Below, in pieces: positions 1 to 54,171 of a stretch of 54,171 nucleotides of DNA; the stretch's first letter is position 1, and every line of letters starts with the position of its first letter. The stretch spans positions 1-54,171 of the forward strand of contig NZ_JASCXX010000031.1 of the NCBI RefSeq assembly GCF_030012215.1, in the 5' to 3' direction. Origin of the DNA: Anaerobaca lacustris. Lineage in GTDB: Bacteria > Planctomycetota > Phycisphaerae > Sedimentisphaerales > Anaerobacaceae. Under the pieces are notes generated by a model, which saw nothing but the letters and a program-made list of their open reading frames with translations, was not told the DNA's origin and searched no databases. The position numbers were made by a program, and so were the translations under genes.

Positions 1-852
1 CAGATTCTCCACACCATGTGTGAACAACCTTTGTCGAGTGATCCCTTTCTCGGCAAGAGATGCCAGCGCTGCATTTCGCTCACCTGCAGGTATCGTGTAC
101 TTGGTCACGGCATTTTCGGCGTCAGACACGTCCAATTCCCTACCACCCTCTATCCTGAACCCAGGGACATTGATTGCGGCTTCATGGTCGGCAAATATGT
201 ATGAATCAAGACAAGGGTTGGAGGAGACCTTCTCCACGCACAGCGTGTATTCGGATCGTTGCCTCCCGTGCCTGGTACTCGTCCCCAAGAGTTGCGGACC
301 GATGCCTAATGCACGTACCTCGCTGGTATCCGGAGACTCGCCGATCCATCCCGTGGATTCCCGGAACGTGTGTACCGCGACCTCTTGCGCGCACAGATCG
401 CACGATTCGAACGCGAAGAACGCAGCCACATAGGGGGAACGCGTCCAATCCAGAAATGGCGAAGGAAACCCATGATGACGAAGATAGGCCATGAAGGACA
501 ACACCGCAGCGGCGGAGTTGCCCTCTCGAAGCGAGTAGATGTTCGGCAGTCCTACTCGCATGAGACGACGAATCGCTTTCTCAGCATCGGGCCACTGCCT
601 CTTCGAGTGCCTTTCGATACACGGGAGTATGCGTGCCATGATATCGAAGTACTGCCTAAGGGACATTCCGGGCCGTTCTCGATCGAGGGTTGTTTGAAGA
701 TGCCAAGCGGCATCTCGATGCCCCCGAAACACTGTATCAGAGACGGACAGTTCTCTCTGGCACCTCAACGATCCTGTCTCCCGCTTCAGGTAACGTGCTG
801 TTGTCACAAAATGTGACCACCCATCCAGACTGACTGTTCGCATGAATCCCAT
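1..852 (-). CDS. FRG-domain protein, 3' end cut off by window edge
   Basis: Translated by hand on the minus strand, the frame is open for 284 codons and runs off position 1, so the C-terminus is missing. An FRG triplet sits at residues 42-44 (VFRGHRDAAWHL). The second hallmark of the family, normally close to 'QHYGLPTRLLDWT.SP', appears as RHHGFPSPFLDWTRSP at 125-140, followed by a small hydrophobic stretch (YVAAFFAF). FRG proteins have no settled biochemical role; many lie in defence or mobile islands. The start at 852 (MGFMRT) has GAGGA about 7 bases upstream; an in-frame ATG at 843 is an alternative. It begins 17 bp after the stop of the beta-lactamase-like gene, so the two may be cotranscribed. 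Base composition is visibly poorer in GC than its neighbours (29 G/C of 60 at 601-660), which hints at transfer. Family call is fairly sure, function unknown. Confidence 0.8.
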   Translation of the reverse strand, partial: MGFMRTVSLDGWSHFVTTARYLKRETGSLRCQRELSVSDTVFRGHRDAAWHLQTTLDRERPGMSLRQYFDIMARILPCIERHSKRQWPDAEKAIRRLMRVGLPNIYSLREGNSAAAVLSFMAYLRHHGFPSPFLDWTRSPYVAAFFAFESCDLCAQEVAVHTFRESTGWIGESPDTSEVRALGIGPQLLGTSTRHGRQRSEYTLCVEKVSSNPCLDSYIFADHEAAINVPGFRIEGGRELDVSDAENAVTKYTIPAGERNAALASLAEKGITRQRLFTHGVENL

Positions 853-868
853 GCTGTCCTCGCTCGGC

Positions 869-2938
869 CTATTCTGAATGGAGGGTGGCTCTGCGGACGG
901 AGAAGGCGTCGTTTCCGGAGAAGAGGAGGTGGCAGGTTCGGCCGTCCTGGCTGATCCATTTGGTGGGGAAGCTGGCGGTTTCACCCGGGCCGACGTCCCA
1001 TGCCTGGGTGTAATAGGCGGTGCGCCAGGGACCCCACGGTTCGGGGGCCTCGTAGACGCCAAAGCCGCCCTGGTAACGCGGGCCGCGAGAATCGGTGCTT
1101 TCAGGGAGAACCTGGCACCAGAGATAGCGCTTCAGTCCGGCGTTGTAGCTGATCCCGCCGCGATAGCAGCGGCCGGGATGGACGAAGACGGCGCCTCGTT
1201 CGCGAATGTCCTTCGTCCAGAGCGGCGTACCGGTGGCGTCCAGCCCTCTGAAGAACTCATAGGCCTGTCGCTGCCGAATGCGGTCCTTCGGCACACGGGC
1301 CATGACCATCCGGTCGGCCGGTTCGTAGGCACTGTCGCTATCGGTTGAATAGACATAGACGTATTCGTCCCGCGCACCGGCATAGTCCTTCCCGAAGTTC
1401 AGGAACGTCGGCGCGCCGAATCCGGTCTCGAACTTCCAGTCGCACCACTGCCAGGTCCGTCCGTGATCGCTCGACCAGGCCACCTGCGAATTGCCCACGT
1501 TTCGCACGAACATGTACAGCGTGCCATCGATGCACAGCATTCCGCTGGCCTTCGGGCCGGAACGCCCGTCGCCCCGCCGTTCGCCCGTCTCGCTGCGGAC
1601 GTTCACACCCTTGAAGTCTTGCGGACCGCCACTGACCCTGGCGAAACCGAGGCTGAGCTTTCGATCGACTTTCGGCTCGAAGCCCCAGCCGTCACCGTAG
1701 GCGGTATACAGGTGGTCGTCGTCGGCCCACGTGATGGGCCAGTTGTCGCTGCCGTCGGCGGCGCGGAGGATCGTATCGGCCGGCGCCCATTCGATGTCAC
1801 GGATGACCTCGCTGCCCGGATACGGCGCGCCGGGCCATCTCCCGCGATCCTTCACGGACACCGCAACCAACTCGATGAACGGCTCGATGGGCGCATAGTG
1901 CGGAGTTCGCTCGCGCCCGATGGACTTGCCCGCCCGTGCCACGACGACGTCCAACGATGGGATGACGACAATGAGACTGTCGTACAGGCCCCACGACCAG
2001 TAGGCGTCGCGCGGAACGTTCTTCATCGTTCCATCGGCGTTGTTCCACCAGAGCGGGCCATAGTGATCGGAGGCGTTGCCGTACTCCTGCTCCTTGAGAA
2101 CCGGCAATCTCTTGACCCCATGCGGCACGGTGCGGGCCGCATCGACGAACCAGGATGGGATCAACTGCCGATCCTGCCATCGCCCCCAGCGAAGGTAGAG
2201 ATAGCCGATCCGGGCCATGGCATCGACGTTGGCATGAATGCCCGAGCCGAACTCACGCCGGGCTACGCCGTCGATTTCCCTGGGACGGTATGAATTGGCT
2301 CGCCATCGCAGATCGTCTCGGCGGATGCCAATAGGTGAGAAGATCCGATCAAACAGCAGCTCCTGCAAGTCCCGTCCATAGACCAGCGTAACACACTCAG
2401 CCAACCAGTTGGGCCCGCCGTCACTGTAGGACCACTTCGTGCCCGGCTCGAACAGCAGCTCCGTATAACCTCCGTTCTTGTCGAACCCGGCGGTTTGCGC
2501 CGCGAGGTGCAAGAGCGTGATCTTCTCAAGCCAACCCTTGTCTCTGTTGGTCTCGGGCGGCACGCCGAATTCGGGATGGTACCGGGCCACCGGCTCGTGC
2601 AGGCCGGCGATCTTGCCATCGCCCAGCGCCAGTCCGAGGGCCGTGACGCCGATTGCCTTGGTTGAGGATTTCAAGTCGTACGTCTGCTTCTGATCGCCCC
2701 ACCGCATGACGACCCGTCCATGCCGGACAATCAGGCCCGATCCATCCCCCGCCAGGGCATAGTCTTTCGCCCTTGCCAGAAGCGATTCGTCCATGCCCAT
2801 CTCAGCAGGCGCGGCCGTCGTCCAGGTCTCGGCAGGCCAGAGATCCGCCCGATCCCGCCCTTGCGAGACGGAACCGCAGACAGAAATGCAAAGGACCGTT
2901 CCAGCACAGGCAACCTTGTAACGCAAGCTCTTGGCCAT
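869..2938 (-). CDS. Secreted serine beta-lactamase-like hydrolase fused to a DUF4185-like domain
   Basis: The product is 689 residues from the ATG at 2938, which has GGAG 7 bases upstream and opens with a signal peptide (MAKSLRYKVACAGTVL). Upstream in-frame starts at 3010 and 3019 are less likely. The N-terminal half is a class C beta-lactamase / penicillin-binding-like fold: the SxxK nucleophile motif is SSTK at about residues 91-94, YSDGGPN near 171 stands at the YxN position, and a YGPLWWNN segment follows. The C-terminal ~300 residues resemble DUF4185 / sialidase-like propellers (SSDHGRTW, FLNFGKDY, WGPWRTAYY). The first domain suggests an esterase or peptidase acting outside the cytoplasm; the second suggests glycan binding or cleavage. 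The actual substrate cannot be told. A 17-bp gap separates it from the downstream FRG gene. Confidence 0.85.
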   Translation of the reverse strand: MAKSLRYKVACAGTVLCISVCGSVSQGRDRADLWPAETWTTAAPAEMGMDESLLARAKDYALAGDGSGLIVRHGRVVMRWGDQKQTYDLKSSTKAIGVTALGLALGDGKIAGLHEPVARYHPEFGVPPETNRDKGWLEKITLLHLAAQTAGFDKNGGYTELLFEPGTKWSYSDGGPNWLAECVTLVYGRDLQELLFDRIFSPIGIRRDDLRWRANSYRPREIDGVARREFGSGIHANVDAMARIGYLYLRWGRWQDRQLIPSWFVDAARTVPHGVKRLPVLKEQEYGNASDHYGPLWWNNADGTMKNVPRDAYWSWGLYDSLIVVIPSLDVVVARAGKSIGRERTPHYAPIEPFIELVAVSVKDRGRWPGAPYPGSEVIRDIEWAPADTILRAADGSDNWPITWADDDHLYTAYGDGWGFEPKVDRKLSLGFARVSGGPQDFKGVNVRSETGERRGDGRSGPKASGMLCIDGTLYMFVRNVGNSQVAWSSDHGRTWQWCDWKFETGFGAPTFLNFGKDYAGARDEYVYVYSTDSDSAYEPADRMVMARVPKDRIRQRQAYEFFRGLDATGTPLWTKDIRERGAVFVHPGRCYRGGISYNAGLKRYLWCQVLPESTDSRGPRYQGGFGVYEAPEPWGPWRTAYYTQAWDVGPGETASFPTKWISQDGRTCHLLFSGNDAFSVRRATLHSE

Positions 2939-3104
2939 GGTTGCGCTCCAATCAATCCGGTGAGCATTGTTGGGCGACGTCGATACCACGATGATAGGCG
3001 ACGGCGCCATGACAAACAAGGACGAAACGCGGCCGTTACCAGCAGCCTGCGGACGGCCTTAAACGGGTAGACGCAAGGACGTCAGCCAATGAAAGGGTAC
3101 GACG

Positions 3105-3569
3105 ATGACACGACAAAGACTCATCCCGATTGTGACGGTTGTCGCGGTGCTGTTCGCCCTGCTGGCTACACCGGCCCCCGCGCAAGCCAAGACGAGCGCC
3201 AGAGTGGTCATCTCGCCCGATATCGGCCTGGGCATCTGGATCGGGCGCAACGTGGAACGGCACCGCCCTTATGGCCCCCCGCGCAGGCCTGTGGTGGTCC
3301 CGGTCCCTCGGCTGCGACGATTCAAGCCCGTCTGGACGCCCCCTCCGAGGGTCGTGGTCGTCCCGCCCCCGGTCGTCAGACGCGTGATCGTGGCGCCGCC
3401 GGTCGTCGAACCGGCGCCGACAACGATCACCGTGTGGATCACCAACTCCAACGGATCGATGACGTCCATCCAGTTGACCAGAGAAGGTTCCTGGTACCGG
3501 GGTCCGCGCGGCGAGTATTACACGAGCATACCAACCAACGAGCAACTCAGAGTCGTGTACGGCTTCTGA
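3105..3569 (+). CDS. Small secreted Pro/Val/Arg-rich protein
   Basis: A 154-residue product begins with a clear signal peptide ending in AQA near residue 27. The middle (about 55-105) is low-complexity, made of runs of Pro, Val and Arg (RVVVVPPPVVRR). The end is a short folded-looking segment (TTITVWITNSNGS, REGSWYRGPRGEYY). GAAAGGG lies 7 bases upstream of the ATG. Similar short proteins with a YY near the end occur in planctomycete envelopes, but I do not recognise a named family. It is probably exported; the role is unknown. Confidence 0.75.
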   Translation: MTRQRLIPIVTVVAVLFALLATPAPAQAKTSARVVISPDIGLGIWIGRNVERHRPYGPPRRPVVVPVPRLRRFKPVWTPPPRVVVVPPPVVRRVIVAPPVVEPAPTTITVWITNSNGSMTSIQLTREGSWYRGPRGEYYTSIPTNEQLRVVYGF

Positions 3570-3785
3570 CACAGTCCTGCTCATCCCACCTGGCCCATGC
3601 ATCCGACCAAAGGGCCACGCAGCCCGGGATATTCGAGGGAATGTCCCGACAAGCAGGACGCCCGACGCGAACCATCGCGCGGGCGTCCCTTCTTGTCATC
3701 CACACATGAGACGGGATTTGTGTTAGTGACACCGTCGGTCGACGTTGCCGCGGACACCATTCCGTCTGTCACGCAAAACACGTTC

Positions 3786-3827
3786 ATCACAAATGACGAC
3801 ACACAATACGTAGTCGCCACAATTGAC
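3786..3827 (+). repeat. Conserved 42-bp box, copy 1
   Basis: This stretch matches 22950-22991 at 35 of 42 positions with no gaps; the last 24 bases match at 22. It contains the palindromes TACGTA and CAATTG and ends in TTGAC, which here is the -35 of a good promoter. Sequence beyond the box is not shared by the two sites. It could be an upstream activator or operator site, or the remnant of a coding end: one plus frame reads similarly in both copies (NDD..YVVATID). Confidence 0.6.
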
Positions 3828-3852
3828 GCAAGCCTCTGGAAGCGCATACAAT
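3823..3852 (+). promoter_or_regulatory. Sigma-70-like promoter for the candidate small RNA
   Basis: TTGACG (3823-3828), an 18-bp spacer, then TACAAT (3847-3852). Start of transcription is expected near 3859. The -35 lies at the end of the conserved 42-bp box. Confidence 0.55.
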
Positions 3853-3858
3853 GCCTCA

Positions 3859-3976
3859 TGCTGCAAGTGCAAATTGAACCCTTACGATCAGTTTTCAATG
3901 GACTGAAATCAAGGCACTGGGCAGCAGGGAGGCACGGGGTGATGAAGAGAGCAACGCTCCCATGTCTCCCTTTTTT
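3859..3976 (+). ncRNA. Candidate small RNA of about 118 nt
   Basis: The segment between the promoter at 3823-3852 and a strong terminator has no convincing reading frame or ribosome site. It holds a short internal hairpin (TTTCA, six-base loop, TGAAA near 3894-3909) and then the long terminator stem. The unit has the form of a free-standing small RNA gene. I do not recognise 6S, 4.5S, tmRNA or RNase P motifs in it. It could instead be a terminated leader of the gloB-like gene at 4236. Confidence 0.45.
3926..3976 (+). terminator. Rho-independent terminator
   Basis: The arm 3926-3939 (AGGGAGGCACGGGG) pairs with 3958-3971 over 13 of 14 positions, including two G-U pairs and one mismatch. The loop is 18 bases, and the stem runs into a six-T run at 3971-3976. 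A second small hairpin (GCCGC GAA GCGGC) follows at 3977-3989. Confidence 0.7.
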
Positions 3977-4235
3977 GCCGCGAAGCGGCGTTTGCAGGAC
4001 CACTGATGTGTCGCTGTGCCTTCTCATCTCGGCGGCGGGCGCATCGGTACGGCTTGCAGACGCAGAATGCTGTCGTTGAACATCGGCGTTCATTATCGTT
4101 CGGGCTGTGAGCATGGAGGCTTGCGGCCCTTTTTCTTTGGCCCTGCTATCGCATCACACATCGCACCCCATCCTCGCGGCGCATCGTGCCGAGGGCAGGT
4201 CTTGACGGATCGAGACGTTCGAGATAACCTCGGAC

Positions 4236-5036
4236 ATGATGGATTCCGAACCCGTCAACGCGATCGCAAACGCCACGACCATACTAACGTGTGGCGACAA
4301 CTATACTTACATCTGTCTTTGCGGTGAGCGATGCGCCTTCGTGGTGGACCCGACCGACGCAGCGATGGTCTTGCGCGTCCTCGACGAGCGACGACTGACC
4401 CTGACCGCCGCGCTTCTGACGCATCATCACGCGGACCACACCGCCGGGCTGGCCGAACTCAAGTCGGCGACGGGTTGCCAGGTCGTCGGCCCCGACGCAC
4501 GGCGAATCGTCGGAATCGACCGCCTCGTTCGCGACGGCGACACCATCGAACTTGGCGACCGAACCACCGAAGTCCTTGCCACACCTGGGCATACGCGCAC
4601 ATCGGTCTGCTATTATCTGCCGGCTTCACCCAACGCAGGACCCGGCAGCGTATTCACAGGAGACACACTGTTCGTCGGTGGCTGCGGCAGGCCCCTGGAA
4701 TGCGACGCTCACGTGCTCTGGGCGTCTCTGCAGCGTCTGGCCGCATTGCCCGAGGAGACGCTCGTCTGGTGCGGCCACGATTACACAGCCGAGAACTACG
4801 AGTTTGCGCTGACCATCGAACCAGACAACCAAGCCGTTCGGGAGCGACTGAACGAGATCCGTCGGGCGGCGGCAGAGGGCCGACCGAGCGTACCGTCTAC
4901 AATCGCTTGCGAAAAGGCAACGAATGTCTTTCTTCGGGCCGGTGATTCGACTGTACGAGCCGCCGTGGGCGTCGGCGATGCGAATTCCGAGCGCACGTTC
5001 GCGGAGTTGCGGCGGCGCAAGAACCTCTTTGGCTGA
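4236..5036 (+). CDS. gloB: Hydroxyacylglutathione hydrolase (glyoxalase II family metallo-beta-lactamase fold)
   Basis: The product is 266 residues, the usual length for glyoxalase II, which hydrolyses S-D-lactoylglutathione or related thioesters. The dinuclear metal site is intact: THHHADH at 62-68, the His of GHT at 119, Asp143 in TGDTLF, and His181 in WCGHDY. GGCGRPLECDA and the C-terminal TAENYEFA segment are typical of the GloB subfamily rather than general metallohydrolases. Two adjacent ATGs (4236, 4239) compete and neither has a strong ribosome site. The following gene starts six bases after the stop, so the two are probably cotranscribed. The thiol used by this organism may not be glutathione. 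Confidence 0.88.
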   Translation: MMDSEPVNAIANATTILTCGDNYTYICLCGERCAFVVDPTDAAMVLRVLDERRLTLTAALLTHHHADHTAGLAELKSATGCQVVGPDARRIVGIDRLVRDGDTIELGDRTTEVLATPGHTRTSVCYYLPASPNAGPGSVFTGDTLFVGGCGRPLECDAHVLWASLQRLAALPEETLVWCGHDYTAENYEFALTIEPDNQAVRERLNEIRRAAAEGRPSVPSTIACEKATNVFLRAGDSTVRAAVGVGDANSERTFAELRRRKNLFG

Positions 5037-5042
5037 GCGACG

Positions 5043-5981
5043 ATGCGCCAATCGACCATCTTCCATCTCGCCTTGCCGTTGTGCGCGTTCGCCGGACTGT
5101 CGTGCGGCACGCTGGCCTGGTCGGACGAGTTCGCACCCGGCACGAAGGTGGGCGTCGTTCGCAGCCCTCTGGTCCGGGAGGCGTCCGGCATCGTGGCCAG
5201 CCGCAAGAATGCCGATGTGCTCTGGATCCACAACGACTCCGGCTATCCAGCGCACCTGTACGCGCTCGACACGCAAGGCAACCTCCTCGGCACCTGCCCC
5301 GTCGTCGGAGCCCGCGCGAGGGACTGGGAGGACATCGCCATCGGTCCCGGCCCCGATCCAAACCAGCAATACCTCTACATCGGCGACATCGGTGACAACG
5401 AATCCAAGTATCCATCGGTGTGGGTGTACCGGGTCCCCGAGCCGGATGTCGATGCAACAAACCCCTTCGGCCAGATGCGTATCGGCCCAGCGGAGCCGCT
5501 TGAGCTGACGTATCCCGATGGCCCGCGAGATGCCGAGACCCTCCTGGTCGATCCTCTCAACGGAGACATCTACATCATTGCCAAGCGGTCTTTCTTCTGT
5601 CGGGTCTATCGAGCGCGATTTCCCGATCGGCCCGATGGGCCTGTCGTACTGGAACGGGTCGCCGTCCTGCCCTGGGGCTTTGCCACGGGCGGCGACGTGT
5701 CCCCGGATGGGCGGCGCGTGATCGTCCGCAGCCCCTTCAACGCCGCCTTGTGGATTCGGCCGGATGGCGAACCGCTGTGGAAGGCCTTCGAGGGCAGGCA
5801 AATCGGCATCCCGCTGAGGATGGAACCTCAAGGCGAGGCCATCGGGTTCGACAGCCGGGGCGAGGGCTACTTCACGATCAGTGAAGGGGTCGATCCGCCA
5901 CTCTATTACTTCGCCCTCGTCTCCAGGGCGGACGAGGAGTTATCGGACAACTCCACCTCGCACGCCGACCCCGCGCGGTAA
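5043..5981 (+). CDS. Secreted beta-propeller-like protein
   Basis: The protein has 312 residues with an N-terminal signal peptide of about 25. Repeating motifs fit a propeller of the kind annotated as phytase-like or SMP-30-like: REASGIVASRKN, WIHNDSGYPAHLYALD, DWEDIAIGPG, YLYIGDIGDN and RDAETLLVDPLNGDIYII. The DWEDIA and GDIGDN motifs are highly characteristic of one uncharacterised secreted family found in many soil and aquatic bacteria. Catalytic activity is not known. It follows gloB with a six-base gap. The last ~15 residues are low-complexity. Confidence 0.75.
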   Translation: MRQSTIFHLALPLCAFAGLSCGTLAWSDEFAPGTKVGVVRSPLVREASGIVASRKNADVLWIHNDSGYPAHLYALDTQGNLLGTCPVVGARARDWEDIAIGPGPDPNQQYLYIGDIGDNESKYPSVWVYRVPEPDVDATNPFGQMRIGPAEPLELTYPDGPRDAETLLVDPLNGDIYIIAKRSFFCRVYRARFPDRPDGPVVLERVAVLPWGFATGGDVSPDGRRVIVRSPFNAALWIRPDGEPLWKAFEGRQIGIPLRMEPQGEAIGFDSRGEGYFTISEGVDPPLYYFALVSRADEELSDNSTSHADPAR

Positions 5982-6207
5982 TTATGGGGCTGGCCCAACC
6001 CTGCCCGCAACGTGGTTTCAGCCGCGGCATCCCGCCCCTTCAAACCGCCGCACGCTCTTTGGATTTGCCCGAAGTTTCACTATATTTTATGTGAGGCTTG
6101 GTTCCGGCCGATTCTCTGATCGGGCCACCCTCCTACGGATCGCCCGGAACGGCCCTAGATCGTAAAGCGCAGCGAGGTGTAAAGGAACGTTGGTAGGAAT
6201 CGGGAAG

Positions 6208-6669
6208 ATGTGGGCGCGAACGACACGGCTTGAACTGCTCATCGTCACCATAGGACTCCTCGTGCTGCTGTTCTGCAGCAAACCTCCGCAGTCCGGCAGC
6301 GCTCAGGTATACGATCGGACGCCACAAGAGTCCCGGCCGGAGTTCGATCAGAACGACCCGTCCATTCCTCTGCCCCAGTCCGAAGACGACACAGAACACA
6401 GTCCCCTCGATGCCCAGGGCGAGGGCTCGGACCATCCACAAGCCACTCGGATGGGGGCCGTCGACGCCCGAAACATCGCGAATCTGCCGTACGGCGATGT
6501 CATGTACGGAGACGTCACCGTGCGATGGGTCTGGGATGGCACCCGTTTCGTGCCGCAGAAAGTCTGTATCGTGAAGGAGAAAGACGGCGTCAGCAGCGTC
6601 TGGAGCTTCGATCAGCAGGACAAAGCCGTCGTGTCCGAGATCTCCGAGGGCCCCGGAACACCCCCGTAA
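6208..6669 (+). CDS. Membrane-anchored hypothetical protein
   Basis: From ATG 6208 (AGGA nine bases upstream) the product is 153 residues; a TTG at 6190 is a weaker start. One membrane segment (LELLIVTIGLLVLLF, about 8-22) is followed by a polar acidic linker rich in Pro, Ser, Glu and Asp. A short C-terminal domain contains DVTVRWVWDGTRFVPQKV. This looks like an inner-membrane anchor carrying a small periplasmic domain. No family recognised. Confidence 0.65.
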   Translation: MWARTTRLELLIVTIGLLVLLFCSKPPQSGSAQVYDRTPQESRPEFDQNDPSIPLPQSEDDTEHSPLDAQGEGSDHPQATRMGAVDARNIANLPYGDVMYGDVTVRWVWDGTRFVPQKVCIVKEKDGVSSVWSFDQQDKAVVSEISEGPGTPP

Positions 6670-7174
6670 GGCCCTGCCGGCCGGCCACGCGCCGTCACGA
6701 CAACGGACACCTCGCTCGGAAAACCGACTATTTCCACCACCGTATCCACATACCAAGCGCAGCGATTTTCCGCCGGGCGCCGTATTGCAGGCGGCATGTC
6801 CATATGCTATAAATGGCGTTGGTCAGAGGGGCGCTCGTTGCCGTCGGGCGACTGCCACGGGCGACGGGGGTCCTTCAGGTCCGTTTCGGAGGCATCGGGA
6901 CATGAATCGAGGGCAGGTTCAGTTCGCGGGGGCGACGGACGGTGCTTCCACACATCGAGACGGTGAATCGGACGTCCACAAATCCGATTGTCTTCAGGAA
7001 GGAGGTGGTCAGGCCGATAGTCCTTTGGTGTAGTGCGGCGCGCAGGGCAGCCGACATGGTCGCGAGTGTGGATGCACGGAATCCTGTTGTACACCTCGCG
7101 GGGCATGCGGGCCCGGACACCGCGCCGGATGAGTTCATTGCTGTTCGTACGCTTTTGTTTGAAGGAGGATTGCG
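6670..7174. other. 505-bp gap: promoter and long leader of the LamG gene
   Basis: No reading frame here has both a ribosome site and plausible protein composition. A promoter lies at 6785-6813, leaving a leader of about 350 nt before the ATG at 7175. Several GC-rich short inverted repeats (for example CCGGCCGG near 6680) are visible but no U-run terminator. The leader ends in AAGGAGG seven bases before the ATG. Confidence 0.5.
6785..6813 (+). promoter_or_regulatory. Sigma-70-like promoter upstream of the first LamG gene
   Basis: TTGCAG (6785-6790), 17-bp spacer, TATAAA (6808-6813). Confidence 0.5.
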
Positions 7175-10060
7175 ATGTGTAAACGACTGTGCTTACTGCT
7201 GGCTCTGGCGATGGCGCTGAGCCTCGGGACTGCCCACGGCGCTGCGGACCCGGACATCATTGGCTGGTGGTGGTTCGATGAAGGCGGCGGAACCACGGCG
7301 GCCGATTCGTCCGGAAACGGCAACAACGGCACCCTTCTGGGCGGGGCCTCGTGGGCGCCCGGCTACTTCCGTACCGCCCTGCAGCTCGACGGCGTGGACG
7401 GCTACGTCGAGGTGCCTCACGATCCGTCACTGAACGTCGACGACGAAGCGACGGTGATGGCCTGGATCAACACTCCCAGGCGGGAGACCCCAGGCCAGGG
7501 CTACCAGGGCGTCATCGGCAAGGGCAACGGCACCGCCCGGTCCTACAGCCTGTACACCACGCCCAACAACCTGCATTTCAGCACGGGCCCATCGGGAGCC
7601 TACATCGGCTCGTCCAGCAGTACTGGAGCCATACCCATCAACGAGTGGGTGCACGTTTGCGGAATGATCATCGACAATGGGCACCAGTACTACGTCAACG
7701 GTGAAGACGCCGGCAGATTCGCAAACGGAGCCGTAGGTCCCGGCGCAGCCGACACGGAGAACCTGGTCATCGGCCGAACGCAGGAAGGCACCGGTCGCAG
7801 TTTCGAAGGCTTGATCGACGACGTCCGCATCTATCGGCGAGGCCTGACGCAGGAGGAAGTGCAACGGATCATGACGGGCAGCGACCTGACCAGCACCACC
7901 GCGGGCAACCCGGTCCCTGGCGACGGCCAGGAGGACGTACGCCGCGACGCGGTTCTCACCTGGACGCCGGGTGAATATGCCGCCACCCATGATGTGTATT
8001 TCGGCACGGTCGCCGACGACGTCAACAACGCCAGTCGCGCCAATCCGATGGGCGTTCTCGTCAGCCAGGGCCAGGCGGCGTCCACCTACGACCCGCCCGG
8101 ACTGCTCGACATCGGCCAGACCTACTACTGGCGCATCGATGAAGTCAATGCTCCACCGAGCAGCACGATCTTCAAGGGAAGCCTCTGGAGCTTCACGGCC
8201 GAGCCTCTGGCCTATCCAATCGCGGGTGTCATCGCCACGAGCAACGGCACCTCCGATGCGACTGCCGGGCCCGAAAAGACGGTCGACGGCTCCGGCCTCA
8301 ACGCCAACGACGAACACTCGACGGCGGCCTCGGACATGTGGCTTGCCCGACCGGGCGACGAGCCGCTCTACATTCAGTACGAATTCGACGGCGTCCACAA
8401 GCTCCACGAAATGCTCGTCTGGAACTACAACGTCCAGTTCGAATTGCTGCTGGGCTTCGGAGTCAAGAACGTGACCATCGAGTACTCCACCGACGGTGAA
8501 GACTGGGCGGCTCTCGGCGACTTCGAGCTGACCCAGGGCATTGCCAGAGCAACGTACGCCGCCAACACAACGATCCCCTTCCAGGGCGTGGCCGCGAGGT
8601 ACGTCCGGCTCCTGGTCAACAGCGGGTACAGCGCAATGGGGCAATACGGCCTCAGTGAAGTGCGGTTCACATACATCCCCGCGCAGGCGCGCGAACCGCA
8701 GCCGGCCGATGGCACCGTTGCCGTGGCGGTGGGCAGCACCCTGAACTGGCGCGGCGGTCGCGATGCGACCTCGCACGATGTGTATCTCGGCAGCGATCCG
8801 GACGAACTGGTGCTGATCGGCAGCGCCCCTGCGGCGACCTTTGTCCCGGCAGAGCTTGTGTTTGGCACGACATACTACTGGAGAATCGATGCGGTCGGCG
8901 ACGAAGTCTGGGCCGGCAATCTCTGGAGCTTCTCCACACAGGAATATGCCTGGATCGACGGATTCGAGACCTACACCGACGACATTGACGCCGGCGAGGC
9001 GATCTTCGACACGTGGCTCGACGGCTGGGTCAACAACACCGGCTCGACGGTCGGCCACCTCCAGACGCCGTTTGCCGAGCGAGGCATCGTCCACAGCGGC
9101 AGTCAGTCGATGCCGCTGCACTACGACAACGCGACTTCGCCGTTCTATTCCGAGGCCGAGCGGGTGTTCGCCTCGCCGCAGAGCTGGACGGGCAACGGCG
9201 CTGACACGCTGGTGCTCTACGTTCGTGGCAACGCGCCGGCCTTCCAGGAAATGGCCGACGGCCAGATTCTCATGAGCGCGATCGGCACCGACATCTGGGA
9301 CAGCGCCGACCAGTTCCGCTATGCCTACAAGAGCCTCAGCGGCAACGGGTCAATCGTCGTCCGCGTCGACAGCCTGGTCCGCAGCGATGGATGGGCGAAG
9401 GCGGGCGTGATGATCCGCGAGACGCTGGAGCCGGGCTCGAAGCACGCGTTCGTAGCCGTGACACCGGACAACGGCGTCTCGTTCCAGCGCCGCCCGGTGG
9501 CCGGGACGACCAGCTACAACACGGACGTGGCCGGGATCGTGGCGCCGCACTGGGTGAAGCTGACGCGAACGGGCAACGTTTTCACCGCCCAGCAGTCGGC
9601 CGACGGCGTGACGTGGGTGGACATCACCCCGACGGCGCCGGTGGAGATCACGATGGCCGCCAACGTCTTCATCGGCCTGGCGTTGACCAGCCACAACGCG
9701 AGCGTGTCGACAGCGGCGGAGTTCTCGAACCTGACGACGACGGGCAACGTCACCGGCGCCTGGCAGACGGCGGGGATCGGTGCGACGCAGCCGGAGGGCA
9801 ACTCGGCCCAGCCGATGTACGTGCGGATCGAAGACAGCACCGGCACGGCCGCGACAGTCGTGAATGCCGATGCGACCATCACGCTGCGTCCGACGTGGCA
9901 GGAATGGAAGATCCCGTACGCCGATCTGGCGGGCGTGAACCTGGGACGCGTGCAGAAGATGTTTATCGGCGTCGGCAGCAAGACCAGCCCGACGGCCGGC
10001 GGCACCGGCACGGTCTACGTGGACGACGTCGGCTTCGGCCGACCAGCCACCGCAGACTGA
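7175..10060 (+). CDS. Giant secreted LamG / F5-8 type C domain protein
   Basis: The protein has 961 residues behind a perfect AAGGAGG ribosome site. Domains in order: signal peptide (1-24); LamG / concanavalin-like lectin domain (about 28-230; [26 protein letters not shown]); an Ig/FN3-like linker (about 235-345; [19 protein letters not shown]); a discoidin / F5-8C-like domain (about 346-500; [20 protein letters not shown]); a second FN3-like unit (to about 590); and a C-terminal beta-rich region (from about 592, [11 protein letters not shown]). That last region includes a DUF1349-like stretch ([31 protein letters not shown]) and ends VDDVGFGRP. It should bind surface or environmental polysaccharide. 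No sorting signal is visible at the C-terminus. The gene at 26072 is a full-length paralogue. Confidence 0.85.
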
Positions 10061-10094
10061 CCTGTGGCGCGAGGCATTTAACGCGGTACAATCT

Positions 10095-10130
10095 GGGGCC
10101 CTTGTCCATCGGACGAGGGCCCCTTGCTGT
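10095..10130 (+). terminator. Terminator of the first LamG gene
   Basis: GGGGCCCTTGTC (10095-10106) pairs with GACGAGGGCCCC (10112-10123) over 12 positions with one G-U pair and a five-base loop. A T-rich tail (TTGCTGTT) follows. Confidence 0.65.
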
Positions 10131-10206
10131 TCGGCCCCTCCTAAGGCATCTGCAACGAAACCCGCTCAGCAGAAGAGGCACCTGTTTGGTCGGGGACAAT
10201 TGACGC

Positions 10207-10235
10207 TTGCCTGCCCGGCGGGCGGGCACTACAAT
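10207..10235 (+). promoter_or_regulatory. Promoter of the pseudopilin gene
   Basis: TTGCCT (10207-10212), 17-bp GC-rich spacer, TACAAT (10230-10235). It is 49 bp upstream of the ATG at 10284. Confidence 0.5.
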
Positions 10236-10283
10236 AGAACCCGTTGTGGAATGGTTCGGTTCCTTCTGGAAGGAGTAAGGCAC

Positions 10284-11039
10284 ATGGGCCTCAAGCGAAA
10301 CGCCTTCACCCTCATCGAGCTGCTCGTCGTGATCGCCATCATCGCCGTTCTCATGGCCATCCTCATGCCCACGCTGGGCCGGGCCCGCGAGCAGGGCAAA
10401 CGAATCGCGTGTCTGAACAACCTCAAGCAGATGACGATGGGCTGGATCCTGTACGCCGACGACAATGACGACAAGGTCGTCCCGGCCAACACGGGCCTCT
10501 CGAACGCCTGGGTCCTTTGGCGCGACCCCAGCACGCCGGAGGAGACCCGGATCGAGGGGATTCGACAGGGTAGGCTCTTTCGCTATTGCCCCGAGCCCAA
10601 ACTGTTCAAATGCCCCACCGGCGTTCGCGGCGAGGTCGTCACCTACGCCATTACCGACGCGATGAACGGCTACGACGGGATTCCCGGAACCGAGAAGCTG
10701 ATGGTCTACCGCCGGATGCAGATCAAGCGGGCCGACCAGAGGATCGTCTTCCTTGATGAGGGCCGCCTCAGTCCTAATAGCTGGACCCTCTGGTACGACC
10801 AGGAACGCTGGTGGGATCAAGTCACCGCACGCCACGGCGACGGGACCAACTTCGGCTTCGCCGACGGCCACAGCGAGTACTGGAAGTGGAAAGACCCTCG
10901 CACTCTTCAGGTCGCCAAGATGGATTACGATCTGTGGCAAAGCAGCGGACGAAACGGCGCGGAGTCGACCCAGCCCGGCAACGAAGACCTGCACCGCGTG
11001 CAGCGAGGCGTTTGGACCAAGCTGGGCTATGAGCCCTGA
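10284..11039 (+). CDS. Type II secretion-like pseudopilin with H-X9-DG domain
   Basis: The protein has 251 residues. The class III prepilin signal [20 protein letters not shown] begins at residue 4, so a PilD-type peptidase should cut just before the Phe and methylate it. The hydrophobic helix is followed by [16 protein letters not shown], the usual continuation in planctomycete pseudopilins. Near the C-terminus [19 protein letters not shown] matches the H-X9-DG processing-associated domain. AGGAG lies eight bases before the ATG; an in-frame TTG at 10200 would put the pilin signal inside the protein and is rejected. Planctomycetes carry many such genes, often beside secreted proteins like the LamG gene just upstream. 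Individual roles are unknown. Confidence 0.9.
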
Positions 11040-11054
11040 TCGGCGATCTGCCTT

Positions 11055-12293
11055 TTACGAGGCACTGTCCTTGAAGTAGTGATACAGCGCCTCGCAGAGC
11101 TGGGCGCCGAGGAGTTGCCAGTTCTTCGCCGAGGGGTAGTCGTCCAGGCCGGCAATCCAGTTGGCGTTCAATTCCAGAACGCAGGCGTCGATTCCGAACC
11201 GCTCCAACAGCCCCTCGCCGATACTTCCGGGGTTCCGGAAGCTTGCCGTCGTACTGCCCTCGGTAAACCAGGTGTGCTCTCGCAGCATAGTTTCGAGCCT
11301 TGCCATCTTCGCAAGGTACTCTTCCAGGTCGATGTCGGGACGGCTGACGTGCAGTTTGCCGGAGTTGTCGTTGTGCAGGTCGATCATCAGATGAGGCGCT
11401 CGCCCTTGCTGCACCATCGATGCCAGCCAGGTTTCGAGAGCTTGGTTCTCCGGATTGATCCTCGGGTCCGGCGGCCGATCCCACTGGCGGTTCAGGTCGG
11501 CGCCGAGCACGTTGAATCGCGTCCAGCCGCGAACGACCCCGTCCTTGTTGGCCATCGGCATCACGTAGACGCAGTAGCGACGCAGGCAACGCCGCGCATC
11601 GGCGTCGTCCCGGAGCAGGCGTTCGACCAGGCCCTGGACGACCCAACTGCCGCCCGGCTCCCAGGGATGGGCCCGCGCCCGCAGCAGGACGCGATGCGGC
11701 GCCTCGACGCGACCGATGCGGATGATTTCCAACTGCCGCCCTTCGACCGTCTTGCCGATGGTCGTGATCTCCACGTTCGGATTCGCCGCGATTCTCTCCT
11801 TGAGCGTTTCGAGGTCGGACAACCGATACGGTTCGAGACGAGCGACATACAACGAGCCGGTGCGGACCGTCACGCCGAATCGCAGGCAGTTGTCCTTCGT
11901 GGTCTCCAGGCGAATGACGCGCCACGTCCTGGCGTCCTCGGAGATGAAGCCGATCGTCCGATTGTCCAGAGGAGAGCCTCTTCGACCGTTCCAGACGTTG
12001 TCGAAGTTGTGCAGCACAAAGGTCAGCTCGGCACCGGGGACCGCCTGGATCTCGAAGAACCAGTGGCCGTTGGCCCGATTGGGCGAGGACCGTTCGTGAT
12101 CGTAGATCAGGTAGACGTGCACCGCGCCGTCGGAACCGATTTCCCAATACAGGGGCGAAGCATGCTCGAAGCTCGTGTTGAGATAATGAAGCGGCGACGA
12201 CCAGTCCACGGTCTGACCCGCAGCCACCGTGCCCAGAGCCAGCGCAAACAAGACCGACCAATGCCAGGCAACCTCAAGGTTTCTGTTTCGCAT
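11055..12293 (-). CDS. M14-family zinc carboxypeptidase, exported
   Basis: The product is 412 residues with an N-terminal signal peptide (to about residue 27). A beta-sandwich N-terminal domain (about 30-155) of the kind found in cytosolic-carboxypeptidase-like M14 enzymes precedes the catalytic domain. Zinc ligands are visible as H209-P-W-E212 and H307 (MIDLHND). A substrate-binding Asn-Arg pair follows GADL (268-269). Glu374 in CVLELNANW is the likely catalytic acid. GAGGAG is seven bases from the ATG at 12293 and only one base from the ATG at 12299, so the former is preferred. The family removes C-terminal residues from peptides or side-chain-linked amino acids; the substrate here is unknown. 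Confidence 0.85.
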   Translation of the reverse strand: MRNRNLEVAWHWSVLFALALGTVAAGQTVDWSSPLHYLNTSFEHASPLYWEIGSDGAVHVYLIYDHERSSPNRANGHWFFEIQAVPGAELTFVLHNFDNVWNGRRGSPLDNRTIGFISEDARTWRVIRLETTKDNCLRFGVTVRTGSLYVARLEPYRLSDLETLKERIAANPNVEITTIGKTVEGRQLEIIRIGRVEAPHRVLLRARAHPWEPGGSWVVQGLVERLLRDDADARRCLRRYCVYVMPMANKDGVVRGWTRFNVLGADLNRQWDRPPDPRINPENQALETWLASMVQQGRAPHLMIDLHNDNSGKLHVSRPDIDLEEYLAKMARLETMLREHTWFTEGSTTASFRNPGSIGEGLLERFGIDACVLELNANWIAGLDDYPSAKNWQLLGAQLCEALYHYFKDSAS

Positions 12294-12331
12294 GTCCATT
12301 CTCCTCAGATCCTGCCATTGTGAACGGGGTC

Positions 12332-12360
12332 AGTGTAGCACGAGGGCGGCCGCAGGACAA
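12332..12360 (-). promoter_or_regulatory. Promoter of the M14 carboxypeptidase gene
   Basis: On the minus strand: TTGTCC (12355-12360), 17-bp spacer, TACACT (12332-12337), about 40 bp upstream of the start. Confidence 0.55.
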
Positions 12361-12376
12361 TCATCACCAAATCCGC

Positions 12377-12404
12377 TTGACCTGCAACGTCGGGCCGATA
12401 GGAT
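12377..12404 (+). promoter_or_regulatory. Promoter of the HAD / EamA gene pair
   Basis: TTGACC (12377-12382), 16-bp spacer, TAGGAT (12399-12404). It lies back to back with the minus-strand promoter at 12332-12360. Confidence 0.45.
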
Positions 12405-12457
12405 GGACCGCCTTTGTGACGACGTTTCCAGGGTTCGCAGAAAAGGAAAGTCTGAAT

Positions 12458-13138
12458 ATGGCCGCATCGGACGGACAACGGGGTGTGATCTTCGATATGG
12501 ACGGGGTCCTGGTCGACAGCGGCTGGGCCCATCGGCAGGCGTGGTTCGACCTGGCGGCGGCCGAGGGACTGGAGATGTCCGATGCGTTCTTCAGCCACAC
12601 GTTCGGCATGCAAAACGACACCATCCTGCCGATGCTGCGGCCGGACATCTCGGCCGGCGAACTGGAGCGACTCTCCGACTGGAAGGAACGCCGATACCGC
12701 GAACTCGTCCACAGCCGGCCCAAGGCCGCTGAAGGCGTGCTCGCCCTGCTGAGCGATCTCAAGGCCAAGGGCTTTCGGCTGGCGATCGGCTCGTCGGCGC
12801 CCCGGGCGAACCTCGACGTCTTCTGGGGACCGCTGGGCCTGGGCGACTACTTCGAGGCCACTGTGACCAAAGAGCAGGTGGTCGAGGGCAAGCCGGCCCC
12901 CGAGACGTTCCTGAAGGCGGCCGCGGCGCTTTCTCTGGCCCCCGAGCGATGCGTCGTCGTCGAAGACGCGGTGCATGGGGTCCAGGCGGCCAAGGCCGCC
13001 GGGATGCGGGCGGTCGCCGTGACGACAACGCGAAGCCGCGGGGAGCTGTTTCAGGCCGACCGCGTCGTCGATAGCCTGGCGGAGCTGAGCGCCGATGATT
13101 TCGCGGCGATGTTGAATTCCGGCCGTGCCAGGGCATGA
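12458..13138 (+). CDS. HAD hydrolase, beta-phosphoglucomutase / sugar phosphatase type
   Basis: From ATG 12458 (AAAGGAAAG seven bases upstream) the product is 226 residues. HAD motif I is FDMDGVLVDS with nucleophile Asp13 and acid/base Asp15. Motif II is IGSSAPR, motif III the Lys of EGKPAPETF, and motif IV VVVEDAVHGVQAA. A helical cap between motifs I and II places it in the beta-phosphoglucomutase / 2-deoxyglucose-6-phosphatase group. An upstream in-frame start at 12320 would run through the promoter region and is rejected. The stop overlaps the ATG of the EamA transporter (ATGA), so the two are translationally coupled. This suggests metabolite handling plus transport. Mutase versus phosphatase cannot be decided. 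Confidence 0.85.
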   Translation: MAASDGQRGVIFDMDGVLVDSGWAHRQAWFDLAAAEGLEMSDAFFSHTFGMQNDTILPMLRPDISAGELERLSDWKERRYRELVHSRPKAAEGVLALLSDLKAKGFRLAIGSSAPRANLDVFWGPLGLGDYFEATVTKEQVVEGKPAPETFLKAAAALSLAPERCVVVEDAVHGVQAAKAAGMRAVAVTTTRSRGELFQADRVVDSLAELSADDFAAMLNSGRARA

Positions 13139-14028
13139 AGACCTACCTCAAATTGTGGCTGACGGCGATGTTCTGGGCCGGTGCATTTATCGCCGGCAAG
13201 CACGTCTCCGATCACCTTGGTCCGTTCGCCATCGCGTTTCTGCGGTTTGCCCTGGCCTCCGTACTGCTCCTGGCGATGGTCCGACATAGCTACGGCACGC
13301 TGCCCCGACTGGATCGAAAGCAGGTCCTGGCCATCCTGCTGCTGGGCGCCACAGGCGTCTTCGCCTACAACGCCATGTTCTTCAAAGGCCTGAGTCTCAT
13401 CGAGGCCGGCCGCGCGTCGGTCATCATCGCCACGAGTCCGGCCTTCATCGCCATCGGCTCGGCGGCGTTCTTCAAAGAGCGGCTCGGGCTGGTCCGGACG
13501 TTCGGCGTCCTGCTTTCAGTCTTCGGAGCGGCCGTGGTCGTTTCGCGAGGCGATCTGCGACAGGTCCTGGCCGGCGGCGCCGGTCTGGGCGAGGCGCTGA
13601 TCCTCGGCTGCGTGCTGAGCTGGGCCGCCTACTCCCTGATCGGCAAGCGGGTCATGCGGGACCTTTCGCCCCTCGTGGCGGTTGGTTACTCCATCGTGGC
13701 CGGGTCGGTCGCCCTGGGCATCGCGGCGTGTTTCGATGGACTTGGGCACGACATCGCTCAGGCGACGGCCCTGGACTGGTTGGCCATCGTCTACATGACG
13801 GTCTTCGCCACCGTCCTGGGTTTCGTCTGGTTCTATGAAGGCGTTCGCGAAATCGGCCCGACGCGCGCGAGCCTGTGCATCAACTTCGTCCCCGTGTTCG
13901 CGGTCCTGCTGGCCTGGCTCTTCCTGCGCGAGCCGCTAACCGCCTCGCTGGCTCTGGGCGCTGCCCTCGTCCTGTCCGGCACCTTTATGACCAACAGCAC
14001 GTCTCGCCGACGCAGAGAAGACGATTGA
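13135..14028 (+). CDS. EamA / DMT-family transporter
   Basis: The protein has 297 residues with ten hydrophobic helices in two homologous five-helix halves, the standard drug/metabolite transporter layout. FWAGAFIAGK and the SPAFIAIGSAAFFKERLG segment close the first EamA repeat. The second repeat ends FVPVFAVLLAWLFLREPLT. Its ATG overlaps the stop of the HAD gene by four bases. The last 93 bp lie opposite the 3' end of the converging gene at 13936-15081. Substrates of this family range from amino acids to nucleotides and sugars and cannot be predicted from sequence. Confidence 0.88.
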   Translation: MKTYLKLWLTAMFWAGAFIAGKHVSDHLGPFAIAFLRFALASVLLLAMVRHSYGTLPRLDRKQVLAILLLGATGVFAYNAMFFKGLSLIEAGRASVIIATSPAFIAIGSAAFFKERLGLVRTFGVLLSVFGAAVVVSRGDLRQVLAGGAGLGEALILGCVLSWAAYSLIGKRVMRDLSPLVAVGYSIVAGSVALGIAACFDGLGHDIAQATALDWLAIVYMTVFATVLGFVWFYEGVREIGPTRASLCINFVPVFAVLLAWLFLREPLTASLALGAALVLSGTFMTNSTSRRRREDD

Positions 14029-15081
14029 CGTGCTGGTGGCGTCGAATGCTTCCCCTCCGGACGTCTGCTCCTGCGCCCCCTCAATGCGTCTGGAACGCCG
14101 TTGTAGCGCTGCACCCGTACGCAGGTAGGCCAGATAACGTTCGGGGTCGTCGAGCAGCATCGCTCTCTCACGTTCCCACTCCTGCCGATCCTTCGATCTG
14201 TACCACTCTCTGATGGACCCCGAGATCCGGCTCCGGATCGTCCTCCTGAGTTTGGCAGGGATCAGAACGGTTGAGAGCCTGGCCGTGGCGCCAAGGAGGC
14301 CGCGGCGCTGCGAGGGACGGACCGTGCAATCGATCACGTTCTGCTGATCGACGACGGCCGCCGTCATGAGATGGAAGATCATGTCTCCGTGAACGGCTCC
14401 GAACAACGCGTGCTCACCTCCACCGTTCGAACGGAATAGCGGATGCCACGTCAGCCCCTCCACAAAGATCCGGAAGCCATAGCCAACGCCCGAGTCTCCG
14501 CAATGAGGACACGCCTGACGATACCGTTGATAGTCCGCTGAATTCAGTTCTTTCTCCGTCAGCAGCAGCCTTGGGTGGTACTTCAGATAGAACTCGCGAG
14601 GGAACAGAATCCCCGCCGTCAGCGGCTTGTAGTCTGTCTTCTCGTCCCGCACCGTCCCAGCGAGCACGCAACGGTCCGACAACTTGGCGATCAACTCCCG
14701 GTCCCAGCCATGCTGGATGGGGAAGGAATCCACGTGCAACACGGCGATGTGCGTCACGCCGTCACTGATTGCCTGGCGGATCAATTGTTCGAGGTACCAC
14801 GAGTGTTCGTACTTACAGTCCTGGTGCACCCCCCCCTTCATGCCGGCTTGTCCGCGCTCGTGACTGAGCAGTCCGCTGCCGGCGACATAGCTCTCGCAGG
14901 GACAGACCTTGACTTTCCGATGCGCTTCGAGCTTCTCGCGAAACTGCGGCAACAGCCGGTTCACGGCGGCATAGATCGTATAAGGGAGCGTTGTGTTCTT
15001 TTCGATTTGACGGAGGTGCAGGTCGAGGAGTCGCTCGTTCCTCTCACTGACCATGTACACCACGGCAATCCCCAGCTTCAT
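13936..15081 (-). CDS. Putative GT-A-like glycosyltransferase or related protein
   Basis: The 381-residue product begins with a Rossmann-like strand (KLGIAVVYMVSERNERLLDLHL), as in family 2 glycosyltransferases. The segment TIYAAVNRL follows, and HIAVLHVDSFPIQHGWDREL stands where a nucleotide-sugar DxD-type motif is expected. A CPHCGDSGVGYGF segment follows, then HPLFRSNGGGEHALFGAVHGDMIFH. The C-terminal ~70 residues are basic and low-complexity. AAGGGG precedes the ATG. The final 31 codons are antisense to the EamA gene and have no domain-like character, so an older stop may have been lost. The glycosyltransferase call is a fold-level guess; it could also be a surface-glycan modification protein working with the adjacent dehydrogenase. 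Confidence 0.6.
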   Translation of the reverse strand: MKLGIAVVYMVSERNERLLDLHLRQIEKNTTLPYTIYAAVNRLLPQFREKLEAHRKVKVCPCESYVAGSGLLSHERGQAGMKGGVHQDCKYEHSWYLEQLIRQAISDGVTHIAVLHVDSFPIQHGWDRELIAKLSDRCVLAGTVRDEKTDYKPLTAGILFPREFYLKYHPRLLLTEKELNSADYQRYRQACPHCGDSGVGYGFRIFVEGLTWHPLFRSNGGGEHALFGAVHGDMIFHLMTAAVVDQQNVIDCTVRPSQRRGLLGATARLSTVLIPAKLRRTIRSRISGSIREWYRSKDRQEWERERAMLLDDPERYLAYLRTGAALQRRSRRIEGAQEQTSGGEAFDATSTSIVFSASARRAVGHKGAGQDEGSAQSQRGG

Positions 15082-15240
15082 GCCGCCACCCCTTCAACAT
15101 CCCTGTCTGTCGGCCACGCAAAGCTCTCTGCAAGAAACAGGCGCGGCGCGGTCCACCCCCGGATCGCCCGGGCACAAGACACATCTCCCCGCGACCGCCG
15201 ATCGAGGTGCGGAGAGAACCGATGGCGCCACACCGGTCGG

Positions 15241-16530
15241 CTACACGGACGCCGCGTGCGATTCCTCACGAGCCAGCGCGTACAGTCGATAGTCCTGACG
15301 GTGCAAATCGTAAACAACATCCTCCATGAAGATCTTCTCGTCCTTGGCCACATTCCGTTTCAGCGTCACCTCGTCGGCCAGACAAATCGGCAGCCCTTCC
15401 CGCGCTTCGTTCTCCGCGCAGTTCTCGATCATCCCGTAGCAGGTATACCCGCCGATCCCGTCCAGCGTCTCCCCTCGGCGCAGATTGCGTTTGGCGTAGG
15501 CGTATACGTTCGTCCTGAACCCGGCCACCGGCTGGAGCAGAGCCTCGTGGTCGAGGAACGCCTCGGCCACGCATTGCATGGCTTCGACGTGACAAAGATG
15601 ATAGGGCCGGTGGAACACATAGTAAGGACCGTTGCCCATCTGCGAAGGGAAGTAGTCCATCATCATCTGCTGAAACGGATGGTCCGATCGCGCGATGATG
15701 AACACGCCGCCATACGGTCTGGCCCCCAGGACGTAATCGACGACGGCGCCCCGGCCGTCCACCATGCGGTTGAGGTCAAACCGATCGAACACCTCCAGGA
15801 GGTCTTTCGTCCTGGGGCCGTGCATGCCCGGCTTGTCGGTCTCCAGCCCCAGGGCGTTGGCCACCAGCGCCATCTCGACGCACAGCTTCGTCCCGTCAGT
15901 GTATGCCGTGCACATCTTGTAGTCGAGAAATCGCTTGTCCGCCTCCGGAACGATCGACGCCGGATCGACGTACCGGTCGAGAAACCCCTTGATGTTGCCA
16001 GCCATGACCAGCTCGAATCCCCACAAGGCGACCTCATCGACCAGCCGCTTGATCACGCCCGGCTGATCCCCGTCGCACGTTGTGTAGACGACCCCATTCC
16101 TGCGGGCCAGGCTCAACAGATACGGACCGAAGATCAGATCCGACTCGGCGTTCATCATGACCACGTGGATGCGGTTCTCCAACGCCACCGCCGCGAAATG
16201 GCCTCCCCCGGCCACCGAACTGGACGACTCGATCATCACGTCCACCGATTCGCACCGGGCCAGCAACTCGCCGTCTTCGCACACGCCTATCGCGCCCCGC
16301 GCGATGGTATCGTGCAGATCGGCGAGGTTCTGCGCGACAGCGTACCTGCGGCCAAACGCTTGGCAGGCAGCCACAGCTTTGTCGACCTTGATGTCCGCCA
16401 CCGCCACACACTCGATGCCGGGGGTGATGCCGCACTGATACAGCAGCGCCTTGCCGGTATGGCCGGTCCCTATCACAGCGACGCGGATGGGCCTGGCGAG
16501 AGACTTGAGCCGTGAAAGGACGTCTGCCAT
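15241..16530 (-). CDS. NAD(P)-binding dehydrogenase with SAF domain (COG4091-like)
   Basis: From ATG 16530 (GGAG nine bases upstream) the product is 429 residues; a longer in-frame start at 16566 is less likely. Residues 16-30 hold a Rossmann dinucleotide site (VAVIGTGHTGKAL). VMIESSSSVAGGGHFAAVALEN and VVMMNAESD fit homoserine-dehydrogenase-like folds. The C-terminal part (LRRGETLDGIGGYTCYG, then LPICLADEVTLKRNV) is a SAF domain. Proteins of this layout are annotated as homoserine dehydrogenase-like, but several act on sugar acids or keto sugars. With a putative glycosyltransferase downstream on the same strand, a role in sugar or surface-glycan metabolism is plausible but unproven. Confidence 0.8.
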   Translation of the reverse strand: MADVLSRLKSLARPIRVAVIGTGHTGKALLYQCGITPGIECVAVADIKVDKAVAACQAFGRRYAVAQNLADLHDTIARGAIGVCEDGELLARCESVDVMIESSSSVAGGGHFAAVALENRIHVVMMNAESDLIFGPYLLSLARRNGVVYTTCDGDQPGVIKRLVDEVALWGFELVMAGNIKGFLDRYVDPASIVPEADKRFLDYKMCTAYTDGTKLCVEMALVANALGLETDKPGMHGPRTKDLLEVFDRFDLNRMVDGRGAVVDYVLGARPYGGVFIIARSDHPFQQMMMDYFPSQMGNGPYYVFHRPYHLCHVEAMQCVAEAFLDHEALLQPVAGFRTNVYAYAKRNLRRGETLDGIGGYTCYGMIENCAENEAREGLPICLADEVTLKRNVAKDEKIFMEDVVYDLHRQDYRLYALAREESHAASV

Positions 16531-16933
16531 AGATCCATCTCCGACAGAACAACAAATAGAACACAAAACTCGACACCTGCAGATTCTTCAGATGCGCTGC
16601 CGCCTCAGGAGGCGCGCAGACAACGAAAGCGTCCGCCGCACATCTGCCCTCTTGAGTATCGGCGCAGCGAATCCCGTTGTATGAGCGAAATCGGCCCGCT
16701 TTCTCACCGCGTCCACGCGGACACCAAGCCGGAACCGCCCACCGCAGTTCGACCCCACACAGCCAGCGATATTATCAGCCCCATCCGATGGTTGACAATC
16801 GGCAATTCCAATATCTTGCCATTTTCTCTTCGAATGCTTTCCATTCCGCCCCGATACAGCAGAGTCCGCGACACAGCCTCTGCGGGCCCAAACGGCTGGC
16901 GTCGGGCCCCCCTGCTGCGGCCACGAAAACGCA
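16531..16933. other. 403-bp gap between the AsmA-like and SAF dehydrogenase genes
   Basis: No believable gene is seen here. A minus-strand promoter lies at 16769-16798, leaving a leader of about 230 nt before the SAF dehydrogenase. I see no clear terminator for the AsmA-like gene. Confidence 0.5.
16769..16798 (-). promoter_or_regulatory. Promoter upstream of the SAF dehydrogenase
   Basis: On the minus strand: TTGTCA (16793-16798), 18-bp spacer, TAATAT (16769-16774). Confidence 0.55.
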
Positions 16934-19900
16934 TCACTCTCTCAACTGCGACCAGAGCAGACCTCGCAGCGCTCCGCTGATCACCGGCAAGGGAACGACG
17001 CTGACCTTGATTTCGTCCAAGGTGCCGTCGATGGCAACCGAGGCGACTCCGGTCTGCATGGAGGCCATGAGCCGGTCCAACTCCCTGACACCGGGCAGGC
17101 GTATGCCCTTGAGCACCCGGGTCGAACCGACGGCATAGCCTTCGATGGGACTGTCGCTGCCGCGGGTGAAATCCACGATCTGGCCCGCACCGCGGACCTC
17201 CACGCCCCTGTTAAAATAGGCAAAGCTCGGAATTCGAATGCGGGTGCCTTCAAATCGCAGCTTGACCTGGCCCGTGCCCTCCGGCTGGGTATGACCGAGC
17301 CCCAGGCTCAGAGTGTCGTAGAGCGTCCGAATAATCGGCGCATTGACAAGGTCGGACTCGGTGATGTCCACGTCCGCCTGACCGCTCAGATAGCGCCAGT
17401 CCGTGCTGGTCATAACCGTCGCCCGTCCCGCCAGCTTGCCGACGATCTTCTGGGCCTTCGCCGTCGGGTCCGCCTTGGAGAACTGACTCAGATCGAGGTC
17501 GTTGAAATCCGCAACGGCGGTGAGATAGACCCCGCCGGCGTGGGGACTGGCTCGGGCCCATCCCTTGACCACGCCGCCCAGCAGGTTGGCATCCATCCGA
17601 TCGACCACGAGCCGATTCGGGCCGATGTAGGCGACGGCGTGGCAATCACCCAGGTGAGCCTGAGCAAAACGCCCGCCGGGGATCTCGGCGCGCAACTCCA
17701 CACGCAGGGGCTCCAACGAGCGTGAGGCTGCGTCCGCTTCCGTCGCGACAAGGGTCCCGGAGAGCTTGCCCGCAAGCTGGGCGGCCGGTGGCCACCACGA
17801 CGTCAGTTGATTTGGCTCGATCCCCTGCCATTTCATCTGTCCGGTGCTCTTGTGCCATCCGTCCAGTGGGATTCGAGCGGCCCCCTCCACCTGGCCACCA
17901 AGCAACTCGCCACGGAATTCACGCAGATCCAACGTCCGCTCCTGCAACTGCACCGATGCACCGAGCCGGCCGAAACTCTCATCGGCCAGAGACAGGCGAC
18001 CGTCAAGCTGTGCCTGTCCATCGAAGGACTTCTTCTGAATATCGACTACCACCGCCGCGTTGCTATCGACCAGAAGCCGGATCGCCTGTGGCTCCCATTC
18101 CACAGGCCACTGCACCGCCTTGAACTCGATGGACACACGCTGCGGCTGATCCAGCCGGAAGTGCATGGACCCCGTTGCCTGCCCGCGCCCCTGTTCGAGA
18201 CGGATCTCGTCCAGCCTCGCCACGCCATCGGCGATCCGCAACGTTCCCTGCCCTCGCTCGGCCTCGAACGGCGGGATGTGGAGGCCCTCCACGTCCCATC
18301 GCCCATAGGCCAGGGCCTTGTCCATCGCGAAATCCGGCACCGCCAGTTGCAGGCGTGCCTTGGCCTGCCCCTGATACTTCAGCGGCGAGCCCGCCATTTC
18401 CGCAGCCGCCTGAAGCGACAGGTCGTCAATCGTCAACCCAAGCTGGGTCAGAGGACTGGACAATTCGTGTCGCCCGCTGAGCTGCCATCGGCCTCCGAGC
18501 AGATCGAACGGCTCGGTGGCGATCTGAACGTACTCGGCATTGACGGTTCCCTGCAAAGGAACGGTCATCTCGGTCACCTTCCGGCGGCCCAATCGGACGC
18601 TTCGACCGGCCACCGTTCCGCTGAACCGCAGATCGATCGGCCGCACCTTCCCTTCGACGTCTACCTCACAGGTCCATCGCCCTGGAACCTCCGGCGGCTT
18701 TGGCTCCGCGGCACCGCTGCGGCGATCCGACCACCTGGCCGAAAGATGGCCCTCTTGGATTTCGCCCGAAGGAAGGGCCAGCTTGCCCTTCACGACGGCC
18801 GCACGATCGCCCTTCGCGAGGCGCAATTCCGATATGACCGCCTCATGCTGATCGCCGGAACCAGCTATGCGAATGTCCAGCCCCGAACCCGCGCGGTCCA
18901 GTCGTTCGACACCCTTGGCGTCGACCTGAACCGACCAGTGGAGTGTTTGCACGTTCAATTCGGCGGCGGCGGCAGTCCTCTCCGTGTCCGGCAGCCTCAG
19001 GGACGCCAGTTGAATCTTCGGCCAGTCCACCGAGACCTTGGCGCTGGCGTCGCCCAGATCGATTTCTCGCTCCTTGCTCGTCCAGGTCAATTCGTCAACC
19101 GATGCCTCCCACAGCGACTTCCACCAGTCCCCACCGGCCCCTCGAATCTCCGTGCCAACGCGCAACTCTCCGACGGGGTTTCGCGCCGTCAAAGCGACGT
19201 TCAGCGTCACCTCTTTGCGTCCGAATCGCGGCGACCTGATGGCAAGCCGGGCCGTGCCGTCGTGCTCGCCGCCCGGCTCCTGGAACTGGCCCGCCCAACT
19301 GGCGGTGAAATCCCCACCGCGCCTGTCGAAATCCCAATGGCCGCTGATCTGTGAGGCGCCCGACTCGGTGGCCGCCACCAATCGGTCGGCCCTCACGCCA
19401 TCCCGGTCCAGACGGATACTTCCCGCCGTGAAGCGGAGCTTCTGTCCGGCCAGGTTGGGTTCGGTCACTGCCAGGTTCTGTGGGTTCAGAACCAGACCGC
19501 CACCCTGCAAGGTCACGTCGACGGCCCCGGCAACCGATGCGGGGCCGGCATCGAGTCGATCCAGTCGCAGAGTGCCTGCGAGGCGATCTCCCTGAACCTG
19601 CCCGCTCCATCGCCCGGAGACGTGGATCGGCCCCGCAGCGGCCGACCGAATCATGGCAAGCGGAAGGTCGTTGGGCTCGACGTGAAAATCGATGCGATGA
19701 GCCCAGTTGCCGCCCTGGGCCAGTTCCCCATGCAATCGGGTCCCCTGCGCCGCCTTCAGATTGAACCCCCACGTCGAGAGACCGTTGCCCATCCCAAACA
19801 CAGCAACGGGCCCGACGGTCTGCACGTCCTCGTTCGGCTCGATGATTCGAACGAGCGCGTCTCGCACGTCCACGCGGGGCAATGTGACCGCCGCTCGCCT

Positions 19901-20317
19901 GTCCGGCGCCCGGTCGGCATGGGCCACCAGCCGGTCAATCACATCCTGAACATTCCACCGGCCGTCCGTATCCCGGCGCAGATCGAGTTGAGGCCTGTCG
20001 ATCCGAACCGAATCCAGTCCGAGCGATCGCGTGATCACAAGCAAGGGAATCGAATGATGGGAAAGGTCCACCGCCTCGATGCGGAGCACCTGCTCTTCGC
20101 TCAGCGGCGCCGCCACCGACAGGTCACGGAGCGACGTCCGCCCCGTCCACCCTATCGACAGTGATTCGGCGGTCACCTGCAGGCCCAACTGCTCGCCGGC
20201 GGCGCGCAGAATCCACCGTCGCGGCAGATCGCTCGACAAAACGATCTGCACCCCCAGTCCTGCCAGCAGCAGGACAACCACAACGCCCACCACGATCCTG
20301 ATCGCCCAGCGGCGCAT
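16934..20317 (-). CDS. AsmA / DUF748-like inner-membrane anchored protein
   Basis: The protein has 1127 residues. A single N-terminal membrane helix (AIRIVVGVVVVLLLAGLGV, about 5-25) is followed by the AsmA signature region (LPRRWILRAAGEQLGLQVTA, RIEAVDLSH, SVRIDRPQLDLRRD). A very long beta-rich periplasmic body follows, made of repeating amphipathic strands as in AsmA/TamB-type bridge proteins that carry lipid between membranes. The C-terminal part (SDLVNAPIIRTLYDTLSLG, then VRGAGQIVDFTRGSD) resembles AsmA-like C-terminal domains. It ends with a short helix (LRGLLWSQL). The role is inferred to be outer-membrane lipid or surface assembly. A lipoprotein gene ends 66 bp upstream of its start. 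Confidence 0.8.
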   Translation of the reverse strand: MRRWAIRIVVGVVVVLLLAGLGVQIVLSSDLPRRWILRAAGEQLGLQVTAESLSIGWTGRTSLRDLSVAAPLSEEQVLRIEAVDLSHHSIPLLVITRSLGLDSVRIDRPQLDLRRDTDGRWNVQDVIDRLVAHADRAPDRRAAVTLPRVDVRDALVRIIEPNEDVQTVGPVAVFGMGNGLSTWGFNLKAAQGTRLHGELAQGGNWAHRIDFHVEPNDLPLAMIRSAAAGPIHVSGRWSGQVQGDRLAGTLRLDRLDAGPASVAGAVDVTLQGGGLVLNPQNLAVTEPNLAGQKLRFTAGSIRLDRDGVRADRLVAATESGASQISGHWDFDRRGGDFTASWAGQFQEPGGEHDGTARLAIRSPRFGRKEVTLNVALTARNPVGELRVGTEIRGAGGDWWKSLWEASVDELTWTSKEREIDLGDASAKVSVDWPKIQLASLRLPDTERTAAAAELNVQTLHWSVQVDAKGVERLDRAGSGLDIRIAGSGDQHEAVISELRLAKGDRAAVVKGKLALPSGEIQEGHLSARWSDRRSGAAEPKPPEVPGRWTCEVDVEGKVRPIDLRFSGTVAGRSVRLGRRKVTEMTVPLQGTVNAEYVQIATEPFDLLGGRWQLSGRHELSSPLTQLGLTIDDLSLQAAAEMAGSPLKYQGQAKARLQLAVPDFAMDKALAYGRWDVEGLHIPPFEAERGQGTLRIADGVARLDEIRLEQGRGQATGSMHFRLDQPQRVSIEFKAVQWPVEWEPQAIRLLVDSNAAVVVDIQKKSFDGQAQLDGRLSLADESFGRLGASVQLQERTLDLREFRGELLGGQVEGAARIPLDGWHKSTGQMKWQGIEPNQLTSWWPPAAQLAGKLSGTLVATEADAASRSLEPLRVELRAEIPGGRFAQAHLGDCHAVAYIGPNRLVVDRMDANLLGGVVKGWARASPHAGGVYLTAVADFNDLDLSQFSKADPTAKAQKIVGKLAGRATVMTSTDWRYLSGQADVDITESDLVNAPIIRTLYDTLSLGLGHTQPEGTGQVKLRFEGTRIRIPSFAYFNRGVEVRGAGQIVDFTRGSDSPIEGYAVGSTRVLKGIRLPGVRELDRLMASMQTGVASVAIDGTLDEIKVSVVPLPVISGALRGLLWSQLRE

Positions 20318-20383
20318 CGGTCAATCAATCTCCATGTGTTTCATAGCTGCTTTCACACCCGAGAGATGGAGCACGGCCGAACA

Positions 20384-21055
20384 TCACTCGACCTGATGGT
20401 CTACCGGCGGAATCGTCCCGATGGTCCGCGGACCGAACCCGAGCAGCCACCAGTCATCGCGGTAGGCCTTTCCGACGGACGGTCCGGAACTGTCGACCAC
20501 CTCCCCGGTATCCGCCCAGTACGCCACGTAGGCGACGCTGGCAAAGCCGATCTGCTTGATAGACTTGGTGAAGGCGATTTCGGGCGTCACAATGCTCGCG
20601 ACGGGGACCCCGGCGCCCGCTGCGGTGGCCGCCGCGGCCGTCCCGATCGACGGAATGCCCAACAGCGTCTCGTAGCGGTCGATCCCCACCCCTCCACTTC
20701 GGACCTCCAGCACGATCTCCGCCTGTTCGCGTTTGACCGAGATCTCCACCCCCGACAGGAGCAGCTTGGCCCGCAGCTCGCCCAGAACGAACTCCTTCTC
20801 GGCAGCGGCGAAATAGGTGTCCTCCACGAAGATCTTGTGCCCGCGCAGAACGACAAAGGAAAAGGGCTTGACGGCCTCGACCGCCGCCTGCGAAAGCAGG
20901 AACTGCTCCGTCGCCGTTCGGGACGGGTCCGTGACGCGAAGGCTCGCGCAACCGCTGAGGACCATCAGACAGCAGATCTGGCCCAGCGTCGCCGCTGCAG
21001 CCGAACGGTTCCCATAGACTGCCCATACACCGTCAAGGTGTTTGCCGACTTCCAT
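20384..21055 (-). CDS. Envelope lipoprotein, DUF6655-like
   Basis: The product has 223 residues. A hydrophobic stretch ends in the lipobox VLSGC with the modified Cys at 36, so it should be lipidated by Lgt and processed by LspA. The n-region is longer than usual, so an inner start is possible, but AGGTG lies five bases from the ATG at 21055. The body has strand-rich segments (FSFVVLRGHKIFVEDTYF, AEIVLEVRSGGVG), a Gly/Ala-rich stretch (GTAAAATAAGAGVP), and ends with WWLLGFGPRTIGTIPPV. It matches my memory of a planctomycete lipoprotein family labelled DUF6655. Function is unknown; its neighbour is the AsmA-like protein. Confidence 0.7.
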   Translation of the reverse strand: MEVGKHLDGVWAVYGNRSAAAATLGQICCLMVLSGCASLRVTDPSRTATEQFLLSQAAVEAVKPFSFVVLRGHKIFVEDTYFAAAEKEFVLGELRAKLLLSGVEISVKREQAEIVLEVRSGGVGIDRYETLLGIPSIGTAAAATAAGAGVPVASIVTPEIAFTKSIKQIGFASVAYVAYWADTGEVVDSSGPSVGKAYRDDWWLLGFGPRTIGTIPPVDHQVE

Positions 21056-21159
21056 ACTGTCACCTGCGATCGGAATGACTCCATTTCGATTCCATCGGTT
21101 CGAAGGTGCAGCCCGATACGAGGCCGGAGCCCTGACTCGGTTGCATCCGTACGCAGGAC

Positions 21160-21188
21160 ACTCTAACAGAATCGAACGGCCAGATCAA
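21160..21188 (-). promoter_or_regulatory. Promoter of the DUF6655-like lipoprotein gene
   Basis: On the minus strand: TTGATC (21183-21188), 17-bp spacer, TAGAGT (21160-21165). Confidence 0.5.
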
Positions 21189-21234
21189 AGAATCCGTGCG
21201 CGGACGCCCGACAATGATACATACGGACCAGACG

Positions 21235-22666
21235 CTATGGCCTCGGCACGCTGGTCCGCGCGATCAGCCAGTCGGAGATGGTCTGCAAGACCACCGGGGA
21301 GATGGTCTCTTCATCCGATGCCGTCTGCGTGTGCGCAGTCTGGAACCCGTGGTTCAGTCCTGGAAACTCATGGACGGCAAAATCCGGGTTGCCGCCCGCC
21401 TTCAGAGCGTCCGCGATGATCGCCAGGTTCTCTTTCGCGGGGACCTGCATGTCCTTTTCTCCATTGAGCGTAAGGACCGGACAGCGCACCTTCATGAGGG
21501 TCGCGCGCGGGTCATGACGCACGTCGCACCGCCAATGACGTCGGAGCTGATCGGCAATCGCATCGTCGAGATGGCTGTCGGGCCAGCCGACCGCCTCCTT
21601 CTCCTCGTCCGTCAACGTGGCGTGGAGCGCGCGGATCTTCTTCTCTGCGGTCGCGCTGTCGGTGTCCTCACGCACCAAGGGATAAAGCCCCTCGTACCAT
21701 GCACGCATCAGGGCCAGTCTCTCGTCGCCGGCGCCATGACTGCGGGCCTCCAGAAGCTTCTGGAAGATGATGATATCGCCGTTGTTCTGTCCCAGCCCTG
21801 CCAACATCACGAGGAATGCGACGTCCGCCGACCGCGAGGCCGCAATCGGCCCGACAACGCCGCCTTCGCTGTGTCCGAGCAGACCGATGTGGTTCGGGTC
21901 GATCTCTCTGCGGCTCTTGAGGTACCCGACGCCGGCCAGAACGTCGTCCGCCAGATCGTGGATGGTCGCCTCGGCGAAGTCGCCGGTCGTCTGACCCACG
22001 CCCCGCTTGTCCACCCGCAGGACCGCAATTCCCCGGCGGGTCAGGTGATCGGCCAGAACGAGAAAGGGCTTGTGGAAGAACACGGTCTCGTCGCGGTCCA
22101 GAGGTCCCGACCCGACGATCAGAAGGACCGCGGGGAACGGGCCGTTCCCCTCCGGCAGAGTCAGCGTCCCCGCAATGCGGACACTCGCCGAGGCGTTCTC
22201 GTAGACCACGTCCTCCTCGCCGTACGGAAATGGCCTCTTCGGGGTCTGTGGACGGATGATCTCGGGCAAGCGATCCACCCGCTCCATCACGAGGGGCGTG
22301 GCGGTTCCATGCTGAAGCCAGTTGCCCACGATCGCCCTGCCGTCGGCCGTCGGCGTTCCCTCGTAGGCACTGCGAATGGCGTCGATTTCCACCCGCACGC
22401 TGTTGCGGCCCAGGATGACCTCGCTGATCGGAATGTGGATGGCCGACTGGTCGATACTGCGCATGAATCCGGTGTAGCCCGCTGTCTCTGCCTGGGATAT
22501 CTCGAACCCGATTCGCAGTTTCACGCTGCCAAAAGTGATGGTCCCCAGCCAGTTTCCGGCAACATCCGTGAGCACGGCGGGGTCTTCGGATACCGCCCCC
22601 GGCAATGCCCGCCCCAGCCATCATCCAGGCCATCGCCACAACCAAGAGTCGAATTGTCGTTCGCAT
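21235..22666 (-). CDS. Secreted alpha/beta hydrolase, frameshifted in this sequence
   Basis: The main frame (21235-22605, 456 codons) encodes an alpha/beta hydrolase of the dienelactone-hydrolase / acyl-peptidase type. An N-terminal beta domain (about 10-110) is followed by the hydrolase core with nucleophile Ser246 in GLLGHSEGG. Asp in LNGEKDMQVP and His in FPGLNHGFQ complete the triad. That frame has only a TTG to start from. A perfect signal peptide (MRTTIRLLVVAMAWMMAGAG) begins at ATG 22666 with AAAGGA eight bases upstream but lies in another frame. The two join exactly if one base is dropped from the five-C run at 22596-22600 (plus strand). Either the assembly carries an extra base, or the gene is broken or slips there. 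Confidence 0.8.
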
Positions 22667-22949
22667 CTTTCGTGTCCTTTCTGAAAAGGGGTACCTGATG
22701 ATCTGTGCAGTCTTTGAGAGGCCGGTGGCGCGCGTAACGTACGCATGTTCGCTCCCATTCCCGGCCGGGAACCAACGTTACGGCGTGTTGACGCCGGCAC
22801 TCACCAGGGATAGTCGGCCTGCCAATCGGACCATTGCACGAAATGCTCCCGCCTCTGGAGAGAACAGACCCTCGCTCGTCCCAAACGTGAAGGGGAGCTT
22901 GTCATGGGGGCCCCCGAGCACGTGGTGGTCCAATGCGGAGAAGGGTGTC

Positions 22950-22991
22950 ATCGAAAATGATGACATCGAATACGTAGTTGCCACAATTGAC
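22950..22991 (+). repeat. Conserved 42-bp box, copy 2
   Basis: Matches 3786-3827 at 35 of 42 positions. It again ends in a TTGAC -35-like hexamer (22987-22992, TTGACC), but the -10 here is poor (TAAGTT at 23009-23014, 16-bp spacing). It contains TCATC...TGATGA, TACGTA and CAATTG palindromes. A structured region starts about 30 bp downstream. Confidence 0.6.
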
Positions 22992-23019
22992 CGCATTTGA
23001 GAAACGGGTAAGTTGCAGC

Positions 23020-23206
23020 GGACGGTCGCAGAAGGGACCGAAAACCGTGGTTCCCTGGACCGTCCACACACTGGGGAAAGGTGCAGTCGTAGGTCATGGA
23101 TGACCTGGTGCGGGGCAGCGGCAGGAATCGCGTCCGCTTCCACCGTCGCAGTTCACCTCCGAAGTGCTTCGCCAGTTCTCCGGACAGCAGAACGGCAGGG
23201 TTCTGC
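23020..23206 (+). ncRNA. Structured leader or non-coding RNA candidate
   Basis: Three strong hairpins lie in under 190 bases. GGACGGTC (23020-23027) pairs with GACCGTCC (23058-23065) and encloses AGGGACC / GGTTCCCT (23033-23039 with 23049-23056). AGGTCATGGATGACCT (23091-23106) is a perfect palindrome. GCAGAAC / GTTCTGC (23187-23193 with 23200-23206) has a six-base loop. No reading frame with a ribosome site fits. It sits between the conserved box and the small secreted protein at 23250, so it may be that gene's regulatory leader or a separate RNA. The 583 bp from 22667 to 23249 hold nothing else I can support. Confidence 0.4.
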
Positions 23207-23249
23207 GCAGGGATGGTCGTCAAAGAGTGAGAGAAAAGGAGAGTAAGAG

Positions 23250-23576
23250 ATGGTCAAGAAAGCACTGTTCATCACTGTCGTGTTGCTGATCGTGTCCACC
23301 GTAGCCTTCGGCGGCTACAGCAAGGGCACCAGCCAGTACCAGAGCACCTCCGTCGTGGTCGGCCAGGGCACCACCATCTGCGGAACAGGAGTCGCGTCCA
23401 GTTCCACATGGGCGGGCGCCAGTGGCTATCAGGTGGCCGCAACGCCCAAGACAACCACCGCCCAAGCCGCCAATTCGAGCGTCAAGTCAAGCAGCTTCCT
23501 TTCCGTGCTGTGGGGCAAGGCCAGCACGTATTTCTGTGCGGCCGTGAACACGTTCCAATTCCAAACCGCCAAGTAG
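23250..23576 (+). CDS. Small secreted Ser/Thr/Ala-rich protein
   Basis: The product has 108 residues with a textbook signal peptide (MVKKALFITVVLLIVSTVAF, cut near 21). The mature part is rich in Ser, Thr, Gly and Ala (SKGTSQYQSTSVVVGQGTT) and has two Cys (residues 44 and 95 or so) that could form a disulfide. AAGGAG lies nine bases upstream of the ATG. A strong terminator follows at 23624. I do not recognise a family. The size and composition suggest an abundant surface or matrix protein, but that is a guess. Confidence 0.7.
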   Translation: MVKKALFITVVLLIVSTVAFGGYSKGTSQYQSTSVVVGQGTTICGTGVASSSTWAGASGYQVAATPKTTTAQAANSSVKSSSFLSVLWGKASTYFCAAVNTFQFQTAK

Positions 23577-23623
23577 ACCCGCTGTTCTCAACCGACCGCC
23601 CTGCGATCGAACCCTGCGATCCC

Positions 23624-23664
23624 GGCGGCTGCGGAGAGCGCTTCCGCAGCCGCCTTGGTCTTTT
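23624..23664 (+). terminator. Rho-independent terminator after the small secreted protein
   Basis: A perfect 12-bp stem, GGCGGCTGCGGA (23624-23635) with TCCGCAGCCGCC (23643-23654), has a seven-base loop and is followed by TTGGTCTTTT. Confidence 0.8.
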
Positions 23665-23789
23665 CTCCCTGCCATGACTGCCGACAGAAGCCCTGTTTCC
23701 GGCCCCCTTTTCCAGCGGACGAGAGGTGCCCCATAGCCCGCAATGCCCGGTAATCCGTGCACCCAGAGCGTCTCCTGCGTGAAATGCCC

Positions 23790-23818
23790 TTGAATTCGGC
23801 GAGGCAATCGCCTATGAT
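23790..23818 (+). promoter_or_regulatory. Promoter upstream of the 43-codon ORF and beta-helix gene
   Basis: TTGAAT (23790-23795), 17-bp spacer, TATGAT (23813-23818): five of six -10 bases match consensus. Confidence 0.6.
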
Positions 23819-23880
23819 GGGGGCAGGTGCATCACCGGCCGGGCCATGAGGGCCCAAGCCGTAACGAGGAGGGTGTGCTG

Positions 23881-24012
23881 ATGCCGGACAGGGTGGAATC
23901 GACAAGACGCATCGTCTTGACGCGAAACACACGTATCAAATCCACCACCCGTCGCGACAAGCCTCTCACCCCCGCCATTACGACAGCCGGGCTTTCATCC
24001 ATCTCGGGATAG
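23881..24012 (+). CDS. Possible 43-residue basic peptide (leader ORF)
   Basis: An ATG at 23881 preceded by AGGAGG at nine bases opens a 43-codon frame (MPDRVESTRRIVLTRNTRIK...) ending at 24012. It lies about 60 bp downstream of a good promoter and 34 bp ahead of the beta-helix gene. The peptide is Arg/Thr-rich with no signal or membrane segment. Promoter, ribosome site and position suggest a leader peptide or small protein, but there is no family support. Low confidence. Confidence 0.35.
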   Translation: MPDRVESTRRIVLTRNTRIKSTTRRDKPLTPAITTAGLSSISG

Positions 24013-24046
24013 ACCATCCAGGCACGTTCGTTGAAAGGGTATGAAG

Positions 24047-25987
24047 ATGAGAAGGGCCAAGATCATTGCGTCCATCGCCATGGCGATTCTGCTGTGCCAG
24101 ACGGCATCCGGCACGAGCGTGTCCTGGGTCATGGGACAATCGCCGCCGGCATCCTGGACGATCACTCCTCAGAATCCAAGCTCGTCGAGTGTGATTGCGT
24201 TCCAAGGTCCACTGGAACAACCCAGCTACGGCAACAGTTGCGTCGCCCAGATCGCCCTGGGCGGGACGCCCCAGGTGACGGTCAGCACGCTCAATCGGAC
24301 AGTGACCCTGTGGTTTCAGGGTCCGGCCCCGACGATCTGTCCGCTGATCTGGCAACCGGTTTGCGGGCTGGAAGGCACCTTCGGACCCCTGTCGGACGGC
24401 AAGTGGACGTTTCACTGCCCGGTGCTCGGGATCGAAATCCCCTTCACCGTCGGCGGCGGGAAGGTGATCTATGTGGATCGCTCGGCAACGGGACCGTCGC
24501 CCAACGGATCGACCTGGTATCGGGCCTTTCGCAACATCCAGGACGCACTGGCCGCTGCCGCGGCCGGCGATGAGATTCGCATTGCCGACGGGACCTACCG
24601 TCCGGACCAGGGCGGCGGGCAGACCCTCGGCGATCGAAGGGCCTCATTTGACATTCCGGATGGCGTCGCCCTGCGCGGTGGCTATGCCGGCTACGGCGCA
24701 GCGAACCCCGACGCCAGGAACGTCGCGACCTATCCGACGATCTTCAGCGGCGATCTCAACGGCGACGACCTCTGGGGCATTCTCAATCGAGACGACAACA
24801 GCTACCACGTCGTGATGGTCAACGGCAGCGCCAGGCTCGACGGCCTGACGATCGCCAACGGTCACGCGAACGGGCCGTACCCCCACCACGCCGGAGGCGG
24901 GATCCTCATCCAGGCCGGCGACCCCCTGATCGTCAACTGCACGATCCGCGGCAACACGGCCGTGTTTGGCGGCGGCATCGCTGCACTCGGCGGATCGCCG
25001 TACATCGCCAACACGAAGCTCTCGGGCAATCGGGCCCTGTTGTACGGCGGCGCGATGTACAACCACGACAGCGACACAACCCTGGCGACCTGCCTGTTGA
25101 CGGGCAACTCGGCCGGCAGCAACGGGGCCGGCGGCGGCTCGGCCGTCTGCAACATGGGCAGCAGCGCCGGCATGACCCTGACCAACTGCACCTTGGCCGA
25201 CAACACCGGACCGTGGCCCAGCGAGTATGTGCTGTACAACTTCAGCTATGGCGGCGGTCTGATGCCGAGCGAAACCATGAGCATCCACAACAGCATCGTG
25301 TACAACGACGGCGGCGCCTCGTTGATCTGGAGCGATGATCCGTCGAAGGTCGGGGCTTCGCACAGCATCATCCAGGGCGGCTGGAGTGGCGCCGGCAACC
25401 TGAACGTCGATCCGCGATTCGTCAACCGCGGCCTGTGGAGCATCGAGGGCCAGTGGATCGATTTCGACAGCGACTACCGCCTGCAATCCACCTCGCAGGG
25501 GATCAACCACGGCAGCAACGCCCTGATCCCGGCCGACCGGGCGGACGTCGACGGCGACGGCAACAGCAGCGAGAATCATCCGTTGGACCTGGCCGGTCAG
25601 AACCGCATCCAAGGCAGTCAGGTCGACGCCGGGGCGTATGAGGGCGCCACCACCACGCCGGGACCCGTCTGGCAGGAACTCCGAACGTTCGAGATCACGT
25701 TCGATGTCCCCACGGGCGTCACCGGCCTGGTCACCCTGAACGGAGCCTATTCGCACCAGATCGAGACCAACTTCGTTGCAGAACTCAAACTCGATGTAGT
25801 GGCGACATCGGCCGCCGGAGGAACCTGGACCGTTTGGTTCGATCCCGATCCAGGCCACGTCGGCCCGGGAAACACGTCGGTGAGCTGGCGCGTTCGTGGA
25901 GAGAACGTGAACGTCGGCGCGCTGACGCCGGGGGCGCTGGATGTTACGGTGGCAGAGGTGACGATCTCCGTTCGCCCTGCGCCGTAG
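24047..25987 (+). CDS. Secreted right-handed parallel beta-helix protein
   Basis: The product is 646 residues from ATG 24047, seven bases after GAAAGGG; the ATG at 24041 is too close to that site. Parts in order: signal peptide (to about 25); a small N-terminal beta domain (about 27-135); then the beta-helix entry motif VIYVDRSATGPSPNGSTWYRAFRNIQDAL in two pieces around residue 138-170, with ADGTY and LRGGYAGYG. Beta-helix rungs follow (GLTIANGHANG, NCTIRGNTAVFGGGIAALGG, LSGNRALLYGGAMYN). The helix ends in a choice-of-anchor-Q-like strand (GSQVDAGAYEG), and a C-terminal beta domain of about 100 residues closes it. Such proteins bind or cleave polysaccharide; no pectate-lyase active site can be pointed out. 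It lies directly upstream of the second LamG gene. Confidence 0.82.
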   Translation: MRRAKIIASIAMAILLCQTASGTSVSWVMGQSPPASWTITPQNPSSSSVIAFQGPLEQPSYGNSCVAQIALGGTPQVTVSTLNRTVTLWFQGPAPTICPLIWQPVCGLEGTFGPLSDGKWTFHCPVLGIEIPFTVGGGKVIYVDRSATGPSPNGSTWYRAFRNIQDALAAAAAGDEIRIADGTYRPDQGGGQTLGDRRASFDIPDGVALRGGYAGYGAANPDARNVATYPTIFSGDLNGDDLWGILNRDDNSYHVVMVNGSARLDGLTIANGHANGPYPHHAGGGILIQAGDPLIVNCTIRGNTAVFGGGIAALGGSPYIANTKLSGNRALLYGGAMYNHDSDTTLATCLLTGNSAGSNGAGGGSAVCNMGSSAGMTLTNCTLADNTGPWPSEYVLYNFSYGGGLMPSETMSIHNSIVYNDGGASLIWSDDPSKVGASHSIIQGGWSGAGNLNVDPRFVNRGLWSIEGQWIDFDSDYRLQSTSQGINHGSNALIPADRADVDGDGNSSENHPLDLAGQNRIQGSQVDAGAYEGATTTPGPVWQELRTFEITFDVPTGVTGLVTLNGAYSHQIETNFVAELKLDVVATSAAGGTWTVWFDPDPGHVGPGNTSVSWRVRGENVNVGALTPGALDVTVAEVTISVRPAP

Positions 25988-26071
25988 CACAGACTCACTC
26001 GCCATCCGGCGACGGCATCGTCAACGGGTCCTTTCAAGGGCTGTGGGCCTTCTGTGGGAAGGAGCATTGTC

Positions 26072-28966
26072 ATGTGCAGGCAACTGGTTCTGGTTCTACT
26101 CGTAGCGGCGTCGTTCTTCAGTTCGACAGGCAGCGCATACGGCCGTTTCGATCCGGCGAAGGACCCGGCCCTGCTGGGCTGGTGGTCGTTCGACGAGGGC
26201 TCGGGCACGGTAGCGGCAGACGGTTCCGGTAACGGCAACGACGGGACAGTCAACGGCGGCGCAACATGGGTGGCCGGACTCTACGGCAGCGCCCTGCAAT
26301 TCAACGGCCAGGACGCCTACGTGGGCACAGGCAAGAGCCTGCTCAACGGCCTGGCGGGTTTCACCATGGCCGGCTGGGTCAGTGCGGGAAACACCGGGGT
26401 CTATTCCAGCCTGTTCGGGCAGAACGACTTGATCGAGTTCGGGTTCACGACGGAGAACGGCGGGCAGGTGGGCACCTGGATGGCCGGCAACGGCTGGGCG
26501 TTCATCGGCGCCAATTACGGTTTCTCCTATCCATCCTGGCATCATCTGGCGCTGGCCGGCGACGCAACGCGAATCGCTCTCTACATCGACGGTCAGGAAC
26601 AGGCCAGCGACGAAGGCGGCATGACCGGCGGCACGTCCTCCTACTTCTTCAGCATCGGGGGCAACGTCTTCAACGCCACGGGCGACTGGTTCCGGGGTGA
26701 GATCGACGACGTCTGGCTTTTCAGCCGGGCGCTGACGCAGGCGGAGATTCAGGCCGTGATGAAAGGTCCGGGCGGACCCGGCATTGCCAAGGCCCCTCGG
26801 CCGGCCGATGAGGCGGCGGATGTGCCGCGCGACGTCGTGCTGGGCTGGACGACCGGCGAGTTTGCCGCGGCCCACGATGTCTACTTCGGCACGGCGTTCG
26901 ACGACGTCAATGATGCGAGCCGGGACAACCCGATGGCTATCCTGGTCAGTCAGGGCCAGACGGCCACCATCTATGACCCGCCCGGCGCGCTCGACTTCGG
27001 GCAGACGTACTACTGGCGGATCGACGAGGTCAACGCCCCGCCGGACGCCACGGTGTTCAAAGGCAACGTCTGGAGCTTCACGACCGAACCGTTTGCCTAC
27101 CCGGTAACGAACGTCATCGCCACGACGAACGGAGCCTCCGAGGAGGGAGCCGAGCCGGAGAATACCGTCAACGGCTCCGGTCTCGCCGCCAACGACACGC
27201 ACTCCATCGATGCAACCGAGATGTGGCTGGCCCGACCTGTCGGGACGGAGCCCCTGTGGATTCAGTTTGAGTTCGACCGGGTCCTCAAGATGCACGAACT
27301 GCACGTCTGGAACTACAACGTTCAGTTCGAGAGGCTCCTCGGCTTCGGCGTCAAGGCTGTCACAATCGAGTACTCCACCGACGGCACCGACTGGGCGGCG
27401 CTGGGCGATTTCGAATTGGCCCAGGCCACATCCAGAGCGGATTACGTCCACAACACAGTGATCGACCTTTCCGGCGTGGCGGCCCGATACATCCGATTCG
27501 TGGTCCACAGCGGCTACGGCACGATGGGCCAGTACGGGCTCAGTGAGGTCCGTTTCACCACCATCCCCGTGCACCCGCGAGAGCCTCAGCCGGCCGATGG
27601 AACAGTCGGGCTGGCCCCGGACACATCCCTTTCGTGGCGCGCGGGCCGGGAGGCCGCCTCACACGAGGTGCTCCTCGGCACCGATCCGGAGGCCCTCGCC
27701 CCAGCCGCAACAGTTCACGCCCCTGGGTATGCCCCGGCCGCCCTTGAGTTCGCCGGCACGTACTACTGGCAGGTCGTGGAGGTCAATCAGACCGAAGCGA
27801 TCTCCTCCTGGGCCGGCGATGTCTGGAGCTTCTCCATCCAGGAGTACGCCGTCATCGACGACTTCGAGGACTACACCGACGATCTCGATGCGGGCCAGGC
27901 CATCTTCGACACCTGGATCGACGGCTGGGTCAACGGCAGCGGCTCGACCGTTGGATATCTTGAGGCCCCGTTTGCCGAGCGAACGATCGTTTATGAAGGC
28001 AGGCAGTCTATGCCCCTGCAATACGACAACGCCGGCTCACCCTGGTATTCGCAGGCCGAGCGGACCTGGGATGCGCCTCAGGACTGGACCGGCCACGGGG
28101 CCGACGCCCTGGTCCTGCACATCCAGGGCAGAGCGCCGGCGTTCTTCGAGACGCCCGACGGCCAGATCCTTATGAACGCCATCGGCACGGACATCTGGGA
28201 TTCGGCCGACCAGTTCCGCTTCGCCTACAAGGGCCTCAGCGGCGATGGCTCCATCGTCGCCCGCGTCGACAGCCTGCTGGACTCCAACGCCTGGGCCAAG
28301 GCGGGCGTGATGATTCGCGAGACCCTCGAACCCGGCTCGAAACACGCGATGGTGGTCGTAACGCCGGCCAACGGCGTCTCCTTCCAGCGCCGCCCCACCG
28401 CGAACGCCAACAGTGAGAACTCCGATGTCGCCGGCGTGGCGGCCCCCTACTGGGTCAAGCTGACGCGGACCGGCAGCATCTTCACCGCACAGCAGTCGGC
28501 CGACGGCGTCACATGGATCGACGTGCCCGCAACGGCCTCGGTCAACATACCAATGGCGGCCGACGTCCATATCGGGCTGGCCCTGACCAGCCACGATACG
28601 GCAATCTCGACGGGGGCTGAGTTCTCCGGCGTCATGACGACGGGCAACGTCACCGGCGCGTGGCAGATCGCCGAGATCGGCGTCGCCCAGCCGCAGGGCA
28701 ACTCCGCCGAGCCGCTCTACGTCGCACTGGAAGACAGCGACGGACGAGTCAAGGTGGTCCGGCACCCGGACCCCATCGCCACGGCAAGACCCGGGTGGCG
28801 CCGATGGCGAATTCCGCTGAGCGAATTCCAGGCGGCAGGGGTCCGGGCCGACAGCATCAGGACCATGTCCATCGGCACCGGCGACCCGGAGAGCCCGGCC
28901 GTCGGCGGCAGCGGCGTGGTCTTCATCGACGACATCGGGTTCGGCAAACCCACAACGACAGACTGA
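26072..28966 (+). CDS. Giant secreted LamG / F5-8 type C protein, paralogue of 7175-10060
   Basis: From ATG 26072 (GGAAGGAG seven bases upstream) the product is 964 residues; a GTG at 26054 is rejected. It has the same layout as the protein at 7175: signal peptide, LamG (GWWSFDEGSGT, ALQFNGQDAYVG), FN3-like ([30 protein letters not shown]), discoidin-like (WIQFEFDRVLKMHELHVWNYN), second FN3-like, and the C-terminal region ([39 protein letters not shown]). The two proteins align end to end, with divergence concentrated in the LamG loops, as expected if they recognise different glycans. 85 bp separate it from the beta-helix gene, so the two are probably cotranscribed. Confidence 0.85.
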   Translation: MCRQLVLVLLVAASFFSSTGSAYGRFDPAKDPALLGWWSFDEGSGTVAADGSGNGNDGTVNGGATWVAGLYGSALQFNGQDAYVGTGKSLLNGLAGFTMAGWVSAGNTGVYSSLFGQNDLIEFGFTTENGGQVGTWMAGNGWAFIGANYGFSYPSWHHLALAGDATRIALYIDGQEQASDEGGMTGGTSSYFFSIGGNVFNATGDWFRGEIDDVWLFSRALTQAEIQAVMKGPGGPGIAKAPRPADEAADVPRDVVLGWTTGEFAAAHDVYFGTAFDDVNDASRDNPMAILVSQGQTATIYDPPGALDFGQTYYWRIDEVNAPPDATVFKGNVWSFTTEPFAYPVTNVIATTNGASEEGAEPENTVNGSGLAANDTHSIDATEMWLARPVGTEPLWIQFEFDRVLKMHELHVWNYNVQFERLLGFGVKAVTIEYSTDGTDWAALGDFELAQATSRADYVHNTVIDLSGVAARYIRFVVHSGYGTMGQYGLSEVRFTTIPVHPREPQPADGTVGLAPDTSLSWRAGREAASHEVLLGTDPEALAPAATVHAPGYAPAALEFAGTYYWQVVEVNQTEAISSWAGDVWSFSIQEYAVIDDFEDYTDDLDAGQAIFDTWIDGWVNGSGSTVGYLEAPFAERTIVYEGRQSMPLQYDNAGSPWYSQAERTWDAPQDWTGHGADALVLHIQGRAPAFFETPDGQILMNAIGTDIWDSADQFRFAYKGLSGDGSIVARVDSLLDSNAWAKAGVMIRETLEPGSKHAMVVVTPANGVSFQRRPTANANSENSDVAGVAAPYWVKLTRTGSIFTAQQSADGVTWIDVPATASVNIPMAADVHIGLALTSHDTAISTGAEFSGVMTTGNVTGAWQIAEIGVAQPQGNSAEPLYVALEDSDGRVKVVRHPDPIATARPGWRRWRIPLSEFQAAGVRADSIRTMSIGTGDPESPAVGGSGVVFIDDIGFGKPTTTD

Positions 28967-29022
28967 TCGCCGATCGGCAACCGGCACGGCCGCAATGTGG
29001 CTCGCGTACGCGCAGAATGCCG

Positions 29023-29052
29023 TTGCGTTATCCGCACCGAGGCGGGTATGAT
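29023..29052 (+). promoter_or_regulatory. Promoter of the lipid-kinase-like gene
   Basis: TTGCGT (29023-29028), 18-bp spacer, TATGAT (29047-29052). Confidence 0.45.
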
Positions 29053-29106
29053 GACCGGCCGATGAACGTGAGATAACACGGAGACAAGGAAGGACCGTGC
29101 GGATCG

Positions 29107-29976
29107 ATGAAGTTCGGCATCATCGCCAATCCGAAGTCAGGCTCGACCAGCATCGCGCGCAAGGCGGCGACGTTGCGGAAGGCGGCCGGAATCCTGGGTC
29201 GCGGCACCGTGGTGGCCGGTCTCGACACGACGTCGCGCGAGGAATTCATCCAGTGCGCCAAGGACCTGGCCGAGAAGACGGATGTCGTGATCGTCGCCGG
29301 CGGCGACGGAACCTTCTCCGACATCATCAACGCGATTGGCTCCGACGTTGTCCTGTCGTTCATGCCGTTCGGCTCGGGCTGCGCCCTGCGCTATGCGCTG
29401 GGCCTGCCGCCGCAACTGTCGCGCGTTGCCCGACAGATTCGCAACGGTCGCCAGCACGATCTCGACCTGATCCTGTGCGATGAATCCGTCAAGGCGTTCA
29501 TGGCCAGCGTGGGGCTCGAAGCGGACATCATCCATCGCCGTGAGACGCTTCAGGCCGGCGGCGTGCGAGGCCGTCAGGCCTACGCCATGGCCACAGTCGG
29601 CTCGTTCGTGGCCGACCTGGAGCGAACGGACATGACGATCACCGTCGACGACCGGACGTTCACTGTCGCCAAGGCCGTGACGGCCATCGTCACCAAGATC
29701 GCCTACTATGGCTACCACATGAAAATGGTCCCCGGCGCCGTTTTCGACGACCGACACCTTCACCTGCTGGCGATCAATTCACGCTGGACCGAACTCGTCC
29801 AGTGCCTGGCGACCGCCTTCATGGACGGCAACAAGCTCGGTCGGCACGAGACAGGCCGTCAGGTCCGAATCGAGATGCAGCGGGAAAGGCACGCACAGAT
29901 CGACGGCAATCTGTATCGCCAGGGAAAGAGATTTGACTTTCGCGTTCTTCCCAAAGCCTTGAAGATGTGGTATTAG
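29107..29976 (+). CDS. Diacylglycerol / lipid kinase family protein
   Basis: The 289-residue protein is the usual size for YegS/DgkB-type kinases. The N-terminal ANPKSG motif (7-12) and the nucleotide-binding GGDGTFSDIINAIG (65-78) define the DAGK catalytic domain. PFGSGCALRYALGL replaces the usual PxGTxNDFAR: the segment is recognisable, but the Thr and Asn are changed. The C-terminal beta domain ends with INGNLYRQGKRFDFRVLPKAL-like strands (DGNLYRQ). It should phosphorylate a lipid or sphingoid-like substrate at the inner membrane. The ribosome site is weak. An entericidin-like gene follows. Confidence 0.85.
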   Translation: MKFGIIANPKSGSTSIARKAATLRKAAGILGRGTVVAGLDTTSREEFIQCAKDLAEKTDVVIVAGGDGTFSDIINAIGSDVVLSFMPFGSGCALRYALGLPPQLSRVARQIRNGRQHDLDLILCDESVKAFMASVGLEADIIHRRETLQAGGVRGRQAYAMATVGSFVADLERTDMTITVDDRTFTVAKAVTAIVTKIAYYGYHMKMVPGAVFDDRHLHLLAINSRWTELVQCLATAFMDGNKLGRHETGRQVRIEMQRERHAQIDGNLYRQGKRFDFRVLPKALKMWY

Positions 29977-30099
29977 CTGCTTTCGGTCCGCCCCGGCCGT
30001 CGCTCCGCGCACGAACCACAGGTGGTACCGGTCGTATAGCTCTATTCAGGATTCAGGACAACGATGGATCGCACGGAAACCTATTGAGGAGTACAGGAC

Positions 30100-30240
30100 A
30101 TGCTCAGGAAGGCAGTTCTCCTGCTGGTTTTACTCGTTCTGACCGCCGCTTCGCTCGGCTGCAACACGATTCGTGGTGTGGGCAGAGACATCTCAGCCGT
30201 CGGCGACGCCCTTACGGACGCCGCGGGAGGCAAACAGTAG
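30100..30240 (+). CDS. Entericidin-like small lipoprotein
   Basis: A 46-residue product, read directly because of its size, follows GAGGAG nine bases upstream. The signal peptide MLRKAVLLLVLLVLTAASLG ends in a lipobox with Cys21. The mature peptide CNTIRGVGRDISAVGDAL closely follows the entericidin EcnA/EcnB pattern (CNT..G.G.DI...G.A). Entericidins are small membrane lipoproteins described in enterobacteria as an antidote/toxin pair; in most other bacteria they occur singly and their role is unclear, perhaps envelope stress. Only one copy is seen here, between the lipid kinase and pcm genes. Confidence 0.85.
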   Translation: MLRKAVLLLVLLVLTAASLGCNTIRGVGRDISAVGDALTDAAGGKQ

Positions 30241-30286
30241 CCGCACTTCGCCCAAAAGGCGTCCGGACAACCGATCCGCACGGCAT

Positions 30287-31156
30287 TCAATCCCGCTTCT
30301 GAACCTCGCCCGTCATCGGGACGAAGCGCACCGGCATCACGTTGAGCCGATCCAGTCGGCCCTCGGCATCCTTGGTGATGAGGATGAGGTATTGGAAGCC
30401 GGTCTCCCCCCGGACAGGAAGGATCATGCGCCCCCCTGGTTTGAGTTGTTCGATCAGCGGCGGCGGGATGCGATCGGCGGCGGCGGTGCCGATGATCGCG
30501 TCGAAGGGTCCCTTCTCGGGCCAGCCGTAGTATCCGTCGCCGGCCTTGACGAACACATTGGAGTATCCCAGTTCCTTCAGTCGCTTCGCGGCCGTCACCG
30601 CCAAAGGCTCCACGATTTCGATGGTGTAGACCCGGCGGGCGATCTCGGCGCACACCGCCGCCTGGTAGCCTGAGCCTGTCCCGATCTCCAGGACGATGGA
30701 ATTGGGGTCCAGCTTCAGGACCTCGGTCATAAAGGCCACGATGTAGGGCTGGCTGATGGTCTGCCCTTCTTCAATGGGCAAGGGATGATCCTCGTAGACG
30801 GACGGTTGGTATCGGGCCGGGACGAAGGCGTGCCGGGGCACAGCCTGCATGGCTTTGAGCGTGTTCGGGTCCTTGACGTCGCGGCTTCGAATCTGAGAAT
30901 CCACCATCCTCTGCCGCTCGACGACGCGCTCGGCGAAAGCCGGGTGGCTATGGTCGGGCCGGGTCGATTCCACCTCGTTCGGCTCGGAGGCCCTCTCCTG
31001 CTCCTGGGCGTTCGGATTCTCAGTAACCGCCAGGAAGGCCGGCTCCCGCGACGTATGGCGGACGAACCAGAGAGACAACAGAAGCACAAGGACGAAGAGC
31101 AACCCGAGATGTTCGCGCGGGCCCATTTTCCTGCGATCCATGGCAGCCATGGTCAT
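30287..31156 (-). CDS. pcm: Membrane-anchored protein-L-isoaspartate O-methyltransferase
   Basis: The product has 289 residues. An N-terminal membrane helix (LGLLFVLVLLLSLWFV, about 17-32) and a polar linker rich in Glu, Asn and Pro precede a complete Pcm domain. Visible in it are RQRMVDSQIRSRDV, MQAVPRHAFVP, GQTISQPYIVAFMTE and the SAM-binding motif VLEIGTGSGYQAAV (155-168). AGDGYYGWPEKGPFDAIIGTAAA and the closing LKPGGRMILPVR also match. It methylates isoaspartyl residues in damaged proteins so that they can be repaired. The anchor suggests it works on envelope or exported proteins, though SAM supply would then require a cytoplasmic face. The ATG at 31150 is an equally possible start. Confidence 0.88.
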   Translation of the reverse strand: MTMAAMDRRKMGPREHLGLLFVLVLLLSLWFVRHTSREPAFLAVTENPNAQEQERASEPNEVESTRPDHSHPAFAERVVERQRMVDSQIRSRDVKDPNTLKAMQAVPRHAFVPARYQPSVYEDHPLPIEEGQTISQPYIVAFMTEVLKLDPNSIVLEIGTGSGYQAAVCAEIARRVYTIEIVEPLAVTAAKRLKELGYSNVFVKAGDGYYGWPEKGPFDAIIGTAAADRIPPPLIEQLKPGGRMILPVRGETGFQYLILITKDAEGRLDRLNVMPVRFVPMTGEVQKRD

Positions 31157-31383
31157 ATCCCCCTACGGCAATCGTGCACATTGATGGATACGATGATCGC
31201 TACGCCTTTGTGCACCCATTCTACGGTCCGGTCGCACCGATTGCACGTGGAAACCAGGGACCGACCAGCCCGACGTGGCGGGGGCGAAGACAGAATGGTT
31301 GTAGCCTGCGCCCGGGCGAACGTGTACCATGTCCCGTGTGAAGGATCGTACCGCAGACTGCAAGGCAAGGAAAGGGCTGGGGC

Positions 31384-32460
31384 ATGTGGTGGAAACGGTG
31401 GATCGGACAGACGGTTGTTTTCGTCGCAGTGATGCTCCTCGTCGGAAGCTGCAACACGTCTGTCGACGATACATTCAGGGCCAGGGCCGAACGGACTATC
31501 GAATTGGACTACGCGCTGGGATCGGGCTCGACGCTGGCGGTTTCGACGACGAGCGGGTCGATCCAGGTGACGGGACGCCAGATCAGCGACGTGCACGCCG
31601 TCGCCACCATCGTCGCGCGGGGGGCAACCCGGGAACAGGCACGGGAACTGGCCGAGCAGGTGACCGTTCGATTCGAGCGGACCGACAACGGGGTTCAGAT
31701 CAAGGTTGACAGGCCCGCCCCGGCCAACCGGCGGTCGGTCAGCGTCAGCTACGAGATCACCGTTCCACGGCAGACCGATATCGACGGCGACAGCGCTTCG
31801 GGCGGCATCAGCCTGACCGACCTGATCGGCAACGTCCACGGCCGGACCGCCAGCGGATCGATCACCGCCTCAGGGATCACCGGCTCGGTGCACCTGCAAT
31901 CGGCCAGCGGATCGATCCGCTGCGAGCGGATTGACCGTGGCGATATCCACCTCGAAACCACCAGTGGCAGCGTCCGCCTGACCGATGCATCGACGATCGC
32001 GACCTGTCAGATGGGCACGGCGTCCGGACCTGTGACCGGCCAGCGCATTGAGGCCGCAAGCATCCGAATGAACTCCGGCAGCGGCGTGGTGACCGCCAAC
32101 GACGCACGAGCCGAGGTAATCAACCTCCGCTCGGCCAGCGGCAAAGTCGCCGCCAAGGACATCTCCTGCGAGAGGATTCAGGCCGAATCGACCAGTGGAG
32201 ACGTCTCCGTGGCCTTCTCGCCCGATGCGCCGGGCGATGTGGCCGCCGGCATGAAATCGGGTTCCGGCGGCGTCACCGTCGTGATGCCCAGGAGTTTCGC
32301 CGGCCAGGTGGACCTGCGGGCCACCAGCGGCTCGGTGCGGATGAGCCAACCCATCACGGTGCAAGGCAGACCAGCCAAGAATCAGATCAGCGGCACCGTC
32401 GGCAGCGGCGCGGGCAGCCTTCTCGTCCGGTCCGGCAGCGGCGCGATCCGTGTCAGATAG
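31384..32460 (+). CDS. DUF4097-like beta-ladder lipoprotein
   Basis: The product has 358 residues with a hydrophobic leader ending in VGSC; Cys23 is probably lipidated. The body from about residue 50 is a ladder of short repeats with the pattern [TS]-[SA]-[SG]-G-S-[IV] (TTSGSIQV, SASGGISL, TASGSITA, SASGSIRC, TTSGSVRL). This is characteristic of DUF4097 / DUF4098 beta-strand proteins. They form a right-handed beta stack and often sit in envelope or stress operons as putative adhesins. It is divergent from pcm across a 227-bp gap and is followed 39 bp later by the Tat-exported isomerase. Confidence 0.8.
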   Translation: MWWKRWIGQTVVFVAVMLLVGSCNTSVDDTFRARAERTIELDYALGSGSTLAVSTTSGSIQVTGRQISDVHAVATIVARGATREQARELAEQVTVRFERTDNGVQIKVDRPAPANRRSVSVSYEITVPRQTDIDGDSASGGISLTDLIGNVHGRTASGSITASGITGSVHLQSASGSIRCERIDRGDIHLETTSGSVRLTDASTIATCQMGTASGPVTGQRIEAASIRMNSGSGVVTANDARAEVINLRSASGKVAAKDISCERIQAESTSGDVSVAFSPDAPGDVAAGMKSGSGGVTVVMPRSFAGQVDLRATSGSVRMSQPITVQGRPAKNQISGTVGSGAGSLLVRSGSGAIRVR

Positions 32461-32499
32461 ACCCAACAGACGACCAGTCAACGCATGGGAGACACCACC

Positions 32500-33486
32500 A
32501 TGACCACCCCAAAGACCGCCTCATCGACAACCTTTTCGAGACGCACATTCCTCCGCTCGGCCGTGGCGACGGCGACGGCCTTCCATCTCGCCGGCGTCTC
32601 AAGCCAGGCCGCGCAGAGCGTCGGCAAGGTCAAGTTCTACAGGAATCTCGGGCACGGCCACATCGGCGTCCGGGCCAACCAGCAGCAGGCCCTCGACTAC
32701 GCCGTGAGGTACGGGTTCGAAGGCATCACGCCGAACGCGGGTGAATTCGAGAATCGCTCGGCCGATGAGATCCGCGAGTGGGTCGAAGCCATGAAGGGCA
32801 AAGGCGTTCGTTACGGCGCCGCCGGCCTGCCCGTGGAGTTCCGCCGGGACCAGGACCAGTTCGAACGCGGTCTGGCGCAACTGCCCAAGCAGGCCGCCAT
32901 CCTCAAACAACTGGGGGTCACGCGTGCGGCGACCTGGATTCTGCCCGGCCATGGGGAGCTGACCTATCTGGAGAACTTCAAGCAGCATGAGAGGCGCCTG
33001 CGCGAAGCGGCCAAGGTGCTGGACGACCACGGCATCCGGCTGGGCCTCGAATTCGTCGGGCCGCGCACCAGCCGGGCCAGGAATCGCTTCCCCTTCATCT
33101 GCGCCCAGAAGGACATGATGGAACTGGTCCATGCCATCGGCACGCCGAACGTCGGGCTGCTGATGGACAGTTGGCACTGGTATACCTCGCACGGGACCGT
33201 CGAGGAACTGCTGACGCTGTCGAACAAGGATGTCGTTCACGTCCACGTCAACGACGCCCCCGCCGGTATCCCGGTCGATGAGCAGGTCGATAACCGCCGG
33301 GCGCTGCCCGTGACGACGGGCGTGATCGACATGAAGGGATTCATCAACGCCCTGGTGAAGATCGGCTACGATGGCCCCGTCGAATGCGAACCGTTCGACC
33401 AGCAATTGCGGCAGATGGACGCGGAGGCGGCACTGCAGAAGACCGCCGACGCATTAAAGCGCACATGGAACCTGATCGACGTCTGA
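32500..33486 (+). CDS. Tat-exported sugar phosphate isomerase/epimerase-like TIM barrel
   Basis: From ATG 32500 (GGGAGA seven bases upstream) the product is 328 residues; 32485 is the weaker start. It opens with a twin-arginine signal (SRRTFLRSAVATATAF), so it is exported folded. The rest is a xylose-isomerase-like TIM barrel (AP endonuclease 2 family). Likely metal ligands are Glu in LGLEFVGPR, Asp/His in LMDSWHWY, the His pair in VHVHVND, and Glu in ECEPFD. Exported members are common in planctomycetes and act on sugars or inositols outside the cytoplasm. The exact reaction cannot be told. Confidence 0.85.
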   Translation: MTTPKTASSTTFSRRTFLRSAVATATAFHLAGVSSQAAQSVGKVKFYRNLGHGHIGVRANQQQALDYAVRYGFEGITPNAGEFENRSADEIREWVEAMKGKGVRYGAAGLPVEFRRDQDQFERGLAQLPKQAAILKQLGVTRAATWILPGHGELTYLENFKQHERRLREAAKVLDDHGIRLGLEFVGPRTSRARNRFPFICAQKDMMELVHAIGTPNVGLLMDSWHWYTSHGTVEELLTLSNKDVVHVHVNDAPAGIPVDEQVDNRRALPVTTGVIDMKGFINALVKIGYDGPVECEPFDQQLRQMDAEAALQKTADALKRTWNLIDV

Positions 33487-33528
33487 TCGCGCACGGTGCG
33501 ACAAATCGGTGCCTTGGCCGCGTGATGC

Positions 33529-34329
33529 TCAGAAAACCGGGACTATGCCACCAGCAGGCCAGCTCAGGACGAACGTGTTGTGCGGGGGCTCATCGGCTGG
33601 ATAGGCGGAAACCGTCTCAACGTGGCCGTCCACAAACGCGGCGTTGACCACCCCCGCGTTCAGGTTGCCTCGCGGGGTCCGATGGAATGTCCCGAGGCTG
33701 TCGGCCGCCCCAGAGGGCAAGGAACGCAGATTGTTGTCGTTGATCCCGGCGACATTGATGCCGGGCATCACCCACGTGTTTTCCTCGGCGAAGTATAACA
33801 CCCGTGAGGGATTCTTCACCATCGTTTCCTTGCGGAAGTTTGCGCTCGCCATCGGGGGATGGTATTGCGAGGGGACCGAACCCCAGGCGTCGCCGTTGAG
33901 ATAGGAGTTCATCACGTAGCCGTACTGCGGCTCGACGGGAATCGTCGTGCCACCGCAACGATGACAGCCCATCGTCCGGGCCACGACGTCGAAGGCCGGA
34001 CACAGGTGGATGTCCAGACCCTTTAGATACGGCCACAGCACGCCGGCCAGTTCCGGATGTCGATTGAGATTGTTGCTCTCGTCGTGCCAGTTGCAGTTGA
34101 CCCCGCCTTTGTTGTACAGCCACGTGAAGGAGTACGGAAAGTCGAAATCGTTGTCGTCGGAGTACATCCGTCCCGCCAGGGCATATTGCCGCAGGTTGGA
34201 CTTGCAGCCCATCATTCTCGCCTGCTCCCTGGCCATCTGAAGCCCCGGCATCATAATGGCCAGCAGAACAGCAATGACCGCGATCACGACCAGTAGCTCG
34301 ATCAGCGTGAATCCCGCGTTTCGCTTCAT
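33529..34329 (-). CDS. Type II secretion-like pseudopilin with H-X9-DG domain (second copy)
   Basis: The protein has 266 residues. The start at 34329 follows AAGGAG at eight bases and opens directly with the prepilin signal [20 protein letters not shown]. The frame stays open upstream to 34761, but that extension has no ribosome site and crosses the promoter. [20 protein letters not shown] continues the helix. [14 protein letters not shown] follows, and the C-terminal [15 protein letters not shown] is the H-X9-DG motif. Ile/Met substitutions distinguish it from the copy at 10284, and the bodies differ. It converges on the isomerase gene, 42 bp apart. Confidence 0.9.
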
Positions 34330-34416
34330 AATGGCACTCCTTATCCTGCCGACCGCGTTGCCGTTAGAAATGACAAGACACGTACCGAGATGCCCGTGTT
34401 CCCAGATACACCACCA

Positions 34417-34445
34417 ATTATCCACACTCGCGGCGACCCTGTCAA
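34417..34445 (-). promoter_or_regulatory. Strong promoter of the second pseudopilin gene
   Basis: On the minus strand: consensus TTGACA (34440-34445), 17-bp spacer, GATAAT (34417-34422). It is the best sigma-70 match in the window. Confidence 0.7.
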
Positions 34446-34603
34446 GTCGAATTGGTCCGATTCTGCGGCCGATACGCCCGTTTGCGATCCAGGCCGGCCG
34501 CGAGGAAGACACCGCATGGAAACCCGGATTGCCTGCAATCTTCCTCTGTGTCCACCGACTAACCAGACAAGTGCGAAAAGACCTTATAAAGGAGTGTTCG
34601 ATC

Positions 34604-35281
34604 ATGAGCCTGGACCATTCCCACATCACGGTACGCAAGCATTCGTTCCTGTCGAGCGCGGCCTTCGGACTCAGCGCGGTCGTCATCACGGTGGTGGTCA
34701 GCCTGACGGTGGTGCTGCTGTATGGGGTGCACTTGGCCAGCGAGAAGTCCGAGCGGGTCATCTCCCTGGCCCAGGGGGCCGTTCGGGGCCTACCCGAGCT
34801 TCGTCAGGCGTTGCCTCCGGCCCTTTCGGACATGCTCGACGACCGCCGCCAGCCGGACTACCGCCGCCAGTTGACCATCGACGCCCGGCTCGTCACCCGC
34901 CCCGGATCGCACGGCCGGGCCCAAACGGCCATCGAGATCACCAACAACGGCTCCGAGGTCGTCTCGCTCTTATCGCTGCGGGTGGTCCTGCTGGACGAGA
35001 ACGGCGGCCTGCTGACCGAATCGCAGGAATGGGCGGCCACCCCCTTCGCCGCCGACCACGACTGGCGGGGACCGATCCTGCCGGGCTCGCACCGCCGGTT
35101 CGTCTGCTCGGGCGGCCGCCTCTACGACGTGGGCCCTCTGGACAACGTCCGGCCGGAGATCGAGATCACCGAACTTCGGGTCTGGAACGGTCCGCAGAAG
35201 CAGCCGCGTCTGCCTGATGACGTGCCCGCCGAACCGACCTCCGCTTCGGCCCATGCCCTGCCGGCCGGCAACGGATTGTAG
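34604..35281 (+). CDS. Single-pass membrane protein with FxLYD-like beta domain
   Basis: From ATG 34604 (AAGGAG about nine bases upstream) the product is 225 residues. One membrane helix ([20 protein letters not shown], about 20-40) precedes a short helical linker. A beta-sandwich-like segment follows ([32 protein letters not shown]), resembling FxLYD / DUF3426-type domains. The end is Pro/Ala-rich. The function is unknown. It shares a divergent upstream region with the pseudopilin. Confidence 0.7.
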
Positions 35282-35469
35282 AGACCGTAGCCGGCATCCC
35301 GCCGGCCCGACGAAATGCGCGATATTTGCGGAAAAATGTCGTCTTGGACTCATCCTCACCCTCGGTCCTGCCGATAGTGGAGAACAGCGACCGAAATGTG
35401 CGCCGTCGCTTCGGGGCCCTCGCCCCGGAGACAACGCCATAAGGCCTGCATCAGGAGAAGGGTGAAAAG

Positions 35470-36336
35470 ATGAGAAGACACACCGTAACCAGAGCCATTC
35501 GTATCGTACTGGTCGTCCTCACGCTCGCATTCGTCGGCATCGGCGCATCCTGTATGAAGGAAGTAGCGACGGCCCGCCAGGAACCGCTCTACTCGTGCGT
35601 GGTGTTTGCCGACGACGCCTCAGAGGCCACGTTCGACGCCGGCCACGCCGACTACGCCCACCTGCTGGGCACCGCCACCCCGGAGGACATCCTGAACCAC
35701 CGACAACGGCGTCTCGGCTCTCTGGATCAGCTCAAGCAACACTACCATCGGACCTTTACCCAGGGACTGCCGCCCCTGGTCAGGGACACATTCACGCCCG
35801 ATTGGGATACGTGGGCCGAGTGGCAGGTCTTCCGCGAGAAGGTCGGCCCGGGCGACGAATTGTGGCACTTCGCGCTGCCCGCATCGGGCGCAGGCAGCCA
35901 GAGTCCACGACGCGGCTATGCGGTCGTTCGCGACGGCGAGCTGCACGCGATGCTCCTGGACCGAACCGTGGTCTTCCATGCGAGCTACGCCGACTATGAG
36001 CCGTTGTTGTGCGGGGTCGCCGACGAGGAGCAGATCGTAGCGTGGAGACGGCAGCGACTCGATTCCCTGGAAGAACTACGGCGGCACTACTGCGACCATT
36101 TCGGTCCGGATTCGACGCGGATCCTCCTGGAGGAACGCTGCCGCCTCGACGAACGCGGCGATGCGTCCACCAAGTGGGATCGCTGGCACGTCTTCGGTCG
36201 CCGGTATCGAACGGGCGATCAACTCTGGTATTTCGAATCGCCGGCCGAGACGTGGAACGGACCGCTCGGACGCTGCGGCTATCTCATCACGCGCGACGGC
36301 CGGCTCCACGCCATTCTCGTCGTCGCCATCCGTTGA
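35470..36336 (+). CDS. Exported protein with tandem internal duplication
   Basis: The product has 288 residues with an N-terminal hydrophobic leader (IVLVVLTLAFVGIGASC) that could be a signal peptide or weak lipobox. Residues 57-163 and 171-285 are two copies of one unit. They share ADY..LL, then RQRRLGSLDQLKQHY against RRQRLDSLEELRRHY, GDELWHF against GDQLWYF, and RGYAVVRDGELHAML against CGYLITRDGRLHAIL. I do not recognise the unit. It looks like a small alpha/beta fold repeated to give a pseudo-dimer. AAGGGTG lies just upstream of the ATG. tRNA-Gly lies 305 bp downstream. Confidence 0.75.
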   Translation: MRRHTVTRAIRIVLVVLTLAFVGIGASCMKEVATARQEPLYSCVVFADDASEATFDAGHADYAHLLGTATPEDILNHRQRRLGSLDQLKQHYHRTFTQGLPPLVRDTFTPDWDTWAEWQVFREKVGPGDELWHFALPASGAGSQSPRRGYAVVRDGELHAMLLDRTVVFHASYADYEPLLCGVADEEQIVAWRRQRLDSLEELRRHYCDHFGPDSTRILLEERCRLDERGDASTKWDRWHVFGRRYRTGDQLWYFESPAETWNGPLGRCGYLITRDGRLHAILVVAIR

Positions 36337-36641
36337 ACAATCGATACAGAGCGGCGAGCCCTCACAGACGCACGGACTGGACGACCTGGAACCCAGGAAG
36401 AGAAGGATATCTGCTTCAGCGTCGCCGCCTTCGTGCCGATAGACACAGCAGTCGAATCAGGCTTCGAAGGAGGGCCAGATGGTGGAGCGCCTCGGAGGGC
36501 ATTCCCGCAGATCAGCCGCCGACCGCGACGATGAGCGTCGCGCCGGCGGCCGCCTATTCCAGCAGCGAACCGTTCGGATTTTTTTGCGAAAAAAGCACTT
36601 GTCAGGCCGCAGGTGCGTAGGTATACTCCAAGCGTTTCAAT
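36337..36641. other. 305-bp gap before tRNA-Gly
   Basis: No gene can be supported. It contains the tRNA promoter near its end and a T-run flanked by A-run (TTTTTTTGCGAAAAAAG near 36580-36596). Confidence 0.5.
36599..36627 (+). promoter_or_regulatory. Promoter of tRNA-Gly
   Basis: TTGTCA (36599-36604), 17-bp spacer, TATACT (36622-36627); the tRNA begins 15 bp later. Confidence 0.65.
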
Positions 36642-36713
36642 GCGGGCGTAGCTCAGTGGTAGAGCGTCACGTTGCCAACGTGAATGTCGTGAGTTCAAAT
36701 CTCATCGCCCGCT
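36642..36713 (+). tRNA. tRNA-Gly (anticodon GCC)
   Basis: The cloverleaf is complete: acceptor GCGGGCG (36642-36648) pairs with CGCCCGC (36706-36712); the D-arm holds GCTCAGTGGTAGAGC; the anticodon stem CACG/CGTG encloses TTGCCAA; and the T-arm contains GTTCAAATC. The CCA end is not encoded and must be added afterwards. Confidence 0.95.
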
Positions 36714-36777
36714 TTTTGGGGGTTTCTCCCAGGGATGGGGCCCTTCAGACGTGTTTCGGCGTCGGGGAACCATATAG

Positions 36778-36872
36778 TATCGGCGAGTTACCGGCTAACG
36801 GGTAGTTTGGCGTTGGTCGCCGATATGCTAAGCTTGGCCGCCTGCGGCGGCCGGGCCGGACATGGCGATATC
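36778..36872 (+). ncRNA. Structured leader between tRNA-Gly and tig
   Basis: TATCGGCGA (36778-36786) pairs perfectly with TCGCCGATA (36817-36825). GGCCGCC TGC GGCGGCC (36836-36852) is a second perfect hairpin. Both precede the terminator at 36873-36907. It may be an attenuated leader of the tig-clpP operon, a processed small RNA, or the tail of the tRNA transcript. Confidence 0.35.
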
Positions 36873-36907
36873 GGGCTAAGGGAGACGTCCTCCCTGAGGC
36901 CTTTTTT
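36873..36907 (+). terminator. Rho-independent terminator upstream of tig
   Basis: GGGCTAAGGGAG (36873-36884) pairs with CTCCCTGAGGCC (36890-36901) at 10 of 12 positions across a five-base loop. Six Ts follow at 36902-36907. It lies 47 bp before the tig start. Confidence 0.65.
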
Positions 36908-36954
36908 GTTTATGGGAATCAAGCAGAATTCACCGTCTGTCTGGGAGCACTGAG

Positions 36955-38490
36955 ATGGAGGAAGAAACGAAGGACTCGACCACACCAACGAGCCAGGAGC
37001 AGGAACAGGAGCAGCCACGTACCGCCAGGAACCTCGTCACCGTCGAGGACGCCGGGCCCTGCAAGAAGAAGGTTGTCATCGAGGTTCCTGAAGAGAGCAT
37101 CAAGGAAGCCATCGACGAGCAGTACAAAGAACTGAGCCGCGACGCTGTCCTGCCGGGCTTCCGCAAGGGTCGGGCCCCCCGCCGTCTCCTGGAGAAACGA
37201 TTCGGCAAAGAGACGAACGAGCAGATCAAGCTCAAGCTCCTGGCCGAGGCCAGCGAGGCCGCCATCAAAGACAAAGAGCTGGACATCCTCGGCGATCCCG
37301 ACATCGACTTCGAGAAGGTCGAGCTTCCGGCTACCGGCCCGATGAAGTTCGAGTTCGAGGCCGAGGTTCGGCCCGAGTTCGAGCTGCCCGGTCTTGAGAA
37401 GATCCCGGTCAAGCGCGAAACGCTGGCGATCACCGACGATCAGATCGATCGCGAGGTCGATCAACTGCGCCGCTACGCCGGCGTCTGGGCCCCACGCGAA
37501 GAAGGCACCGTTGAGGCGGACGACCAGATCATCGCCGACGTGCTGCTCAAGCCCGAGTTGACCGAAGAAGAGAAGGCCAAGCAGGCCGAAGCCGCCGAGA
37601 AGGCCGAAAGGGGTGAGGAGCCGGAAGAGGGCCAGGTGCTCGAAGCCGAGACCAAGCTGGACAATGCGGAGATCTTCATCCGCTCGCAAGGCTTCGTCGG
37701 GGCCATCCCTGTCGAGAAGCTCGACGAATGGCTCGTCGGCGCCAAGGTCGGGGACACCAGGACGACCACCGTCGAAGTGCCCAAGACCTACTTCCGCGAA
37801 GAGTATCGCGGCCGAAAGGTCGAGGTCGAGGTCACCATCAAGGAAGTCAAGTATCTCAAGCCCGCCGAGATCAACGAGCAGTTCCTCGGTCGCTATGGAG
37901 CTGAGAGTGAAGCGGACCTTCGCGAACTGATTCAGGACAATTTGCAGCAACGTCAGGAAGCCCGCATCCGCGAGGACATGAGCGAGCAGATCTACCAGCA
38001 TCTGCTCCGGAACACCGATTTCGATCTGCCGCTGGACATCGTCGCCCGTCAGGCGGGCACGATCCTGCAGCGCCAGTACATCAACCTCCTGCAGCGGGGC
38101 CTGTCCCGCCAGCAGGTCGAGGAGCAGATGGAACAGCTTCGCGCCGGCAGCGAGGAGCAGGCCAAAGAGCAGCTCAAGACCTTCTTCATCATGGACAAAG
38201 TGGCCGATAAACTGGAGATCGAGGTCACGGAGGAAGAAATCAACGGGCACATCGCCCAGATCGCCATCCAGCGGGGACAGCGCCCGGAGAAGATGAAGGA
38301 GCAAATGGAGCGGGACGGCTCGCTGGCCCAGTTCCGCATGGACGTTCGCCAGAACAAATGTATAAACAAGCTCCTCGAAACAGCCGATATCACCGAACAA
38401 GAGGCCCAGGCAACCGAAGCCAAGCCCAAGAAGGCCAGGAAGACCGCCAAGAAACCGGCAGAGGATCAGGCTGAGAACAAAGACCAGTAG
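36955..38490 (+). CDS. tig: Trigger factor, ribosome-associated chaperone
   Basis: The product has 511 residues, longer than the ~430-450 usual for the family. The ribosome-docking signature is present as GFRKGRAPRRLLEKRFG (68-84). The FKBP-like PPIase domain follows (about 175-300). It is interrupted by a highly charged Glu/Lys/Ala insert near 200-225 (EEEKAKQAEAAEKAERGEEP). The C-terminal helical chaperone arms run to about 475 and end in a Lys/Ala/Glu-rich tail. An acidic, Gln-rich N-terminal extension of about 25 residues precedes the docking domain. It is followed 11 bp later by clpP, the classic tig-clpP order, so nascent-chain folding and degradation are coexpressed. Confidence 0.95.
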   Translation: MEEETKDSTTPTSQEQEQEQPRTARNLVTVEDAGPCKKKVVIEVPEESIKEAIDEQYKELSRDAVLPGFRKGRAPRRLLEKRFGKETNEQIKLKLLAEASEAAIKDKELDILGDPDIDFEKVELPATGPMKFEFEAEVRPEFELPGLEKIPVKRETLAITDDQIDREVDQLRRYAGVWAPREEGTVEADDQIIADVLLKPELTEEEKAKQAEAAEKAERGEEPEEGQVLEAETKLDNAEIFIRSQGFVGAIPVEKLDEWLVGAKVGDTRTTTVEVPKTYFREEYRGRKVEVEVTIKEVKYLKPAEINEQFLGRYGAESEADLRELIQDNLQQRQEARIREDMSEQIYQHLLRNTDFDLPLDIVARQAGTILQRQYINLLQRGLSRQQVEEQMEQLRAGSEEQAKEQLKTFFIMDKVADKLEIEVTEEEINGHIAQIAIQRGQRPEKMKEQMERDGSLAQFRMDVRQNKCINKLLETADITEQEAQATEAKPKKARKTAKKPAEDQAENKDQ

Positions 38491-38501
38491 AGGGATACCG
38501 C

Positions 38502-39209
38502 ATGTCCATAGAGCACCCAGTGAGACCCTTCGCCAGCTACAACGACGCCTACAGCCAGTATGGCGGCGGCCAGTACCAGCGCTATCGTCAGATGAGTCTG
38601 GACGACATGCTGCTGGAGAACCGGATCGTGTTCTTGATCGGTGAGATCAACTACGCCCGGGCCGCCGAAGTCATCATGAAGATGCTGTATCTGGACAATC
38701 TCAAGCGTGGTCGGGAGATCAGCCTCTACGTCAACTCGCCGGGCGGGACGGTCGACGACACCATGGCCATTTACGACACGATTCGGTTCGTGGGCTCGCC
38801 GGTGGCGACCTACTGCATCGGCCGGGCCCAATCCGGCGGTGCGCTGGTCCTCGCAGCCGGAACCAAAGGCAGCCGATACGCCCTGCCCCACGCCAAGATC
38901 ATGCTTCACCAGCCCTGGGGCGGCGTCACCGGGCAGGCCTCGGACATCAAGATCCAGGCCGAAGAAATCCTCAAGTCCAAGAAGGCCCTCGCCGAGATCT
39001 TCGCCAAGCACACCGGCCAGCCCGTAGGGAAGATCATCGAGGAGACCGAGCGAGATCGCTATATGAGCGCGCAGGAGGCCAAGGACTATGGCCTGATCGA
39101 CGAGGTGCTCCAGGAGGACGAGAAGAAGGACCAGGCGCCTGCCGCCGACGACAAGGGCGGCAAGGACACGCACAAAACAGACACAACATCGTCGGACGAC
39201 AAGGGCTGA
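38502..39209 (+). CDS. clpP: ATP-dependent Clp protease proteolytic subunit, first copy
   Basis: The product has 235 residues. The catalytic triad is complete: Ser111 (GRAQSGGAL, where most ClpPs have AASMGA), His136 ([10 protein letters not shown]) and Asp185 ([12 protein letters not shown]). The N-terminal ~30 residues ([18 protein letters not shown]) are unusual and may be a propeptide. The C-terminus is a charged tail of about 30 residues (Asp/Lys-rich) that may modulate docking of Clp ATPases. The Ser-Gly-Gly context and the divergent N-terminus set it apart from the next gene and suggest the two subunits form distinct or mixed rings. Confidence 0.95.
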
Positions 39210-39246
39210 CCGATCGCCGACTCTGACCAGCGAAGGAAAGACACAG

Positions 39247-39891
39247 ATGGCTGTGAATGAGCAATTAGTGCCTATCGTTATCGAGAAGACCGGTCGCGGC
39301 GAGCGGGCCTACGACATCTACTCCCGGCTCCTGAAGGATCGGATCATCTTTCTGGGCGGCCCGGTCAACGACGCCGTGGCCAATCTGATGATCGCGCAGA
39401 TGCTGTTCCTCAGCAACGAAGACAGCAAGAGCGACATCCACTTCTACATCAATTCCCCCGGCGGGTCGATCACCGCGGGACTGGCGATCTACGACACCAT
39501 GCAGTTCCTTCGCTGCGACGTCGCCACCTACTGCGTCGGCCAGGCCGCCAGCATGGGCGCCGTGCTGCTGGCCGGCGGCCACGCGGACAAGCGATTCCTG
39601 CTGAGCAACAACCGCGTGCTGCTGCACCAGCCCCACATCATGGGTGTTATGGAAGGACCGGCCACCGATCTCGACATCGAGGCCCAGGAGATCCTCCGCC
39701 TGCGCAGCCGCCTGTACGACATCCTCGCCAAACACACGGGCCAGACGCCCGAGAAGATCGAAAAGGACTGCGACCGAAACCTCTGGCTCGGCGCCGAAGA
39801 ATCCATCGAGTACGGACTGGCCGACCGGATCCTCCAGAAGGCACCGGAGATTGTCAAAGACCGTGAGAAGGATGACGACGACGAAAAGTAG
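39247..39891 (+). CDS. clpP: ATP-dependent Clp protease proteolytic subunit, second copy
   Basis: The product has 214 residues and is the more canonical ClpP: Ser102 in [14 protein letters not shown], His127 in [10 protein letters not shown] and Asp176 in [14 protein letters not shown] complete the triad. [20 protein letters not shown] is the oxyanion-hole region. It lies 37 bp after the first clpP with GAAGGA as ribosome site, and its last 20 bp overlap the start of the lipoprotein gene. No clpX is seen in this window. Confidence 0.96.
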
Positions 39892-40558
39892 TCCCCGGCT
39901 CTCACGCAATCGTGCGAGAGGCCATGGATCGAAAGGCCGCAGCGTCCTGGCCTGCGGCCTCGCGGTCGTCGGCTTGGCGTCTGTGCTCCTGGGCGGCTGT
40001 GGGATCGGCAGCGAGCGTAAGAGCCCGGCCGAGATCAAGACGCAGCAGATCGCGCGAGAGAAGACCGAGCTGATGCGCGACCTCCAGCAAACCCGGGCGG
40101 AGAACGTGCAACTGGCCGAGCAGATCAAGGCCCTCTCGGCCCTCGGCCCCGACAAACGCGCCAATCTCTACGAACTCAAGCGGGTCCGAATCACCCGCTA
40201 CAGTAACTTCTACGACAAGAACGACGACGGCAAACGGGAGAAGCTGATCGTCTATGTCGAGCCCATCGACACCGTGGGTGACGCCATCAAGGCCGCCGGT
40301 ACGGTGGACGTGCAACTGTGGAATCTCAACAACCTCAATGGCGAAGCCCTGCTGGGACAGTGGCGGGTCGAGCCAAACGAGTTGCGGAAGCTCTGGTACG
40401 ACACGTTGGTTTCGGCCAGCTACCGTCTGACGTTTGACGCGCCGCAGGAGTTGGACGTTCTGGCCGAGCCGCTCACCGTCAAGGTGACGTTCACCGACTA
40501 TCTGACCGGTGAGATCTTCCGGGATCAATACGCCATCGATCCCCGCATCCACCATTAG
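39872..40558 (+). CDS. Lipoprotein with coiled-coil segment
   Basis: The product has 228 residues. The start at 39872 overlaps the clpP end, suggesting coupling. A basic n-region and hydrophobic core end in VLLGGC; Cys43 is probably lipidated. A predicted coiled coil ([30 protein letters not shown], in two parts over about 55-90) precedes a beta domain ([29 protein letters not shown], about 98-126, and later [12 protein letters not shown]). A similar long-range pattern is common in planctomycete envelope lipoproteins. Its function is unknown. It converges on pgeF with a four-base overlap of stops. Confidence 0.75.
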
Positions 40559-41352
40559 TCAGGCCGCAGTCCGATCACGGCGGCGAACCGTCCGGCCGAT
40601 TCTCCCTCCCTCCGGTGACTGGGAAACACATCATTGCGACATAGCGTGCACAGCCCCGCGACATGGATGGACGACGATGGGACGCCGGCCCGGATGAGAG
40701 CGTCGGCATTGGCTGCCCAGAGATCGAAGTGGTCCTTGCCACGCGGCCCGGGGCCAAAGAACGTCGCGGCGCGTGAACCGATCTCCCGAACCGCCACGGC
40801 ACGAACCTCATCGCCTACCTCATAGCACTCCGGCCCCGCCGACGGACAGATGCACGCGACCAGATCGCCTGGAACACAACCGCATTCGACCATAGTCCGC
40901 ACGACGTTCGGGACGATCCCGGCGACCGTGGCCCGCCACGACGCATGGGCGAAGCCGACGGCCCGCTGCCGCCGATCGGCGATCAACACGATCGGGCAGT
41001 CGCCGCTCTTGCCGAGCAGCGCCAGCGACCGATTCGTCGTGACCAACCCATCGCCCCGCCCGGCCTGGCCGCCTGTGTCGCAGACGAGCACATCGCCCCC
41101 ATGAACCTGTTCGAGAAAGGCAGCATCGTCCAGATCGAGAAACCGGGCGATTTCGCGGCCGACGGCGCCCGTTTCGTGGCGAATCCGATCGACGTCCGGC
41201 CCCTGGCGAGTCGTGACAAGATGCGGAACACCCGCCGCCTCCAACGCCGCAAAACGGCCGACTCGCCAGCCGTTGGAAGCCCATTCCAGTCGGAAGGCAC
41301 CGTCCGAACTCAACGAAGCTTCAAGACTCGGAGGTTGCTTCCTGCCGATCAT
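40555..41352 (-). CDS. pgeF: Laccase-domain protein (PgeF / YfiH / LACC1 family)
   Basis: From ATG 41352 the product is 265 residues, normal for the family. The metal-binding His/Cys set is visible: His in EQVHGGD, Cys in GDCPIVLIAD, His in GFAHASWRATVAG, and Cys in ICPSAGPECYEVG. Members act as purine nucleoside phosphorylase/adenosine deaminase, and in E. coli PgeF removes wrong peptidoglycan precursors. A longer in-frame start (41547) is rejected because it would overlap a complete upstream small gene. The start overlaps that gene by 32 bp, so translation is probably coupled. Confidence 0.9.
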   Translation of the reverse strand: MIGRKQPPSLEASLSSDGAFRLEWASNGWRVGRFAALEAAGVPHLVTTRQGPDVDRIRHETGAVGREIARFLDLDDAAFLEQVHGGDVLVCDTGGQAGRGDGLVTTNRSLALLGKSGDCPIVLIADRRQRAVGFAHASWRATVAGIVPNVVRTMVECGCVPGDLVACICPSAGPECYEVGDEVRAVAVREIGSRAATFFGPGPRGKDHFDLWAANADALIRAGVPSSSIHVAGLCTLCRNDVFPSHRREGESAGRFAAVIGLRPD

Positions 41353-41488
41353 CGTCTTCCGGTGCTTCCTGAGCCTCACTGCCCTCGGGGTCGCTCTTGG
41401 CCAGCTTGCGCTGCAGCTTCTCCTCCTTCTTCTTCTTTTTGGCGATTTCCCGGCCACGTTTTGCGAACTTGTAGTTGTCTCTTGCCAA
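41321..41488 (-). CDS. Small Lys-rich conserved protein
   Basis: A 55-residue product starts at a TTG (41488) six bases after AAGGAG; a GTG three bases upstream is possible. The sequence MARDNYKFAKRGREIAKKKK continues with KKEEKLQRKLAKSD and an acidic tail. The opening resembles a short, widespread uncharacterised family beginning MAR(D/N)NY.F.KR.RE(L/I)AKKKKKEEK. It is basic in the first half and acidic in the second, with no signal peptide, so it is probably cytoplasmic and nucleic-acid-associated. It overlaps pgeF in another frame. Confidence 0.75.
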   Translation of the reverse strand: MARDNYKFAKRGREIAKKKKKEEKLQRKLAKSDPEGSEAQEAPEDDDRQEATSES

Positions 41489-41649
41489 CACGATCTCCTT
41501 GCTCCGGCCTGGCCGGCTTCAATCTCACTGCACAAACGGGGTATCAAACCTGACCGACAAACGGACGGTCCACCCGTACATACTTCATCTCGAGGCGAAA
41601 GTCATGGCATTTGTGCCAATTCTTCCCGGCGCCGTCGCGTCCGTATCCA

Positions 41650-44097
41650 TCAGAGACGCTGATCGTCTTCGAGCAGCCGCGTGCGGAGACCGTCGTAGTC
41701 CACGTCTTGAACGGCACAGGCCGCGTCGATGGCTTGTGCGGCGGCGGTGGCGGCACTGTGGCCGAGGATCATGAACACCGGCTCCATGCGAATCGATCCG
41801 AATGCGATGTGCGAGCTGGACACGCAGACGGGGACGAGCAGGTTTTCGCACTCATCCTTCTTCGGGCACAGCGCGCCGTAGGCAATGCGATAGGGCTCCG
41901 GCGGGCTGACGCCGATATCGCCCTCGTTCTGCACATACCCGTCAGGCTTGACGTACCGCCGCACGTTGTGCGAATCCAACGTATACGACCCCATCCCCAC
42001 CGGCTGCGGGACCGGCCGTTTGCAGAGCACGTCGTTCTCGGTCATGACGTATTCGCCGATCATCCGGCGCGATTCGCGGACGTAGAGCTGGTGCGGCCAA
42101 TGGCCGTTGTCGCCAAACTCGTCCTTGGCCAGACCCCACTGCTGCATCCTCTCCTGAACGTCGGCGGGCACCCTCGGATCGTTGGCGATGAAGTACATCA
42201 GGCCCTTCTGATAGGTCTCGTGCTCCGCGACGATCTCGCGGCGGCGCTCGTACGAGCCGTCCGGATAGTCGTAGTTGTACCCGATGTTGTCGGTGCTGAA
42301 CGGGCCGTGGTTATTCGTATCAGTCTTGCGGTTGGGGATCGGGTCGAATTTGTGGAAGGTCTCCCGCCAGCCCGTGTCGAAGACCCGCAGCAGCAGCTCG
42401 TACTGACCGGGGTCGTAGCCATCGGGCCTGGGGAAAGGCACGCGGTTCTCCGGCACGTTCGTCAGGCACATGCGAAAGCAATACGCCTGGACGCGATGAT
42501 CGGCCTGACCCTTTTCGCCCGGGTCTTCGCCCGAGATGCGAGGCAGCAGACCACTGGACGGATCGCCCGGCACCACGTAGGGATCGACCGGCTCCATGAA
42601 CCAATGCCGGTGGTGCAGGACGCCGACCTGAACGCCGTTCCACATCTCGTTGTATTGGCTGTTGGCCTCGCGCCCGACGTGATACGAGACGCCGGCCGAG
42701 GCCATCAGGTCGCCCTCGTACGTCGCGTCGATGAACATCCGCCCGTGGAAGGTCCGGCCGCTGAGCATCGAGATCGACTCGATCCGACCGCCGGCCTTTC
42801 GCACGCCATGCGCGCGGTCCAGCCACTCGTCGCGATAGACCGGAATCTCGTGCTCGGCGATGAGGTCTTCGAAGACCTTCTCGGCGACGTGTGGCTCGAA
42901 GATCCACATCGTGCGTTCGGCCCCGTCGATAGCGGGCGTGCCCTGTCCACGATTGCCGTACTCGGATCGCTTCTGCCATTTCCAGGCGTCGTCCTGCTGA
43001 TACTGCCGCCAGATGCGATGGTAGAACTGACGCGCCAGGCCGCCGATGACCTCCTTGCGGCCGGTGTCGGTCCAGCCCAGCCCGCCCGACGACAGCCCGC
43101 CGAGGTGCTTGTCGGGGCCCACGAGCACGACCGATTTACCCATCCGCACCGCCTGCACGGCGGCGATCACGCCGGCCGAGGTACCGCCATAGACCACTAC
43201 GTCGGCCTCGTGTGCCATGGGCCCGATGTACTGTTTGGCGACGACGACGTTGTCGATAAAGAGATGGTCGTCACTGCGGGCCGACCATGTGCCGCCGTGG
43301 TAGAGGTTGATCCAGATGGACTGGATCTTCAGCTCGGCCACGTCGCGCATGCGGATGTCGGTCTTCTCGAAGGCGAGCCTGCCATCGACCCAGCCCCGCA
43401 AGACGCCGTCGTTCTGTCCCGGCGTGTTGAGTCTGGCGTATTGCTCGATGCAGTACCAGCGGTTGTTCTCCAGGTCGCCCAGGCCGTCCCGCTCCCAGAT
43501 CCAACTGTTGCCGTATCGGCCCTTCATGTCCGCATGGTAGCAGTAGAACCCGATCGGGGTCGTGCCGTCTCGCTGCCCGTTGAACTGCCCGCGAGCGGAC
43601 CATCCGTTGCGTCCGTCGCTGGGCCGACCGCCCCATCCGCCCCGGCCGTACGTGCCGCCGATGCCGGGCAGCTTGCCCCCCCGCGCGGGGTCCCAGTCGC
43701 TGCCAAACCTCAGGTAGTAGCGAAAGTAGACCTCCTCCGGCTCGTGGCCAAGCTTCTTCTTGAAGTCGTATTCAATGCTGGCGCCGTAATGCTCGCCCTG
43801 GGGCACCTTGATTCGCAGCGCCTTGCCGCGCAGGGGCTGGAACGCCCGTTCCTCGTCCTCCGCAACCACGCTGACGGTCGGCCGGTTGCCCCCGGCGAAA
43901 TCCTGGCGCCAGGCGTCGGACTCGAAATCGGCCGCAACAACGACATCCGGATCGTTCCCGATGCCCTCGTCTCCGGGGTATCTCGCCGCAAGCCCCTTTC
44001 CAATAGGAACTTGCAGTGCAGCCGCAACTGGAGCGACGCAGAAACAGATGAACCCCGACACCAGGGCGACAGTCTTGAGACGGTTCCACATGAACAT
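41650..44097 (-). CDS. Polysaccharide-lyase-like domain fused to FAD-dependent oxidoreductase
   Basis: From ATG 44097 (AAAGG six bases upstream) the product is 815 residues with a signal peptide (LKTVALVSGFICFCVAPVAA). Other starts at 44103 and 44091 are close. The N-terminal part (about 30-295) looks like a PL14-type jelly-roll polysaccharide lyase domain (EEVYFRYYLRFGSDWDP, GKLPGIGG, NRWYCIEQYARLNTPG, GWVDGRLAFEK). From about residue 300 it is a FAD_oxidored protein. Its dinucleotide site is DVVVYGGTSAGVIAAVQAVRMG, read as VVYGGTSAGV and following, with LGGLSSGGLGWTD and FIDATYEGDLMASAGVSYHVGRE. The C-terminal DYDGLRTRLLEDDQ is typical of this exported family. It presumably binds or cleaves a glycan and oxidises a sugar. 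LysR lies divergently upstream. Confidence 0.8.
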   Translation of the reverse strand: MFMWNRLKTVALVSGFICFCVAPVAAALQVPIGKGLAARYPGDEGIGNDPDVVVAADFESDAWRQDFAGGNRPTVSVVAEDEERAFQPLRGKALRIKVPQGEHYGASIEYDFKKKLGHEPEEVYFRYYLRFGSDWDPARGGKLPGIGGTYGRGGWGGRPSDGRNGWSARGQFNGQRDGTTPIGFYCYHADMKGRYGNSWIWERDGLGDLENNRWYCIEQYARLNTPGQNDGVLRGWVDGRLAFEKTDIRMRDVAELKIQSIWINLYHGGTWSARSDDHLFIDNVVVAKQYIGPMAHEADVVVYGGTSAGVIAAVQAVRMGKSVVLVGPDKHLGGLSSGGLGWTDTGRKEVIGGLARQFYHRIWRQYQQDDAWKWQKRSEYGNRGQGTPAIDGAERTMWIFEPHVAEKVFEDLIAEHEIPVYRDEWLDRAHGVRKAGGRIESISMLSGRTFHGRMFIDATYEGDLMASAGVSYHVGREANSQYNEMWNGVQVGVLHHRHWFMEPVDPYVVPGDPSSGLLPRISGEDPGEKGQADHRVQAYCFRMCLTNVPENRVPFPRPDGYDPGQYELLLRVFDTGWRETFHKFDPIPNRKTDTNNHGPFSTDNIGYNYDYPDGSYERRREIVAEHETYQKGLMYFIANDPRVPADVQERMQQWGLAKDEFGDNGHWPHQLYVRESRRMIGEYVMTENDVLCKRPVPQPVGMGSYTLDSHNVRRYVKPDGYVQNEGDIGVSPPEPYRIAYGALCPKKDECENLLVPVCVSSSHIAFGSIRMEPVFMILGHSAATAAAQAIDAACAVQDVDYDGLRTRLLEDDQRL

Positions 44098-44284
44098 GGC
44101 CATCCTTTCCGTGTAAGCGGTTTTCCCGGTGGTCGTTCGTTTCCGACACCGTTCCGGGGCGAGCTGCCAACGATTATACACATTCATCGGGCCGTGTCTG
44201 TGGCCGTATCCAAGACAACTGCAGCTTCGCCCGAATCGTTCGCCTGGTCCGGTCTGGCCGGCTGATTCCTCACGGAGGATTCCG

Positions 44285-44318
44285 CTTGATTCTGATTAGT
44301 CAATCTAATACTATCAAG
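44285..44318. promoter_or_regulatory. LysR-type operator dyad between divergent genes
   Basis: Nested inverted repeats: CTTGAT (44285-44290) with ATCAAG (44313-44318), and inside it ATTAG (44295-44299), five bases, CTAAT (44305-44309). The inner dyad fits the T-N11-A pattern of LysR operators. The region is strikingly AT-rich against its surroundings. It overlaps promoter elements on both strands. Confidence 0.65.
44286..44314 (+). promoter_or_regulatory. Divergent promoters over the operator
   Basis: Plus strand: TTGATT (44286-44291), 17 bp, TACTAT (44309-44314), driving the LysR gene. Minus strand: TTGATA (44312-44317), 17 bp, CAGAAT (44289-44294), pointing to the fusion oxidoreductase. 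Both lie inside the dyad, so one bound regulator could control both. Confidence 0.5.
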
Positions 44319-44376
44319 ACTGAATCCTAATAACAGAAACCTGACATCGCAACACCTTCCATCAGAAGGAATGATA

Positions 44377-45261
44377 ATGCACATAGAGACACTGATAACC
44401 TTCTGCGACCTGGCCGACTCGCGCAGCTTCTCCAAGACCGCCGAGAAGCACCTTCTGAGCCAGTCCGCCGTTTCTCAGCAACTGGCGCAACTGGAACTGG
44501 TGCACAAGTGCCAACTGGTCACGCGCAAGAAGCGGCCGATCGAGCTGACGACCGCCGGGCAGCTCTTCTACAAGGCCGCCAAGGACATCCTCGAACGGTA
44601 CGACCTGCTCAAGAGCGAGCTGAATGCGCTGAAGACCGCTACGGAGACACGGATCAATATCGGCGCTATCTTCAGCATTGGCATGCACAGTCTGCCCGGC
44701 TATGTCAAGAAGTTCATGGTCAGCTATCCGAATGTCAACGTCCACATCGAGTATCTCGGCGCCGACCGAGTCTGTGAACAGGTCCTCAGCGGGGAAATCG
44801 ACATCGGCATTGTGGCGGTGCCGAGGAAAGACAAACGCCTTGAGGTCCACGACTTCGAGGAAGAGCCGTTGTTGCTGGCGTGCAGCCCTCGGCATCCGCT
44901 GGCGAAGGAGTCGCGGGTGGATATCCACAAGCTTCAGTTCGAACGGTTCATCGCCTTCGAGGAAGCAGTCCCGACGCGCATCTGGATCGACGCCATCCTG
45001 GCCCGCTACAACACGGCCGTCCGACCAATCATGGAATTCGACAACATCGAAACGATCAAACGGGCCGTGGAGATCAACGCAGGCATCAGCATCCTGCCGG
45101 AGCCAACCATCCTCCAGGAAGTCACCGGCGGAACCATCAAGGCGATCCCCTTCTCGAATGAGCGTTTCATCCGACCAACCGGCATCATCGTCCGCAAGGA
45201 TCGGACGTTGAGCCAGGCGGCCCGGTACTGCATCGAGCTTCTGAGAAAACAAGCGAAATGA
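44377..45261 (+). CDS. LysR-family transcriptional regulator
   Basis: From ATG 44377 (GAAGGA six bases upstream) the product is 294 residues. The N-terminal winged helix-turn-helix is typical (TLITFCDLADSRSFSKTAEK, LSQSAVSQQLAQLE, about 4-60). The C-terminal effector-binding domain follows (INIGAIFSIGMHSLPGYVKKF, GEIDIGIVAVP, AVEINAGISILPE). It is divergent from the lyase-oxidoreductase gene across a 279-bp gap with a dyad, the standard LysR arrangement. It probably regulates that gene and itself; the inducer is unknown but could be a sugar derivative. Confidence 0.92.
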   Translation: MHIETLITFCDLADSRSFSKTAEKHLLSQSAVSQQLAQLELVHKCQLVTRKKRPIELTTAGQLFYKAAKDILERYDLLKSELNALKTATETRINIGAIFSIGMHSLPGYVKKFMVSYPNVNVHIEYLGADRVCEQVLSGEIDIGIVAVPRKDKRLEVHDFEEEPLLLACSPRHPLAKESRVDIHKLQFERFIAFEEAVPTRIWIDAILARYNTAVRPIMEFDNIETIKRAVEINAGISILPEPTILQEVTGGTIKAIPFSNERFIRPTGIIVRKDRTLSQAARYCIELLRKQAK

Positions 45262-45393
45262 TCGAGGCCGGCAAGCTCTTGACAGGGCCCGGAGAATACG
45301 GCAACCTGTGGTATCGCGTACGTGGGGTGAAAAGGCCGCCTGTCGGGCTTTTCTGGTTTTTCTGTGACTTCGGCGGAAGAGGTGAACCGACAT

Positions 45394-46023
45394 ATGCCGA
45401 TAAAGGCTGTGATATTCGATCTGGATGGAACAATCACGCAACCGTATTTCGACTTCGACGCGATTCGCGCCGAGATCGGACTGCCCAAGGACGGTGGTCC
45501 CGTTCTGGAGGCGATGGAACGGATGACGGCTCAGGAACGGCAACGCGCCCAAGAGATCCTGCACTACCACGAGGACAAAGCGCTGGCGGCATCGGAGTTG
45601 AATCCTGGCGCCAGGGAGACCCTCCTGGCCCTTCGGGCCCGAGGGATCCGCATCGGGGTGCTGACACGGAACCGAAAGCAGAACGCCCAGGCCATCGCCG
45701 ACAAGCACGACCTGCCTTTCGATGCCGTCATCGGCCGTGAAGACGGGCCGGTCAAACCCGATGCGTTCGGCGTTCGACATCTGTGCCGGCACTTCGATGT
45801 TCATCCGTCCGAAACCCTGCTCGTCGGCGACTACCTTTACGATCTCCAGTGCGCTCAGGCCGCCGGCGCCATCGGCGTATTGATCGCGAACCATCCGCAG
45901 GCAAGCCGGTTTGCGGAAGAGGCGGATTTTCAGATCACGCAACTGGACGAACTGCTTGCGATCGTCGACGAGAAGGCGCAGATCGCGAGCGACCATTTCC
46001 GAGACGGAGGGACCCATGCGTAG
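45394..46023 (+). CDS. HAD-family phosphatase
   Basis: From ATG 45394 (AGAGGTG about ten bases upstream) the product is 209 residues. Motif I is FDLDGTIT (Asp9 and Asp11), motif II is LTRNRKQN, the motif III Lys is in DGPVKPDAFG, and motif IV is LLVGDYLYDLQCA. The small helical cap resembles phosphoglycolate phosphatase / pyrophosphatase-type HADs. Its stop overlaps the next ATG by eight bases, so it is the first gene of a coupled run with the LolA-like gene. The substrate is unknown. Confidence 0.85.
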   Translation: MPIKAVIFDLDGTITQPYFDFDAIRAEIGLPKDGGPVLEAMERMTAQERQRAQEILHYHEDKALAASELNPGARETLLALRARGIRIGVLTRNRKQNAQAIADKHDLPFDAVIGREDGPVKPDAFGVRHLCRHFDVHPSETLLVGDYLYDLQCAQAAGAIGVLIANHPQASRFAEEADFQITQLDELLAIVDEKAQIASDHFRDGGTHA

Positions 46024-46819
46024 AACGATGATCGTCGCCGGCCTGCTGGCCCTGCTCGTGGCAGCGAGTTGGCGGTGCGCCCGTGCCGAGACGCCGAGTT
46101 GCTGCGGCGAGCGGACGCCGGACGCCAACTCGGTCGAGGCGGTTCTCGGCGAACTGCAGGAGCGAGCGGCCGCCCTGACGTCCTATCAGTGCAAATTGGA
46201 CTACGTCGTCCGCCAGCCCCTGCTCGAATCGCAGGCCCGCCGCAAGGGTGTCCTCTACTACGCCAAGCTCGAGAACCGGTCGTATCTGCGGATCGACTTC
46301 AACACGCTGCAGTACGACGAGGAGCCAGAACAGGCCTACCGCGAGCAGTATCTCTTCGACGGCGTGTGGCTGACCTACGTCAACTACGAGGGACGCAGCG
46401 TGCAACGCCAGCAGATGGCCGAGCCGAACGAGCCGGTCGATGCCTTCTCCCTGGTGAGCCGGCGCGTCCCGATTCTCGGATTCTCCAAAATCGAAGACCT
46501 CCAGAATCAGTTCGAGATCGAGCTGATCCCGCTGGACGAGGCCGCACAAGCCTCGTTCCGACACCTTCGCATGAACGTCCGGCCCGAGTCCATCTACCGA
46601 GACGACTACGTCACCATCGACTTCCGAATCGACAGGAAGCAGGGGCTGCCCGCCAAGGTGGTGGCCGTCACGAGCGAGCAGGACATTCACGAAATCGCGC
46701 TGATCGATGGCCGGGTCAATCAGGAGCTTGGCAGAGGCCTTTTCGACCTGGATATCCCGCGCGATTTTTCCGTGGAAACCATCCCGCTGCAAAGGAACGT
46801 CGGGCGAACGTCGGGATGA
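46016..46819 (+). CDS. LolA-like / DUF1571-type exported protein
   Basis: From ATG 46016 (GGAGG six bases upstream) the product is 267 residues with a signal peptide (MIVAGLLALLVAASW). The body shows the half-barrel pattern of LolA/LppX-like outer-membrane carrier proteins (ALTSYQCKLDYVVRQPL, KGVLYYAKLENRSYLRIDF, EQYLFDGVWLTYVNYEGRSV). The DFRIDRKQGLPAKVVAV and LFDLDIPRDFSVE strands fit as well. It probably binds lipid or a hydrophobic ligand in the periplasm. It overlaps the HAD gene and precedes the HPr-like gene by 49 bp. Confidence 0.75.
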   Translation: MRRTMIVAGLLALLVAASWRCARAETPSCCGERTPDANSVEAVLGELQERAAALTSYQCKLDYVVRQPLLESQARRKGVLYYAKLENRSYLRIDFNTLQYDEEPEQAYREQYLFDGVWLTYVNYEGRSVQRQQMAEPNEPVDAFSLVSRRVPILGFSKIEDLQNQFEIELIPLDEAAQASFRHLRMNVRPESIYRDDYVTIDFRIDRKQGLPAKVVAVTSEQDIHEIALIDGRVNQELGRGLFDLDIPRDFSVETIPLQRNVGRTSG

Positions 46820-46868
46820 TCCGGACGATGGCACTTCTCACCGAAGACAAGACGGGAGCGTGCGGCAC

Positions 46869-48422
46869 ATGAGCGCAACGCTGGTTGACGAACGAGAATT
46901 CCTGGCGATGATGCAGGATCGCATGCAGGAGATGTTGGGCCTGTTGCAGCACCTGTCGAAGTGTGAGTCGTCAACAGCCGCACTGACGCGTCCTCTCCTG
47001 GGCAACCTGCTGTCTCAGGCCGTTCAGATCGAGGAGGTCCTGGACTCCTACGACGCGGCCAAGAACCGCAAATGGTGCCACGTCCGATCCCTCACCGCCG
47101 CCGCCAAGACATTCGCCGACGCCAGCTATGAACTGCTGCACGTCCGCCACCGCCTGCCCAACTACAGGCTTCTGCCCGTGCAGCGGGACTTCATCACCGC
47201 GACGAACGACGCCCTGGCCCTCATCGGGCACGTCCTCGTCAACGTCGCCAGAGAGATGGTGGCCGAGACCAACGCCCTGGGACTGGTCATCGAGGAAAGG
47301 GCCGACATCCCCGCCCGATACACCGAACCGAACCTCAAGGGACACCTGCCCCACGATTGCGGCACGCGCCTGGCGGCAGCGGGGGCCGACATGGTGGCCG
47401 AGACGGTCACCACGCTGGCCACGGAGTTTCTGAACCTGGCCTCCGGCAGCGAGGACGTGCGGGCGGCCAGTCGAGCCAAGCCGGAGGATTACGAGTTGTG
47501 TCTGGCCGCGTCCCTGCGAGAGGAGTCCCTGCGCCGCCTGGAATTGCGATTCCACAACCTCCAGTCGCAGTACGACACCTATGTGTCGGGCACCAAAGTC
47601 GAGAGCCAGGACACCGACCTCCCTGTCCTGCGCGGCCAGGCCAGCGTGGTCTTCCATCTGCTCAAGATCGCCACGCTGTTCGCCCACTTCTACGAGCGCC
47701 ACGTCAACCGGCAACCCTCGCCGGCCGGCGGCCGCAGCACACCGGTGGTCGAGAGGCACGAGTTGCTCGATTCCCTGATGAAATATGCCGTCACGTTCAT
47801 CGACCAGTACATCGGCTGTGCGGTCAGTCTGTGCCAGGACATGCTGAAGCGATATGCCGAGGTGGGACAGGTTGAGGTCGCCATCCCCCGATATCGGGGT
47901 TTCCATGTCCGGCCTTCGACGCTGGTCTCCAAGCTGGTCCTGCACTACGGTAGCCGTGTGCAGATGCGTCTGGGCGACGAGACGTACGACGCCGGGTCCT
48001 CGCTCGATCTGTTCCGCGCCAACGAGAAGATCAACGCCGAGAAACGCCGGTGGCTGGCCCTTGAAATCGTTCGGCTCGACCTCGTGTCCGAGAAGTCCGA
48101 ACCGACCGACATTGTCGCGGTCGTCCGCAACCTCGTGCTGACGTTGGCCGCCAAAGGCAAGCTGATCCTCTATGAACAGCCGCTCCAATTGCCCGACCGC
48201 CTGTGTCCGACGGACGGCACGGTCCTCGAGAAAGTCACCAGCGAGATGGGCCGCTTGCTGGCGATGGGCAAGATCGACATCGGCACGGACATCACCGCAA
48301 CGTTCGTCGGGGATAAGCGGGTCCTGGAAGACATCCGCCTGCTGGCTCAGCACGGCTACGGAGAGGACAGCTTCGGCAACAACGTCGCCCTGCCGGAGAA
48401 GCTCGCCTATCTGAGGTCGTGA
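46869..48422 (+). CDS. Large protein with embedded HPr-like phosphocarrier domain
   Basis: The product is 517 residues from ATG 46869; the frame is open upstream, but that part overlaps the LolA-like gene and has no start signal. The first ~330 residues are mostly helical with no family I recognise (MLGLLQHLSKCESSTAALTR, HVLVNVAREMVAETNALG, QPSPAGGRSTPVVERHEL). From about 335 an HPr-like fold appears: VAIPRYRGFHVRPSTLVSKL, with His346 at the place of the phosphorylated His of HPr (GLHARPA). LHYGSRVQMRLGDETYDAGS and SLDLFRANEKI follow. A further ~110 residues of unknown type end the protein. No conserved Ser46-like site is evident. It may be a sensor or carrier in a phosphorelay. Confidence 0.7.
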   Translation: MSATLVDEREFLAMMQDRMQEMLGLLQHLSKCESSTAALTRPLLGNLLSQAVQIEEVLDSYDAAKNRKWCHVRSLTAAAKTFADASYELLHVRHRLPNYRLLPVQRDFITATNDALALIGHVLVNVAREMVAETNALGLVIEERADIPARYTEPNLKGHLPHDCGTRLAAAGADMVAETVTTLATEFLNLASGSEDVRAASRAKPEDYELCLAASLREESLRRLELRFHNLQSQYDTYVSGTKVESQDTDLPVLRGQASVVFHLLKIATLFAHFYERHVNRQPSPAGGRSTPVVERHELLDSLMKYAVTFIDQYIGCAVSLCQDMLKRYAEVGQVEVAIPRYRGFHVRPSTLVSKLVLHYGSRVQMRLGDETYDAGSSLDLFRANEKINAEKRRWLALEIVRLDLVSEKSEPTDIVAVVRNLVLTLAAKGKLILYEQPLQLPDRLCPTDGTVLEKVTSEMGRLLAMGKIDIGTDITATFVGDKRVLEDIRLLAQHGYGEDSFGNNVALPEKLAYLRS

Positions 48423-48621
48423 GGGCCATTGACGCCCCACGGTCCAGTCGGAAAAAACATCGCCCGATCAGAACCTTGACGGTCTCAGCCCCTTACGGTT
48501 TCATAGCAGGCGGTGCCCCTCTGCGGATTGCCCGCCGGGACACGGACGCCGGACAGGCAGGAGAGCCCCCTGGCAACCAGGAGACACGCGTGCGCACGCC
48601 GACGCACGGAAAGGAGCAAGC

Positions 48622-49098
48622 ATGGCAAACGGAATCGTGGTTTACCATTCAAGGAGCGGAAACACCAAGGAGATGGCCGAGGCCATCGCCGGCGCGATGA
48701 TCGCCTCGGCGGTGCCGACCGAATGCAAGTCCGTCGAGAACGTCCACCCCGACGACCTGCCCCGCTACGATGCCATCGTTATCGGCTCGCCGTGCTACTA
48801 CGGCCAGATGGCCGCCTCGGTCAAGCAGCTCATCGACGACCTCGTCGGACAGCATGGCCAGCTCAACGGCAAGGTCGGGGCGGCGTTCGCCAGTTCGGCC
48901 AATGTCGGAGGTGGCAGCGAAACCACGATCATGGGGATCATCGAGGCGATGCTGATCGCCGGCATGATCGTCCAGGGCGACCCACAGGGGGCCCACTACG
49001 GCCCGCTGTCCATCGGTCGCCCGGATGACAAGGTCAAACAGCAGTGCGAACGCCGTGGCCAGAGGGTCGCCGAGCTGACCAAACGGCTCTTCCCATAG
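48622..49098 (+). CDS. Flavodoxin-like / WrbA-type FMN protein
   Basis: The product has 158 residues. The FMN phosphate loop is VVYHSRSGNTKEMAEAI (about 6-22). The mid-loop is GSPCYYGQMAASVKQLIDD and the third loop is FASSANVGGGSETT, as in WrbA-type NAD(P)H:quinone oxidoreductases and flavodoxins. AAGGAG precedes the ATG at about eight bases. It is likely a cytoplasmic electron carrier or quinone reductase. The 199 bp upstream hold a CCTGG/CCAGG hairpin but no clear promoter. Confidence 0.88.
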   Translation: MANGIVVYHSRSGNTKEMAEAIAGAMIASAVPTECKSVENVHPDDLPRYDAIVIGSPCYYGQMAASVKQLIDDLVGQHGQLNGKVGAAFASSANVGGGSETTIMGIIEAMLIAGMIVQGDPQGAHYGPLSIGRPDDKVKQQCERRGQRVAELTKRLFP

Positions 49099-49130
49099 TG
49101 GCTGGCGTTCAGGCTCCAATGCCGCTTTTT

Positions 49131-49150
49131 TGGCCGATGAGGCCATTTTT
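49131..49150 (+). terminator. Short terminator after the flavodoxin gene
   Basis: TGGCC (49131-49135) pairs with GGCCA (49141-49145) across GATGA and runs into five Ts. Confidence 0.5.
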
Positions 49151-49152
49151 CT

Positions 49153-49181
49153 TTGACAACGGGCCACTGGCTCATTAGATT
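49153..49181 (+). promoter_or_regulatory. Strong promoter of the Hc1-like gene
   Basis: Consensus TTGACA (49153-49158), 17-bp spacer, TAGATT (49176-49181), 39 bp upstream of the ATG. Confidence 0.65.
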
Positions 49182-49219
49182 CTTCGCAACCTCAACCCAA
49201 TCATTGGAGGATCGAATAG

Positions 49220-49393
49220 ATGCAGGAGTACGAAACGCTCAAAACGTTGGTTGCAGAAATCGAGATGGATGTCGACAAGGCTCAAGGGGGAAACAAGGCA
49301 GCCGGAACGCGCGTTCGCAAGCAGATGCAGATGATCAAGCAGGCGGCACAGGAAGTTCGTAACCGAGTCCTGGAGATTCGCTCGACCGACTAA
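49220..49393 (+). CDS. Histone H1-like nucleoid protein (Hc1 family)
   Basis: The product has 57 residues, read directly, behind GGAGG at nine bases and a strong promoter. MQEYETLKTLVAEIEMDVDK followed by GNKAAGTRVRKQMQMIKQAA is a close match to the Hc1 family (LK.LVE.IE.D..KA..GNKAAG.R.RK..Q.IK..AQE.R), which compacts DNA in chlamydiae and planctomycetes. The basic Lys-rich tail seen in chlamydial Hc1 is absent, so this is the short core form. It stands alone between the flavodoxin and FabZ-like genes. Confidence 0.9.
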   Translation: MQEYETLKTLVAEIEMDVDKAQGGNKAAGTRVRKQMQMIKQAAQEVRNRVLEIRSTD

Positions 49394-49527
49394 GCGCGTC
49401 GCAACGTCCCGACGGGGAAGCCACTGCAAATATCTGTCTCGAAGAAGCTTACGACTGACACGTCGTCCACCGGGGGTGGCCTGTGACGACGTATCGGGTT
49501 GTTGCTCCCTCCATATCGAGGTCCACG

Positions 49528-50007
49528 ATGCCGCCGTCTCTACTGTTCGATCTGTCTGAACTCGATCTCAGCAGTCAGCCGGTCTTCGACAAGGAGACCG
49601 TCTGCCGAGTCAATCCCCAGCAGTACGAGATGCAGCACCTCGACGGCATCCTGTGGTACGACAAGGACAAGGCCTGCATCCTGGGCTTCAAGGACGTAAC
49701 GCCGAACGAATTCTGGGTCCGTGGCCACATTCCTGGACGGCCTCTGATGCCCGGTGTCATCCAGATCGAGGCCGCCGCCCAACTGCTGAGCTTCTTCGTC
49801 AAGCAGATCTACCAGGAGGAGGGCTTCGTAGGGTTCGGCGGGATTGACCGCGCCAAGTTCCGCGCAACCATCGAGCCGGGATGCCGGCTCTACCTGCTCG
49901 GTCACATTACCTCCGCCCGCCCGGGGCGAAAGTACGTCTGCGACGTGCAGGGAGTGGTCAAAGACACCCTCGCCTTCGAAGCCACCATCTCCGGCCTGAA
50001 AGTCTAA
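49528..50007 (+). CDS. FabZ/FabA-like 3-hydroxyacyl-ACP dehydratase family protein
   Basis: From ATG 49528 (GAGGT six bases upstream) the product is 159 residues; a GTG at 49483 is an alternative. The hot-dog-fold active-site region is WVRGHIPGRPLMPGVIQIEAAAQL: the catalytic His and the PxxPG turn match FabZ (HFPGxPxxPG). The partner acidic residue is the Glu of IQIEAAAQ. FVGFGGIDRAKFRATIEPGCRL and LLGHITSARPGRKYVC complete the hot-dog strands. It most likely dehydrates a 3-hydroxyacyl thioester, but a specialised lipid or polyketide role cannot be excluded because the N-terminus is longer than in FabZ. Confidence 0.85.
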   Translation: MPPSLLFDLSELDLSSQPVFDKETVCRVNPQQYEMQHLDGILWYDKDKACILGFKDVTPNEFWVRGHIPGRPLMPGVIQIEAAAQLLSFFVKQIYQEEGFVGFGGIDRAKFRATIEPGCRLYLLGHITSARPGRKYVCDVQGVVKDTLAFEATISGLKV

Positions 50008-50156
50008 GCCCCCCCGCCCTTCTCGCAATCGGCACAGGGCACTCGCACAGCTCCCCAGACATCCAGGTCGCAAGGTACCGTCGCCGACAATCAGAATGGC
50101 TCCTGGGACAGATCGCCAGGTGGAAGCCATGCGGCGCGTTGGAGGGTATGAAATGA

Positions 50157-50366
50157 AATAGCCCCAAGGGGGGCCGAAGACCCCCGCCAGAGGCCCTGAA
50201 AACGCAGATTTCGGACGATGGGCGCACAGAATCCGGCACAGTTGTCACCCTGAGCGCTCAAATTGACTCGGGCCTGGCCCTGATCGGCGAGCGATGGGCC
50301 ACCATACCCAAATCCGTCCAGGCCGAGATACTCGCCCTCGTCTGGAAAGCCAGTGCCTACTCGTAA
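50157..50366 (+). pseudogene. Decayed coding fragment, 69 codons without start
   Basis: The frame between the stop at 50154-50156 and TAA at 50364-50366 encodes a coherent tail (SGTVVTLSAQIDSGLALIGE then RWATIPKSVQAEILALVWKA) with no credible start or ribosome site. The end resembles the 'W..LP..I...I.A(L/M)V..A' tails of integrase-like or small regulatory proteins in planctomycetes. It appears to be the C-terminal remnant of a lost gene. The rest of the 409-bp gap (50008-50416) contains nothing I can support. Confidence 0.35.
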
Positions 50367-50416
50367 AATAGATCCAGTAACTACACAATTGTTCATGACG
50401 CCTTACGAATCGGGGA

Positions 50417-51184
50417 TCAGTAGCGCACGCGGTACCAGAGCAGGCCGATCCATTCGTGCAGCGCGCCGGTGGACTGGACGAACGCATCCACGGTGGGCCG
50501 CAGGTTCTTGGCGTGCCAGGGGTCGGGATCGTACTGATAGTGGACGGGGACCGGCACGACCGTATCGTCGGGGAAGTGTGCGGCGAAGGTCCGCACCGAA
50601 CGCAGCGCATGCGTCGCTGATGTCACGATCCCGATGCGCCGATTCGGCGCCGCCGGCAGCAATTCCGCCAGGCCGCTGGCGTTCTGTTGTGTGGTTGCCG
50701 ACGTTGTCTCGGTGAGGATCTTCTCGGCCGGGACACCCATCTGCACGGCCATGGCCTTCATGATCTCCGCTTCCCTTTCCTTGCCCTCTCGAATCTCGCC
50801 GCCGCAGAAGGCGATGACGTCGGCGTGGCCCTGCTGAAAGAGCCGCACGCCATGATAGAGGCGCGGATAGGACCGACCGGACAATTCCGCCTCGGTGCGG
50901 AAGCCACCGGACGGGAACCCGCCGCCGCCCAATACAACAATCACATCGAGCGTCGAGAGAACATCGGCATCGGGCATCGGAACTCGGGACTCAACGGAAT
51001 AGGTCAGCGCGTTGGCAAATGGCGGAAAGCTGAGAATCAGCAGCAGCAGTGTCGCCAACAGCACCAGGACCCAGCCGACCTTGGGTGCGGTCTTTCGTCG
51101 CGAGAATCTCAGGAGCACCAGCCCCGCAAACGAGAGCACCAGAATCCAGACAAGCGGCGTGGCAAATGACTTGATCACGAACAC
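50417..51184 (-). CDS. YdcF / ElyC-family membrane protein (DUF218)
   Basis: The 255-residue product starts at a GTG (51184) seven bases after AAGGAA. Two N-terminal membrane helices (SFATPLVWILVLSFAGLVLL, VGWVLVLLATLLLLILSFPP) precede the DUF218 domain. Its motifs are VIVVLGGGGF, ELSGRSYPRLYHGVRLFQQG, VIAFCGGEIREGKEREAEIM, TETTSATTQQNA and VTSATHALRSVRTF. Members such as ElyC and SanA affect peptidoglycan and envelope integrity. The reaction is not established. Confidence 0.88.
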   Translation of the reverse strand: MFVIKSFATPLVWILVLSFAGLVLLRFSRRKTAPKVGWVLVLLATLLLLILSFPPFANALTYSVESRVPMPDADVLSTLDVIVVLGGGGFPSGGFRTEAELSGRSYPRLYHGVRLFQQGHADVIAFCGGEIREGKEREAEIMKAMAVQMGVPAEKILTETTSATTQQNASGLAELLPAAPNRRIGIVTSATHALRSVRTFAAHFPDDTVVPVPVHYQYDPDPWHAKNLRPTVDAFVQSTGALHEWIGLLWYRVRY

Positions 51185-51316
51185 GATCTCGTTCCTTCCC
51201 TATACTCAGTCTCGGTATCGGCGTCCCTGGCGTCAGCAACGAGCTCGGCCCAGGGGTATTCGAGGCCCTCTTCCTCAGCGTCCCACCGGTCCTGCGAGTG
51301 GAAGGCCTCATGAACG

Positions 51317-51350
51317 AAAAGAGCCCACCCCAGGGGGCAGGCTCTTGTTT
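51317..51350 (-). terminator. Bidirectional terminator after the TPR gene
   Basis: AAGAGCCCACCCC and GGGGGCAGGCTCTT (51319-51346) form a ~13-bp stem with G-U pairs. It is flanked by four As on the left (Us for the minus strand) and GTTTT on the right. Confidence 0.6.
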
Positions 51351-51396
51351 TCGGGGATGCAACTCAATTCCGCAACGATCCCGGAAAGGACAACGT

Positions 51397-54171
51397 TCAA
51401 TGACCGCTTTGCGTCTGGAGGATTTCAGAGATCTGCAAGCGTTCCTCCGGCGTCAACACGTTGGCGCTTCGGTCGATCTGGCGGGCACGGTCCAGATACT
51501 GCCCGGCCTGATCGATTTCGCCGAGCTCCGCACAAACGCGGCCTAACTTCACGAGCGTCCTGGCCTGGCGGCGCAAATCTAAAGCCGACACCGACAGTTT
51601 CAGCAGTCGTTCGAGATCGCGCCGGGCATCGCTGAGCCGGCCCTCCATCTGGGCCAGAATGGTCGCCCGCGTATCGAGAAGAGGCAGATCGTCCGGCGCC
51701 AGGCGCACGCCGCGATTGGCCAGTTCCAAGGCCTCGGCAAAGCCCTGATGACGCTCCTGAATGATCCAGGCGAGGCCGTTGAGGACCGGCACTTCGTTCG
51801 GATTGTCCTTTAGCAATTCCCGGTAGATCTGCTCGGCCCGCTCGATATCGCCGACCTGATACAGGCTGGAAGCCAGCATCAAGCGAACCTGCATGGAGCC
51901 GGGCAAGAGGGTCGCCGCATGTTCGCAGAGCTTCACCCCCTCCTTCCTGAGCGCCATCGAATCTTGTGAGATCAAGGCCTCGGCCGCTCGCAGGACCGTC
52001 GTCGGATTCTGCTCTTCGGCTGCGATGTAGGCGGGGCTGATGCCCTCAAGCTCCTCCCATCGCTCCAGCGACAACCGCCACAGGAATCGCGCGTGGACCA
52101 CCGCCTGATTCTTCGGGGCGATCTGCTCGGCCCGCTCGATCCACTGCTCGGCCTGCTCCGGATCGCCGGCCAGGCGATACAGGTCCGCCAGGGTCAACAG
52201 CGGGACGATCCGGCCGCTGCCCGGCTCGCTTTGCACGTAGGCCCTCAGCTCGGGGATCGCCGCCTTTGTCTGGTTCATGGCGACCAGCAGGCGCGACCGC
52301 GAAAGCAGCAGCGCCTCATTGCCCGGTTCGCGACGCAGGGCCGATTCCAGCCGCGTTCGCGCCTCATCGAGCAGACGCTGATCGTCACTGCGCATCGCCG
52401 CATTGACGAACACGTTGCGCGCCTCGACATGGTTCGGATCGGTCTGCAAAACCGATCGAGCCAACTGGATCGCCATCGGCGTATACCCGGCCGCCAGTTC
52501 GGCCCGGGCCCGGGCCGTCAGCAGCGCGGCGTTGTTCGGATTGGCCTCCAAGGCGCGAATGGCATAATCGCAGGCCGCTCGAAACTCGCCCTGCCTCATC
52601 GCCAGACCGATCAGGGCCAGGTGCGAGTTGACCGAAGTTGGCTCGAGTTTCACGGCCTCTTCGAGCCTCTCTCTGGCGCTGCGAATGGCTTGCGGTGTCG
52701 GGTCTTCCAGCACCTGCTGGGCCCGGATGGTGGCCAGTTCGGCGTCCAGCGGCAGTTGCGCTTCCAGCGCGGTCAGCAGCTCAACCGCCCTGGCTCGATC
52801 CGACGGTTGAGCCCGCACGAACAGCAGCCGCATCAATGCCCGCTGGAGCCGCACGTTCTGAGGATACGCCGCCAAGCCCTCTTCCAAGATCGCGATGCCC
52901 TCGTCGAGCCTCTCGGCGCCCGCATAGAAACCGCCCAGCAGTTCGTATCCCGCCACACGATTGTCCTCGAAACCGATCAGCTTGCGATAGTCCTGCTCGG
53001 CCCGCTCAAGATCGCCCTCTTCGGCCAGGAAGACCGCCCGCATCCAGTAGGCCTCGAAGCTCTCTTGATCGGCGACGTATCCATGTATGACGTCCAGGGC
53101 CTCGGCATGGCGTCCTTCGGACCGCAAGATCGACGCCGTTACCGCTGCAAGCGTCCGCAACTGCGGCGCGATGGCCCGCGCCTCTCCGAGATACCGAAGC
53201 GCCTGCGCGGCATCCTTGCTCTGCTCGTACAGCAAGCGCGCCAACTCGATTCGCCCGCTGGCATCCTGATCGTCGTTGGAGACCTTCAGCTTCAGTTCAT
53301 CCATCGCCCGGATCAGGTCCCCCGTGCCAACCGCTACGCGAACCTGCCACGCACTGGTGGCGGCGGGGTCCATCCGAACCTGCTGGAGCACCCGCTGGGC
53401 CTCGGCGAAGCGGCCTTGCCTCTGAAGCAGGGCCAGCAACCTCTCGGCCAGTTCCGTCGCCGCCGGATTGGCCGCGAGCCCCTGTCGACAGGTCTGTTCG
53501 AGCCGCGGCCAGTCCCCCAGTCGTTCGTACATCTGGGCCAGCAGTGACGCCGGCACCGACCATGCCGGATTGGCACGGACACAATGCCCGAGCAGGTCGG
53601 CAATCCCCTGCTGCTTTGCACGCCAGTCGTCCGAGCCCAGCCACAACGCCGCCTGATGCAGACGCCACCACAGGCCGCCTTCGCCCTCGGCCTTGCGCAG
53701 CTCGCCGACCAGCGCCTCGGCCGCCGCCGAGTCCTCCTGAATCTCGCGGACGCTCAGCAGCAGCAAACGGGCCTGAATCTCATGCTCGTCCTCGGCGGCC
53801 AATCTTCTGAGGATGTCGATCCCCACCGCACGGTCGCCGTAGACCAGTTCCAACAGGGCCAGCTTGATCGATACCGATCGCTTCTCGTCGGCCTCGACGG
53901 CCGTCAGTCCCTCCTGCAAACGGTTGCGAGCCGCTTCGTAATCACCGGCGGTAACCAGGAGGTCCGACAGGACCAGCCACGGCTCGGCCGCCTCGGGATG
54001 GTGCGCGCACGCCGCCTCACAGACGCTGACCGCTTCACTGGCACGATCGTTCGCTATATAATGGCGGACAAGCTGCATTCGGGCCCGCAGCGGCTCGCTG
54101 CACTCTTCAATCGCCCGCGTCAATTCGTTCTCCGCCTCCTGTGGCCCGCCGATATGGCCGGCGAGGATCGC
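51397..54171 (-). CDS. Very long TPR-repeat protein, N-terminus beyond window
   Basis: At least 924 codons, open to the right edge; the TTG at 54123 is only an internal codon since the frame continues to 54171. The product is nearly all tetratricopeptide repeats: pairs of antiparallel helices of ~34 residues with the W/L/G/A/P pattern (EAAEPWLVLSDLLVTAGDYEAA, LRTLAAVTASILRSEGRHAE, DRAEQIYRELLKDNPNEV-like segments). The final repeats (VPVLNGLAWIIQERHQGFAEAL, LPLLDTRATILAQMEGRLSD) match the PEP-CTERM-type TPR proteins such as PrsT. It is likely a periplasmic or membrane scaffold for exopolysaccharide or secretion, inferred only from repeat class. The stop is followed by a strong bidirectional terminator. 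Confidence 0.85.
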   Translation of the reverse strand, partial: AILAGHIGGPQEAENELTRAIEECSEPLRARMQLVRHYIANDRASEAVSVCEAACAHHPEAAEPWLVLSDLLVTAGDYEAARNRLQEGLTAVEADEKRSVSIKLALLELVYGDRAVGIDILRRLAAEDEHEIQARLLLLSVREIQEDSAAAEALVGELRKAEGEGGLWWRLHQAALWLGSDDWRAKQQGIADLLGHCVRANPAWSVPASLLAQMYERLGDWPRLEQTCRQGLAANPAATELAERLLALLQRQGRFAEAQRVLQQVRMDPAATSAWQVRVAVGTGDLIRAMDELKLKVSNDDQDASGRIELARLLYEQSKDAAQALRYLGEARAIAPQLRTLAAVTASILRSEGRHAEALDVIHGYVADQESFEAYWMRAVFLAEEGDLERAEQDYRKLIGFEDNRVAGYELLGGFYAGAERLDEGIAILEEGLAAYPQNVRLQRALMRLLFVRAQPSDRARAVELLTALEAQLPLDAELATIRAQQVLEDPTPQAIRSARERLEEAVKLEPTSVNSHLALIGLAMRQGEFRAACDYAIRALEANPNNAALLTARARAELAAGYTPMAIQLARSVLQTDPNHVEARNVFVNAAMRSDDQRLLDEARTRLESALRREPGNEALLLSRSRLLVAMNQTKAAIPELRAYVQSEPGSGRIVPLLTLADLYRLAGDPEQAEQWIERAEQIAPKNQAVVHARFLWRLSLERWEELEGISPAYIAAEEQNPTTVLRAAEALISQDSMALRKEGVKLCEHAATLLPGSMQVRLMLASSLYQVGDIERAEQIYRELLKDNPNEVPVLNGLAWIIQERHQGFAEALELANRGVRLAPDDLPLLDTRATILAQMEGRLSDARRDLERLLKLSVSALDLRRQARTLVKLGRVCAELGEIDQAGQYLDRARQIDRSANVLTPEERLQISEILQTQSGH

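Follow-up and report, generated by a model that had tools for sequence, protein, structure and literature searches.

The window (the whole 54,171-nucleotide stretch of Anaerobaca lacustris DNA that was analysed) encodes a protein in which an HPr domain, the domain that passes phosphate along the bacterial sugar- and nitrogen-sensing chain, follows a long helical N-terminus and, on the evidence of the predicted model, is genuine but interrupted, with residues ~383-475 inserted between its helix B and strand 4. The protein belongs to a conserved family of two subfamilies, apparently undescribed so far: a long form, represented in the window, in which the HPr domain is broken by an interruption of ~90 residues, and a short form, in which the domain is contiguous in the sequences read. 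HPr has been studied intensively in bacterial signalling, where it is known either as a free small carrier or as a fusion with PTS enzymes, and an HPr joined to an uncharacterised helical module, and broken up in one branch by ~90 residues next to its docking face, would constitute a new readout of PEP/PTS status in phyla whose PTS is thought to be mainly regulatory. The surprise lies in the split domain and the two-form family, rather than in the envelope setting of the gene.

The gene is located at 46869..48422 on the + strand, with its ATG at 46869 and its stop codon (48420-48422) included, in agreement with the 517-residue open reading frame of the initial annotation. It occurs as a single copy in the window's genome, and the nearest homologues align with the window protein from residue 1. 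The motif GFHVRPST occupies residues 344-351, so that His346 (codon 47904..47906, assigned from motif position and conservation) is the expected HPr phosphorylation site, equivalent to His15 of HPr. As a single sequence the window protein scores below the curated cut-offs, both for PF00381 (E 0.011, 16.2 bits, cut-off 23) and for TIGR01003 (E 4.2e-5, 23.4 bits, cut-off 47.9). At E<=1, TIGR01003 is matched by all 44 long-form family members and PF00381 by 40 of them, and a passing PF00381 match within the long-form gene is found in three of the 29 long-form genomes. Among 23 short forms, 19 pass the PF00381 cut-off, three fall below it and one (G221) gives no match. GFHVRP is present in all 44 long forms (GFHVRPST in 37, GFHVRPAT in five, GFHVRPCT and GFHVRPTV in one each); in the short forms a leucine precedes the histidine and the glycine of the motif is not retained. 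His346, Arg348 and Pro349 are invariant in 44/44 long forms, the window protein included, and in the 20/20 short forms read, and this invariance in 64/64 sequences argues that the phosphorylation site is kept by selection; together with the family-wide profile matches it shows that the weak single-sequence resemblance to HPr is not accidental. The initial annotation had proposed His346 as an HPr phosphorylation site, to be abandoned if the histidine were not conserved in orthologues; it is conserved down to 35% identity, and the proposal withstands this check. The position of Ser377 (codon 47997..47999) is occupied by serine in 32 of the 44 long forms and in all 20 short forms, and by this conservation the residue is probably the equivalent of Ser46 of HPr. 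A search for HPrK/P (PF07475) gave no match in any of the 61 relatives and was also silent in the Bacillus subtilis control, an organism that has HPrK/P, so that no argument is built on this negative.

The AlphaFold model of the window protein, built from the alignment of the 44 long forms (pLDDT 89.4, pTM 0.85), contains the complete beta-alpha-beta-beta-alpha-beta-alpha HPr fold, with a jump over the insert. The solved HPr 3lfg_B is aligned by VIA-align over 84 of its 89 residues (1.7 A, Z 11.7) with model residues 332-501, and since the matched residues amount to half of this span, ~86 residues are jumped in the alignment. In the secondary structure of the model the jump falls between helix B (from 378) and strand 4 (476-482), with helix C at 483-494. 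The first part of the fold, comprising strand 1, helix A, strands 2 and 3 and the start of helix B, is placed by profile and model at residues 332-382 (47862..48014), and the last part, strand 4 and helix C, is placed by model and alignment at residues 476-494 (48294..48350), a division that explains why sequence models detect the first half alone. Structure prediction had been suggested in the initial annotation as a check that would fail without an HPr fold; the predicted model has that fold. The accompanying claim that the other parts of the chain match nothing stands for residues 1-330, but not for residues 476-501, which complete the HPr fold. Foldseek with the full model gave no match to the PDB at E<=0.001, and its HPr matches are weak, at E 0.38 and above (9s8b_D 0.38, 50 columns). 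The VIA-align candidates were drawn from the Foldseek list, and their top row is a designed helical bundle (Z 12.3, residues 172-331), after which numerous HPr entries are grouped.

Profile comparisons link the two separated parts. Against a reference profile of 10 checked stand-alone HPr sequences, the joined long-form HPr parts give 96.3% in hhalign over 50 columns, all in the first part, and the short-form HPr gives 97.4% over 68 columns. Compared with the unbroken short-form HPr, the joined long-form parts reach 99.2% over 76 columns spanning the joint, and a comparison of the last 48 long-form residues with the C-terminus of the short form gives 97.2%. The part of the long form past residue 382 is tied to HPr through structure and the short form, without a direct sequence match to ordinary HPr. 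The chain ends in a conserved tail at residues 495-517 (48351..48419; GYGED..GNN..LP..L.YLR), of which the short form has a shortened version; as the loci L015 and L016 end at contig ends, the conservation counts of the tail are lowered.

Of 61 genomes searched, 29 (among them that of the window) contain a match to the window protein at E<=1e-3; the matches are mostly near full length, and that in G018 is partial. Of the 23 loci obtained in a scan of genome contigs, 13 belong to Planctomycetota and 10 to Spirochaetota, the latter encoding members with 36-39% identity. Full-length members are present in only three of 198 spirochaete genomes (centre genome included), indicating that the family is rare there, and three further matches are weak and restricted to the HPr stretch. 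The profile of the 44 long forms was also searched in 292 planctomycete genomes of at least 85% completeness, of which 94 matched at E<=1e-3: 10 with a long form, 57 with a short form (a hand count from the match table, being the 94 less the 10 long and 27 weak matches) and 27 with weak matches confined to the HPr stretch. The long and short forms occur together in no genome of this search. The 57 short-form matches have best E values below 1e-20, end at profile position 371-388 and lie in frames of mostly 440-550 codons; in six of these genomes a separate match to the C-terminal end (472-513) appears in the same list. The best-scoring 20 of the 57 were read (the L083 row being without most of its N-terminus) and combine the long form's helical N-terminus with an unbroken HPr of the L-H-x-R-P type, 14 of them giving a separate C-terminal match. 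The 44-sequence alignment omits L040 (broken frame), L029 (partial) and L024, L030-L033 and L038 (copies or near-copies), and the second alignment omits L044, L046, L083, L003 and L027; several of the 44 aligned rows and the 36 long loci come from one genus, and they are not independent. At L040:6001-7469 a long-form gene is broken over two frames in one metagenome-assembled genome, possibly through sequencing error.

The insert proper, at residues 383-475 (48015..48293), is delimited by model and alignment and comprises a long helix B, a NEKINAxKRR motif and a small alpha/beta segment that are missing from the short forms read. In a tree constructed without the insert, the 20 short and 44 long forms are separated by one branch (100/100), and the 10 spirochaete sequences form one side of a branch (99/98), L052 being a long branch. 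Because short and long forms fall on either side of a single branch, the insert would most simply have been gained or lost once in this sample, in either direction as the tree is unrooted. The insert, together with the first part of its helix, has invariant residues of its own (N385, E386, N389, K392, R393, L426, Y435, G467 and D470), and its conservation score of 0.55 is close to those of the helical parts (0.53 and 0.59), the HPr parts scoring 0.74. Conservation on a par with the helical part indicates that the insert is functional and not drifting. Helix B neighbours the face by which HPr docks EI and EIIA, and an insert that starts beside this face could change such docking.

The helical N-terminus consists of two bundles, delimited by AlphaFold (pLDDT 89.4 and 92.8) and conservation. 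The first, all-helical bundle spans residues 8-150 (46890..47318; helices 8-31, 41-60, 70-98 and 108-136) and the second residues 173-330 (47385..47858; helices 173-193, 218-238, 250-279 and 296-329). A separate model of residues 1-330, derived from 59 long and short sequences, has a pLDDT of 92.8 and a pTM of 0.92. N66 and H91 in the first bundle are common to both forms, and the second bundle holds a conserved polar set (E218, R222, H229, S233, Y235, D236, T237, E245, R255, S259, H263, H273, R277 and H278), whose helical spacing along 218-238 and 250-279 suggests a polar, His/Arg-rich pocket. Residues kept at a level of at least 90% in both forms also include H346, R348, P349, F479, G481, D482 and D488. 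Sequence and fold searches recovered no recognised relative of residues 1-330: the best solved relative by sequence was a designed bundle (E 0.27), Foldseek with the N-terminal model returned nothing below E 0.1, and VIA-align returned mixed helical bundles led by designed proteins, with Z up to 10.8 over about 167-330. CheA P1 (1i5n, Z 7.5) is among these unspecific bundle matches, and the lists scarcely cover residues 1-166. An internal duplication relating the two bundles was rejected (hhalign 0.4%). CHAD domains are all-helical four-helix bundles with conserved histidines and arginines, and the CHAD structure 6qva gives a weak Foldseek match (E 0.38) and a VIA-align match to one bundle only (Z 8.8, 4.8 A, 137 residues), a Z value in the range of any helical bundle. 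A CHAD relationship at the level of sequence was rejected by profile comparison with 12 CHAD proteins from the window's genome and relatives (hhalign 0.3%) and by the lack of a Pfam match. A CHAD-domain protein is encoded in the window's own genome (G000:C2:158026-158730) and served as a negative comparison. The N-terminus was never seen alone in the search of 292 genomes, where every strong match ran into the HPr domain.

The family resembles ordinary HPr/NPr proteins (PF00381, TIGR01003) in its fold, in the equivalents of His15, Arg17 and Pro18 and usually of Ser46, and in the presence of an EI in the genome. Ordinary HPr/NPr is, however, a free and uninterrupted carrier of ~85 residues, whereas the HPr of the window protein sits behind 330 helical residues and, in the long form, has ~90 residues intervening between helix B and strand 4. 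In E. coli, HPr binds the helical protein Rsd, and the pair acts in regulation. HPr works there too with a helical protein (4xwj), but the two E. coli partners are separate proteins, while those of the window family are fused. In multiphosphoryl transfer proteins such as FPr/FruB and DhaM, as in the window protein, HPr is one domain of a longer chain, and the fusions described in PMC2405797 join HPr to EIIA and/or EI domains. The Pfam matches listed at E<=1 for the 44 members include neither an EIIA nor an EI domain. The literature searched on HPr in combination with planctomycetes, spirochaetes, sigma factor/ParB and helical domains, with most subscription papers and bioRxiv outside its scope, shows no description of the family in its listings; homologues of PTS-Ntr in Planctomycetales and Spirochaetales are noted in a 2026 review (PMC13104625).

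The initial annotation saw no PTS enzyme, which holds for HPr and EI in the window, where searches of its contig with HPr (PF00381) and EI (PF05524) gave no match at E<=0.001, but not for the genome. There, contig C13 encodes EIIA-2 (PF00359), HPr and EI in a row, and contig C21 encodes a second EI with an N-terminal GAF domain (L060:7919-10180, 754 residues as scanned). In the relatives set, EI was found in every long-form genome but G018 (28 of 29), and stand-alone HPr is likewise present in 28 of these 29. As EI is present in 58 of the 61 relatives, family member or not, its presence hardly discriminates. A second set, made up of 23 of the 57 short-form genomes and two long-form genomes, has EI in 23 of its 25 members, and all five spirochaete genomes tested have one too. 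In G083 and G093, EI is present and the short form is the only HPr found; in the short-form genomes G181 and G095 (assembly completeness 90% and 93%), no EI was found and no HPr besides the short form. Frames of 834-856 codons with HPr and EI N-terminal domains occur in G026:C38, G037:C19 and G045:C171, indicating HPr-EI fusions in a few relatives.

The window protein is read here as a regulator of the PTS-phosphorelay type, in which phosphorylation of His346 by Enzyme I would switch the helical module, a proposal on which we place even weight for and against. His346 would receive its phosphate, supplied ultimately by PEP, from one of the cell's own Enzymes I, either the EI beside HPr and EIIA-2 or the GAF-EI; whether it is phosphorylated would alter the helical module, through its binding partner or the opening of the conserved polar pocket, and the protein would report carbon/nitrogen (PEP) status to a target other than an envelope lipid carrier. 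The invariant His/Arg/Pro, the intact HPr fold and the EI in nearly all genomes point to phosphorylation of His346 as the most likely biochemical event, and a change in the binding of the helical module would be its most likely effect. A bolder proposition, which we consider doubtful, is that of a new class of PTS output, in which the HPr would be the fixed receiver of a sensor, the His/Arg/Asp pocket would take a ligand or the His346 phosphoryl group and the insert would re-specify docking of Enzyme I or a partner. The protein may instead be a genuine relay link, a ligand-gated phosphocarrier equivalent to NPr with a built-in sensor, in which the helical module would gate transfer from GAF-EI to an EIIA-Ntr-like protein. 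GAF-EI, NPr and EIIA-Ntr together make up the PTS-Ntr scheme as given in the review (PMC13104625), an EIIA-type gene lies near the long form at the spirochaete locus L052, and the long form tends to occur with a larger second EI (frames of 705-805 codons): across the 61 genomes 16 have both, four the EI only, 13 the long form only and 28 neither (Fisher p 0.0008; p 0.033 in the window's family with the window's genus counted once). The association is suggestive only, since shared descent and genome size confound it; family f7 has four long-form genomes without the second EI, and its sole genome with that EI is without the long form. With a stand-alone HPr present anyway in nearly all long-form genomes and the GAF domain established in the window's genome only, a relay link appears rather unlikely. 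Unlikely to a slightly greater degree is an HPr domain that is no longer phosphorylated and has kept a docking or structural role only, as might be expected from the ~90-residue insert that takes the place of the usual loop between helix B and strand 4 in the long form and from the single-sequence HPr scores below the curated cut-offs; the invariance of His, Arg and Pro in the long forms and in the more distant short forms is, however, difficult to account for unless the histidine is used.

The gene neighbourhood bears on two further readings, and was surveyed by tblastn over 36 long-form and 20 short-form loci, all 56 of which were anchored, with short upstream flanks at L044 (~0.5 kb), L048 (~1 kb), L052 (~1.8 kb) and L045 (~2.3 kb). 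In the window, a LysR gene, a HAD-superfamily hydrolase gene (45364..46023, +; PF00702, 78.5 bits, confirming the HAD gene of the initial annotation), the gene labelled 'LolA-like' by the earlier reader (46016..46819, +; overlapping the HAD gene by eight bases) and, after 49 bases, the helical-HPr gene follow one another on the same strand, and the initial annotation suggested that phosphorylation state may be coupled to the traffic of envelope lipids by way of the neighbouring 'LolA-like' gene. The tight spacing of the HAD, 'LolA-like' and HPr genes and their retention at 11 of the 36 long-form loci favour this coupling, as do a FabZ-like dehydratase gene (49483-50007) and an oppositely oriented DUF218/ElyC-like gene (50417-51184, scoring under its NCBIfam cut-off), which lie downstream in the window and add to the envelope flavour of the gene run. 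The LysR-HAD-'LolA-like' trio is, however, found only at those 11 long-form loci, from the window's relatives, with no match to any of the three genes at the other 25 (L044, with too little upstream DNA, cannot be judged) or at any of the 20 short-form loci. The 'LolA-like' product, which has by eye a signal-peptide-like N-terminus, matches no Pfam or NCBIfam model, and the label found no support there. An envelope link as a general feature of the family was rejected by this census, and we regard the coupling as highly improbable.

Of the 20 short-form loci, where families were named from the single locus L104, 19 have an upstream sigma-70 gene encoded on the strand opposite to the short form, 17 of them within 0.8 kb; parB (19/20), pyrF (17), hemW (16), bshC-like (15), metallophosphoesterase (15) and peptidyl-prolyl isomerase (10) genes are also found there. 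The sigma gene, RpoS/RpoD-like at the locus on which it was named, would fit, by analogy with E. coli Rsd and its solved complex with HPr (4xwj), an anti-sigma-like or sigma-binding regulator whose helical module binds sigma-70 and whose HPr domain controls release. The same block, however, also holds parB, hemW, pyrF and bshC-like genes and so may represent general synteny, and 35 of the 36 long-form loci give no match to the sigma gene. The N-terminal profile gives no match to Rsd from E. coli, the one Rsd sequence compared (hhalign 0.5%), and the Pfam list of the 44 members at E<=1 contains no Rsd family; such a regulator seems quite improbable. For the preferred PTS-phosphorelay-type regulator, the short-form neighbours point to sigma-70 or chromosome-partition functions as leads, while the long-form neighbours do not, and the sigma factor and parB beside the short form are a direct place to seek the output. 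No PTS genes were noticed on inspection beside long or short forms, with the exception, in a spirochaete, of an EIIA-2 type gene that lies upstream of the long-form gene and is encoded on the other strand (L052:860-1312, -). PADLOC, applied to the window protein and a single short form, gave no defence-system match at E<=0.1. The bshC-like, pyrF, hemW, sigma-70, short-form, metallophosphoesterase and parB genes constitute a stable planctomycete block across L103-L122.
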